This document shows positions 1-64,000 of a DNA stretch of 64,000 bases, piece by piece. The DNA comes from Fimbriimonadaceae bacterium (GTDB lineage Bacteria > Armatimonadota > Fimbriimonadia > Fimbriimonadales > Fimbriimonadaceae). The stretch covers positions 1,854,218 through 1,918,217 of the forward strand of contig CP075365.1 of the NCBI GenBank assembly GCA_019454125.1. Direction: 5' to 3'. Within the stretch, counting starts at the first letter, position 1; the number at the start of each line of letters is the position of its first letter. The notes below the pieces were generated by a model that searched no databases, was not told the DNA's origin, and worked only from the letters and a program-made list of their open reading frames with translations. A program made the translations under genes and the position numbers.

Positions 1-1849
1 TGAAGACCACGTTGCTGTTGTAGATGCCATAGGCGAGGGTGTTCGCATTGGCCGTGGTCGCGACGTTCACGTTACGGGAGCTACCAGGGTACTGGATGCC
101 TCCGTTCGGCGTTGCGCTGAGCCAAGTGGGGGTGCTGGCTTCCCACGCGAAGCCGACTTGGCCGCTCGCGTGGTTCACCGAATAGTTGGTAGAGTTGTTG
201 AACTCGCCGCGGAACGCGGTGAAGGTCAGGCCCGTTCCCGGAGTGACGGACATCACGCCCGGGGCAACGCCCGCCGAGACGGTGGATCCGACCCGGGTCG
301 CCCAGCTAGAAGAGCCGCCGACGTACTGGTGGTAGAACCAAAGTTTCTGGCTCGGGGCGCTATTGTTAAAATCGCCCCAGTCGAGGTCTCCGGCAAAGTA
401 GTCGCCCCAACGTTGGACGCCGCTGGTGCCGTAGTTGGAGGTCGACTGGAAGTGCAGGGAGCTGGAGTTAGGAAAGCCACTCGGCTCATAGTTGACGTAG
501 CGGGCTTGCTGCTGCAGCGAGGTGCCGCTGCGGGAGAAGGCCCACACGCAGGTGCCGTTGTAGTTGACAGCGGGGCTGGCGAACCAAGAGCTCGTGCCGC
601 TGGCCCAGAAGTTCCAGGACCAGTTGACGCTTCCGGCCGGGTTGAGGTTCAGCAGGAATGCGCTGGCGTTGCCAGGCTCAGAAGGATTGTCCCGAGTGAG
701 CGAGGTGAACAGCTGCCACGTGCTATTGGCACTTACGAGGGTCGCCGGCATCAGACGGCTGTCGATCGTGTCCAACAGGCTGGAGTTGGGCTGGCGCGCA
801 TCCGGAGGAGCGGCGTAGGTGCCGACCGTGATGTCGCGCTTCGCGATCGTGTGGGCGCCGAGCGGGTCGGTGATGTCCCAAACGGTGACCTTGTCACCGC
901 CTCCAGCGCGCGAGTTGACGAACTGCGCACCGCCGAAGTAGACGTTCAGGTGGCGGACCGCGCGCGGCCCGAAGCAGGTCGAGCCGTCCGGGTTGGTGAG
1001 GCCGGTGTCCTTGATGGTGAACGCCGTCTGAGCGTTGTAGATCTCGGTCGGGTTCCACGTGTAGAAGCACGCTGTCTGGAAGCCGCCGGAATACCGGAAC
1101 TGGTTGCCGGAGGCGTAGACGGTGCTGGAACCGTAGCCGAGGTCTGCATAGTCGCACCAGGCGAGCGTGGAACCGCTGCCCGTGTTCGAGTTGAACCGGT
1201 ACCACCACCAGTTGCCCTCAGGGTTGTTGTCGTCACTAACCTGGAGCACCAAGCGTGAATCCTGGGCCGCGTCGTTTCGGTAGTGCCACATGACCAGCCA
1301 GCGGCCGCGCCACGGATCGTAGGCGACCTTCGGGTCGAAGTAGAACCCGCCCGGATCACCGAGGAAGTCGCCGGCGTTGACGGCGTAGATCTGGTTGCCG
1401 CACTTGTCATAGATCGCCCAGCGCGCGTTGACGGCGACGACGACATGGCTCGGGCCGACCGACATCGCCGGGTCCGGAGGACTCAGGTTCGTCTGGCCAA
1501 TGCCATTGAAGTTGCCAAGCAGGGCTTCCGCTTGGATGTTGACTCCAGACTGGTCAGGCGGGTTGGTGAAGACGGCGGGGCCGGTGAGTTTCAGGCGCGG
1601 ACCCTTCCAGCCCGTCTCCTCGTTCGGCTCAAAGACCGGAGTCGGCGTGGTGGGGTGGAAATCAAAGGTCGAACCGAAGGTCGGTTTGACTCCCTTAAGG
1701 CCCTTGATCAGTTTTGGATCCCATTCGGTCCTTCCCGTTTGGATTGCAGGTTCTCCCGCTCTCGGGGGAGTTTGTGTGCTCGGCGTTTGTGCGAGCACTG
1801 CGTGCGCGGCAAGAATTGCCAGCGTCGCAGATAGCAGGCGAAGCTTCAT
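1..1849 (-). CDS. large exported protein, C-terminus beyond window edge
   Basis: Reading the minus strand from an ATG at 1849 gives one open frame of about 616 codons that runs off position 1, so the C-terminus is missing. A ribosome-binding site (AGGAAA) lies about 6 bases before the ATG. The first 21 residues are a Sec signal peptide (start MKLRLLSATLAILAAHAVLA, then Q). Aromatic-rich stretches such as FDPKVAYDPWRGRWLVMWH suggest a beta-propeller or sandwich fold in the middle. The last visible part (VTPGTGLTFTAFRGEF ... PTWLSATPNGGIQYPGSSRNV) resembles a BACON/Ig-like repeat module. It is probably a surface or secreted protein; no enzymatic motif was recognised. Long reading frames on the opposite strand here are codon-bias shadows. 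Confidence 0.8.
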   Translation of the reverse strand, partial: MKLRLLSATLAILAAHAVLAQTPSTQTPPRAGEPAIQTGRTEWDPKLIKGLKGVKPTFGSTFDFHPTTPTPVFEPNEETGWKGPRLKLTGPAVFTNPPDQSGVNIQAEALLGNFNGIGQTNLSPPDPAMSVGPSHVVVAVNARWAIYDKCGNQIYAVNAGDFLGDPGGFYFDPKVAYDPWRGRWLVMWHYRNDAAQDSRLVLQVSDDNNPEGNWWWYRFNSNTGSGSTLAWCDYADLGYGSSTVYASGNQFRYSGGFQTACFYTWNPTEIYNAQTAFTIKDTGLTNPDGSTCFGPRAVRHLNVYFGGAQFVNSRAGGGDKVTVWDITDPLGAHTIAKRDITVGTYAAPPDARQPNSSLLDTIDSRLMPATLVSANSTWQLFTSLTRDNPSEPGNASAFLLNLNPAGSVNWSWNFWASGTSSWFASPAVNYNGTCVWAFSRSGTSLQQQARYVNYEPSGFPNSSSLHFQSTSNYGTSGVQRWGDYFAGDLDWGDFNNSAPSQKLWFYHQYVGGSSSWATRVGSTVSAGVAPGVMSVTPGTGLTFTAFRGEFNNSTNYSVNHASGQVGFAWEASTPTWLSATPNGGIQYPGSSRNVNVATTANANTLAYGIYNSNVVF

Positions 1850-1948
1850 TTGAATTTTCCTTTCGTGGCCGCAAAATCGGCCACTGTATATACTATGCTA
1901 TTTGCGCCTTAAGGCCCAGGACGGAACTTTCGGAAAGGCTCAGCCCTC

Positions 1949-2416
1949 GTGTTGCATAATCGGCTGGTGAATCCGCAAGAAGCGGCTGATAGCCTTGCTC
2001 GCCTGATGGAGGAGTTTGGCTTAGAACAAGCCAAATGGAAGGCTGACGAGTGGACGGTCGAGTTCGACCGGCGGCCCGAGAAGGCGCGCGCGCCCATCGC
2101 CATGGTCGCGGGCGAAGCCCATTCTGAACAACTCGAGGAGGAGTTCGAGCCCTATGAAACGCCCGTGTCCGCGGGCCGCAAGGTGGAAAGCCCCACGACC
2201 GGCGTCTTCTATGCCGCCCCCAGCCCCGGTTCCCCGCCTTTCGTGAAGGAGGGCGAGGACGTGGCCGCGGGCCAAGTGATCGGCCTGATCGAGGCGATGA
2301 AGGTCTTCAACGAGGTCACGACCCCCTTCTCCGGCAAAGTCCTGAAGGTCGTCGCCCAAAGCGGGCAGCTCGTCTATCCAGGGGACGCCCTCTTGATGCT
2401 CGAGGACGCGGTTTGA
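1949..2416 (+). CDS. accB: biotin carboxyl carrier protein of acetyl-CoA carboxylase
   Basis: This 155-residue protein is the biotin carrier subunit that shuttles carboxyl groups between biotin carboxylase and carboxyltransferase in malonyl-CoA synthesis. The N-terminal helix region (about 8-60) is followed by a charged linker and a C-terminal biotinyl domain (about 78-153). The biotinylation motif is EAMKVFNE with Lys118; the usual motif is EAMKM, so Met is replaced by Val after the target Lys. The start is GTG at 1949 with an AAAGG element about 10 bases upstream; GTG at 1967 is an alternative. accC, the usual partner, is not next door. The nitrilase-family gene follows after 25 bases and may be cotranscribed. 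Confidence 0.9.
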   Translation: MLHNRLVNPQEAADSLARLMEEFGLEQAKWKADEWTVEFDRRPEKARAPIAMVAGEAHSEQLEEEFEPYETPVSAGRKVESPTTGVFYAAPSPGSPPFVKEGEDVAAGQVIGLIEAMKVFNEVTTPFSGKVLKVVAQSGQLVYPGDALLMLEDAV

Positions 2417-2441
2417 CCCCCCGTCTAACGTCTTGAGTGGA

Positions 2442-3326
2442 ATGCGACTGGCTTGCGTGCAGTGCGACCTGGAGTTCGACTCTCCCGCCAAGAACGCGGC
2501 GTTCTGTGCCGAAAAAGTCCGGGCCTTGGCCGCTGACGAGAGTTGCGACTTTTTCGTCTTCCCCGAAGCCTTCCTTACGGGCTACTGCGTGGCAAGCGCG
2601 GACGAGGCCCTTCAGATCGCACTCCCCTTCGAGACCGACGCGGGCGGTGACCTTTGCTCCGGGCACGACAGCCTCGCCACCCTTATCGCTGCGGCAAGAG
2701 AGACCAAGACGTACCTGGTGTGCGGATTCATCGGCTTAGAGAGCGAGCGGCTCTACAACTGCGCCCTCTTTGCCCGGCCGGACGGGACGGCGGGGATCTA
2801 CCGGAAGACGCACCTCCCCGTCCTTGGGGCGGACCGGTTCATGACTGCTGGCCGGGAGTTGCCCGTCTTCGAGACGCCCTTCGGCCGGGTCGGCACGCTG
2901 ATCTGCTTTGACCAACGCTTGCCCGAGCCCACCCGGGCCCTCGCGCTTCGCGGCGCCGACCTCGTGGTCCTCCCCACGAACTGGCCGGTCGGGGCCGAGG
3001 TCGCGGCCACCCACATCTCGATCGCCCGCGCCGCCGAGAACCGCATCTTCTTTGCCTCCTGCAACCGGGTCGGCCAAGAGAAGGGCTTCACCTTCATCGG
3101 GCAAAGCGGGGTCTACGGCCTTGACGGCACGACCCTCGCCAAGGCCGGCCGGGAAGCCGAAGACCTGATCGTCGACCTTGACCTTTCGCTCGCCCGACAG
3201 AAGCGGCGCATCGTCGTCCCCGGCGAATATGAGACGGACGCCTTTGGCGCGCGACAACCAGAACTCTACGGGATCTTGGGCGAGACCGCGGCCGAATCCG
3301 GCGCGACGAGGCCCCAGGGGAACTAG
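2442..3326 (+). CDS. carbon-nitrogen hydrolase (nitrilase superfamily amidase)
   Basis: The 294-residue product has the three catalytic residues of the nitrilase superfamily in order: Glu42 in FPEAFLTGY, Lys122 in RKTHLP and Cys155 in LICFDQR. The length fits single-domain family members, which hydrolyse amides or carbamoyl compounds in the cytoplasm; the substrate cannot be read from the sequence. The ATG at 2442 is preferred because family members start with a strand like MRLACVQCD; a TTG three codons earlier is possible. It lies between accB and a membrane protein gene (8-base gap downstream), in an apparent plus-strand operon. Confidence 0.85.
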   Translation: MRLACVQCDLEFDSPAKNAAFCAEKVRALAADESCDFFVFPEAFLTGYCVASADEALQIALPFETDAGGDLCSGHDSLATLIAAARETKTYLVCGFIGLESERLYNCALFARPDGTAGIYRKTHLPVLGADRFMTAGRELPVFETPFGRVGTLICFDQRLPEPTRALALRGADLVVLPTNWPVGAEVAATHISIARAAENRIFFASCNRVGQEKGFTFIGQSGVYGLDGTTLAKAGREAEDLIVDLDLSLARQKRRIVVPGEYETDAFGARQPELYGILGETAAESGATRPQGN

Positions 3327-3334
3327 AATCGCCT

Positions 3335-4039
3335 ATGGCATCGCACCGGGAGATTTTCAGCGAGAGTGAAGCGGGCGAGATCGTCCAGCGCGCCGTCGAG
3401 CTTCAGGAAACGACGCGCGCCCAAGAGTACACGCCCGGGGTCACCCGCGAAGAGCTCGCGAAGATCGCGTCCGAAGTGGGCATTGACATGGACTACCTGG
3501 AGCAAGCCATCCGCGAGCGCTTCAATCCGCCCGCCAAGAAGGGGCTCGGCAGCGTCTTCCCGCAGCCGGTCGAGCGCGTCACCGAGGGCGAGCTGCACCC
3601 CGAAGACTACGACCTCCTGGCCGAAGAACTGCCGACCCGGGCCTCGCAGGCGCCCCCTTCCCAGGTCGGACGCACGCTTTCGGCAAAGGTCATGTCCGGG
3701 CTCACTATGGCGGACGTCTCCATCACCGCGCGCAACGGCCGCACCCGGGTCAAGGTCAGCCCGTTGCCGATCTTGCCCCTGATCTTCGGCGGCCAGATGG
3801 CCCTGATCGGCACGATCGTCGGCTCTTCGATGATCGCCGAGAACGGGCCTCTCGCGGTGGGCGTGGCCGTTATCGCCGCCGGCTTGGCCGGGGGGCTCTC
3901 CCTTGGGCTCTACGGTCTGCGCCAGGCGAAGTCGGTCGCCCAACGACTTGCCGAGAAGCTCATCCGCAGGATCGACGAGGAAGCGACCCGCAAGGCCGTC
4001 GAGGAAGCGGAGAAAGCCAAAGAGGCGCCCTCATCATAA
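3335..4039 (+). CDS. hypothetical membrane protein with charged N-terminal domain
   Basis: This is a 234-residue protein of unknown function. Residues about 10-70 form a charged helical segment (EIVQRAVELQETTR ... EELAKIASEVGIDMDYL) of a type seen at the start of other uncharacterised bacterial membrane proteins. Two hydrophobic segments at about 147-167 and 172-194 look like a transmembrane hairpin, followed by a charged C-terminal tail rich in Glu/Lys/Ala. It starts 8 bases after the nitrilase-family gene and probably shares its transcript. Confidence 0.65.
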   Translation: MASHREIFSESEAGEIVQRAVELQETTRAQEYTPGVTREELAKIASEVGIDMDYLEQAIRERFNPPAKKGLGSVFPQPVERVTEGELHPEDYDLLAEELPTRASQAPPSQVGRTLSAKVMSGLTMADVSITARNGRTRVKVSPLPILPLIFGGQMALIGTIVGSSMIAENGPLAVGVAVIAAGLAGGLSLGLYGLRQAKSVAQRLAEKLIRRIDEEATRKAVEEAEKAKEAPSS

Positions 4040-4061
4040 GAGGAGCGAGTCACGCATTTTC

Positions 4062-4091
4062 TCGACTTTCTGCCTCACTGAGATGTAGAAT
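4062..4091 (+). promoter_or_regulatory. putative sigma-70-type promoter of the PEP-CTERM lectin gene
   Basis: A -35-like TCGACT (4062-4067) and a -10-like TAGAAT (4086-4091) are separated by 18 bases, about 56 bases before the ATG at 4148. The -10 matches consensus at five of six positions. This is inferred from sequence only. Confidence 0.4.
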
Positions 4092-4147
4092 GACCTTGGC
4101 TTGCAGCTCCACTAGGCGTTGCAGCTTGATTCAGAGAGGTATCCAAA

Positions 4148-4687
4148 ATGAAAAACCTGTCTCTCGTAGTCTTTGCGGCCCTTGGTGCCGCTTCTAACGC
4201 CCAGAACCTCGTCGGCACCTACACTTGGAGTGCCAACGGCCACACCTATTCCCTTTACGAGACGCCCGGCGGCATGTCCTACCTTGACGCGACGGCTTTC
4301 GCCGAAGCGCAGGGGGGCTATCTGGCGACCCTCGTCACCGAGGACGAAAACCGTGAGGTCGTCGGCTCCTTCAGCAACTTTCCCACGACCTGCTACCTCG
4401 GCGGGTTCCAGCCGGAAGGCGAGACCGATCCCAACGCGAACTGGCAGTGGGTGACGGGCGAGGCGTGGTCCTTCTCGAACTGGAACGCCGGCGAACCGAA
4501 CGACTTCGGCGGGCCGGGCCAGGAGCAGTACCTGCAAGTCTATGCGGACGGCACCTGGAACGACATCTCAAACGACTACCCTGGCTTTAACGTCGGCTTC
4601 ATGGTCGAGACGGTTCCGGAGCCCGTCACGATCCTGGCCGCCGCCCTGGGCGGGGCGGCCCTCCTCACGCGCAAGCGCCGAGGCTGA
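4148..4687 (+). CDS. PEP-CTERM-anchored C-type lectin-domain protein
   Basis: The 179-residue protein has a signal peptide (residues 1-19, ending SNAQ) and a C-type-lectin-like domain at about 28-153. Recognisable lectin features are GGYLATLVTEDENREV, CYLGGFQ, NWQWVTGEAWSFSNWNAGEPNDFGG and TWNDIS. The tail VPEPVTILAAALGG plus an RKRRG end is a PEP-CTERM sorting signal, handled by an exosortase in other bacteria. WNAGEPND resembles the EPN-type calcium/sugar-binding loop, so glycan binding at the cell surface is likely. The conserved disulfide cysteines are almost absent (only Cys at the CYLGG strand), as in many bacterial lectin-like domains. No exosortase gene is in the window. Confidence 0.85.
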   Translation: MKNLSLVVFAALGAASNAQNLVGTYTWSANGHTYSLYETPGGMSYLDATAFAEAQGGYLATLVTEDENREVVGSFSNFPTTCYLGGFQPEGETDPNANWQWVTGEAWSFSNWNAGEPNDFGGPGQEQYLQVYADGTWNDISNDYPGFNVGFMVETVPEPVTILAAALGGAALLTRKRRG

Positions 4688-4738
4688 ACGGCCCGGCCCC
4701 TCCCTATTGCAGCTGGATGTGAGCGAATGGGGAGGGGC

Positions 4739-4760
4739 GGAACGTCAATAATAACGTTCC
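4739..4760. promoter_or_regulatory. perfect 7-bp inverted repeat abutting a start codon
   Basis: GGAACGT (4739-4745) and ACGTTCC (4754-4760) form a perfect inverted repeat with an 8-base centre, directly touching the ATG at 4761. No Shine-Dalgarno site fits between them. A longer pair, GCCCCTCCC (from about 4696) and GGGAGGGGC (to about 4738), lies just upstream and may terminate the lectin transcript. The small repeat could be a regulator operator or an RNA hairpin over the start; both are inferences. Confidence 0.4.
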
Positions 4761-4976
4761 ATGTCCCGCGACAACCCTTCTGGACTCAAGCGCGAGGAAT
4801 TGTCATGGGCGCTCACCAAGCCCCGCTTAGTCGCCGCGGCGTGCCGCTCTGACTCCTGCCTGCTCTGTCGGGGCACGGGTGTGGACTCATCTGGCCTCTG
4901 CGGCGGCTGCACGATCCTGCTCACAGACGAGGAGCTGCGGCTTGTCGAGCGATGGAGGGCCGGGATTGGGCCCTAG
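4761..4976 (+). CDS. small Cys-rich (zinc-ribbon-like) protein
   Basis: This 71-residue protein has two paired-cysteine knuckles, CLLCRGTG and CGGC, with a further Cys upstream (AACRSDSC). That spacing suggests a small metal-binding or RNA/DNA-binding fold. Its stop overlaps the start of the next gene, which favours a real translated gene. The start codon directly follows an inverted repeat and lacks an obvious ribosome-binding site, so the true start could be internal. Function unknown. Confidence 0.5.
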   Translation: MSRDNPSGLKREELSWALTKPRLVAAACRSDSCLLCRGTGVDSSGLCGGCTILLTDEELRLVERWRAGIGP

Positions 4977-5844
4977 CGCCTTTGGCTGGGGGATCTTCCT
5001 CGGGTTCGTCCTCGCCTTCGTCGGCGTCCTTCTCTGGCGCGTAGTCGTGGGCCGGCGGCAGCAGGGCTATCTCGCCGTCACCGAGTATTGGATCTATGGG
5101 TCGGCCGAGCGGCTGCCCGCCATCGAAAAGATCATGGACCGCATGGTCGCCGCCAACCCCCACAACCGTCCGGGATTGCCCAGCATCGGCGCCCGGGAGG
5201 GCATGCTCTTCAGCGACCTCCGGCTGCACATGGCCGTCGCCCAGCGGGAGCGCAATCCCTTCGCCTTCCGCCCCGACCTCTTCGAAGAAGGGGTCGTTCC
5301 GAGCGCGGAGGCCCTTCAGGCCCTCGCGAAGTCCACGAGTCTGGTGAAGCTGCGCTACGCCAGCCGCGAGCCCTTGCGCGACGACCGGCACCTGCAGTTC
5401 ATGCCGCACCTGGCCGACACCTTGGCCGACTTGACGAACGGCCTGGCCGTGTTCGACTCCATCCTGGAATCGCTGCAGCTGGCCCCCGATTTTCGCGCCC
5501 AACTGGAGCGCGACAACCGAGCGGCCCGTCCCGAACTCCATCTGCGCGTGGTCTGGGGAAACGGGGAGAGCGGCTATCGAGGCGAGACGCGCGGCCTGCG
5601 CAAGATCGGCAAGCGCGAACTTCGCAGCCTGCCCCAAGAGGCCGACCACGAAGTCCTGATCAAGGCCGTGCTCGCTGCCGCCGCCGAGAAGATCTTCCGC
5701 AAGCCTGACTCGGAATGGCCGCTCGAAGTGCTTGCCGCCTCGGACGCCTTCCGGCTCGAGATCGCCGGCTCAGAGGACGGCTTCTCCCTGGTCCGCATCC
5801 TCCGCCTCCAACCCGAGGCTAGCCCGCCGTCAGGAGCGCCGTGA
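4966..5844 (+). CDS. hypothetical membrane-anchored protein
   Basis: The best start is TTG at 4966: GGAGGG lies about 7 bases upstream, and the position overlaps the stop of the preceding small gene, implying translational coupling. The 292-residue product begins with one transmembrane helix (about 6-24, WGIFLGFVLAFVGVLLW) and continues as a mostly soluble cytoplasmic domain of alternating charged and hydrophobic helices. No catalytic motif was recognised. The 3' end overlaps the convergent DapA-family gene by 26 bases. Confidence 0.65.
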   Translation: MGPSAFGWGIFLGFVLAFVGVLLWRVVVGRRQQGYLAVTEYWIYGSAERLPAIEKIMDRMVAANPHNRPGLPSIGAREGMLFSDLRLHMAVAQRERNPFAFRPDLFEEGVVPSAEALQALAKSTSLVKLRYASREPLRDDRHLQFMPHLADTLADLTNGLAVFDSILESLQLAPDFRAQLERDNRAARPELHLRVVWGNGESGYRGETRGLRKIGKRELRSLPQEADHEVLIKAVLAAAAEKIFRKPDSEWPLEVLAASDAFRLEIAGSEDGFSLVRILRLQPEASPPSGAP

Positions 5845-6556
5845 TCATCTCCCTCGCCTGTCCGACGGGTGCCTGGGTCGGGCCCCGGTGAGGGCCGCAC
5901 TCCTGGCCCAGCTCCTTGAGGACCAACCTCGCGACGCGGTGCGTTCCGCTCTGCGAGAACGTCGCGCGGATTCGGAGTTGGAGCTTCGCCCAACTCTCGA
6001 CGAATGCTGCCATCCGCTCCAAGCCGAAGACGGCCAGGGGCGAGACGGTGCCCTCTGGCAAGCGGACTTCCTCGGTCGTCGCGTGCTTATAGACGACGGG
6101 CTCGATCACGATATGGCTCTCCAACTGGCCGTGGTTTTCGTTCGCCTTGCCGATAAAGGCGGTCGGCAGGTTCCCGTGGCGGTTCACCGAGCGGATCAGG
6201 GAATCGATCTCTCCCTCCGAGTGGCCGCCAAACCACGGCGCCCCATAAACGGCGCCGCGCGCCCCGTGCCGTTCGGCGCTCTGGCAGAGGTCGATCACCG
6301 CCGCCGTCGTCATGGCGGTCGCGTCGACATAGACGGGCATGCCACGAGCCTCGCGCATCGTCCATTCGAGCATTTGCTTGCGCTCGCTGAGCGAGAGCGA
6401 CCAGGGTTCCCCTGCCGAGCTCCCGACGAGGAAGCCCGCCGCGCCTAGCTCGGCATAGAAGCGGACGAGGCGTGCGACCCGCACCTCGCTCAGCGAAGTC
6501 GAATCGTCCGTGAACGGCGTGACGAGCGGAACGATGAGCTTTTCGGGGAGTGTCAC
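5819..6556 (-). CDS. divergent DapA/NanA-family lyase-like protein
   Basis: The N-terminus (LIVPLVTPFTDDSTSLSE ... GAAGFLVGSSAGEPWSLSLSER) is that of the dihydrodipicolinate synthase / N-acetylneuraminate lyase TIM-barrel family. It is 245 residues against the usual 290 or so. The family GTTGE motif reads GSSAGE, and the region of the catalytic Tyr reads TAFIGKANEN, so that Tyr seems absent. A Lys in VVYKHATTE could be the Schiff-base residue. The gene overlaps the upstream methyltransferase by 4 bases (ATGA) and is last in a three-gene minus-strand operon. An aldolase or lyase on an unknown keto-acid is possible; loss of activity is also possible. Confidence 0.7.
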   Translation of the reverse strand: MTLPEKLIVPLVTPFTDDSTSLSEVRVARLVRFYAELGAAGFLVGSSAGEPWSLSLSERKQMLEWTMREARGMPVYVDATAMTTAAVIDLCQSAERHGARGAVYGAPWFGGHSEGEIDSLIRSVNRHGNLPTAFIGKANENHGQLESHIVIEPVVYKHATTEEVRLPEGTVSPLAVFGLERMAAFVESWAKLQLRIRATFSQSGTHRVARLVLKELGQECGPHRGPTQAPVGQAREMITALLTAG

Positions 6557-7299
6557 TTTGGCTTCCTCGCGAGAAGGGTCAGTTCAGCGAGATGGAAGAA
6601 GTCGTGCCCCGGGGCAAGGTAGTCGCGGAACGCCCCCGTTGACTCGGCGATCATGGCGGTCACGCTTCGCCGCTCCTCCGGTGCGACGCTCATCCGTTCG
6701 AGCCATTCCGTCAGGGCTATCCGCTTCGGAACGACGGTGGCCGATTCGACCCGCAGGCCCGCATTCTCCGAAAGAGAGCGCCACTTTGCCAGCGTCAGGT
6801 TCCTTCGGTGGCTCGGGTCGCGCCGTCGCTCCAGCTCGTCCAGAAGCCCGTCCGCCTCTTCATCGTCCGCCCCGATCGTGTCAACGAGGAGAAAGACCCC
6901 GCCCGGGGCGAGCACCCGCACCGATTCCCGGAGGAAGGCAGCGACGTCGTCAAAGTGGTGGGCGGCGGTGCGGCTTGTGACGTAGTCAAACGCCCCGTTT
7001 CGGAAGGGCGCGCGTTCGGCGGCAGCCAGAACAAGCGCCAGGTTCGCAACGCCCTGTTCTTGGGCTGTGCGCCCTGTCACGCGGAGCATCTGTGGGGTGA
7101 GGTCGCTCGCGACCACGCGCGTGACGTGCGGGGCGAAGGCAAGACCGGTGTGGCCCGTCCCGGTCCCCACGTCGAGCAACCAGCCTCCCGCAGGCTTCAA
7201 CAGGTCGACCAGGGCGGCAAGCGCTGCAGCGTCCGCATGGACGCTGCTCGTCACGTACTTCTCGGCCTCGCGACCGAACTGCACCCTGGGATCTTTCAC
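6553..7299 (-). CDS. class I SAM-dependent methyltransferase
   Basis: The GTG at 7299 overlaps the stop of the upstream gene as GTGA, which fixes the start. The 248-residue product carries the SAM-binding motif LLDVGTGTGHTGLAF near residue 40, motif II SDLTPQML and the family loop PFRNGAFDYV. This is the UbiE/Methyltransf_11 type acting on small molecules; the substrate is unknown. It also overlaps the downstream DapA-family gene by 4 bases, so the three genes are almost certainly cotranslated. The similar methyltransferase part APGGVFLLVDTIGADD is typical of the post-III strand. Confidence 0.85.
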   Translation of the reverse strand: MKDPRVQFGREAEKYVTSSVHADAAALAALVDLLKPAGGWLLDVGTGTGHTGLAFAPHVTRVVASDLTPQMLRVTGRTAQEQGVANLALVLAAAERAPFRNGAFDYVTSRTAAHHFDDVAAFLRESVRVLAPGGVFLLVDTIGADDEEADGLLDELERRRDPSHRRNLTLAKWRSLSENAGLRVESATVVPKRIALTEWLERMSVAPEERRSVTAMIAESTGAFRDYLAPGHDFFHLAELTLLARKPK

Positions 7300-8552
7300 G
7301 ACTGCCCGACGGGGATGTAAATGGTGCGCTTGACCTCGCGGTCGCCGATCTTGGCGGTAAAGGTGAGCGGATAAGTGCCCACCGTGTCGCCCGGAATGAT
7401 GAGCTCGAGGGGAATCCGCTGGATGCCCTTGGGATGGTAGATGGTCAGGTTCGCGTCGGCGCCCCGGGTAACCGTCCATTCCTTCGGGATATCGAGTTTG
7501 AAGCGGCCGTTCACGCTCCGGACCCCGTTCGAGCGGAGAGTGACCTTGCCCTTGACCAACCGTGCCTTGGGGTCAAGCGGGAGCGACTTGGGCAGATCGA
7601 CGTCAAAGTCGATAAGTTCGGCCACCCGGAAGCTCGAACGAAGCACCGTCTCGCGCCCGTCCGCGCCGCGCAGGGTCGCCCGGACGACCCGGTAGCCGAC
7701 CTGGGTTGTCGGCGAGAGCGGGGTCTCGTACACGTAGTTCGCCTTGCCCTTGGCGTTCCACTCGGGGAACGGGAGGCGGGCCGAGGTCAACGACTGGAGC
7801 ACGGGGCCCTCCGCCCGGACTTCAATCTCGTTGAACCGGAAGTCCGCCTCCGACTGCCGGCGGAAGTCGAACGTCATCTTGAGCTTGTCCTCCACCGGGA
7901 CGTGGCGGGCGACGTAGCCCGGCTTCCAAGAGAAACCGGTCGGCAACCCTTGGCCAAAGTCCACCTGCAGGTTGACGACAGCCACCTGACGCGGAATGTA
8001 CGCTTCGCCGACTCCCTGGCCCGCGGGCACGGCGTCGATGCGCACACCGTAGTGGCGGCCGATCGCCGGGGCGACGGGCGCAGGCGGATCGTAGCGAGCC
8101 TCCAGAATCCAGCTGTCGCCGTGGGAGGTGCAGGCGAAGCGCAAAGATTCGCCCAGGATGCCTGAGGGCACCCACGTCGGCCCCGCCGGGTCCGAGGCGT
8201 CCAAGCGGCGGACGCTCACGACAGGTTGGCCGTTGCTCATGCCGACGCGGACCTCCACGTTGTCGTCGCCGACGAGCCAGCCATCGCCGCCCTCGTCTAG
8301 CGAAAGGAGGACGTCCTCACCTTCGGGGATGGTGGCACCCCAATAAACGGAACCTGGCTCCCACTGGAAGTAGGAGGCGCAGCCGCCGTCGTCCGAGAGG
8401 AAGTCCCACTCCTCCATGCCGATTTGGCCGTCGAGGGTGGGGGTCATGGCGAGCCGGACGGGCTGCTCGGTCTGGAAGACGCCGAAGCTATGGTCTGCCT
8501 TTCCAGGCACGACCGCGGCCGCCGCCAACGAAAGCAGGCAAAGGACGTTCAT
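7296..8552 (-). CDS. exported protein with CBM9/DOMON-like domain
   Basis: The product is about 418 residues with a signal peptide (MNVLCLLSLAAAAVVPGKA). The stretch LTPTLDGQI-like sequence MTPTLDGQIGMEEWDFLSDD followed by alternating strands is typical of carbohydrate-binding module 9/DOMON-like sandwiches in exported proteins. The C-terminal half is beta-rich with repeated VRATLRGADGRE and IPLELIIPGDTVGTYPL segments, probably Ig-like. The ATG at 8552 is preferred; a TTG three codons upstream is possible. It heads an overlapping operon with a methyltransferase and a DapA-family protein, an odd pairing for a periplasmic or surface protein. Confidence 0.7.
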   Translation of the reverse strand: MNVLCLLSLAAAAVVPGKADHSFGVFQTEQPVRLAMTPTLDGQIGMEEWDFLSDDGGCASYFQWEPGSVYWGATIPEGEDVLLSLDEGGDGWLVGDDNVEVRVGMSNGQPVVSVRRLDASDPAGPTWVPSGILGESLRFACTSHGDSWILEARYDPPAPVAPAIGRHYGVRIDAVPAGQGVGEAYIPRQVAVVNLQVDFGQGLPTGFSWKPGYVARHVPVEDKLKMTFDFRRQSEADFRFNEIEVRAEGPVLQSLTSARLPFPEWNAKGKANYVYETPLSPTTQVGYRVVRATLRGADGRETVLRSSFRVAELIDFDVDLPKSLPLDPKARLVKGKVTLRSNGVRSVNGRFKLDIPKEWTVTRGADANLTIYHPKGIQRIPLELIIPGDTVGTYPLTFTAKIGDREVKRTIYIPVGQS

Positions 8553-8592
8553 ACCAGACAAGACTTTCTTGCCGGGCGGAAAGCGTCGCGAC

Positions 8593-9165
8593 CTAGGCTT
8601 CTTCTTCCGGAGTCTCGGCCGCGTCGGCGGCTTCCGCCTCGACGGGGGCTTCGACCTTCGGCTTCGGGGCGTTCGCGGCGTCGGCCGCCGCCTTCGCCTT
8701 GGCGGCCGCGAGGGCCTCAGGGTCGAAGACGTGGACCGTCATCCGGATATCGACCAGGCGGTGGACGTCGAGGTCGACCGTGTGGTTTCCAAGCTGCTTG
8801 ATCGGCTGGGCGAGGAGCACCACCTTCTTTTCGAAGTCGACGCCGAAGTTCGCCTTGATCGCGTCCGCAATGTCTTGGCTCGTGATGGCGCCGAACAGCT
8901 TCGTAGAGCCCTTGGCGACCTGGCCTTCAATCTCGAGGACTTTGCCGTGGAGCACGTCGCGGAGCTTCTCCGCGTCCGACTTCGTCTCGGCGAGCTTCGC
9001 CTCGAGCCGGGCGTTGCGGCGGTCGAGCACGCCCATCTGCGCCTTATCGGCCACGATGGCAATGCCCCGGGGGAAAAGATAGTTACGGGCAAAGCCGTCC
9101 TTCACATTGACGACCTGACCCTCTTTGCCGACTTTCGGCACCGACTGCTTTAGAATAACCTTCAT
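8593..9165 (-). CDS. rplI: 50S ribosomal protein L9
   Basis: The N-terminal domain (MKVILKQSVPKVGKEGQVVNVKDGFARNYLFPRGIA) is the L9 RNA-binding signature, followed by the long connecting helix and the C-terminal domain (GSTKLFGAITSQDI ... GNHTVDLDVH). The protein is 190 residues, about 40 longer than usual, because of an Ala/Glu-rich tail after residue 148 (AAAKAKAAADAANAPKPKVE ...). rpsF, ssb and rpsR, common neighbours, are absent. It lies 30 bases downstream of the MCE gene on the same strand. Confidence 0.95.
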   Translation of the reverse strand: MKVILKQSVPKVGKEGQVVNVKDGFARNYLFPRGIAIVADKAQMGVLDRRNARLEAKLAETKSDAEKLRDVLHGKVLEIEGQVAKGSTKLFGAITSQDIADAIKANFGVDFEKKVVLLAQPIKQLGNHTVDLDVHRLVDIRMTVHVFDPEALAAAKAKAAADAANAPKPKVEAPVEAEAADAAETPEEEA

Positions 9166-9195
9166 CGCCGCTCTCCCGAGCCCTCTTCCCGTTGC

Positions 9196-10599
9196 CTAGC
9201 GGCGGATCGTGACCCCGATCGCGGCTTTGTTGCCGCCGAACAGGTCTTCCACACCGCCCCAGCCCGAGATCCCGCCGCCAAAGTCGTAGCGGAGCCGGAG
9301 GTCAAGCCGAGGGTCGTTCAACCCATAGCCGTCCGCTCGCAATCCAATTTTGGGCGCGATCGCGTAATCTACCCCGAGTCCGGGCTTGCTTGCGTAAACT
9401 CCGTACCGAAGCCCCAGTGAAGTGCCGAACAACCGTTCCATTTGCAGGTTGATCCGGTTGGATTCGAAGGCGTCATAGAGCCCAGCCACCACGTTCTGCT
9501 CCCCGACCGGGAACCGGACGTTCAGGTCGCTCCGGAAGCGGCCCGGGTTCGATTCCCTCGTGAGCCCCGCCTCCACCTCGACCCCTTTGATCAGGCTGGA
9601 GCCCCGCTCGCTGATCCGGCCGACGGTCTGGTTGAACTTCTGGACCAAATCTTCCACGTCGTCCGCGATCTTGTTGGCCTTCTTCATCAAGGTGGCGGTC
9701 TCCTCGCTCACGGTGACGCCGTTCTTCGCCATGACCTCCGCGTCCGTGGCGATCCTGGCCCCGCTAGCGCTCATCTGCTGCACGTTCACCAAGGTCTCGT
9801 CGATGGAAGCCCTCATCTTGGGGTCGTTGGCGAAGGCCTGCAGGTCGCTGACCAGGCCCCGCCCCTGGGTCACGGCCGCGTTTAAATTATCCAGGAGGGC
9901 GCCGGCCTTCCCCTCCAGTTCCCCGCTGCTCACCATCCGGCGGACCTCTGCGCTGACCGCCTGCAGGTTCACCAGCATGCCCCGGGTTGTCGTAAGGAGG
10001 CTGGAGAACTGGGTCGAGTTTGCCGCGACGAGTCCGTCAACGCGCTGGGCCAGGTTCCCAAACTTCTTCGTCGTGTCGGTGACCTCCTTCATGAGGTTGG
10101 TCACGTCGCCCTTGAGCTCTTCGTCCTCGAGCAACCCTCGGATGGAGACGAGCGTCTTGTTGATCTCGAGCAGCGTTCCCTCGGCCCCGGGCGCGAGGCT
10201 GTCCAAGGGGTTGCCCAGCCTGCCCGGGATCGTGGCACCGGGCTGTAGATATTCGCCCAATTGCTCTGGCGGCGTGATCTCCAACCGCTGCTCTCCCAGG
10301 GCCACGAATGATCTCGGCAAGATAGCCACGCTGCCGACCGGGATCTTGTGGGCCTTCTCGATCGATAGCCTGGCCACTGCTTGGCCCGGTTTCGAGAGTT
10401 CGACAGTCTCAACCTTGCCGATCACCACGCCGGACATCATCACCAAGGATCCCGGAGTGAGGCCGCCCGCGTCGACGAACACCGCCGAATAGGGGGCGGT
10501 CGGCTTTGCGAAGATGCTGCGTTGGAGAAGGGCGAACGCCGCCACGAGCAGGCCGACGAACACCAGCACGAAAGCGCCTACCTTCCAAGCCGATGCCAT
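9196..10599 (-). CDS. MCE/MlaD-family lipid-transport protein with barrel-like C-terminus
   Basis: Residues about 7-27 form a transmembrane helix, and 35-120 the MCE domain (YSAVFVDAGGLTPGSLVMMSGVVIGKVETVELS), which in MlaD forms a hexameric lipid channel. Residues 130-345 are a long, mostly helical region, as in the needle-type MCE proteins. The last 115 or so residues alternate short amphipathic strands (LNVRFPVGEQNVVAGLYDAF ... LGLRYGVYASKPGLGVDYAI ... IGVTIRR) and look like an outer-membrane barrel. No MlaE permease or MlaF ATPase gene is adjacent. Length is 467 residues. Confidence 0.8.
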   Translation of the reverse strand: MASAWKVGAFVLVFVGLLVAAFALLQRSIFAKPTAPYSAVFVDAGGLTPGSLVMMSGVVIGKVETVELSKPGQAVARLSIEKAHKIPVGSVAILPRSFVALGEQRLEITPPEQLGEYLQPGATIPGRLGNPLDSLAPGAEGTLLEINKTLVSIRGLLEDEELKGDVTNLMKEVTDTTKKFGNLAQRVDGLVAANSTQFSSLLTTTRGMLVNLQAVSAEVRRMVSSGELEGKAGALLDNLNAAVTQGRGLVSDLQAFANDPKMRASIDETLVNVQQMSASGARIATDAEVMAKNGVTVSEETATLMKKANKIADDVEDLVQKFNQTVGRISERGSSLIKGVEVEAGLTRESNPGRFRSDLNVRFPVGEQNVVAGLYDAFESNRINLQMERLFGTSLGLRYGVYASKPGLGVDYAIAPKIGLRADGYGLNDPRLDLRLRYDFGGGISGWGGVEDLFGGNKAAIGVTIRR

Positions 10600-10674
10600 C
10601 TGCGTATTCTAGCCGCCTCGCCAGATCGACCCCTTGAGGCGCGGGCGTGAAGGCCGGCTGGTACTCTCGCCGAC

Positions 10675-11133
10675 ATGCCCGAACCTTACCGCCTCCTCGT
10701 CATCTGCACCGGAAACCGGGCGCGCTCGCAAATGGCAGAGGGGTTCCTGCGGCATTACGCCAAGGGCCGGTTCGAAGTCTTGAGCGCGGGGACCTGGCCC
10801 AAGGGGGTCCACCCGATCGCGATAGAGGTGATGCAGGAAGTCGGCATCGACATTTCGAACCAGACTTCCGACCACGTGGCGGAATACCAGGACCGCAAGA
10901 TCGACTGCGCGGTGACCGTCTGCGACGCGGCCAAGGAGGCCTGCCCCGTCTTCCCGAATGCGGTGAAAAAAGTCCACCACAGCTTCCCCGACCCGGACCA
11001 GCCAGGCAGCCACGAAGAGGTCCGCGCCCTCTTCCGCACCCTCCGCGACCAGATCGGCGAATGGGCCAAGGGCTTCGCCGAAGAGACCGCCGCGGAAATC
11101 GGCGCGGCTCCTGCCGCGTCAGAAGACGTATGA
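10675..11133 (+). CDS. arsC: thioredoxin-coupled arsenate reductase (LMW-PTP fold)
   Basis: The 152-residue protein has the phosphatase-like P-loop CTGNRARSQ with Cys11, and the two further cysteines Cys83 and Cys90 in VTVCDAAKEACP. That triad marks the plasmid pI258-type ArsC family, which reduces arsenate to arsenite via a disulfide cascade regenerated by thioredoxin; plain tyrosine phosphatases lack the second and third Cys. Its stop overlaps the start of a thioredoxin-like gene (ATGA at 11130), so the two are translationally coupled. No arsR or arsenite pump gene is seen. Confidence 0.85.
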   Translation: MPEPYRLLVICTGNRARSQMAEGFLRHYAKGRFEVLSAGTWPKGVHPIAIEVMQEVGIDISNQTSDHVAEYQDRKIDCAVTVCDAAKEACPVFPNAVKKVHHSFPDPDQPGSHEEVRALFRTLRDQIGEWAKGFAEETAAEIGAAPAASEDV

Positions 11134-12194
11134 CCCTCGCGGCCCTCGCCCTTCTCAGCCTCCGGCCCGACCTGAAGTTCGGGATGCCGGCCCCGCCCTT
11201 GCAACCGTTCGAGTGGGTCGGCGGGAGCGCGCCGAGCCTGGGCGCCAAGCCGCGCGTCGTCTTCTTTTGGGCGACTTGGTGCCCCTATTGCCGCCAGAGC
11301 CTGCCCGTTCTGCGCGGCTTGAAGGAACGCTATCGCGACCGAGTGGACTTTATCGCCCTCAATGTTAGGGACCAGGACAAGGAGTCCCCCGATTCCTCCG
11401 TTTATGTCAGTCGGATCTCCGCGTGGGTGAAATGGATGGGCCAGCTCTTCCCGTTCCAGACCGGGATCGACGGGCCGCGGAAGGAAGTCCAAGCGGCTTA
11501 CCTTGACGCCTCGGGCTCCCAGGGCGTCCCGGCCGCTTTCGTGATGGATGCCGCTGGCACGTTCGTTTGGCGAGGGCATCCCATGGACCGTCTTGGCGAA
11601 GTTCTGGAACGCGTCCTGGCGGGCGCGTGGACGGCCACCGACGCCCTCGCCCGCGAGGCCGAGGAGAAGGGCGCAGACCAGCACGTGAAGGCGCTTGTGA
11701 CGGAGGCGGGGAACGCCCTCGCCGAGGGCAAGCGGGAGAAGGCCGCGGCGATAGTCAAGGCAGGGGCGGAGACGGTGCCTGCCTGGTTGCAGAACGACTT
11801 CCGACTGGCTTGGCTGGACGCGCAAGTGGCCCAAGGTTCGCCCGCCGCTTGGAGCGACGCTCGGAGCCTGGTCGAAGGGCCCTTCGCCGAGAAGCCGGAG
11901 TACCTCTACCTGGTCGGGGTCACGATCCTTCGCGCGCCCGCGATCGCCAAAGATCCGGACTACGGGCTGGCCGCCAGGGCCCTGCACAAGTCGTTCGAGG
12001 CGAACGGCGGCTGGGACGCGCCGATGCTGGCCCAGGCGGCGGAAGCCGCCCATATGGCGAAGAATAAGGGGGACGCGGTCGCCTGGCAGAAGCGGGTTGT
12101 GCAGATCTACCGCGAGATGGGCGGCGCCGCCGACCCGCGCGAACTGCCGAAGGCGGAGCGTGCCCTCGCCCGATACGAGCAGGCGGGCGGCTAG
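11130..12194 (+). CDS. TlpA-like thioredoxin-fold protein with helical C-terminal domain
   Basis: The 354-residue product starts with a short hydrophobic leader (MTLAALALLSLRPDL), so it may be exported or membrane-tethered. The thioredoxin domain follows, with the redox motif WATWCPYCRQ near residue 53 and the cis-Pro strand GVPAAFVMD at about 130. The last 200 residues are helical and TPR-like. The ATG overlaps the arsC stop by 4 bases. It could supply electrons to ArsC or act in periplasmic thiol exchange; the leader favours the second, the operon the first. Confidence 0.75.
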   Translation: MTLAALALLSLRPDLKFGMPAPPLQPFEWVGGSAPSLGAKPRVVFFWATWCPYCRQSLPVLRGLKERYRDRVDFIALNVRDQDKESPDSSVYVSRISAWVKWMGQLFPFQTGIDGPRKEVQAAYLDASGSQGVPAAFVMDAAGTFVWRGHPMDRLGEVLERVLAGAWTATDALAREAEEKGADQHVKALVTEAGNALAEGKREKAAAIVKAGAETVPAWLQNDFRLAWLDAQVAQGSPAAWSDARSLVEGPFAEKPEYLYLVGVTILRAPAIAKDPDYGLAARALHKSFEANGGWDAPMLAQAAEAAHMAKNKGDAVAWQKRVVQIYREMGGAADPRELPKAERALARYEQAGG

Positions 12195-12225
12195 CCCCGG
12201 CGTCCTTGCGGTCCATAATGCGGGC

Positions 12226-12870
12226 GTGAAGTCGGAGTTGCAGTTGCGCGCGGCCGTATGCGAGGTTGGGCGCCGGCTTTGGCAGCGAGGTTTGATCGGC
12301 GCGTGTGAAGGCAACCTCAGCGTCCGGCTGAGTCCCCAGCGCCTCCTCTGCACGCCCCGCGGGACCAGCAAGGGGCACCTGAAACCCGACGACCTCTGCG
12401 TGATCGACCTAAAGGGGCAGCCCGTGGGCGACAGCCCCGCGCCCAGCAGCGAGATCAAGCTGCACCTGGTCGCCTATGCCGTGCGTCCGGACTGCCAGGC
12501 CGTGGTCCACGCCCATCCCCCCGTCGCGACCGCCTTCACGCTTGCCGGTGAGACCATCCCGGACAACCTCCTCCCCGAAGCGGGCTACGTTCTGGGCAGC
12601 GTGGCTGACGTGCCCTTCGCCTTCCCCGGCACGGAGGAGGTGCCAGAGGCGATCCGCCCATACCTTGAAGACCACAAGACCTTTCTCTTGAGCCACCACG
12701 GGGCGGTCGTCCTTGGCCGGGACATCTACGACGCCTACGACCGCATGGAGACGCTTGAGCGCATCGCGACCGTGATCAAGCACGCGCGAGAACTGGGCGC
12801 GACACGCCCCATGCCTGAGGCCGCCTTCGACCGGCTGCTGGAAGTCGCCCTGAGCGGGAGGCTGGATTGA
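12226..12870 (+). CDS. class II aldolase/adducin family protein
   Basis: The GTG at 12226 gives 214 residues. The zinc-binding pair is in VVHAHPPVATAF and the third His in LSHHGAVVLGRD. The N-terminal GNLSVRL and TPRGTSKGHL strands and the SSEIKLHLVAYAVRPD segment, with its Glu, fit L-fuculose-phosphate-aldolase relatives. The enzyme probably cleaves or epimerises a phosphosugar, or dehydrates a methylthioribulose phosphate; the substrate is not determined. It overlaps hisS downstream by 4 bases (TTGA). Confidence 0.85.
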   Translation: MKSELQLRAAVCEVGRRLWQRGLIGACEGNLSVRLSPQRLLCTPRGTSKGHLKPDDLCVIDLKGQPVGDSPAPSSEIKLHLVAYAVRPDCQAVVHAHPPVATAFTLAGETIPDNLLPEAGYVLGSVADVPFAFPGTEEVPEAIRPYLEDHKTFLLSHHGAVVLGRDIYDAYDRMETLERIATVIKHARELGATRPMPEAAFDRLLEVALSGRLD

Positions 12871-14123
12871 GGTTCCAGGCCCCGCGCGGGACGGAGGACA
12901 CCCTTCCCTCCCAAGTCGCGGCTTGGCGCGCGGTCGAAGAGGCTTGGGCAGAGACCGTCAGGCTGTTCGGCTACGAAGAGGTCCGCACTCCCATCTTCGA
13001 GGACTACGAGCTCTTCGTGCGGTCCAGCGGCGAGACGAGCGACGTGGTCTCGAAGGAGATGTACGACTTCTTCGATAAGGGTGACCGGCACGTCGCCCTT
13101 AAGCCCGAGATGACCGCTCCCGTCGTCCGCGCGTTCTTGGAGCACTCGCTTGGGGCGGGTGGATTGCCCGTACGGCTCTATTACTGCGCGCCGATCTTTC
13201 GCTATGGCCGCCCCGGCAAGGGCAGGCTTCGCCAGTTCCACCAGGTGGGGCTTGAGCTCATCGGCTCCCCGACCCCCGAGGCGGACCTGGAGGTGATCGA
13301 CGCCACCTATCGCTTTTATCGAGCAATCCAACTCAAGAAGGTGGAACTCCGCGTCAACAACATTGGCCGCTTCGAAGACCGCGCCCGCTATGGCGAGCAG
13401 ATCCTCGCCCACATGGAGGGTTGGCTGCGCGACCAGAGCGAGGAAGACCGCGCCAAGGCCCAAAAGAACCCGATGCGCCTGCTCGACACCAAAGACCCGA
13501 ACTGCCGCGCGGCCCTAGGCGGGGTCCCCGCCATCTCGGCTTTCCGGGGGCAGGCGAGCCAGCAGCACCACGCGCGCTTGGTCCAGTTGCTCGCGGAGTC
13601 GGGGATCCCCTTCGTCGAGGACGAAGGCATCGTCCGCGGGCTGGACTACTACACGGACACCGTGTTCGAAGTGGTCGCTCCCGAGCTCGGCGAAGGGCTC
13701 TCGCTTTGCGGGGGCGGTCGCTATGACACCCTGATCGAGCAGCTCGGCGGCCCGCCGACTCCCTCGGTGGGCGTCGCCCCCGGGGTGGAGCGTGCGCTGC
13801 TCGCCCTTGAGCTACAGGGAGTCGCCTTCAGGGCCGAGCCGCTCGCCTGTTACCTGGTCGCAGCGACCGACGCCGCACGTGAGGCGGTCCGGAAGTTGGC
13901 CGCTTCCTTGCGCGACGAACATGTCTCCTGCTCTCTGGACCTGGAGGGCAAAGGGATGAAGGCCCAGTTCAAGCAGGCCGACCGGTCTGGCGCGAGCTTT
14001 GCCGCGATCCTTGGCGACGACGAGTTGGCGGGCGGTTACGTCAGCCTCAAGGACCTCAAGACCGGCGAACAGCGCCAGGTCAAGAAGGAGGAGTTGGCCC
14101 GGTGCCTCTGCGACACGCATTAG
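12867..14123 (+). CDS. hisS: histidyl-tRNA synthetase
   Basis: The class II core starts with the motif-1 region (FQAPRGTEDTLP; EEVRTPIFEDYELF), motif 2 is YYCAPIFRYGRPGKGRLRQF, and the histidine-specific segment is RGLDYYTDTVFEVV. The C-terminal anticodon-binding domain begins near residue 330 (CYLVAATDAAREAVRKLAASL). The length of 418 residues is normal. The start is a TTG overlapping the aldolase stop. An AAGGAGGAG near the 3' end serves as the ribosome-binding site for the next gene, which starts inside hisS. Confidence 0.95.
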   Translation: MRFQAPRGTEDTLPSQVAAWRAVEEAWAETVRLFGYEEVRTPIFEDYELFVRSSGETSDVVSKEMYDFFDKGDRHVALKPEMTAPVVRAFLEHSLGAGGLPVRLYYCAPIFRYGRPGKGRLRQFHQVGLELIGSPTPEADLEVIDATYRFYRAIQLKKVELRVNNIGRFEDRARYGEQILAHMEGWLRDQSEEDRAKAQKNPMRLLDTKDPNCRAALGGVPAISAFRGQASQQHHARLVQLLAESGIPFVEDEGIVRGLDYYTDTVFEVVAPELGEGLSLCGGGRYDTLIEQLGGPPTPSVGVAPGVERALLALELQGVAFRAEPLACYLVAATDAAREAVRKLAASLRDEHVSCSLDLEGKGMKAQFKQADRSGASFAAILGDDELAGGYVSLKDLKTGEQRQVKKEELARCLCDTH

Positions 14124-14989
14124 CCCTGCTGGGCGGGACCGCCCTCGCCGCGCCGCTCGCGTTCCCCCAGGTGCCGAACCTCGCGCCCTTTGTCGAGCTG
14201 CACCCGACGTGGCAGGTGCGGACGGGCGCCCAAAACCGCTTCTCCTGGTACGACCCGATGGGACGCTACAGCATCGTCGGTGTCAGGATGATCCTGGAAC
14301 CCGGTTACCGCGCCTACTTTGCGCAACGCCTGCAGAAGGTCGAAGGGTCGGGCGATCCCAGCGCGGTCGACGAGGCGTACATCGAGGACCGCGGCTATTG
14401 GCGGGTCGGCAAGCAGTACCTTCCCTTTGGCAGACGCCTCATCCTGCGCGAATCGGTGCTCGCCGCCAGGGGGGACACACGGTTAGTCTTCGACGACGCC
14501 CCGCTCAGCATCGCCTTTTGCGACGGAGGCAGCGGGCGGCCTCGGGGCGTCACGGGCCGCATTGGGCGCGAACTCGGTGTAAGTTTCGCCGCCGGCGACC
14601 ATTTTGGGATCCAGCCGACTTCCCTCACCGCCGTCCAAAACCCCGAGGACGCGGCCGGATCGGGCCGGGGGCACAGCCTCATTCTGGGAGCGGACGTCTC
14701 CCTGCCGGTCGGGCCGAACCTCGTCACGGCCGAGTGGGCCGGCTTTCGCGAAGGCAAGGACGAGCGCGACCGGAACCGCGACGTCTCGGTGTTGGAGTTC
14801 CGCACCCGGACGCGCGGCACCGACTACGGCATCGGTCTCTCCTGGGCGCGGGACTGGACCGCCCAACGCGACTTCTACCGCCTGGAGGCGGAGCTGCTTG
14901 GGCAGGACCGGATCAACTATCTGCCCGCCATCCGATTTGAAGGGGCGCGCTTCCGGGACTTTTCCCTCTCGGTCGTCGTACGGTTCTAA
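14102..14989 (+). CDS. outer-membrane beta-barrel (porin-like) protein
   Basis: A GTG at 14102, 8 bases after AAGGAGGAG and inside the end of hisS, starts a 295-residue protein. It has a signal peptide (about residues 1-23, ending LAFPQ) and alternating amphipathic strands. VGKQYLPFGR is typical of phosphate-selective-porin-like proteins, and the C-terminus ends in Phe (LSVVVRF), as in most outer-membrane barrels. Low cysteine content agrees. A small-solute porin role is inferred; substrate unknown. Confidence 0.75.
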   Translation: MPLRHALALLGGTALAAPLAFPQVPNLAPFVELHPTWQVRTGAQNRFSWYDPMGRYSIVGVRMILEPGYRAYFAQRLQKVEGSGDPSAVDEAYIEDRGYWRVGKQYLPFGRRLILRESVLAARGDTRLVFDDAPLSIAFCDGGSGRPRGVTGRIGRELGVSFAAGDHFGIQPTSLTAVQNPEDAAGSGRGHSLILGADVSLPVGPNLVTAEWAGFREGKDERDRNRDVSVLEFRTRTRGTDYGIGLSWARDWTAQRDFYRLEAELLGQDRINYLPAIRFEGARFRDFSLSVVVRF

Positions 14990-14995
14990 GGCGCT

Positions 14996-15712
14996 ATGCT
15001 TAAGGCCCGCGATCTCTTCCTCCGCCCCGTCCCGGTCATCGCTGGGGGGCTGGCCCTATTTGGCCTGGCCACCGCACGAATGGAACTGGTGCTCATCGGC
15101 GGCGTCGTCTGGGTCGTGAACGCCTTCTTCGCCGCGATGCGCGCGCAGCGGGCAGAGGGCGCCGACCAAGCGGAGCTCGGCGCTGAGGCCCTCTCCATGG
15201 TCCGCCCGATCCGCGAAGCTCGCGACAGCCTTCGAAAGACGGCGGCGGAGGCGCGCAACCAACCTGAGGTCAGCGTGATCGCGGGCGAGGCCGCGGAAGA
15301 AGCCGACCTCATCTACGCCGAGGCCGCCAAGGTGGCGCTGGCCCGCCAGAAGCTGAAGCAGGCGATCCGGGGGCGAGGCGCCGCCGCCACGGCCGTCTCG
15401 CGGCTAGAACGGCAGATAGCCGACTCCGCAAACCCCGAAGAGCGGGAGGCGCTGGACCGCGCCCTCGCGAGCCGAAGAGTCGAACTTGGGCACTTGGACG
15501 AAGCCCAACGCAAGATCGACGTTCTGGCGAGTAAGCTACGCGAAGCCGAAGCCGCTCTGAGCGAGATCCGCGCCATGGTCACCCGCGCCGTCGTTCAGTC
15601 CGATGTCGATTCGGCCTCCCAAGACGAAATGACCGGCATGCTCCAAAGACTCAAGACCCTCGGCAAGTCGTTCGAAGAAGCCTCCGAGCTCACCGAGGAC
15701 CTGCGCGCGTGA
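14996..15712 (+). CDS. membrane protein with long coiled coil
   Basis: Two hydrophobic segments (about 13-30 and 33-48) form an N-terminal membrane hairpin, followed by roughly 170 residues of heptad-rich helix (REARDSLRKTAAEARNQP ... LGHLDEAQRKIDVLASKLRE). It resembles bacterial membrane-associated coiled-coil proteins, but no family is recognised. The next gene overlaps it by 4 bases (GTGA), suggesting a functional pair with the degenerate J-domain protein. Confidence 0.6.
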   Translation: MLKARDLFLRPVPVIAGGLALFGLATARMELVLIGGVVWVVNAFFAAMRAQRAEGADQAELGAEALSMVRPIREARDSLRKTAAEARNQPEVSVIAGEAAEEADLIYAEAAKVALARQKLKQAIRGRGAAATAVSRLERQIADSANPEEREALDRALASRRVELGHLDEAQRKIDVLASKLREAEAALSEIRAMVTRAVVQSDVDSASQDEMTGMLQRLKTLGKSFEEASELTEDLRA

Positions 15713-16137
15713 GCGACTTCCAGCGCGCCTACGACCTCCTTCGCGGCTACGTGAACCGCGAATGGGACCGCATCCGACAGATCGACATCGACCGGGCCTG
15801 GCAAGAACTGAACTCGGGCCAGACCCACAGTGCCGCTGGACACGCCAAGGAAGGATCCGAGACCGAGCCGTCGAACGAGGTCGAAGAACTCACAGCCGAG
15901 GAGAAAATGAAGATCGCGTGCCGGATCCTGGGCGTCGAGGCGACCGCAGACTTTGAGGCGGTGCGCTTCGCCTACCAGAAGCTCAGCCGACGTAGCGATC
16001 CCAGCGGCTTCCCAGAGGGCTCGCACGAGGCCACCCAAGCGGCCATGATCCAACGGCGCGTGACCTGGGCGTACCGCGTGCTCACCGAGAACACCAGCGA
16101 CACCGAGAAGCGGTTCCGGTCGCTGGAGATCGATTGA
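15709..16137 (+). CDS. degenerate J-domain-like protein
   Basis: This 142-residue protein starts with GTG overlapping the upstream stop. A C-terminal segment reads EKMKIACRILGVEATADFEAVRFAYQKLSRRSDPSGF ..., which matches the DnaJ J-domain helices: a short ILGVEATAD-type first helix turn, then FAYQKLSRR before the loop. The Hsp70-activating HPD tripeptide is missing; the position reads RSDPSG. It could be a structural J-like or scaffold protein working with the coupled coiled-coil membrane protein. Confidence 0.55.
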   Translation: MSDFQRAYDLLRGYVNREWDRIRQIDIDRAWQELNSGQTHSAAGHAKEGSETEPSNEVEELTAEEKMKIACRILGVEATADFEAVRFAYQKLSRRSDPSGFPEGSHEATQAAMIQRRVTWAYRVLTENTSDTEKRFRSLEID

Positions 16138-16183
16138 GGGCCACCGCCCGGGCCCAGGCGCCCCGCCAGCGTCCATCTGCAAT

Positions 16184-17020
16184 ATGCGACAGGACGAGGC
16201 GGGAAAACAAGCGGAACAAGAGGGAATGGGCGACCAGCCCCGCACCTCAGGCCCCAACCACAAGGGCAGCGGCAAGCTTGAAGGTCGAAAGGCCATCGTT
16301 TCCGGCGGGGACAGCGGCATCGGCCGGGCGATAGCGATCGCCTTCGCCCGTGAAGGAGCGGACGTCGCCATCCTCTACCATTCCCACGATGAGGACGCGG
16401 AGGAGTGCCTGCGCCTGATCGAAGAGGAAGGCGCCAAGGGGATCTCGATCAAGGGAGACATCGGCGACCCTTCGTTTTGCGAGCAGGCGGTCCAACAGAC
16501 CCTCGAGGAACTGGGCGGGCTCGACGTGCTGGTGAACAACGCGAGCGAGCAACACCCCCAGGCCAAGCTCGAGGACATCACGCCCGAACAGCTTGAGCGC
16601 ACCTTCCGCACGAACGCTTTCGGCTACTTCTACCTTACCAAGGCCGCCCTTCCCCACTTGGTGGAGGGTTCGACAATCGTCAACACGACGTCGGTGACCG
16701 CCTATAAGGGCAGCCCGGAGCTGCTCGACTATTCGGCGACAAAAGGGGCGGAGCTCGCCTTCACGCGCTCTCTCGCGATCTCGCTCGCCGAGAGGAAGAT
16801 CCGCGTGAACGCGGTCGCCCCGGGCCCGATCTGGACGCCGCTCATCCCTTCCACGTTCGAAAAGGAAGACGTGGAGAGTTTTGGGAAGGACACCCTGCTC
16901 GGTCGGCCCGGTCAGCCCGACGAGGTCGCGCCATGTTACGTTTTCCTGGCCTCGAACGATTCTTCCTACATGACGGGCCAGACGCTCCACCCCAACGGGG
17001 GAACGGTCGTTAACGGATAG
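16184..17020 (+). CDS. short-chain dehydrogenase/reductase
   Basis: An N-terminal extension (about 35 residues, with GPNHKGSGKLEGRKAIV) precedes the Rossmann fold. GGDSGIGRA is the nucleotide-binding Gly motif, NNASEQ the adenine-stabilising segment, and the catalytic Ser is in TTSVTAY with Tyr/Lys in YSATKGAE. The extended N-terminus and NNASEQHPQ are typical of the YhdF/YghA-like group of stress-linked SDRs. ATG 16184 has no clear ribosome-binding site; ATG 16226 is an alternative. The small Cys-rich gene follows after 5 bases. Substrate unknown. Confidence 0.85.
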   Translation: MRQDEAGKQAEQEGMGDQPRTSGPNHKGSGKLEGRKAIVSGGDSGIGRAIAIAFAREGADVAILYHSHDEDAEECLRLIEEEGAKGISIKGDIGDPSFCEQAVQQTLEELGGLDVLVNNASEQHPQAKLEDITPEQLERTFRTNAFGYFYLTKAALPHLVEGSTIVNTTSVTAYKGSPELLDYSATKGAELAFTRSLAISLAERKIRVNAVAPGPIWTPLIPSTFEKEDVESFGKDTLLGRPGQPDEVAPCYVFLASNDSSYMTGQTLHPNGGTVVNG

Positions 17021-17025
17021 TAACC

Positions 17026-17265
17026 ATGAAAGGCACCTGCACCGTTTGCGGCAACACCTACGACCGTGCGTTCCAAGTCACCGACGCCGAGGGAAAGAGC
17101 CACGTCTTCGACAGTCTTGAGTGCGCGGCGCAACTCTTGGCCCCGGCGTGCGCCCACTGCGGGTGCCGCATCTTGGGCCACGGCGTGGAAGCCGAGGGGA
17201 CGATCTACTGCTGCGCCCACTGCGCCCGAAAGAAGGGAGAGGACGAGCTGGTCGACCGCGTCTAG
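17026..17265 (+). CDS. small Cys-rich, probable zinc-binding protein
   Basis: This 79-residue protein has CTVCGNTYD, an isolated FDSLEC, then CAHCGCRILGHG and CCAHCARKK, giving nine cysteines. The spacing suggests two treble-clef or TRASH-like knuckles. It sits 5 bases after an SDR gene, so metal-dependent or redox support of that enzyme is possible. No confident family assignment. Confidence 0.65.
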   Translation: MKGTCTVCGNTYDRAFQVTDAEGKSHVFDSLECAAQLLAPACAHCGCRILGHGVEAEGTIYCCAHCARKKGEDELVDRV

Positions 17266-17292
17266 AGCAGACGCGGTCTTGTTCGTGCGGGC

Positions 17293-17775
17293 CTACGAGA
17301 GGCTCTGCAGAGCTTCGGTGACGGGGGCCATGTCGGGCAATTCGCCGGGGTTCGGCGTCACCTGGCTGTAAACGACTTTGCCCTGCTTGTCGATGACGAA
17401 GACGGCCCGGTTGCTGGCCGCTCCGCCAGTCCCCGCGAAGTCGGGGAGTTCGACACCATAGGCCCTCGTCACTTCCCGTGAAAAGTCGCTGAGCAACGGG
17501 ACCTTGATGTTGAACTTCTCTGCCCACGCCTTCAGTGCGAAGGGCGAGTCGACGCTGATCCCATAGACCTTTGCGTCGGCGGCTTCGAAGCCGCCGAGCC
17601 CGTTGGTCGCATCGCAAAGTTCGGTGGTGCAAACGCTGCTGAACGCAGCCGGGAAGAAGAGGAGGACCGTGTTCGCCTTACCGCGGGTATCGGACAAAGC
17701 GACGTCGACAAAACCGTCCGACCCAGGAGACTTGAGCTTGAAATCGGGTGCCTGTGTGCCAGGGGCGAGAGCCAT
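17293..17775 (-). CDS. peroxiredoxin (AhpC/TSA family)
   Basis: The 160-residue protein has the thioredoxin-fold opening PDFKLKSPGSDGFVDVALSD and the peroxidatic motif FFPAAFSSVCTTELC with Cys near residue 49, a further Cys five residues on in the same helix, and a conserved Arg region (KAWAEKF). The common PxxxTxxC motif is altered to PAAFSSVC, which still places Thr/Ser-type residues before the Cys. It probably reduces peroxides using an unknown donor. It faces the plus-strand small Cys-rich gene across a 27-base gap and lies upstream of nothing on its strand. Confidence 0.85.
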   Translation of the reverse strand: MALAPGTQAPDFKLKSPGSDGFVDVALSDTRGKANTVLLFFPAAFSSVCTTELCDATNGLGGFEAADAKVYGISVDSPFALKAWAEKFNIKVPLLSDFSREVTRAYGVELPDFAGTGGAASNRAVFVIDKQGKVVYSQVTPNPGELPDMAPVTEALQSLS

Positions 17776-17814
17776 CGAACCATTATTGCCGAGACCCGGG
17801 GCCGGGCCCTTGGG

Positions 17815-18570
17815 CTAGGATTGGAGCGCTCGGACCGCCCTGGGACTCATGCCCACCGATCTGCGGACGAGTTTGTTGAACTGGTGCGCGTCCGGGACCC
17901 CGACGCGGGCGGCGACCACCTTTATCGGCAAAGACGTCTCGCTCAAAAGCCGCACCGCTTCGCGAGCGCGGCGCTCCGCGACATACTTCTGGATCCCCAT
18001 GCCGTGCTCGGACTCGAAGAGTCGGGCAAGGCTGCGGTAGGGCACGCCCACCGCTTGACACACATGGTCCACCCGAAGAGGTTCGCGCAGGTTCTGCGCG
18101 ACATAACGCTCTGCTGCGACCAACTTGTCGTCCGTCCCGGCCAGGCGCTGGTGCTCCGCGATCGACCATAAGAGGCTCCAGATGAACGCGCGTCCCCGCG
18201 CGTGGCTTTGCTGGACTTGGTGGATGAGAAAGCCGCACTCTTTTAGGCGCTGGTCGTCGAGTTGCGTCTGGACCGGAACCGCGTGGAAGTCGGTCGAGTC
18301 CTCTACCAACGAGAACTGGAAGGCCGTGTGCAATTTGCCGTTGCCGACGCTCGCATGGGCGCCCCTGGCACCCGGGGGGAACAAGATCATGGTTCCCGGC
18401 GAAAATTCCAGGCTTATGTTGTTGTGGTACGCGAGGCCCGTGTGCTCGTAGACGATGAGCAAATGCTTCATCGGGGGCTGGATCCATTCCCGACGGTGTT
18501 CGGGAAGGTCGCTTCGATCGATGAACAGGTGCGACGGCGGCTGCGAAAGGCAGAGCTTCACAAAGCGCAT
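17815..18570 (-). CDS. AraC-family transcriptional regulator
   Basis: The N-terminal 140 residues resemble the cupin-like sensor domain (NISLEFSPGTMILFPPGARG), and residues about 165-250 form the double helix-turn-helix (VAQNLREPLRVDHVCQAVGVPYRSLARLF, then AARVGVPDAHQFNKLVRRSVGMSPRAVR). It is divergent from the NHL-like gene 160 bases away and may control it. The start has a TATAAT 12 bases before the ATG, so the mRNA may be nearly leaderless. Confidence 0.85.
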   Translation of the reverse strand: MRFVKLCLSQPPSHLFIDRSDLPEHRREWIQPPMKHLLIVYEHTGLAYHNNISLEFSPGTMILFPPGARGAHASVGNGKLHTAFQFSLVEDSTDFHAVPVQTQLDDQRLKECGFLIHQVQQSHARGRAFIWSLLWSIAEHQRLAGTDDKLVAAERYVAQNLREPLRVDHVCQAVGVPYRSLARLFESEHGMGIQKYVAERRAREAVRLLSETSLPIKVVAARVGVPDAHQFNKLVRRSVGMSPRAVRALQS

Positions 18571-18572
18571 TT

Positions 18573-18592
18573 GTGGTCACAATTATAACCAC
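18573..18592. promoter_or_regulatory. putative operator and -10 element at the AraC-type gene
   Basis: GTGGT (18573-18577) and ACCAC (18588-18592) are inverted arms with 10 bases between. On the minus strand a perfect TATAAT (18587-18582) lies between them, 12 bases before the regulator start at 18570. This fits autoregulation of the AraC-type protein; binding is not shown. Confidence 0.35.
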
Positions 18593-18650
18593 CAAGAGAA
18601 GGAAGACTTCTGGTTTGTTTGCACCCGTCTTAAGTCTGCACTGGCAGTTC

Positions 18651-18679
18651 TTGACCACTCTTGGCAGGAAGCGACAAAT
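18651..18679 (+). promoter_or_regulatory. putative promoter of the NHL-like exported protein gene
   Basis: TTGACC (18651-18656) and ACAAAT (18674-18679) are separated by 17 bases and lie about 50 bases before the start codon at 18730. The surrounding stretch is AT-rich compared with the flanks. Confidence 0.35.
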
Positions 18680-18729
18680 AAGAAGGAAAATGGGGCGGTC
18701 AAAATCTTTGCATCCGCAAAGGATGTCCC

Positions 18730-20016
18730 ATGAAATGCTCTCAATGCCTGCCTGTTCTCTTCGTCCTGGCCGCACCCGCGCTCAGCCTGGGCGACTACTA
18801 CACGTGCTCCAACGACGTCCCCAATGAGATCGGTGCGATGTACCGGACCGACGAGGGCGACAACCTCGTCGAAACGTTCGGCGAGTCAGTCCTCTCGTAC
18901 CCGATTTACCAAACGTTCGATTCCAAGGGCGAGCTCTATGTCGCGGACTATGGAAACGGCAAAATCCAGCGGTTCTCGGCGGACGGGACCTACCTCGGCG
19001 TGTTCGCCGAGAACCTTGGCCAAATGGGTTCCATCCAGTTCCTTCCGGACGGTTCGCTTCTTTCGGCCCGCTACGAGGGCGGCCCCATCCTGCATTTCGC
19101 CGAGAACGGCCTTCGCCTGCCCGACTTCGTCTCTAATACTGGCCTGAATCGTCACGGCCAAATGGCGGTCGATTCGTCCGGCAACGTTTATGTCTGCTCG
19201 TGGGTGGAGAACACCATCCTGTGGTACGACCCGGCCGGGAACCCGCTGGGTGTGTTCTCCGACTTGGCCTCATCGGGCATCGAGGGGGTCGTTGGCATGC
19301 TCTTCGATGCCAACGGCGACATGTACGTCTCCGAATACTTGACCTACAAGATCAAGAAGCTCGACGCAAACGGCTCCTACCTCGGCGACGTGTTTTCGAC
19401 GAACGGCGAGTGCGAGTACCTAAGCTACGATTCCGCTGGGAACCTCTTGGTGCCCCAGTTCTTCAACAACTTGGTCGAGCGCTACGACCCCGCAGGCAAC
19501 CTCCTCGGAACAGCCTTGGAAGCCCCCGGCCCCTACCTTACGATCGCAGGCCCCGAGACTTTCGCTCCTTCCAGCGTCTCGATCCGTCGCGGCCGCTTGG
19601 AGTCAGGAAACGTCGGCAGCCTCGTGAACGTGGACGGCGACGCCCTTCGGGTCTGCAAGTTCATCGTCCCGAACCAGGTGATCCCGCCTGTCGAAGTCGA
19701 AGTTTCTGGGCTCACCACCAACCTCTCCCCCAGCCACCTAAACTTCTACCTCTCCTCGCGGATGGTCCACTCGGGCGCCTTCCGGCAGGAAGTGGTCATG
19801 GTCCGCGCCGACGGGACGCCGAGCACGACTGTTCGCCGCGCCGACTCGCTGAGCGGCTCGACCAAGACGGTCGCGCTTTACGCCGACGTTCCCAGCAACT
19901 TCGTGACCGTAGACGGCCTTGTTCGGGCGCGCTACTTGATCCGGCAGACCGGCCCCGCCTCCGTCTCCGCCTGGTGCCACGAGGCCGATCAGGCGTCCTG
20001 GACCATCGTCCCGTAA
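18730..20016 (+). CDS. exported NHL-like beta-propeller protein with a shared C-terminal domain
   Basis: The 428-residue protein has a signal peptide (about 1-21) and NHL-type repeats between 40 and 270 (DSKGELYVADYGNGKIQRF; DSSGNVYVCSWVENTILWY; DANGDMYVSEYLTYKIKKL; DSAGNLLVPQFFNNLVERY). Residues about 280-428 are a separate domain, VCKFIVPNQVIPPVEVEV ... SSRMVHSGAFRQEV ... ARYLIRQTGPASVSAW, which reappears in the exported protein at 48750-50531. AAAGGAT precedes the ATG. The propeller may bind a ligand or partner at the surface; no enzyme motif is seen. Confidence 0.75.
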   Translation: MKCSQCLPVLFVLAAPALSLGDYYTCSNDVPNEIGAMYRTDEGDNLVETFGESVLSYPIYQTFDSKGELYVADYGNGKIQRFSADGTYLGVFAENLGQMGSIQFLPDGSLLSARYEGGPILHFAENGLRLPDFVSNTGLNRHGQMAVDSSGNVYVCSWVENTILWYDPAGNPLGVFSDLASSGIEGVVGMLFDANGDMYVSEYLTYKIKKLDANGSYLGDVFSTNGECEYLSYDSAGNLLVPQFFNNLVERYDPAGNLLGTALEAPGPYLTIAGPETFAPSSVSIRRGRLESGNVGSLVNVDGDALRVCKFIVPNQVIPPVEVEVSGLTTNLSPSHLNFYLSSRMVHSGAFRQEVVMVRADGTPSTTVRRADSLSGSTKTVALYADVPSNFVTVDGLVRARYLIRQTGPASVSAWCHEADQASWTIVP

Positions 20017-20042
20017 CCCGCCGATCTGGTTCAATGCCCTAA

Positions 20043-20996
20043 GTGGAACTTTGGGGCATCGACCTCGGCGGCACGAAGATCGAAGGGGTGGTCTTGAAAG
20101 GCGACTACGCCCTCAAACAACGGAAAGGTGGAGGCGCCCGCGTCCTAGCCCGCCTGCGGATCCCAACGCAGGCCGAGCGCGGCTATGAGGCGATCGTTGG
20201 TCGCGTCCAGGAGCTGGTGCGGCTGATGGAAGAGGAGACCGGGCTCTCCCGCCCCGACGTGATCGGGATCGGCACTCCTGGTTCGGTTGATCCCGTCACC
20301 GGGCTCATGAAGAACTGCAACACGGCCTGCCTCAACGGGCGATCATTGCAAGACCACCTCACCGCGGCCCTGGGGGCAGAGGCCCGAATCGCGAACGACG
20401 CCGACTGCTTCGCCCTGGCGGAAGCCCATGCCGGCGCTGGAATGGGCGCCAAGACCGTCTTCGGCGTGATCATGGGCACGGGGGTCGGGGGCGGAATCGT
20501 TGTGGACGGCAACCTGCTCACCGGGCCGAACGGTATCGCGGGAGAGTGGGGCCACGCCACTCTCTGGCCCGATGGCGAGCCCTGCTATTGCGGTCGGAAG
20601 GGCTGCGTGGAGCGTTATCTGAGTGGCCCGGCCGTGGAACAGTTCCACGCACGGAAGACTCTCTCGCTTGATGGCGGCGTGGCCCATGGCGAAGGGCCGC
20701 TGTCACTCCGCGAGATCGCAGCTCGGGCGGAAACGGATGCCACCTGCCGCGAGACGGTTGAGCGCTTCTGCGACGACTTTGGGCGGGCCCTCTCGCTCGT
20801 CGTGAACATCCTGGACCCTGACTGTGTCGTCCTGGGTGGTGGGGCGGGCCAAGTGCCGCAGCTGCGGACTCTGGGTCGCGAGCGACTTGCCGCAAACGTA
20901 TTCAACCCCCGTCTTGCGACGCCGTTGCTCGCCCCAGCTTTTGGCGACAGCGCGGGGGTATTTGGTGCCGCGTGGCTAACGGCGCGACCGTGTTAA
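20043..20996 (+). CDS. ROK-family sugar kinase
   Basis: A GTG start gives 317 residues with the phosphate-binding loop GIDLGGTKIEGVV, the second ATP loop IMGTGVGGGIVVDG, catalytic Asp in NDADCFAL, and the ROK zinc signature GEWGHATLWPDGEPCYCGRKGCVERYLSG split as GEWGHATLWP and CYCGRKGCVERYLSG. Glucokinase or fructokinase activity is likely. The insertion KQRKGGGARVL after the first strand is unusual. It is 26 bases after the NHL-like gene. Confidence 0.9.
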   Translation: MELWGIDLGGTKIEGVVLKGDYALKQRKGGGARVLARLRIPTQAERGYEAIVGRVQELVRLMEEETGLSRPDVIGIGTPGSVDPVTGLMKNCNTACLNGRSLQDHLTAALGAEARIANDADCFALAEAHAGAGMGAKTVFGVIMGTGVGGGIVVDGNLLTGPNGIAGEWGHATLWPDGEPCYCGRKGCVERYLSGPAVEQFHARKTLSLDGGVAHGEGPLSLREIAARAETDATCRETVERFCDDFGRALSLVVNILDPDCVVLGGGAGQVPQLRTLGRERLAANVFNPRLATPLLAPAFGDSAGVFGAAWLTARPC

Positions 20997-21107
20997 CATA
21001 GCCGGGAGCCGAGTTGAACCGTACTTCAAGGCTCGTGTTAAGAGCGCTTTTTCTCCCGCACCTTTTCGGGGCTCAGCCAAGTATTGTAAGCAAGGAGGAG
21101 GAAAACA

Positions 21108-21176
21108 ATGGCCAAGCTCGCTACCCTTTTCGGTCTGCTCGGCATTCTCGCCGTCGTTCTCACGGGCTGCTCGTAA
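21108..21176 (+). CDS. 22-residue peptide resembling a stand-alone lipoprotein signal
   Basis: A strong ribosome-binding site (AAGGAGGAGG) lies 7 bases before ATG 21108. The frame encodes 22 residues: a Lys at position 3, a hydrophobic core (LATLFGLLGILAVVL) and a lipobox-like end LTGCS, then stop. If lipidated and cleaved before Cys21, the mature product would be only Cys-Ser, while the released 20-residue signal would be the main peptide. A terminator-like hairpin follows. Tiny entericidin-type lipoproteins are known but continue past the Cys. Translation is supported only by the signals seen here. Confidence 0.6.
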   Translation: MAKLATLFGLLGILAVVLTGCS

Positions 21177-21202
21177 GCCCGCGGGAGACCGCTTCGTAGT
21201 TT

Positions 21203-21226
21203 GGGGCGAGCTGTGAGGCTCGCCCC
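21203..21226. terminator. hairpin terminator after the 22-codon gene
   Basis: GGGGCGAGC (21203-21211) and GCTCGCCCC (21218-21226) form a 9-bp stem with a 6-base loop, followed by CTGTCCTTTT. It lies between the plus-strand small gene and the convergent PEP-CTERM gene and could serve both. Confidence 0.7.
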
Positions 21227-21238
21227 CTGTCCTTTTGG

Positions 21239-22159
21239 TCAGGCCTTACGCCGGCGGGCAGCGAGGCCCGCGAGGGCAGCGCCCAGGGCGAGCATCGTTC
21301 CCGGCTCCGGCACCACGTTCACAGAGAAGTAGGTGTTGTCCGGCATCGTGAAGTTCACGACGCCGTTCTGGTAGTTGCCGTTGCCGTCGCCTCCCAGGTT
21401 GTTGCGCTGGAAGCCGTTTGCGTCTCCGGGCAGACCGCCTTGCGGGTTGTCGGCCAGGAACTGGTTGCTGGCGTAGTCGTGCTTGCCGCCGTTCACGAAC
21501 GCGGCCACGAGGATGTCGCGACCGGCGATCGCTCCTAGCTGGTCGAGCGGGATCAGGAACTCCATGCCAGTGCCCACCGCGGCGATTCCGGGGTCGTTCT
21601 CCGGCAGGAGCGGAGTGTCGGCTTGGAAGCCACCGACGCCGCCCGTGTTCGAGTTGTCATAGCCGAACTGGATCCCGAGCACGCTATTGTCGAGCTGGGT
21701 CGCGTTGCCCGACCCACCGATGGTCGCCCAAAACGCGGTGAGAGTGTTGCCGTTGCGACGGAACGTGAGGTAGTAGTCCGCGGCGAAGCCAGAGCTGAAG
21801 CCGAGGCCGAGCATGCGGTTGCTTCCGAGCGATCCACCGGCGTCCTGTGCGCCGTCTGGGTCGACGACCTGGTTCTCACTGGTGATGCGGTCTTGGCCGC
21901 CGCTCTTCGAATCGAAGAACATCTCGAAGGCGTTTCCGTTGCCTTCCAAGTTGCCGCCGATAAAGACGTGCAGGTTGCTTCCGTCAGTGTAGGCATAGGC
22001 GTTGTCAAGCTCTGAGAAGTTGTCGCCGAAGCCAGTCGCGGTGCGTTGGGTCGCGCGCAAACTGCCGTCATAGGAGCCGTCGCGGATACCGTCGAGTTGC
22101 GCCATTGCGACGCTGGAGGCCACCGCGACGAGCGCAGCGGCGAACAGACGAGTGTTCAT
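21239..22159 (-). CDS. PEP-CTERM exported protein
   Basis: From the ATG at 22159 the product is 306 residues with a classic signal peptide (MNTRLFAAALVAVASSVAMA, then Q) and a C-terminal sorting tag (VVPEPGTMLALGAALAGLAA followed by RRRKA). The middle is Gly/Asn-rich and beta-type, with SNLHVFIGGNLEGNGNAFEMFFDSKSGG resembling DOMON/CBM-like surface proteins. Upstream it has a few alternative codons in frame (MRFGRDKN), not preferred because they disrupt the signal. Sugar or matrix association is inferred. Confidence 0.85.
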   Translation of the reverse strand: MNTRLFAAALVAVASSVAMAQLDGIRDGSYDGSLRATQRTATGFGDNFSELDNAYAYTDGSNLHVFIGGNLEGNGNAFEMFFDSKSGGQDRITSENQVVDPDGAQDAGGSLGSNRMLGLGFSSGFAADYYLTFRRNGNTLTAFWATIGGSGNATQLDNSVLGIQFGYDNSNTGGVGGFQADTPLLPENDPGIAAVGTGMEFLIPLDQLGAIAGRDILVAAFVNGGKHDYASNQFLADNPQGGLPGDANGFQRNNLGGDGNGNYQNGVVNFTMPDNTYFSVNVVPEPGTMLALGAALAGLAARRRKA

Positions 22160-22307
22160 GTTTTTGTCCCTTCCGAATCTCAAGTCGATCGCGCCAAAGG
22201 CGGCACGAGCAAAGGCAATTTACATCTTGCGGGCCCCTTATGAATACGTATTCACCGGGTTTCTTTCGAAACCTAGCTCATCTGCGGGGCCTTGGACAAA
22301 CGAAAGA

Positions 22308-22325
22308 AGCCCCCTGTTGGGGGCT
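22308..22325 (-). terminator. rho-independent terminator of the 23S-5S transcript
   Basis: AGCCCCC and GGGGGCT (22308-22314 and 22319-22325) form a stem with a TGTT loop. On the minus strand it is followed by TCTTTCGTTTG, and it lies about 24 bases beyond the 5S 3' end. Confidence 0.7.
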
Positions 22326-22348
22326 CCCTCAAATCTTCTATCCGCGCA

Positions 22349-22456
22349 ACGTGCTTATCTCCCGGGAGGTCGCCCTCCAAGTACTTCCGCCGCTGAGGGT
22401 CTTCACTTCCGTGTTCGGGATGGGAACGGGTGTTTCCCCCTCGCCATGATCACGCG
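22349..22456 (-). rRNA. rrf: 5S ribosomal RNA
   Basis: On the minus strand the canonical 5S segments GGAAACACCCGTTCCCATCC, GAACACGGAAGTGAAG and a GTACTTGG ... GGGAG stem are present in the right order. The ends (about 22456 and 22349) come from helix I pairing and are accurate to a few bases. It follows the 23S gene by about 100 bases and is closed by a terminator. Confidence 0.92.
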
Positions 22457-22494
22457 AATAGAAACCGTTTTTAGCGCCTTCGGTGACGAAGGTG

Positions 22495-22556
22495 CTTTGA
22501 CATCCGCACATTGCGAAGTAGACGCGCATTTAAAGCACCGAGAAAAGAAGCTTTGT
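22495..22556. repeat. 3' arm of a long 23S rRNA processing stem
   Basis: This segment directly flanks the 23S 3' end. It matches the reverse complement of 25454-25519, beyond the 23S 5' end, over about 60 bases with a few mismatches (shared blocks CTTTGACATCCGCA, GACGCGC, TTTAA and GCACCGAG). In RNA the two arms would pair to form the RNase III-type precursor stem that loops out 23S. Confidence 0.75.
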
Positions 22557-25452
<2,896 letters not shown>

Positions 25453-25453
25453 T

Positions 25454-25519
25454 TCGTAAAGCGTTCTTTTACTCGGTGCCTTAAACGCGCGTCCACTTCC
25501 CTTTATGCGGATGTCAAAG
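25454..25519. repeat. 5' arm of the 23S processing stem
   Basis: This partner of 22495-22556 lies just upstream of the 23S 5' end (minus strand CTTTGACATCCGCA ... GGACGCGCG ... GGCACCGAG). The two arms enclose exactly the 23S gene, and neither the 5S nor any 16S sequence. Confidence 0.75.
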
Positions 25520-25572
25520 AACCCTCGCCCGGAGGCTTCGTCTCCAGGTGCTACACCCGGAGGCGGAACGGC

Positions 25573-25601
25573 ATGATACCAGGACATTCCACGTGAATCA
25601 A
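25573..25601 (-). promoter_or_regulatory. putative promoter of the 23S-5S unit
   Basis: On the minus strand TTGATT (25601-25596) and TATCAT (25578-25573) are spaced by exactly 17 bases, about 50-55 bases before the 5' arm of the 23S processing stem. This would let 23S-5S be transcribed without a 16S gene. The remaining upstream bases (25602-25750) hold only hairpins. Confidence 0.55.
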
Positions 25602-25690
25602 GCGTTCCCGGGCCCTGGGCCAGAAATGGGGCCTTCGGCATAGGCTTCTCGCCCCTCAGAACGCCCCCGTGAACCTGACAGGGCCCTGGA

Positions 25691-25747
25691 ACCGGCCCGA
25701 AAAGGGGCCGGATAATCCATCAGGGGTCCCCCCGCGAAGGGGGACCA
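25691..25747. terminator. hairpin cluster between protease and 23S unit
   Basis: Two GC-rich hairpins follow the protease stop codon: GGTCCCCC/GGGGGACC (25726-25747) and CCGGCCC/GGGGCCGG (about 25691-25712). They lack a strong U-run, so efficient intrinsic termination is unproven. They probably separate the protease transcript from the rRNA promoter. Confidence 0.4.
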
Positions 25748-25750
25748 AGG

Positions 25751-27910
25751 TCAATAAGAGCCGGGCTGGACTAGGGTCCAGGCGAGGCTCTCGCCATAGG
25801 AGTTCGAGAAGACTTCCGCTTTCACGACCGGAGCGTTCGGGCTGATCCGCCGCTTCGCGATGAATTCCAGGACCCGCTCCTCGCCCGGGCGCAGGTTGCC
25901 GATGTTCCTCGGGTTCTCCCCGTTCACGATGTCATAGCCGCTCACGCGGACCTCGGTGTTCGACATCTGAAGGTCGCCCGTGTTCTTCACCGTGACCCGC
26001 CAGACGAACTGGCCCAGGTAAGAGCCGCTCGGCTGCCGGAAGAAGGTCGCCGACGCGACTGGCCCCACCGCCTCGCTGAAGTTCTCCTGGGTCGCCAGCG
26101 CGTAGCGCTCCGAGGCCACTGCGGGGTCGAAGGCGCCTTGCGTCTCCACCTTCAGCACGACCTCACCGTCTTGACCGACCGAGACCTGCTCGACGTTGTC
26201 GATCGCCGAGGTGCTCCCGGCCAGGAGGCTGTTCGTCTCGGAGCCATAGGCGAGGAGGTTTAGGTTGCTGAGCGCGCGGACGATCGAGGGATAGGTGCTC
26301 CCGTTGTACGCGACATGGCGGTTCCAGACCAGGGTCGCCTTCTCGTTCCGGAACATCTGGCCCTTATAGAGCTTGAAGTTCTTCCCTCCCGGTGCGGGCC
26401 TGTCCATCGTCCGAAGAAAGACGTCCGGCACGTGGATCAAAGCGGAGGACATGTTCGCGTAGCCCCAGCCATAGCGCTTGTCCCAGAAGGAGCCCGGCAC
26501 TCGGACGTCGTCCGCGGTGGTCGAGGTGTTCCGAGAGTCGATCGCTTCCGCCGTGTTGATCAAGAGCGCCTTGGCCGCCATGGGGCCAGGAACGCCGGCG
26601 CTGATGCAGAGTACGACGCAGCCCCCGATGTGCGGCGCGGCCATGCTCGTGCCCGTCAGCGACGCATAGCCGCCGTTGTTGTACGGGGCCGTGATCGCCG
26701 TCCCCAGGCCGCCGATGTCCGGCTTTTTCCGACCGCCAAAGGTCGGGCCCGTACTGCTGGAGCTGCTGATCAAGTCGTCCGCGCGGTTCGTGTTCTCTTG
26801 GTCGCTCAGGTTCGCGCAGGCCAACAGGTTAAAGGCAGGCGCGGGGTGGGTGATCGTGATCCCCGTGCTGAAGCCCCCGTTGCCGGTCGACTTGGAGACC
26901 ATGACCTCGAAGGTGTCGCAGACGCCGTCGAAGAACTGGTCGATTCCCGCATAGTCGTTCGAGTTCGCCGTCCCGTTCCCGAAAGAGTAGTTCACGCTTT
27001 CCGCCCTTTCCAGGATCGTTGTCATGAGGGCGTTCATACCGACCATCGATGTGGAGTCCGCACCCGCCTGGGCCACGCTGATCGTGTCCACCCCGGGGGC
27101 CATGCCGCGGTAGGTGGAATTGTCACTGGCCATGATGCCGGTCACGTGCGTCCCGTGGCCGTCCGGGTCGACGGTCTGCGGCCCCTCGAACCGTTTGCCC
27201 GCGAACGCGGCGTGGGTGCGGAGGCAGCCCGTGTCCAGGGTGCCGACGTCATAGGTGCCGCCCGTGAAGCCAGCCTGCCAGAAGGTGGTGGCGCCGATGG
27301 ATTGGGCCGACGTGTTGAGTTCTGGCGCGCCCACGTGGTCCAGGCCGACGAAGGCCACCATCGGGTCCGCCGCCAGCGCCCGGATCCCGGCCGGGCTCAA
27401 GCTTGCCGCGAGCGTACTCACTGCGGTGGTCTCCCCGATCACCCGCCCGCCGTAAGCGTTGACCATGCCCCGCAGGTGGGCAAAGTCGAAGATCGCGGCG
27501 CCCTTTGCATAGGCCGCGACCTCGTCGCCATAACTCTGCCGCAACCGGTCGACGCTGCGCGCGGTTCCCGCAACGTTCGCGGGATCCGCCAAGTACCTCC
27601 CTGCCGCGATCGCCGCCCTTTCCTCGGCCGGTGAGAGCGACGGCATGGCACGGAGGTCTTCGACCTGGCGACGCGCCCGCTCCATCTCAAGATCGATTAA
27701 GGTGCGGTACTTCGGTGCCAAGAGCTCGGCCGCCTCGGCCGCGTGCTGCCGACGCAGGTAGAAGACGACGCTAAGCGGTCGATTGCTGGGGGAAGCCAGC
27801 CTCTGAGCAAGGTCGTCCTCGAACTTCATGCTCGCCGTAGCGAACGAGCCGGAGACGACTAAGGACAGGGCGGCAAGCGCCGTCCTCCTGGCGAATTTCG
27901 GGGTGCACAT
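25751..27910 (-). CDS. secreted subtilisin-like serine protease (S8)
   Basis: From ATG 27910 the protein is 719 residues with a signal peptide (TALAALSLVVSGSFATA), a propeptide of about 170 residues and the S8 catalytic domain. The residues are Asp226 in LDTGC, His252 in DGHGTHV, oxyanion Asn344 in TGNGG and Ser422 in GTSMAAP. A beta-rich C-terminal part (about 510-719) probably mediates surface attachment or substrate binding. A start 13 codons earlier (27949) is possible but the signal peptide fits 27910 better. It is likely an extracellular protease. Confidence 0.9.
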   Translation of the reverse strand: MCTPKFARRTALAALSLVVSGSFATASMKFEDDLAQRLASPSNRPLSVVFYLRRQHAAEAAELLAPKYRTLIDLEMERARRQVEDLRAMPSLSPAEERAAIAAGRYLADPANVAGTARSVDRLRQSYGDEVAAYAKGAAIFDFAHLRGMVNAYGGRVIGETTAVSTLAASLSPAGIRALAADPMVAFVGLDHVGAPELNTSAQSIGATTFWQAGFTGGTYDVGTLDTGCLRTHAAFAGKRFEGPQTVDPDGHGTHVTGIMASDNSTYRGMAPGVDTISVAQAGADSTSMVGMNALMTTILERAESVNYSFGNGTANSNDYAGIDQFFDGVCDTFEVMVSKSTGNGGFSTGITITHPAPAFNLLACANLSDQENTNRADDLISSSSSTGPTFGGRKKPDIGGLGTAITAPYNNGGYASLTGTSMAAPHIGGCVVLCISAGVPGPMAAKALLINTAEAIDSRNTSTTADDVRVPGSFWDKRYGWGYANMSSALIHVPDVFLRTMDRPAPGGKNFKLYKGQMFRNEKATLVWNRHVAYNGSTYPSIVRALSNLNLLAYGSETNSLLAGSTSAIDNVEQVSVGQDGEVVLKVETQGAFDPAVASERYALATQENFSEAVGPVASATFFRQPSGSYLGQFVWRVTVKNTGDLQMSNTEVRVSGYDIVNGENPRNIGNLRPGEERVLEFIAKRRISPNAPVVKAEVFSNSYGESLAWTLVQPGSY

Positions 27911-28181
27911 GGTACGGAGTTCCAAAGTGCGGCCCAGGATACACGACAACTTGGGCCCATTGCCCCAGCATTTTCATCACTTCCGGCAGGCGCCTACCCT
28001 GTCCGGACTCGGCCCGTTCGCGCGGAAGGCCGCAAATTGTTATCTAGATGCAATGTCTTGCGCCAGGGTGAGGTCGGGCCTGGAACGAGTCCGCGCTCCG
28101 CTGGATCAAAGGCCCGAAACTTTATCGGAAGGGTCCCCTAAGCTTTCCTTGCCAGCGGCATAAAAGGCGTTCAACGACAGT

Positions 28182-28811
28182 ATGCGAATACTAATTCCTA
28201 CGGTCGCCGTCCTCCTAGCCGCAGTCGGATGCGCGCCCACCGAGGGCGATATGGCGACAGGCACGGATCCCACGAGAGCCAACACCCCGGCAACGACTTC
28301 GGGGACGACGACCGACCAAGGGCAGCTCACAAACTACTCTGGCCTGCTGCGAGGCACGGGCACGCTGTCGCGCGGCACCAACAGCCAGAACCTTGAGGTC
28401 GCCGAAGTGAGAATGGAGAACGACAACACCCTACGTTTGGCGTTCTGGGGGCCGATGCTTGGCCAGACCACGTTCTCCGGCCGGTGGGGACAAGCCAACA
28501 GCCAGGAGATCCCGATCAAGATCGACACGGGCGGAGGGCAAGCTGCCGTCATGGACGCCACGGGGACCGTCACCTTGGGGGTCGACGGACGGCCAGACAC
28601 CATCACCATCTCCGCGAACAACGCGTCGGCGGACGTGATGACGCTCCGGTTCGTGGCTGACGACAACACAGGCTACACAGACATGACCGGGGGCACGAGC
28701 AGCATGGGGGCCCCTAATGGAACCGGAACGGGAACAGGTACCGGGACGAACACCCCGGGATCCAGCACCGCTGGCTCGCCGACCGAGAACTACCCTTCGA
28801 CCGGCAGGTAA
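28182..28811 (+). CDS. lipoprotein of unknown function
   Basis: The 209-residue protein has a lipobox (LLAAVGC, Cys17). A Thr-rich linker (TGTDPTRANTPATTSGTTT) joins it to a small beta-type domain (SGLLRGTGTLSRGTN ... MTLRFVADD), followed by a Gly/Thr repeat tail (GTGTGTGTGTN). No family was recognised. The 3' end overlaps the convergent oxidoreductase gene by 22 bases. Confidence 0.7.
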   Translation: MRILIPTVAVLLAAVGCAPTEGDMATGTDPTRANTPATTSGTTTDQGQLTNYSGLLRGTGTLSRGTNSQNLEVAEVRMENDNTLRLAFWGPMLGQTTFSGRWGQANSQEIPIKIDTGGGQAAVMDATGTVTLGVDGRPDTITISANNASADVMTLRFVADDNTGYTDMTGGTSSMGAPNGTGTGTGTGTNTPGSSTAGSPTENYPSTGR

Positions 28812-29950
28812 GGCGGGGAGCCCTGGTCTCCAGGGCTCCCTTGCCGCGCCATCCGGTCGGCCGCCTCCGCCATCTCCAGCGCCCTCAGGCCATCCTGTTC
28901 GGTGAGCAAGCGCTGGTTCTCGCGGTTGCGGATCCAAGCCCACTGGTCGGCGAAGAGGCTCCGCACACAGTTGCTGTAGACCGAGTACTTGCTCTGGTCC
29001 CAGCCCTTGCGGATCGTCAGCTTCTCGCTCGCGTCGTACACCTTGAACCGCCCTTCGACCTGACGGTCTTGGCCACGGTAGAGCTCCTCGGCCTCGAGGT
29101 GCGCGCGGTGGAAGATTTTCTTGAGCTCTCGGATTTCCCGGTCGCCGGTCATGGCCGTCAGAGTCATCCGCGTCGGCACCCACTCCTCCGTCACGATCTC
29201 GCCCCGCTCGAAGACGATCCGCATTTGCTGGCGGTCGGCACGGCTCGGCTGGGTGAAGCTGTGGAAGAACCACGCGTCGACCTCGCCGAAGCGGGCCATT
29301 GACGTCACCTGCTCCTCAACGTTGGAGCCCGGGCGGAGCGACCGGCTCGCGCCTCGGACCTCCCCAGGGCCGAACCACATCGCGAAAAGGTCGAAGAAGT
29401 GCACGCCGTGCTCGATGAAGATGCCTCCGCTCTTTTCCCTGTCCCAAAACCAGTGGTCGGGCTTCAGGCCGCCGTCGGCGGCGAGGTTCTCGAACCGCGC
29501 GTACAAGACCTCGCCCAGCGGCTTTCGGTCGATGACCGCCTTGATCTGGGCCGCGAGTGGGTTGTAGCGCTGCATCTGGTTCACGACGCAGAGGAGGTCG
29601 CGGCTCTCCGCCAGAGCCACAAGCTCCCGTCCTTGCTCCACCGAGATCGCGAGCGGCTTTTCGACCAAGACGTGCTTCCCCGCTTCCAGCGCCTTCTTCG
29701 CGGCGTCATAGTGGAGGAAGGGAGGCAGGGCGATGTAGACCATGTCCACGTCCTCTTGGGCGACCAAGTCTTCGATATCGATCGGCTCGCCCACCCCGAA
29801 CCGCTCGGCCGCGGCATAAGCCGCCTCCCGGTGAGTGCCGGCCAAGCCCGCTACGCGCACGCCCTCCTGCTGCTCGAACTGCTGCACCGCGAACATGGCA
29901 AAGCTGCCAAACCCAATGACCCCCAGACCGATCTCTTCGTTAATCGACAT
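28790..29950 (-). CDS. Gfo/Idh/MocA-family oxidoreductase
   Basis: This 386-residue protein opens with a Rossmann dinucleotide motif (GLGVIGFGSFA) and has the family signature EKPLAISVEQG at about 98-108, with the catalytic-site His region GIFIEHGVHFFD near 177. The C-terminal sheet domain is complete. It is probably a sugar- or inositol-type NAD(P)-dependent dehydrogenase; substrate unknown. A perfect 11-bp hairpin (28816-28840) lies inside its last codons and could terminate the opposite lipoprotein transcript. Confidence 0.9.
   Translation of the reverse strand: MSINEEIGLGVIGFGSFAMFAVQQFEQQEGVRVAGLAGTHREAAYAAAERFGVGEPIDIEDLVAQEDVDMVYIALPPFLHYDAAKKALEAGKHVLVEKPLAISVEQGRELVALAESRDLLCVVNQMQRYNPLAAQIKAVIDRKPLGEVLYARFENLAADGGLKPDHWFWDREKSGGIFIEHGVHFFDLFAMWFGPGEVRGASRSLRPGSNVEEQVTSMARFGEVDAWFFHSFTQPSRADRQQMRIVFERGEIVTEEWVPTRMTLTAMTGDREIRELKKIFHRAHLEAEELYRGQDRQVEGRFKVYDASEKLTIRKGWDQSKYSVYSNCVRSLFADQWAWIRNRENQRLLTEQDGLRALEMAEAADRMARQGSPGDQGSPPYLPVEG
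28816..28840. terminator. hairpin shared by convergent genes
   Basis: GGGAGCCCTGG (28816-28826) and CCAGGGCTCCC (28830-28840) form a perfect 11-bp stem with loop TCT. It follows the lipoprotein stop by 4 bases and is inside the oxidoreductase coding region. No U-run follows on either strand. Confidence 0.4.
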
Positions 29951-30008
29951 CTATGCCGTCGTAACGTCGGAAGCGGGCCCCGGCCCCGTGACCGGGCCGT
30001 AAAAAAGC

Positions 30009-30037
30009 GCAACCCCTCTCTGAACGAGAGGGGTTGC
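30009..30037 (-). terminator. rho-independent terminator of rpsL-rpsG
   Basis: GCAACCCCTCTC and GAGAGGGGTTGC form a perfect 12-bp stem with a 5-base loop. On the minus strand it is followed by GCTTTTTTAC, 25 bases beyond the rpsG stop, so the operon ends here. Confidence 0.9.
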
Positions 30038-30061
30038 ACACGGCTGCGGAAAACGCAAGCA

Positions 30062-30532
30062 CTAGAACCGGTAGTGCGCGAACGCCTTGTTGGCGTCGGC
30101 CATCCTGTGCGTGTCTTCCTTCTTCTTCACCGAGTTGCCGGTGTTGTTGAAGGCGTCGAAGAACTCGCCGGACAACTTGTCCACCATGCTCTTGCCGCTT
30201 CGACGTCGGGCGTTGCCGACCAGCCAGCGTAGCGCAAGGGTGCGGCGCCGGGCGGGGCGAACTTCCATCGGCACCTGGTAATTCTGGCCGCCGACGCGTC
30301 GGGGACGGACTTCCATGGTGGGCATCACGTTCTGAATGGCCTTGTCGAAAAGCTCGATCGGCTCGACCTCTGCCTTCTTTGCGGCAATGTCCAGCGCGGC
30401 GTAAACGATACGCTCGGCCTTCGACTTCTTGCCGGCCAGCATGAGGCGGTTGATAAACCTTTGTAGAAGCTCCGAGCCGTGCATGGGGTCCGGAGTGATG
30501 ACGCGGGGTGGGACGGGTCCTTTTCTCGGCAT
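30062..30532 (-). CDS. rpsG: 30S ribosomal protein S7
   Basis: The 156-residue length and sequence are normal for S7: signature [40 protein letters not shown] and [22 protein letters not shown]. It lies 5 bases downstream of rpsL. fusA and tuf, which usually follow in the str operon, are absent; a terminator is found instead. Confidence 0.97.
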
Positions 30533-30537
30533 AGGTC

Positions 30538-30921
30538 TTACTTAGCGGCGGGCTTGGCCCTCTTCGCGCCGTACTTACTTCGGGATTGCTTACGGTTAGC
30601 GACCCCGGCGGTCTGCTGGGTGCCTCGAACGATGTGGTACCGGACGCCGGGAAGGTCCTTCACGCGGCCTCCGCGAACAAGCACGACCGAGTGTTCCTGC
30701 AGGTTGTGCCCGACACCGGGGATGTAGGCCGTGACCTCGATCCCGTTCGTGAGGCGCACGCGGGCGACCTTTCTCAGGGCTGAGTTCGGCTTCTTAGGGG
30801 TGACCGTTCTGACGACAGTGCAGACTCCGCGCCTGAAGGGGTTGCGCTTCAGGGCCGGCGACTTGCTCTTCGTCTTCTGAAGCGTCCGCCCATTGCGGAC
30901 CAGCTGGTTGACCGTCGGCAT
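30538..30921 (-). CDS. rpsL: 30S ribosomal protein S12
   Basis: This 127-residue decoding-site protein shows [30 protein letters not shown] and [15 protein letters not shown]. The Lys in [11 protein letters not shown] (E. coli K42 position) and the Lys in GRVKDLPG (K87 position) are wild-type, so streptomycin resistance through these residues is not expected. It heads an rpsL-rpsG operon with a leader of about 170 bases. Confidence 0.97.
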
Positions 30922-31100
30922 GTGTTCTCGTCTACTTCCCGTTCCGGGGGCACGGACTTTTCAGAACCAAGAAGCCCCTCGCGTGCTTTCCGCAAGAGGC
31001 CCCGATCGGATCAATTCGGCTCGTTTTCAAGTCCGGTTGCTTCCCATGGGACGACCTTCTCGCGAAAGCCCGCGCCCCAGCCTCGGCTGGGCGGATCGGT

Positions 31101-31129
31101 ATTGTGCCTGATCCTGCCCGCAATGTCAA
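31101..31129 (-). promoter_or_regulatory. putative promoter of rpsL-rpsG
   Basis: On the minus strand, consensus TTGACA (31129-31124) is followed after 17 bases by CACAAT (31106-31101). The predicted leader, about 170 bases, contains an imperfect hairpin (GGCCTCTTGCG ... CGCGAGGGGC, near 30970-31000), which could host autogenous control. The rest of 30922-31252 shows no gene. Confidence 0.6.
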
Positions 31130-31252
31130 GGACCTTTTGGCCAACCTGCCCTTCCAGCTCAGCCCCGATCCCTACGCCTCCTAGACCCCCGCCAAAATTC
31201 AGGCAGGCCCTTATACCCAAGCAATAGTTGATGGTTCGGCGTTCCTAAGAAT

Positions 31253-31618
31253 GTGAGGCTTGCCCTTACCACGCTTGTTTTGTCTGCATTTGGGTTCGGT
31301 GCCCTTGCTGGCTTCCGCTCGATTCCGGCTGAGTCGGAAATGTGCGGCCAGCAGGGCCCGAGCTGTCAAGCCTGTAACACCAACACGTGCGGCGACTATT
31401 CCTACATTGATCTTGAGGCCACGTACCAGATCTATCGGTGCATCGACCGGGACATGATCGCTCCGGGCCACTGCGCCCTCGTCACCGAAAGCCGTTACCG
31501 GATGTACGACAAGTTCGACCTCTATATTGGTGACTGCATTAAAGCCGTCTGCTGCAACGGCGTGGTCGACCCCAATCGCGCCTGCCAATACCCCCGCTAC
31601 TGCCCTCCCACTGACTGA
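31253..31618 (+). CDS. small exported Cys-rich protein
   Basis: A GTG at 31253 (the overlapping ATG runs into a stop) gives 121 residues. The N-terminus is hydrophobic (LALTTLVLSAFGFGALAGF), and the mature part has eleven cysteines, including CQACNTNTCG and KAVCCNGV. Several disulfides are expected. Function unknown. It is followed after 6 bases by another exported protein gene. Confidence 0.6.
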   Translation: MRLALTTLVLSAFGFGALAGFRSIPAESEMCGQQGPSCQACNTNTCGDYSYIDLEATYQIYRCIDRDMIAPGHCALVTESRYRMYDKFDLYIGDCIKAVCCNGVVDPNRACQYPRYCPPTD

Positions 31619-31624
31619 TGTCCG

Positions 31625-32191
31625 ATGAAGCACGTCCTTAAGCCTCTCGCCTTGAGCGCCCTGACCGCAAGCCTGGCTCTGGCCGGGTTCGCCTTTGGGA
31701 GATCGTTGTCAGAGAAGACTGACGCCCTTGGCGCGGGCGACCCCGTCAATGCGGAAGCGGTGGCCCGAGCGATCGCGCTCCAGCTCCGCGCGAACGGCAA
31801 CCAACCGGTTCGCTTGCCCCGAGGTCTGACCCTGCTTGCGGACCAAAAGTTGGCTTCTGACCGGGAAGACCGCGACAACCCCGTGTCCTTCTGCACGCCG
31901 AGGCCCGACCACCCCGTTTTAGGCGAGTTGGCCGCGTACACGAACCTTTACATCCGTTCGAACTTCCAGCGCGGCGAGGGCGACGAGGGTTGGACGAACC
32001 CGGAAGGGTTCTATGTCATAGCCTGGCGCGACGGCAGGGTCGAGCGGGTGCCCTTCGGCACTGAGAGGTATGTCTGGGCTTATGAGGGCGAGGCCAGGCT
32101 CTACACAGTTTTCCCGGGCATGACCGCTTATGCCAACGCCGTTGACCGGGCGACTGCCCTGGCCGGCCCGCCTTCCCCTCCCCCGCAGTAA
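31625..32191 (+). CDS. exported protein of unknown function
   Basis: This 188-residue protein has a signal peptide (about 1-26) and a soluble part with FYVIAWRDGRVERVPFGTERYVW and a Pro-rich end. A second-gene position 6 bases after the Cys-rich gene suggests a two-gene unit. No family was recognised. Confidence 0.6.
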   Translation: MKHVLKPLALSALTASLALAGFAFGRSLSEKTDALGAGDPVNAEAVARAIALQLRANGNQPVRLPRGLTLLADQKLASDREDRDNPVSFCTPRPDHPVLGELAAYTNLYIRSNFQRGEGDEGWTNPEGFYVIAWRDGRVERVPFGTERYVWAYEGEARLYTVFPGMTAYANAVDRATALAGPPSPPPQ

Positions 32192-32198
32192 GAGCGAA

Positions 32199-32227
32199 GG
32201 GGCGGGCCCCGCTTGGGTGCCCGCCCC
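32199..32227. terminator. bidirectional hairpin between convergent genes
   Basis: GGGGCGGGC (32199-32207) and GCCCGCCCC (32219-32227) form a 9-bp stem with an 11-base loop, followed by GTTTAA on the plus strand. It lies between the exported protein gene and the rpoC stop. Confidence 0.55.
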
Positions 32228-32249
32228 GTTTAACGCGCTTCCGCGCGGA

Positions 32250-36950
<4,701 letters not shown>

Positions 36951-37054
36951 ATTGGTTAGCGGTTGGTAGTTGGCGGTTGGAAGTTGGCAGTTAGCGGTTC
37001 CGTTGGCGGTTGAAGGTCGGCACCGAACGCCAACCCTCAACCGCCAACCGCCAA
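36951..37054. repeat. degenerate repeat block in the rpoB-rpoC spacer
   Basis: The 104-base spacer is almost entirely built of short GTTGGC / GGTTAGC / GGTTGG units on the plus strand, with an inverted cluster (GCCAACCCTCAACCGCC ...) at the rpoB end. The arms can form a long imperfect hairpin. No similar block was noticed elsewhere in the window. Confidence 0.75.
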
Positions 37055-41077
<4,023 letters not shown>

Positions 41078-41270
41078 GGGGCGAACCGGGACTGGTCACA
41101 ATACCCCTTTGCCCCCGAAGCCGGGCACGGACTAGAGAGGCCGGTTGAACCTAAAGTCCGATACCAGCATTGACACTTTTTCTACATTTTAGGGCTAAAT
41201 GCCCACAAGGATCGCCCCGTCGCTTCCCTATCACCCTCAATTATAGCCCATCTGGCGTTTCCGCGCCAGA
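41078..41270 (-). promoter_or_regulatory. rpoBC upstream region with a consensus -10
   Basis: This 193-base gap upstream of rpoB contains a perfect TATAAT on the minus strand (41245-41240). A convincing -35 at 16-18 bases was not found; the best hexamer (TTGATC) is 23 bases away. The transcript leader would be about 155 bases. No ribosomal protein gene is present here. Confidence 0.4.
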
Positions 41271-41540
41271 TCAATTGTTAAGAGACGGCCGCACGTCCGA
41301 ATTCAGGGCGACCTGGTTCACGCGGTCGCGCAGGTCGGCCACTTCGCCCCGCAGGGCGCGGATCTCCTCCAGCACCATCTGGTCCCCGGCAGAACTTCTC
41401 CCGTGGAGCAGCTCGGCCATCTTCCTTTGGTGCTCGGCGAGGTCCCGCATGACCTTCGTCGCGATGCCGCCGACAATGGCGAACACCGGGATCAGGAGGG
41501 CAAGGATCGGGATGAAAAGGGCGATCTGGCCTTCACTCAT
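41271..41540 (-). CDS. small membrane protein with coiled-coil tail (copy 2)
   Basis: The 89-residue protein has one N-terminal transmembrane helix (IALFIPILALLIPVFAIVG), a HQRKMAELLHG segment, and a heptad-type tail (LEEIRALRGEVADLRDRVNQVAL). It is paralogous to the product of the gene immediately upstream (41541-41804). Function unknown. Confidence 0.7.
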   Translation of the reverse strand: MSEGQIALFIPILALLIPVFAIVGGIATKVMRDLAEHQRKMAELLHGRSSAGDQMVLEEIRALRGEVADLRDRVNQVALNSDVRPSLNN

Positions 41541-41804
41541 CTATCTGGCCTCCAAGTGCTCTTGCAGGGGCGGCGGTTCCAACTGCCGGTCGAGGCGCGT
41601 GTCCAAAGCGATGGCCTGACGGTTCACCGCGTCTCGCAGAGCCCGGACTTCTTCGCGCAGCGCCAAGAGATCCGAGTCGTTCGACTGGCCGTGGTTCTTG
41701 TGGATGATCTCCGCCATCTTTCGCTGGTGGCTCGTCAAGATCGCCACGATGGGGATCAACATAAGGAAGATGGCGGGGATCACTCCAAGCATGTCGGACA
41801 TCAA
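41541..41804 (-). CDS. small membrane protein with coiled-coil tail (copy 1)
   Basis: This 87-residue protein has the layout of copy 2: a membrane helix (MLGVIPAIFLMLIPIVAIL), SHQRKMAEIIHKN and a coiled tail (LREEVRALRDAVNRQAIALD). The ATG overlaps the TerC stop (ATGA), so the TerC gene and copy 1 are translationally coupled, and copy 2 abuts it. Partner proteins of TerC are a possibility. Confidence 0.7.
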   Translation of the reverse strand: MMSDMLGVIPAIFLMLIPIVAILTSHQRKMAEIIHKNHGQSNDSDLLALREEVRALRDAVNRQAIALDTRLDRQLEPPPLQEHLEAR

Positions 41805-42634
41805 GTTTCCTCCGAAGATGAATTATGCTCGGTACGGCCCTCGACGAAGATAGGTTGCGAGGTGGCTAAAGAGGCTTCCCCTCTGGGAGCCCGGTTCCGC
41901 ACTGCGTGGATGATGCCCACGGCGATCATAAGCCCCATCACGCCCCAAAAGACGAGGTGCGGCATCTCTGGGATGGCGAACCCGAGCCGCTCCGGCGCGC
42001 TGCGGTTATAGGCAACGATCGCGTTGTGCCCGGCCATCAGCGAGAGCTTCACCCCGACCCAGCCGACCAGCGCATACGCCAGGTGCTCGAGCGACGGGAA
42101 CTTGTCAAGGAGGCCGATGAAGAAGCCGGCGGCAAACCGCAAAAGGACGACGCCGAATATGGCGCCGGTATAGACCACCCACAGCTTCTCCGGCCCTTTA
42201 ACGATCGCCACCGCAGCCACGACGCTGTCCACCGCAAAGGCGATATCGGTAAGTTCCACCGCCACCACGGTCGCCCAGAACCCCTTCTGGACGGCGGAGC
42301 CCACCGCGTCGTCCCCAACGTGGCGCTGGCGGAAGTGCTTGATCGTGATGTAAAGCAGGTAGCCCGCGCCGATCAACTGCAGCCACCACAGCTGAATGAT
42401 GTAGGACGCGAGAAGAATGGCTAGCGCACGGAAGACGAAGGCGCCTCCAAGGCCGTAAAGCAGCGCTTTCTTCTGCTCCACGCGCGGCAAGTGCCGCACC
42501 ATGATCGCCAGGACGAGCGCGTTGTCCGCCGAAAGCAGCCCCTCTAACAAGACCAAGAACCCGATGACGGGAAGGTCGGCGGCCGAGAAGGTTTGCGGCG
42601 ACATGACGCGAGCGATGTATTGTGCCACGGACAA
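41801..42634 (-). CDS. TerC-family integral membrane protein
   Basis: The 277-residue protein has about seven or eight membrane helices and the family motifs EGLLSADNALVLA and ELTDIAFAVDSVVA, with acidic residues inside the membrane. Other TerC proteins act in metal (manganese) export during secretion or in tellurite resistance. Here it is followed by the two mini membrane proteins. The 52-base gap to the divergent gene is too short for the manganese riboswitch common before such genes, and none is seen. Confidence 0.9.
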   Translation of the reverse strand: MSVAQYIARVMSPQTFSAADLPVIGFLVLLEGLLSADNALVLAIMVRHLPRVEQKKALLYGLGGAFVFRALAILLASYIIQLWWLQLIGAGYLLYITIKHFRQRHVGDDAVGSAVQKGFWATVVAVELTDIAFAVDSVVAAVAIVKGPEKLWVVYTGAIFGVVLLRFAAGFFIGLLDKFPSLEHLAYALVGWVGVKLSLMAGHNAIVAYNRSAPERLGFAIPEMPHLVFWGVMGLMIAVGIIHAVRNRAPRGEASLATSQPIFVEGRTEHNSSSEET

Positions 42635-42685
42635 CAGGGGCCCAAGTGGCTTGGCCCCTTCCGACGATAATCATAAACGACAAAG

Positions 42686-42994
42686 ATGCCGACCTACGTG
42701 TACGAGTGCAAGACCTGCTCTAAGACCATCGAAGTCGAGCAACGCATCACGGAAGACCCGCTGAAGGACTGTGACTGTGGCGCGAACGGCTCGCTTCGCC
42801 GCCTCATCCAACCCACCGCCGTGCTCTTCAAGGGCGCGGGCTTCCACATCAACGACTATTCGGGCAAGCCCACCGCCAATGCCAGCGAGAAGGCGCCCGA
42901 CAAGGCCCCGAGTGAAGCGTCGTCACCAGCCCCAGCCGCCCCCTGCGGCCCCAGCTGTGCCTGCAGCCCTGGCCCCGCCACGACCTCAGAGTGA
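42686..42994 (+). CDS. FmdB-family zinc-ribbon protein
   Basis: The 102-residue protein begins with the FmdB signature PTYVYECKTCSKTIEVEQRI and continues with CDCGANGSLRRL, giving a four-Cys zinc ribbon, then GAGFHINDYS. A Pro/Ala-rich tail with extra cysteines (CGPSCACSPG) is unusual for the family. Role probably regulatory or RNA/DNA-binding; unproven. Confidence 0.85.
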   Translation: MPTYVYECKTCSKTIEVEQRITEDPLKDCDCGANGSLRRLIQPTAVLFKGAGFHINDYSGKPTANASEKAPDKAPSEASSPAPAAPCGPSCACSPGPATTSE

Positions 42995-43098
42995 CCAGGC
43001 GAAAGCCCGGCCAGCCCCTGCGCTAAGCGCCGTGACGTCGCAGCCGACCTGGCACCTCAACCGGGCCACTGGGAAGACTTTTGCCTGCAAATGGAGCC

Positions 43099-43779
43099 AT
43101 GCTTATCATCGACAACTTCGACGGAGGGGACTTCGAGCGGGTGTTTCGGCAGCCGGGCTCCTATGGCGACATCATCCGGAACATCGATCCTCGCGACACG
43201 ATCGGGGGGTCGAGGCAGTACGGATTCCGGCTCTTCCAAAACCTCGGCATGGTGGACGTCGTGATGGAAAACCGCGCTGGCCGTCACCAGGTGGCTTGGC
43301 CCACCCAGCGGCCGAACGTCCTTTGCGAGTTGTACTTCGACTACGGCGCAGGCGACCCGATGGAGGTGGACATGGGGTTCGCGACCAGCATCCAGGTCGA
43401 CCGCGACACCACGCCTGACGAGATCAATGCGACCGGGTACACACTGTTTCTCCGCGACGCCGACGGCCGCTCGGCGAACAACATCCATTGGCGGCAAAGG
43501 CCTGACCAGGGGATCGAGTTCTTCCGCAGCGACTTCAGCCGCCAGATCGACTGGAGCAGGATCGAGTTCGTCCGGTTCCTGCAGACCTACGACAACTTCT
43601 CCGGGACGATCAATGAGTTCCGGACCCTAGAGATCCACGCCGTGCCGGAGCCTGCGACGGTCTGGTTCGTCTCGGTCTCACTGACGCTTGCTTTTAGTCG
43701 GGCCCGGAGGAACCGCGCCCGACCCCAAGCGCTGTCCGTCACTTTTTTCATGCCTCGGCACGCCCCGTGCCGAGGCTAG
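43099..43779 (+). CDS. PEP-CTERM-tagged protein lacking a recognisable signal peptide
   Basis: ATG 43099 has GGAGCC upstream, and the 226-residue protein starts LIIDNFDGGDFERVF with no signal peptide. Upstream in-frame codons to the nearest stop at 43033 (about 22 codons) contain no signal either. The C-terminus has the sorting tag VPEPATVWFVSVSLTLAF with RARRNR, then an extra tail ending at 43779 across a hairpin (43752-43776). The lost or shifted N-terminus suggests a damaged or newly formed gene. Confidence 0.7.
   Translation: MLIIDNFDGGDFERVFRQPGSYGDIIRNIDPRDTIGGSRQYGFRLFQNLGMVDVVMENRAGRHQVAWPTQRPNVLCELYFDYGAGDPMEVDMGFATSIQVDRDTTPDEINATGYTLFLRDADGRSANNIHWRQRPDQGIEFFRSDFSRQIDWSRIEFVRFLQTYDNFSGTINEFRTLEIHAVPEPATVWFVSVSLTLAFSRARRNRARPQALSVTFFMPRHAPCRG
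43752..43776. terminator. 10-bp hairpin at a gene end
   Basis: GCCTCGGCAC (43752-43761) and GTGCCGAGGC (43767-43776) form a perfect 10-bp stem with loop GCCCC. It spans the last codons before the stop (43777). The T-run lies upstream, not downstream, on the plus strand, so it is not a typical intrinsic terminator. The remaining 170 bases to 43947 show nothing recognisable. Confidence 0.3.
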
Positions 43780-43947
43780 TTGCGACCTGTCGCCATGACG
43801 CTGAATGGAATTGCTTGGACCGCCTTCCGCCCAGCTGCTCCATGGCGCCATGTTACCGGCCCAACCCTGCCATGGGCTAACCGCGGCGAGTGCGTCCTTG
43901 TTAAGAACTTCCCCGTGTGGCATCCCTGGCCCGATGGCCCTTCGCGC

Positions 43948-44544
43948 CTAGCCCTGCCCGCCCAAGTGTTCCAGCCGGTTCAACAAGGCCGCTTTCACGT
44001 CCGGCCACTCTTCGGGCAGCACACTGAAGTAAGCCGTCTGGCGCCGGTGCCCGTCCGGCATGACCACGTTGTTCCGCAGCACTCCCTCGAACTTCGCCCC
44101 CAGCTTCCGGATCCCGGCCTTGCTCCGCTCGTTGCGGTCGTCGCACTTCAGCTGGACACGGATGCAGCCCATCGCCTCAAAGGCGTGCCGGAGCATCAGG
44201 AGCTTGCTTTCGGGGTTCACGAACGTCCCGCGCCATTGCGGCGCGTACCACGTGTGCCCGATCTCGAGGTTGCGATGGGCCGGGTTTAAGTCGAACATGG
44301 AAGAAGAGCCGACCACCTTGCCACCCTCCCGCAAGACGACGGCATAGCCAAAGGAGCCCGGTGCGGTGCGGTCTTGGACGAGCCGCTCGAACCCCGCGAC
44401 GGTCATTTCAGGGCGCGGGACGGTGAAGTAACGGAACGTCTCGAGGTCGAAGGCGTCCAGCAGCCCGGGCGCGTGCCGAGCCTCCAGGGGCTCCAACCGG
44501 ACCCACCTTCCCTCCAGCGTCTGTGGGCGCTCCCAATCGTCCAT
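43948..44544 (-). CDS. GNAT-family N-acetyltransferase
   Basis: The 198-residue protein is of the RimJ/RimL-type: GRWVRLEPLEARHAPGLLDA at the start, strand GGKVVGSSSMFDLNPAHRNLEIGHTWY and the acetyl-CoA region ESKLLMLRHAFEAMGCIRVQLK, ending with the YFSVLPEEWPDVK strand typical of the group. Substrate unknown. It is divergent from the WD40-type gene, 84 bases away. Confidence 0.85.
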   Translation of the reverse strand: MDDWERPQTLEGRWVRLEPLEARHAPGLLDAFDLETFRYFTVPRPEMTVAGFERLVQDRTAPGSFGYAVVLREGGKVVGSSSMFDLNPAHRNLEIGHTWYAPQWRGTFVNPESKLLMLRHAFEAMGCIRVQLKCDDRNERSKAGIRKLGAKFEGVLRNNVVMPDGHRRQTAYFSVLPEEWPDVKAALLNRLEHLGGQG

Positions 44545-44628
44545 ATCCGCATTTTCCCCGGAGACAGGAAGAGGGCCAGGAAAAATTCTTTAGCGGCCAT
44601 TCAACTTCCCTTCGGTATTCTTACTATC

Positions 44629-45546
44629 GTGATAGCAGCGCTAACATTCGTTCTTACCGTTCAAGCCCATCCGGGCGGGGCTCGGTGCGCTGATTTCCGA
44701 CCGGACGGCAAGGTGCTCGCCACTGCGGGCGACGACGGCTCCATCAAGGTTTGGCTCACAAGCGACTGGTCGCTCCGACGCCAGACCAAGAACGCGCACG
44801 GAGGGCACGTCACCCAGATCGCCTTTAGCGGCGACGGCCGCCTCCTCGTCAGCGGGGGCTACGACGGCGTCGTCAACGTTTGGTCCGCCACAGACGGCCG
44901 CAAGATCAAAGGCTGGAGGAGCGGGACCTCATACGTCAGCGGGGTGGCCGCCTCGCGCGACGGCAACCGCGTCTACAGTTGCGGTTACGACAACCGCGCT
45001 AAGATGTGGGACGCGCGGACGGGCCGCCTTCTCCAAACTTATATAGGACTGCCGAGCGACGCCTACGGCATGGCCGTCTCGCACGACGACAAGGTGCTCT
45101 GCGCCGTCGGCCCGAGCAAGGGAGTCGTAGTCTGGGACGTGGCCACCGGCAAGAAACTCTTCAGCGGCTCCTACGAAGGCGATTACGCCGCGGCGGCGTT
45201 CAGCCCAGACGGGCGACGCTTGGCCGTCGGTGCCCTCAGCGGGCAGATGCAAATTTTCTCGGTGCCGCGCGGTGAACCGCTCTACAAGGGCCGGCCCGAG
45301 CGGACGGGGATCATCAGCCTAAAATGGCTGGACAACGACCGCTTGCTCGTCGGGAGCTACGACCTGACTGCGACGATCTATGACGGCTCCATGAACCAGA
45401 TCTCGACCTATGGGGTCTCGAAGGACTCCCTCTTCGGGGTGACTGCCACCGAGGATGGAAAGACGGGCGTCTTCTGCTCTTTCGACGGCCAGGTCGTCGT
45501 CCGCGACCTAGCCGATTGGCGCGAAATCGCGGTCCTTGGGCGGTAA
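44629..45546 (+). CDS. exported WD40-repeat protein
   Basis: The GTG at 44629 gives 305 residues with a short signal peptide (VIAALTFVLTVQA) and seven or so WD40-type repeats (GGARCADFRPDGKVLATAGDDGSIKVW; GGHVTQIAFSGDGRLLVSGGYDGVVNVW; KGVVVWDVATGKKLF and so on). It is a beta-propeller in the envelope, probably protein-binding. The next gene starts inside its last codons (TTG 45536). Confidence 0.75.
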   Translation: MIAALTFVLTVQAHPGGARCADFRPDGKVLATAGDDGSIKVWLTSDWSLRRQTKNAHGGHVTQIAFSGDGRLLVSGGYDGVVNVWSATDGRKIKGWRSGTSYVSGVAASRDGNRVYSCGYDNRAKMWDARTGRLLQTYIGLPSDAYGMAVSHDDKVLCAVGPSKGVVVWDVATGKKLFSGSYEGDYAAAAFSPDGRRLAVGALSGQMQIFSVPRGEPLYKGRPERTGIISLKWLDNDRLLVGSYDLTATIYDGSMNQISTYGVSKDSLFGVTATEDGKTGVFCSFDGQVVVRDLADWREIAVLGR

Positions 45547-46960
45547 GCCGTTGGTGCTGGTGGTCGGTGCGGGAGCGGCAGGGATCTTTGCCGCCTGGAA
45601 CGCGGCCCGCCACGGGGCGCGGGTCGTGCTGCTGGAGAAGACCGACCGCATCGGCACCAAAGTGCTGATCTCGGGCGGGGGCAAGTGCAATGTCGCCCAC
45701 GACGGCCCGCTGGAGGACGTGCTGAAGGCGTTCCGTCCGAACGAGGCCCGCTTTATCCGCCCCGCCTGCTACCGCCTGCCGAACACGGAGATCGTCCGCA
45801 TGATGACCTCGCGCGGGTTGGAGGTCTACACCCGCCCGGACGGCCGCGTCTTCCCAGTCGACCAGACGGCCAAGGACGTGGTCGCGATCCTTCAGGGATA
45901 CCTTTCGGAGGAGGGCGTCGAAGTCCGGCTTGAAACGCCTGTGACCGGGCTGCGGTTCTCTCCGGCGCCCCCTCGCCCCTCCGGGGGAGAGGGGGTTGGG
46001 GGTGAGGGGTCGGTCAGCCGCAGGGTCGATGGGGTCGAGACCAGTGAGGGCTTCCTTCCCTGCCGCCACGTCGTGCTCGCCACCGGCGGGAGCAGTTATC
46101 CCAAGAGTGGCACGACCGGCGACGGCTGGCCCTGGGCGAGGGACGCCGGGCACACGATCGTCACCGTGCGGGCCGCGCTCGCCCCGATGCACATGCACCT
46201 CGACGAATGCCCCCAGCGGCCGGGCGTGGCCGTGCGGGACTGCGTGTTGAAGGCCAGGGTCGTTGGGCGTCAAGCCGCCCAATCCATAGCGGAGTCGAGC
46301 CTCCGCACTCCAGCGGAGTCGAGCCTCCGCACTCCAGCGGAGTCGAGCGTCCACACCCCAGGAAAGGAGGTCGCGCGGTGGCGCGGGGACCTTCTCTTCA
46401 CCCATCGAGGGGTCAGCGGGCCGACCGTGCTCGGCATCAGCCGGGCCGTCGCCGAAGTTATAGATGGAGCATCCGTCAACCTGGAGGTCGACCTCAGGCC
46501 CGACGAGGGCTTCGAACAAGTCTCCGAAAGCCTGCGCCGCTGGTGCGCGGAAAACCCGCGCCGCGGCCTCGGCGCTTATGTGGGCGGGTTCGTGGCCGAG
46601 AGCCTGGTCGAGGACGTGTGCGGGTCGGCAGGGCTCGATCCAGAAGAACGTGGCGGGCAAGCCGGGAAGAAGGCGCTCAACCGGCTGGTCGAAGCGATGA
46701 AGGCCTGGCGCATTGGCCGGGTCAAGCGAGTGGACCTAGAGAAGGGCGAGGTCGTCGCCGGTGGCGTGAGCCTCGACGAGGTCGACCCCCAGACCATGCG
46801 CTCGCTCCGATGCGAGGGCCTCTATCTCTGCGGAGAGGTGCTCGACGTGGCCGGCCCGGTCGGCGGCTACAACCTCCAAGCCGCCTTCGCAACGGGGTTC
46901 GTAGCGGGCGAGACGGCGGCTAAGGACGCCCTCTCCTTCGCTGAAGCAGGGGGTAGGTGA
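45536..46960 (+). CDS. BaiN/RdsA-family FAD-dependent oxidoreductase with in-frame repeats
   Basis: The 474-residue protein starts with the FAD motif PLVLVVGAGAAGIFAAWNA, has the family signature ISGGGKCNVAH and FPVDQTAKDV, and ends with EGLYLCGEVLDVAGPVGGYNLQ. This is the HI0933/BaiN group, annotated as NAD(P)/FAD-dependent oxidoreductases of uncertain substrate. Residues about 143-158 (APPRPSGGEGVGGEG) and 252-275 (three copies of AESSLRTP-like) are in-frame insertions encoded by repeats. The gene overlaps the WD40-type gene by 11 bases and its 3' end also runs into a repeat. Confidence 0.88.
   Translation: MGGKPLVLVVGAGAAGIFAAWNAARHGARVVLLEKTDRIGTKVLISGGGKCNVAHDGPLEDVLKAFRPNEARFIRPACYRLPNTEIVRMMTSRGLEVYTRPDGRVFPVDQTAKDVVAILQGYLSEEGVEVRLETPVTGLRFSPAPPRPSGGEGVGGEGSVSRRVDGVETSEGFLPCRHVVLATGGSSYPKSGTTGDGWPWARDAGHTIVTVRAALAPMHMHLDECPQRPGVAVRDCVLKARVVGRQAAQSIAESSLRTPAESSLRTPAESSVHTPGKEVARWRGDLLFTHRGVSGPTVLGISRAVAEVIDGASVNLEVDLRPDEGFEQVSESLRRWCAENPRRGLGAYVGGFVAESLVEDVCGSAGLDPEERGGQAGKKALNRLVEAMKAWRIGRVKRVDLEKGEVVAGGVSLDEVDPQTMRSLRCEGLYLCGEVLDVAGPVGGYNLQAAFATGFVAGETAAKDALSFAEAGGR
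45963..46010. repeat. dispersed GC-rich palindromic repeat inside a coding region
   Basis: CCCCCTCGCCCC ... GGGGGAGAGGGGG, then TTGGGGGTGAGGGG, sits in frame in the FAD protein gene. A reverse-oriented, variant copy lies at 46972-47013. Each has the CTCACCCCC / CCTCTCC hairpin-forming core. Confidence 0.75.
46289..46360. repeat. three tandem 24-bp palindromic repeats in frame
   Basis: Units at 46289-46312, 46313-46336 and 46337-46360 each contain GCGGAG ... CTCCGC (hairpin arms) and are read as AESSLRTP, AESSLRTP and AESSVHTP. The first two units are identical; the third has lost the right arm (GTCCAC). Codon phase is preserved, since 24 is a multiple of 3. Confidence 0.9.
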
Positions 46961-47013
46961 GCGTCGGCGAACCTCACCCCCCCCCTCTCCTTCGCTGGAG
47001 GAGAGGGGGGCCT
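46929..47013. repeat. two adjacent copies of the palindromic repeat after the FAD gene
   Basis: CCCTCTCCTTCGCTG (from 46929, inside the last codons DALSFAEAGGR) and again CCCTCTCCTTCGCTG (from about 46984) followed by GAGGAGAGGGGGG form a tandem pair; the second has a perfect CCCCCTCTCC/GGAGAGGGGG stem. The first copy encodes the C-terminal residues and precedes the stop codon of the oxidoreductase. Confidence 0.65.
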
Positions 47014-47021
47014 CGGACGGC

Positions 47022-48347
47022 TTAGCGGTAGAAGTCGAACTTCTCGAGCCGACCCTTGACCGCCTGCAAGAACCGGCCGGCCGTAAGGCCGTCGACGAGG
47101 CGGTGGTCGTAGGTCAGGACAAGGTTCATCACCGAGCGAACCGCGATCATGTCGTCGATGATCACCGGCTTCTTCGTGATGCCATAGGCGCCGATGATGC
47201 CGCTTTGCGGTGCATTGATCATCGGGGTTCCGAGGACGGCCCCATAGCTGCCCGGGTTCGTAAGGGTGAAAGTGCCGCCTTGGACGTCGGCCACGCCGAG
47301 CTTGTTGCCGCGGGCGTTCGCCGCGATCTGCTCCAGGTCCCTCGCGATCTCCACCAGCGACTTGGACTGACAGTCCCGGATCACGGGCACGATGAGCCCG
47401 CCCTCACCCCGCTCGCCCAGTGAGACGGCGACGCCCATATGGACGCCTTTATAGAGCGTCACCTGGCCGTCGACCAGCGAGGCGTTGAGGTAGGGGAACT
47501 CAAGAAGGCTGTCCGTCAGCGCTTTGATGAAGAACGGCGTGTAGGTCAGCTTCACCCCGAACTGGGCTTGGAACGAGTCCTTATTGATCTCGCGGAACTT
47601 GACGAGGTTCGTCACGTCCACCTCGATGAGCGTCGAGACGACCGGCACCTGGCTCGACCGCGTCATCGCCTCGGCGATCATCTTGCGCATGCCGACAAGG
47701 GCGTGCGTCTCGCTCGCCCCGGCCACCGCCGAAGCGGGCGCGGCAGCGGCGAACGAGAGGTCGGCCGCGGGAGCCGTGGCCGGGCCGGGCCGACCAGCAA
47801 CGGGGGTCGCGCCACGCCGGTCAATGAAGTCTTGAAGGTCTTTCTTGTTCACCCGCCCGCCCGCGCCTGAACCTACGATCTGGGCCAACTCAGCCTCCGA
47901 GACGCCGGCATCTTTCGCCATCGAGCGGACGAGCGGCGAGAACCACTTGCGCTTCCCGTCGCTACCGGATTGGGCGGCCGCAGGCTCGACGGCCCCGTTC
48001 TCGGGAGCCGGGGCCGGGGTCTCTGTCGGCTTGGCAGGCGCTTGGGTCGGATTCGGGGTCGAGGCGGCGGCGCCTCCAACGTCGGCGATCATCTCCTTCG
48101 CCTTCGCCTCGTCGGCCTCGATCAGACCCATCGCGTGGAAGACTTCGACCTCGCCGCCCTCCTCCACCATGATCTTCACCAGCACCCCGCTGGAAGGCGC
48201 GCCAAGCTCCGTGTTCACCTTGTCGGTCATGATCTCCACGACCGGCTCGTCCTCCTTGACATAGTCGCCGATCTTCTTTAACCAGCGACTCACCGTCCCT
48301 TCGTGCACCGACTCGCCCAGTTCGGGCATCAGGATCTCCACGGGCAT
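47022..48347 (-). CDS. dihydrolipoamide acyltransferase, 2-oxoacid dehydrogenase E2
   Basis: The 441-residue protein has an N-terminal lipoyl domain with Lys43 in MTDKVNTE, a Pro/Ala/Glu linker, a peripheral subunit-binding domain (PLVRSMAKDAGVSEAELAQIVGSG) near 140-175, and the catalytic domain ending in DHRLVDG (His415). The lipoyl sequence and linker fit branched-chain keto-acid or pyruvate E2; the substrate depends on the E1, which is not in the window. Genes for E1 and E3 are absent here. Confidence 0.9.
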   Translation of the reverse strand: MPVEILMPELGESVHEGTVSRWLKKIGDYVKEDEPVVEIMTDKVNTELGAPSSGVLVKIMVEEGGEVEVFHAMGLIEADEAKAKEMIADVGGAAASTPNPTQAPAKPTETPAPAPENGAVEPAAAQSGSDGKRKWFSPLVRSMAKDAGVSEAELAQIVGSGAGGRVNKKDLQDFIDRRGATPVAGRPGPATAPAADLSFAAAAPASAVAGASETHALVGMRKMIAEAMTRSSQVPVVSTLIEVDVTNLVKFREINKDSFQAQFGVKLTYTPFFIKALTDSLLEFPYLNASLVDGQVTLYKGVHMGVAVSLGERGEGGLIVPVIRDCQSKSLVEIARDLEQIAANARGNKLGVADVQGGTFTLTNPGSYGAVLGTPMINAPQSGIIGAYGITKKPVIIDDMIAVRSVMNLVLTYDHRLVDGLTAGRFLQAVKGRLEKFDFYR

Positions 48348-48749
48348 ACGCTTGATTCTAGCCCGGTTCGCTTGCAGTCTTCAGCCCGGAAAGGCCGTGC
48401 GGCGCTTGACTCTAGGGCTGTCCGCTTCATCCGTTCGATCCCCCCACCCGGTATTAACCCTGGGCGGCCCGCCCTAGTCGGCGCAGGAATGGGCCCTTAT
48501 GCCCAAGCAACCTCGGGGAGTTTTCCACATGGAGGTCGCCACGCTCCCTACGGCCCTGCGCGGTCCCTAGCAGGACTACCAGACCGGAGGCAGATCACCG
48601 CATATCGTGATAGCCAGGGGGCGCGTTCCGGTGCTAGAATGATGGCATTACGGAGTGCATTCAACTTCTTGGAGAGGGGTGCAAGGAGAGATTTTTCCTT
48701 GTCGCTTCGAGTGCGCTTTCGTAAGATCCACGCTAAGAGAGTCAAGCAT
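48348..48749. other. 402-bp intergenic region with a putative extended -10 promoter
   Basis: No gene, tRNA or known riboswitch was recognised. TGCTAGAAT (48632-48640) is an extended -10 motif about 110 bases before the start at 48750, with a poor -35. AAGGAGAG near 48683 is too far from that start to serve it. The region reads open with the downstream gene because of low stop density, but lacks a signal peptide and family similarity. Confidence 0.4.
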
Positions 48750-50531
48750 ATGAAGCGACTTGCGCTAATCGCTGGAGTTGTTGCTTGTGTGACCGGAGCG
48801 TTCGCTCAGACGAACCTCTTCCGCAACGACTTCCAATACACAAACTCGTACGGTCCCGCAGGCCCCACCGGTGCCTGGAACGGTCAGCCCGCCTACACGC
48901 AGTGGGTTCGCTGGCCTGAACGAGGCTCGGGTGTCAGACTGTCCTCCGCCGCTACGCTCACCCAGATGACCTTCTGGACGCTTCACGTTATCAACGACGG
49001 CCTTGCCGGCGGCGAGAACGTGACGGTTCAGATCTATGCCAACGACGGCGCCAACACCACCGGCACCAACGGCACGGTCCTGGCCAAGCCGGGCACGCTC
49101 CTCTGGACGAGCCCCGCGATCCCGGTGCAGCAGGGCGACCGCGTTCTGAACATTCCGATTCCGAACATCGCGGCTCCGGCTAACATCACGTTCACCTACA
49201 AGTACCAGGGCGGGCAGCTCGATCCGGGCCCCTATGACCCGAACATCAACCCGAACCTGGCTGGTGGCCGCTTCCTCGGTAAGGCCGTCCTCGGCAACTC
49301 CGTGGGCCCGACGGGCGTCACTTGGCGCCGCGTCTTCACCACGAGCGGCGCTTCGGACTGGGGCGCCCAGGAGAACCCGGGCGGCACCTTCCCGACGAAC
49401 ATCCCGTTCAACATCGGCGCCTCCTTCTGGAGCGGTTCGGTCAACGTCGGCGCCATCGGTGCTCCGTACGACAACCAGACCAACGCCAGCCCGGTGGCCT
49501 TCTTCTATGGCCTTCCGGACGACACGGGTTACACCGAAGCCGGCAACACCTGCACGGTGGAAGGCACGGCTCGTCAGATCTCGAACATCGACATGAACAT
49601 TTATGCTCAGACCGAGAACGAGAGTGGCAACCCGACGGCGAAGATCCGCATCTGGAACGTGAACGGCACGTCCGTCTTCGGTGGCGGAGCCGGCACCCCG
49701 ACGACCCTGATCTGGGAGAGCCCGGCTCAGGCCATCCCCAAGGGCCTTGGTAACGCGCTCACCGGCGAAGGCGAACTCGTGACCCTGTCGATCCCGGCCA
49801 ACTTCACGTTGCCGGCGAACGGCGAGTTCTGCTGGTCGATCCTCGTCCAGGGCATGGTCGCCGACGGTGTCGCCGGCCCGGCCGCCCGATGGCGCGCTGA
49901 GACTGCCCCGGCTGACGCTGGCGGCACTCCGAACGGATTCTTCCAAACCGTTACCCCCGGTACCGGCTGGGAAGGCCCGTTCATCTTCCAGAACAACCCT
50001 CCTGGAAGCGGCACCTTCGTGTACCAAAACCCGGCGATCTTTGACATCAAGTTCACCGCCGGTTCGACGAACCAGGAGCTCTTCCCGAGCGCCTTCCGCG
50101 TCGCCCTTGGTCGCCAGACCGCGGGTAACCTCGCCAGCCTCCAGGCCGACGACGGTAACTTCCTTGAAGTCCGCAAGTTCATCGTTCCGAACCAGCAGGT
50201 TCCCCCGGTGAACATCGAGGCTGACTTCTCGACGAACATCACCAACCCGACCAGCATCAAGATGGATGTCAAGAGCCGCATGGGCAACACTGGTTCGTTC
50301 CAGCAAGCCACCGAGCTCCGCGACTTCACCGGCGCTGCCTGGGTCAACACGAACACTGCCACGATCACCGGTACCTACACGGTTAAGACCGCTACGGGCA
50401 CCGCGCCGTTCAACCGCTACGTCAGCGGTGGCATTGCTCGAGGCCGCTGGACCGTTCGACAGACCGGCCCGTCCGCCCTCAGCCTCTGGATCGTCCAGAC
50501 TGACTTCGCCAAGATGACCATCGGCGGCTAA
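48750..50531 (+). CDS. large exported protein with the shared C-terminal domain
   Basis: ATG 48750 starts a 593-residue protein with a perfect signal peptide (MKRLALIAGVVACVTGAFA, then Q). The bulk is Gly/Asn/Pro-rich and beta-type, with two similar halves (PGTLLWTSPAIPVQQGDRVLNI and TTLIWESPAQAIPKGLG), each perhaps a jelly-roll. Residues about 445-593 match the end of the NHL-like protein at 18730: VRKFIVPNQQVPPVNIE, KSRMGNTGSFQQATELRD, ARGRWTVRQTGPSALSLW. Codon use (rich in AAC, GGC and ACC) suggests high expression. It ends before a strong terminator. Confidence 0.8.
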   Translation: MKRLALIAGVVACVTGAFAQTNLFRNDFQYTNSYGPAGPTGAWNGQPAYTQWVRWPERGSGVRLSSAATLTQMTFWTLHVINDGLAGGENVTVQIYANDGANTTGTNGTVLAKPGTLLWTSPAIPVQQGDRVLNIPIPNIAAPANITFTYKYQGGQLDPGPYDPNINPNLAGGRFLGKAVLGNSVGPTGVTWRRVFTTSGASDWGAQENPGGTFPTNIPFNIGASFWSGSVNVGAIGAPYDNQTNASPVAFFYGLPDDTGYTEAGNTCTVEGTARQISNIDMNIYAQTENESGNPTAKIRIWNVNGTSVFGGGAGTPTTLIWESPAQAIPKGLGNALTGEGELVTLSIPANFTLPANGEFCWSILVQGMVADGVAGPAARWRAETAPADAGGTPNGFFQTVTPGTGWEGPFIFQNNPPGSGTFVYQNPAIFDIKFTAGSTNQELFPSAFRVALGRQTAGNLASLQADDGNFLEVRKFIVPNQQVPPVNIEADFSTNITNPTSIKMDVKSRMGNTGSFQQATELRDFTGAAWVNTNTATITGTYTVKTATGTAPFNRYVSGGIARGRWTVRQTGPSALSLWIVQTDFAKMTIGG

Positions 50532-50559
50532 TAGCTCCCGATCGTTAACAGATAGGCGA

Positions 50560-50588
50560 GCCCCCCGCTCCTTTATGGAGCGGGGGGC
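50560..50588 (+). terminator. strong rho-independent terminator
   Basis: GCCCCCCGCTCC (50560-50571) and GGAGCGGGGGGC (50577-50588) form a 12-bp stem with loop TTTAT, followed by GTTTCTTT. It lies 28 bases after the stop of the exported protein gene. Confidence 0.93.
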
Positions 50589-50682
50589 GTTTCTTTGTGC
50601 CCTAGCGCCCACCGCGTAGCCGCAGGCTGTCCGCAGGACGGCGCGAGCCGCGCCGCACCCAACTCCATCCCCAGAAACTAAG

Positions 50683-50713
50683 AAGGGCCGCCCGGTTTCC
50701 CGGGCAGCCCTTC
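50683..50713 (-). terminator. rho-independent terminator of clpC
   Basis: AAGGGCCGCCCGG and CCGGGCAGCCCTT pair with one mismatch around a TTT loop. On the minus strand it is followed by CTTAGTTTCTGG and lies about 20 bases beyond the clpC stop. The remaining bases between 50589 and 50682 show nothing. Confidence 0.7.
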
Positions 50714-50735
50714 CGTTCAGAACAGCCGTCGCCGA

Positions 50736-53240
50736 CTAGTTCTTGCTCAACTCGACCGTCTCTTTCGAGCGGCCTTTGCCGGTCGGCTTCTTGCGGAAGC
50801 TGACCTTGTCTTCGCCGTCCTTCTCCGCGACGATGGTGTCGCCGGGGGTGAAGGTGTTGGTCAAGAGCTCTTCGCTGAGCGGGTCTTCGATGAACCGCTG
50901 GACCGCGCGGCGAAGCGGACGGGCGCCAAGGTTCGGATCGTAGCCCTTGTCTACCAAGAGCTGCTTCACCTCTTCGCTCAGCTCGATCGTAATGCCGATC
51001 TCCGCCGCCTGCTTGTTCACCCGCTTCAGGTAAAGGTCCGCGATCTGGAGGATCTCTTCCTTCTTCAGGTGCTGGAACACGATGACCTCGTCGACACGGT
51101 TGAGGAACTCGGGCCGGAAAGACTTCTTCATCTCGTCCAGCATCTTGTTCTTCATGTTCTCGTAGGTCTTCGGATCGTTCACGTCCATCGCGGTGTCGCG
51201 GAAACCCAGGCCCTTCTCGAGCTCGATCGGCCGCACGCCGACGTTGGAGGTCATGATGATGATCGTGTTCCGGAAGTCCACCGTCCGACCTTGCGAGTCG
51301 GTGAGCTGTCCGTCCTCCATGACTTGGAGGAGGATGTTGAACACCTCAGGGTGCGCCTTCTCGATCTCATCGAGGAGAACGACGCAGTACGGGTTCCGCC
51401 GCACCTGTTCGGTGAGCTGCCCGCCCTCGTCGTAGCCGACGTAGCCAGGAGGCGCGCCGACCAGCCGCGACACCGCGAACCGTTCCATGTACTCGGACAT
51501 GTCGATCCGGACGATGTTCGACTCCTTCTCGTAGAGGTATTCGGCCAAGGCCTTGGCCAACTCGGTCTTGCCGACGCCGGTGGGGCCGAGGAACATGAAG
51601 CTGGCGATGGGCCGCTTCGGATCCTTCAGTCCGCTCCGGGCGCGGCGGATGGCACGGGCGACCGCGCCGACCGCGTCGTACTGGCCGATGATGCGGCCGT
51701 GGAGGTCTTCCTCCATCCGCAACAGCTTTTGCTGCTCGCCTTCGACCAGGCGCGTGACCGGGATACCGGTCCAGCTCTGGACGATCTGGGCGATCTCGTG
51801 GTCGCCGACGATGGCCTTCGGCTTCTCTTCGGCGTGCCAGGCTTCTTCTCGCTCGGTCACTTCGTTATCGAGGTCGTCGATCGCTTCCTCAAGCTTCTGA
51901 TAGGCCTCTCCATCGGGATCGTGCCGCCGCAGGTGGTCGAGCTCAGAGCGCATTTTGCTCAAGCGGACCTTGTCCTGGCGGACTTCCAAGGGAGGCAGCG
52001 ACTGCTGCAGTCGGACGCGACTGGCCGCCTCGTCGATGAGGTCGATCGCCTTGTCTGGCAGGCTTCGGTCACTGATGTACCGCTGGCTGAGCTGCACCGA
52101 GGCCGAGATGGCCCCGTCGGTGATCTCAACGTCATGGTGCGCCTCATAGCGCTCGCGAAGACCCTTCAGAATGTCGACCGCCTCTTCCTCGTTCGGTTCG
52201 CGGACCTTGACGGCCTGGAACCGGCGTTCGAGGGCGGCGTCGCGCTCGATGTACTTACGGAATTCGTCCTGCGTGGTCGCGCCGATGCATTGCAGCTCGC
52301 CGCGGGCCAGCGCCGGCTTCATAATGTTGCTGGCGTCGATGGCGCCTTCTGCAGCGCCCGCCCCCACCAACGTGTGAAGCTCGTCGATAAAGAGGATCAC
52401 GTGTCCCTCGGACCGTCGGACCTCCTCCATAACCTTCTTCATGCGCTCTTCGAACTCGCCGCGGTACTTAGTACCGGCGACGAGCCCCGCTAGGTCGAGC
52501 GCCACCAATCGCTTGTTCTTTAACAAGTCGGGGATGTCGCCACTCACGATGCGGAGCGCCAAGCCCTCGGCGATCGCCGTCTTACCGACGCCGGGTTCAC
52601 CGATCAGGCACGGGTTGTTCTTTGTGCGCCGAGTCAGGATCTGCATGACCCTCTCGATCTCTTGCTGACGGCCGACGACGGGGTCGAGCTTGCCCTCATG
52701 GGCAAGTTCCGTCAAGTCGCGGCCGAATTCGTCCAGCGTCTGGGTCTTGACCCCGCCCTGGGTGCCGGTACCGGACGCCCTTTGCGAGGTGCCCCGGCTC
52801 TGCGTGTCGTTGTCTTGCAAGGACATGACTTCGCGACGGGCGCGTTCAAGTTCGACGCCAAGCTTGGCCAGCACTCTGCCGGCCAGGCCGTCACCCTCGC
52901 GGATGAGGCCGAGCAACAGGTGCTCGGTGCCGATGTAGTTGTTGTTGAGGTTGCGGGCTTCGTCATAGGCCAGGTCGATGACTCTCTTCGCCCTCGGCGT
53001 CAAGGTCATGTCCTGGGTTTGACGCGCTTCCCCGCGGGGAAGCTGCTTTTCGACTTCGGCCCGAATTCGGCTCAGGCTGACCCCGAGCCGGTCGAGAACC
53101 CTGGCCGCAACGCTGTCGGTCTCGCGGACGAGGCCCAACAGCAGGTGTTCGGTGCTGACATAGCCCTCACCAAACTTCTGCGCTTCTTCTTGTGCGAAGA
53201 AGACGACTTTTCTCGCGCGTTCTGTGAAACGCTGCCACAT
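50736..53240 (-). CDS. clpC: ATP-dependent Clp protease ATP-binding subunit ClpC
   Basis: The 834-residue AAA+ unfoldase starts with the double Clp-N repeats ([29 protein letters not shown] and [12 protein letters not shown]), followed by the first ATPase domain with Walker [10 protein letters not shown] (residue 214) and the second with [10 protein letters not shown] middle coiled-coil (about 420-470) identifies ClpC rather than ClpA. It unfolds substrates for ClpP. The mcsA/mcsB/ctsR genes that often precede it are absent here. Confidence 0.95.
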
Positions 53241-53430
53241 GTTCTCAGTTCACCTCCGTGATCTTGCCCGCTCCAGGGCCGGTGTCTCCTAGGTACCCGA
53301 TCCTGCCTCGGCTGTGCCGAGGATGACCGGGCTCCAACTGGGTAGACGAGCCGAAACCCGGCTCGGTGCCCATGGGGTGCACTTTTTCCTTACCGAGCGA
53401 CACCCTATAGTGTTGTCGGCGGAACGGACG

Positions 53431-53441
53431 GTCAAGTTGAC
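53431..53441. promoter_or_regulatory. palindrome at a possible clpC promoter
   Basis: GTCAA and TTGAC are arranged as an inverted pair around one base, with TTGACC (minus strand) as -35-like core. Downstream, TATAGG lies 20 bases away, a long spacing. CIRCE (TTAGCACTC-N9) and classical CtsR heptads were not found. A heat-shock regulator binding here is only a guess. Confidence 0.25.
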
Positions 53442-53474
53442 TTGTCACCGTACCTTTAAGTTCCATTTTTCCCC

Positions 53475-53980
53475 CTACCGTTCCGGGGGCCCACCCCGGG
53501 CAACCATTTCATACCTAGCACCGCCGGGACTTAAGAAACTTTGAAAGAGGACAAGCGAGCCTAGGTCAAATTCGATCTTTGGGAAGGTAGCCGGGATCGT
53601 AACCTCGCGCGGCTTACGCAACCTTGCCAAAGTCACGTGCAGGCTCGGAACATTGTTCAGGTGGAACGCAGCGCGCAAGACCTCGGCCATGAAGAAAAGG
53701 TCGTCTCCGTCCGCCAAAAGTCGCACGGCAAGGGCCGACTTCCCCGTCTGCGCCCATCCTGCCGCAGAGACCCGCACCGGTCGCCAGCGGACCGTGCCAA
53801 GGGCCGTCACCAGGTGCCGGGTCTGGGCCTCGTCGCACTCTCCAAAGAAGGCCAAGGTGGTGTGAAGGGTTTCCGGTGGGACAAGCCGTACCTGACGGGC
53901 GTTCAAGACTTCGGCCGCATGTTCAGCAAGAGCACGCGCAGAACCTCTGAGAGAGGGCAGGCTAGGAAGAGCCGCCTCAC
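53475..53980 (-). pseudogene. thpR: RNA 2',3'-cyclic phosphodiesterase (2H family), frameshifted
   Basis: The GTG at 53980 overlaps the upstream stop (GTGA) and encodes VRRLFLACPLSEVLR, the typical start of ThpR/LigT, but this frame stops after 25 codons. The remainder (AEVLNARQVRLVPPETLHTTLAFFG ... LHVTLARLRKP), with both HxT motifs, is in a frame offset by one base. A single missing base near 53920-53955 would restore about 169 residues. It may be a pseudogene, a sequencing error or a frameshifted translation; a TTG at 53906 could make a truncated 143-residue form. Confidence 0.75.
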
Positions 53981-55047
53981 TCCGCCAAGTCTTGGAGTCG
54001 AAAGCCGACCCACCGTTCGACCGGCCCTTGCTTGGTGGAGACCGATGTCACGAGGAATTCCACCATGACTCGTACCCCCGAAGGAGCGGAAACACGGCAG
54101 TTCATAAACGCTTGTTCACGATCGCCGCCTACGGAAGAAAGGTTAAGCTGGCTCAAAAGCGTGTCCGCGTTCCTTCCCAATATCCCCTTGACGGAGTTGG
54201 GCAAACGATCATAGGCAAGGCTTTGGCCAGCCATAAGCGCCGCCCCCGTGGCATCATTGCCAAGCACACCTTCAAAGGCGGCGTGGATCTCGTCTTGCAG
54301 CTCGGCCCATTGCCTTTCCCGCCTTTCCTCCAACTTTGACTTGATAAAGTCGAGAAAACCTTTGAAAAGGTCTGCATCGACAGGCGTCGAGAAATCGACG
54401 CAGAAGCTGCGGGTCAGCAGACCATAGAGTTCTGGCCTTTCAAGCGCTTGGTCCGGTTTTGAAGATTCAGAAGCGTCGAAGGGTTTCTCGCCCCGATGCG
54501 CGTCTGCGGGCATTCCAAGGGCCGAGTACACAGGCTCATCAGGCTTGGCAAATGCCTGTGCGAGCAGCGCAGCGCTAACGGGCAACTTTGCCCGCTTGTC
54601 ACCGCTCTCCACGGTCAGTTCGATTTCATGGCGGAGTCTGACAGCTTTCATGTCGCTGTTTCTCATCTGGTCGCCCAGCACGCCCCCTACACCCCTATTA
54701 GAAAGAAGATGCCGAAGATGCTGCCGAGTCGGGGCATCCAGACGCGAGGAGTCGATGCGCTGGCCGCTTTGAGCTAGGCGGAACAAGGACCGAAGTGATG
54801 TGGTGCGGTCTTCAGACCATGCAGGCTTGGGCAAGAAGACCAAAGCTTCTTTGGAGGAGAAGACGTCATAGCCCAGGCTCTCAGCAAGTCTTCGCGTGTC
54901 ATCGACGCTCAACTGGTCGTTCAGGATTGCCTTAGCCTTCAGATCTCCCGTGTGGACCAAGAGTCGCAATTGAGGAGCGGACGACTGCTGGTCAAAGCCT
55001 GCTAAACCGTGTAAAAGACCGACTAAGGCATACAAGGCCGTATTCAT
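53977..55047 (-). CDS. exported protein of unknown function
   Basis: From ATG 55047 the product is 356 residues with a signal peptide (NTALYALVGLLHGLAG). The rest is mainly helical with a charged segment (DFIKSKLEERRERQWAELQDE) and a C-terminal beta part (VRVMVEFLVTSV). GC content looks lower than in its neighbours, a possible sign of transfer. It directly follows the small Cys-containing gene and is overlapped by thpR at its end. An ATG 27 bases earlier overlaps the upstream gene and is less likely. Confidence 0.65.
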   Translation of the reverse strand: MNTALYALVGLLHGLAGFDQQSSAPQLRLLVHTGDLKAKAILNDQLSVDDTRRLAESLGYDVFSSKEALVFLPKPAWSEDRTTSLRSLFRLAQSGQRIDSSRLDAPTRQHLRHLLSNRGVGGVLGDQMRNSDMKAVRLRHEIELTVESGDKRAKLPVSAALLAQAFAKPDEPVYSALGMPADAHRGEKPFDASESSKPDQALERPELYGLLTRSFCVDFSTPVDADLFKGFLDFIKSKLEERRERQWAELQDEIHAAFEGVLGNDATGAALMAGQSLAYDRLPNSVKGILGRNADTLLSQLNLSSVGGDREQAFMNCRVSAPSGVRVMVEFLVTSVSTKQGPVERWVGFRLQDLAE

Positions 55048-55051
55048 CTTC

Positions 55052-55354
55052 TTACCAAACCGGAATCCATTCATAGTTTGAGGGTGGCGTCACCCCGGGG
55101 CACGTTCGCATCTTTATAAAGGTCGTTGTCAACTGAGGGTCGAACGAGCGCAATCGGGATCTGGTTAAAGTCTTTACGACACTCCCGCTTTCTCGACACT
55201 CGAATGCTTGCATCCGGCCTCCCTGCATACGACTGAAAAGGTCATTCGACTCAAGCTTTTGAACCCAAGCACCCGGGCAGTTGCAGTCCTGATTTTGCGC
55301 AAGGGACATGGCTGCTGCTAGGAGGGCCAGTGTGAGAATTAAGACTTTTTTCAT
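55052..55354 (-). CDS. small exported Cys-containing protein
   Basis: The 100-residue protein has a clear signal peptide (KKVLILTLALLAAAMSLAQ), followed by NQDCNCPGAW, FECRES and RTCPGV: four cysteines likely in two disulfides. It is paired with the exported protein downstream, and the two may be cotranscribed. Confidence 0.65.
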   Translation of the reverse strand: MKKVLILTLALLAAAMSLAQNQDCNCPGAWVQKLESNDLFSRMQGGRMQAFECRESGSVVKTLTRSRLRSFDPQLTTTFIKMRTCPGVTPPSNYEWIPVW

Positions 55355-55398
55355 TTCATGGCTTGTACCTGAGAAGCAGGTTCAGGGTGGGTCTTACT

Positions 55399-55440
55399 CC
55401 CTACCTCAAGTCGGGCGTCAGTAAGAACGTTCCTGACGAA
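55399..55440. promoter_or_regulatory. imperfect palindrome in a divergent promoter region
   Basis: GTCAG, TAA, GAACGTTC and CTGAC occur in that order around 55418-55438, giving nested inverted arms between the exported protein pair and the response-regulator gene. The rest of 55355-55608 has no recognised feature. Confidence 0.2.
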
Positions 55441-55608
55441 GACTTCGCACCATGCCGACCCCCCGATTCGCGCCGGCACAACACCGCGCCACCCTGCGTG
55501 CAAAGGATAATCGTGAGGCGTTGCGATGCGAACCGGACTCCCGTCCCACGCCTTGGACGGTTCGGGTAGCATGCCGAAGCCGCACCACGGCGTTAGGAAT
55601 CGAACTCG

Positions 55609-56013
55609 ATGGCTTTGAAGATCCTCGTTTGCGACGACGAAAGGCACATTGTCCGACTCATCCAGGTGAACCTGGAGAAGCAGGGTTACCAGGTCGTGAC
55701 GGCCTACGACGGCAAAGAGGGCTTGGAAAAGATCAAGTCGGAAAAGCCCGACCTCTGCGTGCTCGACGTCATGATGCCCTATATGGACGGGTTCGAGGTC
55801 CTCAAGTCGCTTCGACGCGAACCTGAGACCGAGTCGCTCCCGGTCATCATGCTCACCGCGAAGGCGCAGGACAAAGACGTCTTTGAGGGTTACCACTACG
55901 GCGCGGACATGTATTTGACCAAGCCGTTCAACCCCATGGAGCTCGTGAGCTTTGTCAAGCGGATCGCCGGGGGCCAGGACGGCGGCGACGGGCCCAAGCG
56001 GTACGAACTCTAA
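55609..56013 (+). CDS. single-domain response regulator (CheY-like)
   Basis: The 134-residue receiver has the acidic pair (Asp9/Asp10 in VCDDE), phospho-acceptor Asp53 in CVLDVMMPYMDG, Thr83 in MLTAKAQ and Lys105 in YLTKPFNPME. There is no output domain, so it signals by protein contact. No histidine kinase lies nearby. A membrane protein follows after 17 bases. Confidence 0.93.
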   Translation: MALKILVCDDERHIVRLIQVNLEKQGYQVVTAYDGKEGLEKIKSEKPDLCVLDVMMPYMDGFEVLKSLRREPETESLPVIMLTAKAQDKDVFEGYHYGADMYLTKPFNPMELVSFVKRIAGGQDGGDGPKRYEL

Positions 56014-56030
56014 CGCCTCGGGAGACAGCT

Positions 56031-56414
56031 ATGGACGGCCTGTTCCTTTGGACGAACCTTCTTGCGCAAAGCAACTTTGACAGAGGCCCCTTCGAGCCTC
56101 TCGAACTCCTGGCGCGCGGATTCATTCCTTTGATCCTCGCGTACGTCATCTTTTCCGTCTGCCTTCGCCTGGAAGGGCGGGGCCTCGCGAAGACCGTGAA
56201 GTGGGCCGCGATCATCCCGCTCATCGTCGGTGCCTTCTTGGGCATCGAACCGATCGCCATGATCTTCAACGATCCCACTTACAAGGACCTTTATGGCGGC
56301 GGGAACAGGACCAAGTTCCTCCACATGAGCCCGGTCATCGTCTCGGTGCTCGGCGCGATCGCGTTAGTGGTCTGGAACAAGTTGAAGTACAGACAGCACG
56401 GCGTAGAAATCTGA
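56031..56414 (+). CDS. small integral membrane protein
   Basis: This 127-residue protein has three predicted membrane segments (about 28-45, 58-77 and 102-119), with GGGNRTKFLHMSP between the last two. GGGAG 6 bases before the ATG supports the start. It may be cotranscribed with the response regulator. No family was recognised. Confidence 0.7.
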   Translation: MDGLFLWTNLLAQSNFDRGPFEPLELLARGFIPLILAYVIFSVCLRLEGRGLAKTVKWAAIIPLIVGAFLGIEPIAMIFNDPTYKDLYGGGNRTKFLHMSPVIVSVLGAIALVVWNKLKYRQHGVEI

Positions 56415-56445
56415 ACTCGCCGCACGTGGCGTAGAATACAGGTAA

Positions 56446-57381
56446 ATGGCACAACTCGGAACAACGACGTTCGCGCCCGGGATCGGCATGACCACCACGA
56501 TGGCGCCGTTTATCGAACAGGCCCGCGCCAATGGCCAGCTCTACATCGACCAGCCTTACGAGCTGTACTCGGAAGAGAACCACGAGACGTGGCGACAGCT
56601 CTACCAGCGCATGCTTCCCCGCTGGGAAAAATATGCCAACGAGCACTTCCTGAAGGGCATTTCCAACCTTTGCCTGAACCCGGACAGGGTCCCGCGCCTC
56701 GACGACGTCAACAAGTTCTTGAACCCGCTCACGGGGTTCAGCGCGAAGGCCGTCAGCGGCTATGTGCCCGCGTTCCTCTTCTTCGACTGCCTTCGGAACC
56801 GCGCCTTTCCGACCACGATCACGATCCGGCACATCGATAAGCTCGACTACCTGCCGGAGCCGGACATCTTCCACGACATCGCCGGCCACGTGCCGATGCA
56901 CACCGACAAGGCCTTTGCGGACACCCTTGTCCGCTTCGGCGATTGCGCGCACACCGCCGCCGAGATCGCCTGCTCGATCCCTGACCCACAAGTGCGCGTG
57001 CGCAAGCTCACGAGCATCATCAAGGCGATGGCCCGCTTCTTCTGGTTCACGGTCGAGTTCGGCCTCATGAAGGGTAAGAACGGGGAGACCAAAGTTTATG
57101 GGTCTGGCTTGCTCAGCAGCTATGGCGAGATTGAGTACTGCGTCGAGTCGCCCGATGTGCAGCGCTACCCCGCGCAGCTGGAGTGGGTGGTCAACCAGTA
57201 TTTCGAGATCGACCACTATCAGCCCCTGCTCTTCGTCGTCGATTCGTTCGACCATCTCTTCTCGCTCGTGGACGAGCTGGAGGCCTGGATGAAGGAAGGC
57301 AAGCTCGACAACGTGGCCCCGGGAGAGCCGGAGGTCGCCGAAGCCGACCTGGAGAGCTTCTTCCAAGCCCACCAATCCTAA
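56446..57381 (+). CDS. phhA: phenylalanine 4-monooxygenase (aromatic amino acid hydroxylase)
   Basis: This 311-residue iron- and pterin-dependent hydroxylase has the metal ligands His143 and His148 in PDIFHDIAGHVP and Glu204 in FTVEFGL. The pterin/substrate segment SGYVPAFLFFDCL is present. It turns phenylalanine into tyrosine. The pterin dehydratase (PhhB) is not adjacent. An N-terminal ACT-type regulatory domain is missing, as in other bacterial enzymes. Confidence 0.93.
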   Translation: MAQLGTTTFAPGIGMTTTMAPFIEQARANGQLYIDQPYELYSEENHETWRQLYQRMLPRWEKYANEHFLKGISNLCLNPDRVPRLDDVNKFLNPLTGFSAKAVSGYVPAFLFFDCLRNRAFPTTITIRHIDKLDYLPEPDIFHDIAGHVPMHTDKAFADTLVRFGDCAHTAAEIACSIPDPQVRVRKLTSIIKAMARFFWFTVEFGLMKGKNGETKVYGSGLLSSYGEIEYCVESPDVQRYPAQLEWVVNQYFEIDHYQPLLFVVDSFDHLFSLVDELEAWMKEGKLDNVAPGEPEVAEADLESFFQAHQS

Positions 57382-57499
57382 CCCGTAAGGCGCAGGCTGT
57401 CGGTCGCTGCGCCAGCAAGGAACCGGGCGAGTTTCGCCTGTTCGTCGGCGGTCGCGGCCCTGCCCTCCGATTCGAGCTCCTTGAGTATCTGGACGGCCC

Positions 57500-57859
57500 T
57501 TAGGAGGGCCCTGGCTTTTCCTCCTCCTCCACTTGGCACTGCGTTATCCAGCGAACGAAGGACGGAATTTGCTCCGCCTCCTCGGCCTTCGTCATTCTCA
57601 TCTCGTCTCGGGGCACCCGAAGGGCCTTCGCCTCTTCGAGGGCGTCCAGGAGCACCCTCGTCCCGAACTCCTGCGCCTCCATCGGCGGCACCCCTTCCAC
57701 CATCGCCTGCCTGACCTCGTAGTCCGCTTCCTTCGCCAGGGCCGCCGCGAGCTTCTTGTTCGCCGCCATCTTCGGCAGGTGCTTCTCCAGAAACTCCTGG
57801 GTCTTCTTCTCCCAGTACGGGCTCGCCTTGGTCCAGGCCGCTCTTCTGCTCGTCGCCAT
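57500..57859 (-). CDS. hypothetical protein, possibly frameshifted into a longer gene
   Basis: The 119-residue frame (TKASPYWEKKTQEFLEKHLPK ... MEAQEFGTRVLLDALEEAKALRVP) looks like a real helical protein. In the -1-offset frame, the sequence immediately downstream, to 57378, reads RALLRAVQILKELESEGRAA and TADEQAKLARFLAG, which resembles a motif at the start of large phage-type DNA methylase/helicase proteins. A GGAGGAGGAGGAAAAG run lies at the junction. It may be one gene with a frameshift or a remnant of a larger gene; unresolved. Confidence 0.45.
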   Translation of the reverse strand: MATSRRAAWTKASPYWEKKTQEFLEKHLPKMAANKKLAAALAKEADYEVRQAMVEGVPPMEAQEFGTRVLLDALEEAKALRVPRDEMRMTKAEEAEQIPSFVRWITQCQVEEEEKPGPS

Positions 57860-57995
57860 AGTCCTTGTTATCCTTCACGCCATCCTGGCCCGATACCGGT
57901 CACCGCACGGCCGGACATACGGACGCGCACAGTTTCACGTTGGCGGCGAATCCGGGGGCCTACGCCCGCTTCCCAGGGGACGGGCACAATACGTC

Positions 57996-59474
57996 ATGAG
58001 CAGCTTTCGCGAAGGGCTTTCCTTCGACGACGTGCTGCTTGTTCCCAAGCGGTCTGAAGTGCTCCCCAGTGAAGTGGACACGTCGTCGACGCTCCTTCCC
58101 GGGATCAAGCTTCGCGTCCCTATCGTCTCCGCCCCGATGGACACCGTCACCGAGGCGCGACTGGCGATCGCCATGGCCCGCGAAGGCGGGGTCGGCGTCA
58201 TCCACCGCAACATGCCGGTCGCAGAGCAGGCGGACCAGGTCGACCGCGTCAAGAGGAGTGAGCACGGCGTCATCACCGACCCCTTCAAGCTCTCACCCGA
58301 CAAGACCATCGAAGACGCGGTGCAACTCATGGCCCGTTTCCGCATCAGCGGCGTCCCGATCACGGACGAGGACGGGCGTCTGGTCGGCATCCTCACGAAC
58401 CGCGACATCCGGTTCGTCACAGACTTCTCCCAACCCATCCGCGATCGGATGACTTCGACGAACCTGGTCACCACCGCACCCGGGACAAACCTGGAGCAAG
58501 CCGAGCGGCTCCTGGGCGAGCACCGCATCGAAAAGCTGCCGATCGTCGATGAAGAGGGGTTCCTTAAGGGACTCATCACGATCAAGGACATCGAGAAGGT
58601 CAAGAAGCACCCGCACGCCACCAAGGACGACAAGGGCCGCTTGGTCGTCGGGGCGGCGATCGGACCGCTGCGCGAGCCCTACGAGCGCGCCAAGGCGCTG
58701 ATGGAAGCGGGGGTGGACTTCGTCGTCATCGACGCCGCGCACGGACAGGCCATCGGCGTCATCAACTGCGTCAAGATGCTCAAGGAGAGGTTGCCGGACC
58801 TCAAGGTCGTCGCGGGCAACGTCGCCACGAAAGAAGGCGTGCGCGACCTGCACGCAGTGGGCGCAGACGCGCTGAGGCTCGGCATCGGCGCCGGCTCGAT
58901 CTGCACGACGCGCGTTGTCGCAGGGGTTGGCATTCCGCAATTCACCGCCGTGCTCGACTGCTGCGAGGAAGCGGCAAAGTTCGGCCTCCCGACCATCGCG
59001 GACGGCGGCGTGCGGTCTTCGGGCGACGTCGTGAAGTCCATGGCGGCCGGGGCAAGCGCCGTCATGATGGGCAACATGTTCGCCGGTTGCGAAGAGTCTC
59101 CCGGCGAGACGGAGATCTATCGCAACCGCGCCTACAAGGTCTACCGCGGTATGGGCTCGATCGGCGCGATGCGCCGCGGGTCCAGCGACCGCTATTTCGC
59201 CGTCAAGGATTCGAACGCAACACTCGTCCCCGAAGGCGTCGAGGGGCGCGTGCCCTTCAAGGGCCCGCTTAGCGACACGGTCGTCCAGATCGTTGGGGGG
59301 CTGAAGAGCGGCATGGGCTATGTCGGCGCGGCCACGATCCCGGATCTTCAGGAGAGGGCCGAGTTCGTCCGCATCACCAATGCCGGGTTGCGCGAATCGC
59401 ACCCGCACGACGTCTGGATCACGAAGGAGCCGCCGAACTACTCCTCGCCCTATACCGGTGGCGAAGGGGAGTAG
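57996..59474 (+). CDS. guaB: inosine-5'-monophosphate dehydrogenase
   Basis: ATG 57996 gives 492 residues starting [16 protein letters not shown], the canonical start. A pair of CBS domains (about 95-210; [19 protein letters not shown] and [13 protein letters not shown]) interrupts the barrel. The catalytic Cys303 is in GAGSICTTR (usually GPGSICTTR), and the flap has MGSIGAM. It makes XMP from IMP with NAD+. A longer reading frame beginning at 57756 has no support. Confidence 0.96.
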
Positions 59475-59507
59475 CCGCGGCCCCATCTGGGGCGTGGTCG
59501 AACGGCA

Positions 59508-61100
59508 ATGAAGATCCCGTTCGACGCGCTCTGCCTTGCCGCGGTCGCCGCGGAGCTTCAGCCTCTGATCGGGTCGCGGTTGGAGAAGGTCAATCCAGCC
59601 GGGCCTCTCGGCATCCAGGTCTCGCTCTACCTTGACCGGCAGCGCTGGCTCTTGCTGAACGCCGACCCCGTCCACCCACGGGCCTACCTCCTGGGCCGCA
59701 GGCCGGAGCGCGACAAGGAGCTGCCGAACTTCGCGCGCGACGTGAAGCGCCTCCTCATGGACGCGCGGCTCGTCTTCGCCCGCCAGCGGGGATTGGACCG
59801 CGTCTTGGATTTGGGATTCAGCGGCCCCGAAGGCGACTTCCAGCTCGTCGCCGAGCTCACGGGGCGCCACGCGAACCTGCTTCTGGTGGATTCCGAGCGC
59901 CGTGTCGTTTCTGCGGCGAAGTGGGTCGGCCCTGGCAAGAGCACCCGCCCTGTGGTGCCGCGCCGCCCCTATGAGCCGCCCCCCAACCCGTCGCGTCCTT
60001 CCCTGCTCGAGGCTGGCCCGGAGGACGACCCGCGCGACTTTGAAGGGTGCTCCCCGTTCCTTGCCAAGCTCATCAAGGCGGGCGCACCGCTCGCGGGGGT
60101 CCAGGCGGCCTTCTCCGAAGGGCTGTTCGAGCCGGTCGAGTCCGCCGGGCACGGCGCCTACCCCTTGCCCGTCGCGGCCCTCGGCCTGCCGGAGAAGGCC
60201 GCCCCCTCGTATTCGCTGGCGGCGGAGGCGTGGTTCGAAACGCTCATTGACGGGGAGCGTGCAGCGCAGGCGAAAGCTTCGCTCAAGGGCCAGCTCGAGC
60301 GCGTGATCCTCGCCCGCGAGGTGGCTCTGCGCGACCTCGAGGACGCCCTAGCTGCAGCACGCGACGCGACAGCGATCCAGCAGAGGGCCGAGCTGATCTT
60401 GGCTTACCAGAGCCAGATAAAGCCTGGTGACGCGGTCTTGGAGGCCCGGGGCTATGACGGTGAGCCCGTCTCGATCGCGCTGAAGCCGGACCTCACGGCG
60501 GTCGAGAACGCCAACCGTTACTTTGACCGCGCTCGCCGCGCAAAGGACCGGGCCGACCTCGTGGCGGAGCAGTCCGAGCGCTTGGAGGCAGACCGTATCG
60601 CCGTCGAGGCCACCCTCGTCCGGCTGGAAGCGGCGGAATCGGCCGAAGAGATCGATCAGATCCGCGAGGAGGCGGACGCAAGGCGGTGGCTCCACCGGTC
60701 CGGCCCGCCGATCCCGAAGGAAGACCGTCCCTACGAGGGCCACGCCATCCGCGAACTCCTCTCGCCGGGAGGGTGGCGCGTGCTCTATGGTGAGAACGCG
60801 ACCTCCAACGATTACCTCACAACGAAGGTCGGACGGCCGAGCGACCTCTGGTTCCACGTCCGCGGCGGCCCGGGCTCGCACGTAGTCCTCCTCACGAACA
60901 ACCAGCCCCAGCGCGTCCAACAAGCGGACTTAGAGTTCGCCGCCCTGGTTGCGGCGCGGCATTCCTCCGCGAAGCACTCCGCGTTCGTCTCGGTCGACTA
61001 CACCCAAAAGCGGTATGTGCGCAAGCCGCGCGGGGCCGCCCCCGGGCTCGCGACCTATACCAACGAAAAGACCCTGCACGTGGAGCCGGCCAAGGCCTGA
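59508..61100 (+). CDS. rqcH: RqcH-type NFACT protein, ribosome quality control
   Basis: The 530-residue protein has the NFACT-N domain (FDALCLAAVAAELQPLIG ... ELTGRHANLLLVD), coiled-coil arms (about 265-345 and 380-420) and the NFACT-R domain (YLTTKVGRPSDLWFHVRG ... SFVSVDY-like strand). In Bacillus, RqcH adds C-terminal Ala tails to stalled nascent chains on 50S subunits; Clp proteases then degrade them. ClpC is also in the window but not adjacent. The start ATG 59508 follows guaB by 33 bases. Confidence 0.92.
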   Translation: MKIPFDALCLAAVAAELQPLIGSRLEKVNPAGPLGIQVSLYLDRQRWLLLNADPVHPRAYLLGRRPERDKELPNFARDVKRLLMDARLVFARQRGLDRVLDLGFSGPEGDFQLVAELTGRHANLLLVDSERRVVSAAKWVGPGKSTRPVVPRRPYEPPPNPSRPSLLEAGPEDDPRDFEGCSPFLAKLIKAGAPLAGVQAAFSEGLFEPVESAGHGAYPLPVAALGLPEKAAPSYSLAAEAWFETLIDGERAAQAKASLKGQLERVILAREVALRDLEDALAAARDATAIQQRAELILAYQSQIKPGDAVLEARGYDGEPVSIALKPDLTAVENANRYFDRARRAKDRADLVAEQSERLEADRIAVEATLVRLEAAESAEEIDQIREEADARRWLHRSGPPIPKEDRPYEGHAIRELLSPGGWRVLYGENATSNDYLTTKVGRPSDLWFHVRGGPGSHVVLLTNNQPQRVQQADLEFAALVAARHSSAKHSAFVSVDYTQKRYVRKPRGAAPGLATYTNEKTLHVEPAKA

Positions 61101-61114
61101 GTATCCTCGGGTCC

Positions 61115-61792
61115 TTGACGCCCCTTTGGCAAGTTGACGTCGACCTGTTTCGGGAGATCCACGTCGGGTTGCGCCGCGCCTGGCTCGACCCCGTCATGGT
61201 CGTCGCGAGCGATACCGGCCTGGGGTATCTGCAGTTTGCCGGCCTCGCGGTGGCCTGGCTGCGCGGCCGCCAAGCGGCATGGGCGCCGTGGCTGCTGGCC
61301 GGGATGGCGGTGCTCGCCGCGTTCCTGGTCGAGCGTGACCCCTTGGCGAGCCTTGCCGCCGTCCTCGTCGTCGCCCTGCTCGGCTCCCTGCCCCCATCCT
61401 GGGCCGCGCGGACGATCCTCGCCGCAGCCACAGCGGGACTGCTACGGCTTGCCGTAGAGCCGCTGGTCGACCGGCAGCGGCCAAGCGTCTACTTCTTCGC
61501 CCACCCGCTGGAAGAGGTGTACGGGAAGTCCAGCTTCCCCAGCGGCCACGTGACGACCACGGTCTCGATCCTCGTGGCCGTGGCGCTTCTCGCGTACTAC
61601 GAAAGGGACGGCGGGGGGCGGCCGGCGCGCGGCCACCTGCTCGTCCTCGCCCTTTGGGCTGCGCTGGTCGGCCTTTCGCGCGTCTATGTCGGCGTCCACT
61701 ATCCGCTTGACGTGGTCGGAGGCGCGCTCTTTGGCGCGACCGTCGCCACCTTGGCCGTCTTCCTCTCCAACCGTGCCGCACGCCCGGAGTAA
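61115..61792 (+). CDS. PAP2-family phosphatase
   Basis: TTG 61115 gives 225 residues with about five or six membrane helices and the PAP2 motifs split as RQRP (domain I), FPSGHVTTTV (II) and SRVYVGVHYPLDVVGG (III, with catalytic His). It probably dephosphorylates undecaprenyl-pyrophosphate or phosphatidic acid in the membrane. It starts 14 bases after rqcH. Confidence 0.9.
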   Translation: MTPLWQVDVDLFREIHVGLRRAWLDPVMVVASDTGLGYLQFAGLAVAWLRGRQAAWAPWLLAGMAVLAAFLVERDPLASLAAVLVVALLGSLPPSWAARTILAAATAGLLRLAVEPLVDRQRPSVYFFAHPLEEVYGKSSFPSGHVTTTVSILVAVALLAYYERDGGGRPARGHLLVLALWAALVGLSRVYVGVHYPLDVVGGALFGATVATLAVFLSNRAARPE

Positions 61793-61839
61793 CCTGGGAT
61801 AATGGGGTTCTTCTGGCCAGTACGCCCCGTCTTCAGGAC

Positions 61840-63561
61840 ATGACCACCGCCCTCGCAATGGAAGTGCCGCTCTGGATCGTGCCCCCGCGCGACCCGGCCG
61901 CGGAGGGGCGGCTCCAGTCCGAGTTAGGGATCCCTTCCCTGCTCGCGGCCATCCTGGTGGCGCGCGGCTTCACGGACCCGGCCGAGGCCGACCGTTTCCT
62001 GCACCCTTCGCTCGACCACTTCCACGACCCGTCGCTCCTGCCGGACTACGAGGCGGCGGTGGGCGAGATCCTGGGCGCGAGGGAGCGCGGTGAGACCATC
62101 TATGTCCACGGGGACTACGACGCCGACGGCGTCACAAGCGCGGCCCTTTTCACCCGGTTCTTGAAGCGTATCGGCTGTGAGGTCGTGCCGCACGTGCCGC
62201 ACCGCTTGCGGGAAGGTTACGGCATCCACATGGACGCGGTCGGTTGGGCGCACGAGAAAGGCGCCAAGCTCTTCCTGACCTGCGACTGCGGCGTCGCCGC
62301 CCATGAGCAAGTCCGGGCCGCACGCGACTTTTGCATGCGCGTCGTCGTGACGGACCACCACCAGGTCGGCGACACCCTGCCGGACGCCCAGGCCGTGGTC
62401 AACCCCCACCGGCGCGACTCCCGTTATCCCTGGCCCGAGATCAGCGGCGTCGGTGTCGCCCTCAAGCTCTGCGCCGGCATCACCCGCGACCTCAAGTTCC
62501 CAGTCGAAAAGTTCTATCGCGCCTACCTGGACCTCGCCGTCCTAGGGACGGTGGCGGACGTGATGCCGCTCCTCGACGAGAACCGAGTGATCGCCCGGTT
62601 CGGGCTGGACGAGCTGCGCCAGAGCAAAAAGACGGGAGTGCGCGCCCTGCTCCGCGTCTCAGAGCTCGCCGACCAAGAACTCACGGCGCGCCACATCGGC
62701 TTCCAACTAGGCCCGAGGATCAACGCCGTTGGCCGCATCGACGACAGCGCCATCGCGCTGGACCTCCTCCTGACGGAAGACGTGCAAGAGGCCGCAAGGC
62801 TCGCACGGATCATGGACCAGACCAACACTGAGCGCCGACTTGAACAAGAGAGGTGCATCGAAGAGGCCGTCCTGATGGTGGAAGAGATGGGTGTCGAATC
62901 GCGACACGTGATCTATGTCGCCGATCCCACTTGGCACTCGGGGCTGGTCGGCCTTATCGCGGGCCGGCTTGTCGAGCGCTTCCGAAGGCCCGCCTTCGCC
63001 GCCACCATTGTCGGCGAGGTGGCCAAGGGTTCGGCCCGCTCGATCGACGGCTTCCATCTGAAGGAGGCGCTCGACGCCCATCGGAGCCATATCCTAGGCG
63101 GGGGCGGACATGCGATGGCGGCGGGCTTTAGCCTGGACGTCTCACGTCAAGAGGAGTTCGCGGCCGCGCTCGAGGCCTATGGCGCCGGGTTCCTCACCGC
63201 CGAGCATTTCCGGCGCAAGTTGGTGGCCGATTGCGAGATCGACCCCAAGGAGGCTGGCGCGAAGGCGTTCGAAGCGGTGCGGCCCCTCATGCCGTTCGGC
63301 ACCGCAAACCCGGAGCCGTCTTTCGTCTGTCGCCGGGTGCGCTTCCAAGAGGTCACCGCGACCCGCAAGCCGGAGCACGTGCGGGTCAAGCTCCAGACCA
63401 CTGACGGGCTCCGTCAGGCGATGGCCTTCCACATCGGCGAGCGCGCCACTCAGAAGCACGGCTGCGACGCCGATATCGTCTTTCACATCGAGGAGAACAA
63501 GTACAACGGCCGCACGTCCGTGCGCTGGAAGATCTGTGATCTGCAGGACTGTGCAGACTAG
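61840..63561 (+). CDS. recJ: single-stranded-DNA-specific exonuclease RecJ
   Basis: The 573-residue protein has the DHH motifs HGDYDADGVTSAAL, TCDCGVAAHEQV (usually VDCG) and VVTDHHQVG, and the DHHA1 motif LGGGGHAMAAGFSL. The C-terminal OB-fold (VRVKLQTTDGLRQAMAFHIG) is present. It degrades 5'-3' single strands in repair and recombination. The stop overlaps by 4 bases the stop of the convergent HtrA-like gene. Confidence 0.95.
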   Translation: MTTALAMEVPLWIVPPRDPAAEGRLQSELGIPSLLAAILVARGFTDPAEADRFLHPSLDHFHDPSLLPDYEAAVGEILGARERGETIYVHGDYDADGVTSAALFTRFLKRIGCEVVPHVPHRLREGYGIHMDAVGWAHEKGAKLFLTCDCGVAAHEQVRAARDFCMRVVVTDHHQVGDTLPDAQAVVNPHRRDSRYPWPEISGVGVALKLCAGITRDLKFPVEKFYRAYLDLAVLGTVADVMPLLDENRVIARFGLDELRQSKKTGVRALLRVSELADQELTARHIGFQLGPRINAVGRIDDSAIALDLLLTEDVQEAARLARIMDQTNTERRLEQERCIEEAVLMVEEMGVESRHVIYVADPTWHSGLVGLIAGRLVERFRRPAFAATIVGEVAKGSARSIDGFHLKEALDAHRSHILGGGGHAMAAGFSLDVSRQEEFAAALEAYGAGFLTAEHFRRKLVADCEIDPKEAGAKAFEAVRPLMPFGTANPEPSFVCRRVRFQEVTATRKPEHVRVKLQTTDGLRQAMAFHIGERATQKHGCDADIVFHIEENKYNGRTSVRWKICDLQDCAD

Positions 63562-64000
63562 AGTTGGCCGTCTTGGGAGCCGACGACGGCCTCAAGGCTG
63601 AGACGGCTCTGCCCTCTCACGACTTGCAGCTTAAGGCTGTCCCCGATCTCGAGATCGAAGAGGATGCTTGCGAGCCCGGCCGGGTCGCGAACGGTCTTGC
63701 CGTTCGCCTCGACGATCAGGTCGCCCGGGAGGATCCCCGCTTTCGCCGCACCCGATCCCGGCGTCACCGACTCGACCTGCGCGCCCGGCTTATAGGCCGA
63801 GGCGGTGAAGAGAAGGCCGACACTGGGATGGTGGACGACGTGTCCTGGCGACTGGAAGCCTTCCACCACGCGGCGCAGCACCTTCGGCGAGAGCGTATAG
63901 GCGACGGTCATGCCCTGCGGGCCGAACCGGGCGATCTCGCTCTGCACGTTCCTGTCGGCAATGTTCTTCGCCCGCGCGGGAGCTGCGTCCATTCCTTCTG
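63558..64000 (-). CDS. HtrA/DegP-like PDZ protein, N-terminus beyond window edge
   Basis: This is the C-terminal part of a trypsin-like serine-protease gene: the segment MTVAYTLSPKVLRRVVEGFQ corresponds to the end of the protease domain, and HPSVGLLFTASAYKPGAQVESVTPGSGAAKAGILPGDLIVEANGK is a PDZ domain. The catalytic triad would lie beyond 64000 and cannot be checked, so loss of activity is not excluded. An ATG at 63992 is probably internal. Confidence 0.7.
   Translation of the reverse strand, partial: EGMDAAPARAKNIADRNVQSEIARFGPQGMTVAYTLSPKVLRRVVEGFQSPGHVVHHPSVGLLFTASAYKPGAQVESVTPGSGAAKAGILPGDLIVEANGKTVRDPAGLASILFDLEIGDSLKLQVVRGQSRLSLEAVVGSQDGQL

Follow-up and report, generated by a model that had tools for sequence, protein, structure and literature searches.

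Two unrelated palindrome families inserted in frame in a BaiN-type flavoprotein gene of a Fimbriimonadaceae bacterium: a REP of a RAYT and a family positionally associated with DUF559 nuclease genes

Analysis of a 64,000-nucleotide stretch of contig CP075365.1 from a Fimbriimonadaceae bacterium (hereafter the window) indicates that a single flavoprotein gene has, very probably, gathered two unrelated families of non-autonomous palindromes, in frame and in exposed turns of its product: R2, which is the REP of a RAYT, and R1, which is linked by position to genes for DUF559 nucleases. A first-pass annotation had handled both repeats as one phenomenon; both are indeed real, but they form separate families, R2 going with a RAYT and R1 with the palindromes that flank DUF559 genes. 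Rickettsia has long offered examples of in-frame palindromes in proteins, and to our knowledge, apart from RAYT-linked REPs, no enzyme has so far been tied to palindromes within proteins.

The host protein is a member of the TIGR00275/BaiN-HI0933 family, of the BaiN/aminoacetone oxidase type, by both curated family score (349 bits with the TIGR00275 profile, against a cut-off of 183.8, and 229.5 bits with the HI0933_like profile) and fold, its best structural match in the PDB being 4cnj (Z 39.2), with 2i0z (Z 38.3), 3v76 and 2gqf also recovered. Its reading frame stays open across R1, R2, the tandem units and the 3' partial hairpin, and all the in-frame palindromic features described at first pass were found, with slightly different numbering. 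This holds also for the claimed further copies of the first repeat at the 3' end, which are a partial R1-type hairpin and a complete copy, R1' (Table 1). R1 occupies approximately residues 142-161 of the protein. The three 24-bp tandem units (identities 100/100/88%, TRF score 127) are an expansion of the second hairpin of the longer, two-hairpin R2, and the R2 insert as a whole amounts to 25-32 codons. The partial R1-type hairpin shares 88% identity across 25 nt with the copy at 46983-47007, and the C-terminal residues that it encodes are missing in the flavoprotein of the congener; R1' has perfect 12-nt arms and the layout of the other genomic R1' copies. As single-stranded DNA the tandem/R2 region folds far better than shuffled sequences (z = -4.85), and R1' has a fold z of -2.99. 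The stability of the R1 hairpin is not above the expectation from base composition (z = -0.36) and was discarded as evidence, so that the case for R1 rests on its recurrence and its absence from orthologues, not on fold stability. Elsewhere in the window, at 36954-37057, two heptamer arrays (GTTGGCA and CGCCAAC) face each other and form an inverted repeat of ~30 nt with a 31-nt gap.

Table 1. Palindromic features in and beside the flavoprotein gene (positions are those of the window)
Feature	Position	Strand	Remarks
Flavoprotein gene, TIGR00275/BaiN-type, HI0933-like	45536..46960	+	ORF, 474 codons
R1 palindrome: C-rich arm, loop, G-rich arm, tail TTGGGGGTGAGGGG	45961..46009	+	in-frame 18-codon insert
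R2, complete two-hairpin REP	46263..46312	+	hairpin A 46263-46282; hairpin B 46289-46306; ACTCCA foot; in frame
Tandem unit 1 (hairpin B of R2)	46288..46311	+	24 bp
Tandem unit 2 (copy of hairpin B)	46312..46335	+	24 bp
Tandem unit 3 (88% copy of hairpin B)	46336..46359	+	24 bp
Partial R1-type hairpin	46928..46953	+	encodes about 7 extra C-terminal residues, LSFAEAG
R1', complete R1-type copy	46972..47017	-	past stop codon, between two convergent genes

In a protein alignment with the flavoprotein orthologues of related genomes, both the R1 and the R2 inserts are absent from all 29 of 29 orthologues, as are the R1-type features of the 3' end. The nearest relative (G001), a Fimbriimonadaceae metagenome-assembled genome (MAG) of the same genus, has, where R2 sits, seven additional codons with a different sequence. 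An AlphaFold2 model of the flavoprotein (mean pLDDT 85.7) assigns low pLDDT to both inserts; strands 136-143 and 162-169 border R1, and strands 232-243 and 277-288 border R2. As far as a model can tell, each sits in an exposed beta-hairpin turn, and the check proposed earlier, whether the insertions are at surface loops, thus comes out in favour at the level of the model. Other species carry inserts in the same protein as well (INDEPENDENTLY). The orthologue of G034 has one of 38-40 codons, about ten residues further on. At the DNA level this insert consists of R1-type palindromes joined as an inverted dimer, and the congener of G034, G005, lacks it. Orthologues from two genera (L066 of G022 and L074 of G019) have 38-40-codon inserts at the same hairpin turn as that of G034, with a common GAKALL...VL peptide; neither R1 nor R2 is recognisable in them by eye. 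The inserted peptides are probably translated and nearly neutral.

R2 is a REP of a RAYT. Two of its copies, at genome positions 2573254(-) and 2573904(+), enclose the gene RAYT2 (ORF 2573300-2573974(-)) as an inverted pair; the product scores 80.7 bits, only just above the cut-off of 80, against the REP-associated tyrosine transposase model NF047646, and has the motifs HYH and Y...NPVRHGL. A fourth close copy lies in frame in the hypothetical gene Hyp2 (2374039-2374876). The hypothetical genes L121 (1376501-1377224) and L244 (2374039-2374876) look related and have no Pfam match; both contain in-frame palindromes, placed close to the same site in the middle of the protein. The two-hairpin layout recurs with changed stems in the congener G001 and in G008, and the G008 copy adjoins a Y1 transposase gene. 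Across the stems of six copies 94.9% of the pair cells are standard and six pairs have changed on both sides, with a covariation score (0.472, against 0.142 for shuffled copies) that none of 500 shuffles reaches. RAYT genes between inverted REPs, as well as intragenic REPs, are already known (PMC2817692, PMC3733652, PMC6006769), and R2 is like the RAYT/TnpA-REP systems (REPtrons; Nunvar 2010 PMC2817692, PMC6006769) in its inverted copies around the RAYT, its imperfect palindrome with a conserved short foot and its compensatory stem changes between copies. It differs from them in the foot, which is ACTCC/GGAGT, i.e. GGAG(T) rather than the GTAG (GT[AG]G) tag, in the number of close copies found in the genome (only four, two of them in frame in genes), and in the tandem amplification of its 24-bp hairpin within a protein. 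RAYT2, an HUH/Y1 single-strand transposase, would be the enzyme that moves R2, by single-strand cuts at its foot, the mode proposed for other RAYTs; in the flavoprotein gene the second hairpin has later multiplied to three tandem units, probably by slippage or by repeated events.

A census of R1 by sequence searches and fetched genome stretches yielded 38 matches in the genome, roughly 25 with E < 0.02, and about 47 places when longer-loop variants are counted. R1 copies begin TCCGGAG and end GGTGAGG, with G-C stems and neither a GTAG nor a CGTC tag, and the family as a whole can be described as a hairpin plus a G-rich tail that ends in GGTGAGG or GGTGGAG. At least 15 family copies keep the reading frame within coding sequence; the 15 search-listed ones are spread over 11 genes, mostly core genes: LeuRS (four), IspG (two), CysRS, MetRS, Era, AhcY, UvrA, Cas4, the flavoprotein and two hypotheticals. 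Many copies, several of them in frame in genes, were the support named at first pass. CysRS holds a second element outside the search-listed matches, and the named R1-bearing genes score above curated cut-offs. A census with the pattern GAGGGGGNNGGGGGTGNGG was noisy and was set aside (control counts of 34/26 against 51/35), being inflated by the poly-G contig ends and by G-rich tandem arrays. The arrays, with spacings of 51 bp and 44 bp (GAGGGGGCAGGGGGAGGG), are found at 1837646-1838630 and 2367563-2368241, and the contig ends (390-416 and 2652204-2652236) show long G runs on the minus strand that are perhaps an assembly artefact. About a third of the R1-family copies lie inside genes, although the genome is mostly coding, a share that would fit random insertion followed by loss of the harmful events. 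The elements are open in 78% of frames, compared with 66% for shuffled copies; given that they are open in most frames, an insert with a length that is a multiple of three would add a flexible peptide and be tolerated.

At most R1 insert sites the orthologues of G001-G006 show clean gaps, the relatives mostly having no insert or an independent one; in the LeuRS of G005, for instance, a separate R1-like insert occupies one of the loops that bear an insert here. IspG has no element in G002 and G006, one in the congener G001, and in our species a second beside or inside the first; this gives the order of events as a stepwise, nested accumulation. Inserts in Cas4, UvrA, CysRS and IspG are common to our species and the congener, those of Cas4 and UvrA being partly decayed, and the presence of an in-frame R1-type palindrome in Cas4 of both (719953-720625, L184; congener L270) implies that this insert is older than the species split. 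The UvrA gene (L383; 99427-100510 and 101333-103439, both minus) appears to be split into two ORFs with a glyoxalase-like ORF between them, one encoding a 702-residue N-terminal part and the other a 361-residue product resembling the C-terminal part; the UvrA ORFs of G001-G003, G005 and G006 are 647-735 aa long, and others are near full length. It might be argued that the inserts were kept for a benefit to the host protein, as adaptive loops or regulatory peptides, since they persist in essential enzymes and some of those in Cas4, UvrA, CysRS and IspG are common to the congener; but they stand in unrelated proteins at differing sites, most relatives do without them, and the inserted residues have low confidence in the predicted model, so that we find this explanation improbable. 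That the inserts are artefacts of assembly or annotation (wrong start, frameshift or chimeric sequence) is scarcely credible: the close relatives are metagenome assemblies and the contig itself ends with poly-G runs, but the inserts lie midway in long conserved ORFs, and independent assemblies from other genera have like inserts at homologous loops (the G034 flavoprotein and the G005 LeuRS).

The connection of R1 to DUF559 emerges from the surroundings of the nuclease genes. One such gene of the genome, DUF559#2 (PF04480, 86 bits; 2648049-2648333, near the chromosome end), lies between two inverted R1-family copies. Their identity is 88-92% to the copies in CysRS, IspG, UvrA, AhcY and LeuRS, and 76-86% to the remaining longer-loop copies in the comparison. 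These flanks are of the longer-loop subtype, and no DUF559 gene flanked by the exact subtype of the window R1 was found in this genome. Close matches to R1 do flank DUF559 genes in other genera, R1 itself enclosing them on both sides in G016 (two loci), G012 and G018, with up to 91.7% identity over 48 nt between the G016 flanking copies and the R1 consensus. Around DUF559#1 (377068-377382) the flanking palindromes are of yet another type (CCCCTCCCCAAGCCTGGGGAGGGGGGA). All DUF559 loci found across 61 genomes were then scored, each by the best inverted match between its 500-bp flanks, with thresholds set at the 95% and 99% levels of mismatched flanks taken from other genomes. Matched inverted flanks are present at 47 of 66 loci, which are not phylogenetically independent, above the 95% level and at 31 of the 66 above the 99% level, leaving 19 of 66 without clear paired flanks; at the 95% level the flavoprotein control loci give 0/45 and RAYT loci 7/10. 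The flanking copies lie at median distances of 104 and 73 bp from the DUF559 domain. Where a genome has more than one DUF559 gene, the pass rate is 38 of 51 for matched flanks, against 22 of 116 for mismatched ones, which suggests that each DUF559 gene tends to have its own palindrome.

These figures bear on the possibility that R1-type palindromes are ordinary terminators or hairpins of convergent genes that happen to stand beside small solitary genes. R1' does lie exactly between two convergent genes, where hairpins are expected; against this, family copies occur in frame inside 11 genes, left and right copies match specifically by locus, the R1 tail is G-rich and has no T run, and such pairs are found at none of the 45 control loci, leaving this reading a very slim chance. 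The main rival for R1 is a tyrosine transposase, above all of the TIRYT type, that would move R1 with the DUF559 genes as mere cargo or passengers between R1-type palindromes. TIRYT takes this place because the R1 tail GGGGTGAG fits GGGGWSAS, a motif reported for the terminal inverted repeats of TIRYT genes (PMC3733652); moreover, the genome has two RAYTs, with an R1 copy about 430 bp away from one of them, RAYT1. However, RAYT1 and RAYT2 are each flanked by a different palindrome of their own, and since that of RAYT1 is CCTCGGCACGGGGCGTGCCGAGG, we rejected R1 as the REP of RAYT1. Dependence of R1 on any RAYT is likewise unsupported, G012 and G023 having many R1 copies and no Y1_Tnp match, and the inverted R1 pairs enclose DUF559 genes, with no RAYT or Y1_Tnp gene found so enclosed. 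We therefore regard a tyrosine transposase as a rather unlikely agent of R1 movement.

A DUF559 gene with its two inverted palindromes is, in our preferred explanation, most likely the source unit of R1-type elements, and we infer that the DUF559 protein moves or copies them. As a Vsr-like PD-(D/E)XK nuclease it might cut or nick the palindromes or their targets, whereby single copies would spread, with later copies inserting beside or into earlier ones; in the flavoprotein gene, all the surviving insertions kept the frame and fell in exposed hairpin turns.

Insertion of palindromes in frame is a known kind of event, documented by the Rickettsia RPEs and the intragenic REPs, and the R1 and R2 families are new members of this set. 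The likeness to Rickettsia drawn at first pass holds for the manner of working, R1 resembling the RPE/CGTC REPs (PMC3733652) as a short palindrome that sits in frame in numerous unrelated proteins, tRNA-related and DNA-repair genes among them, with no adjoining RAYT; CGTC REPs, some Rickettsia RPEs included, are apparently without a dedicated transposase (2013 survey, PMC3733652). It is not borne out for membership: in place of the CGTC-type tag with A-T first stem pairs R1 has its TCCGGAG start and G-C stems, and it differs further in its G-rich tail and in the DUF559 link. Intragenic GTAG REPs of Opitutus terrae and others (PMC3733652) similarly occur singly or grouped in coding genes, uvrA among them, with the frame kept, whereas R1 and R2 are found in Armatimonadota and represent other repeat families, and the orthologues here show stepwise accumulation. 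On the side of the enzyme, DUF559 is described as a domain of Vsr-like PD-(D/E)XK nucleases (PMC12907096). Caulobacter VsrA has the same domain, PF04480, and belongs to the same superfamily, but has been described as a putative mismatch-repair nuclease, a role distinct from transposition (PMC12907096), which counts against the preferred explanation. The DUF559-linked palindrome class looks new: a literature search with most subscription papers and all preprints outside its scope found no link between DUF559 and palindromic repeats, and given that scope, priority for the link is not established.

Nor is the layout confined to this phylum: in a sample limited to genomes reached through the loci and to plasmid records, strong paired flanks are present at DUF559 genes of Brevundimonas, a Bordetella-labelled MAG, a Clostridia MAG and further Armatimonadota, and, among plasmid/replicon records, of Sphingomonas, Sphingobium, Qipengyuania, Sinorhizobium meliloti, two Deinococcus species and Pseudanabaena; 5 of 12 plasmid loci (Picosynechococcus, Azospirillum, Sinorhizobium K101, Novosphingobium and Methylobacterium) have no strong paired flank. 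It is an evenly balanced question whether a widespread class of hairpins with a G-rich tail, observed here in Armatimonadota, Alphaproteobacteria, Deinococcota and Cyanobacteriota, is produced and spread by DUF559 nucleases encoded between inverted copies. What can be said is that a palindrome family entering essential genes is positionally tied to DUF559 in a layout repeated in several phyla, and that LeuRS, IspG and CysRS offer a clean case of stepwise protein lengthening via mobile DNA. With a small enzyme and defined DNA hairpins the question is now testable, and the link, should biochemistry confirm it, would interest a wide field: the DUF559-palindrome system would then be a counterpart of the RAYT-REP system with another enzyme at its core, and essential enzymes would tolerate its products in frame.
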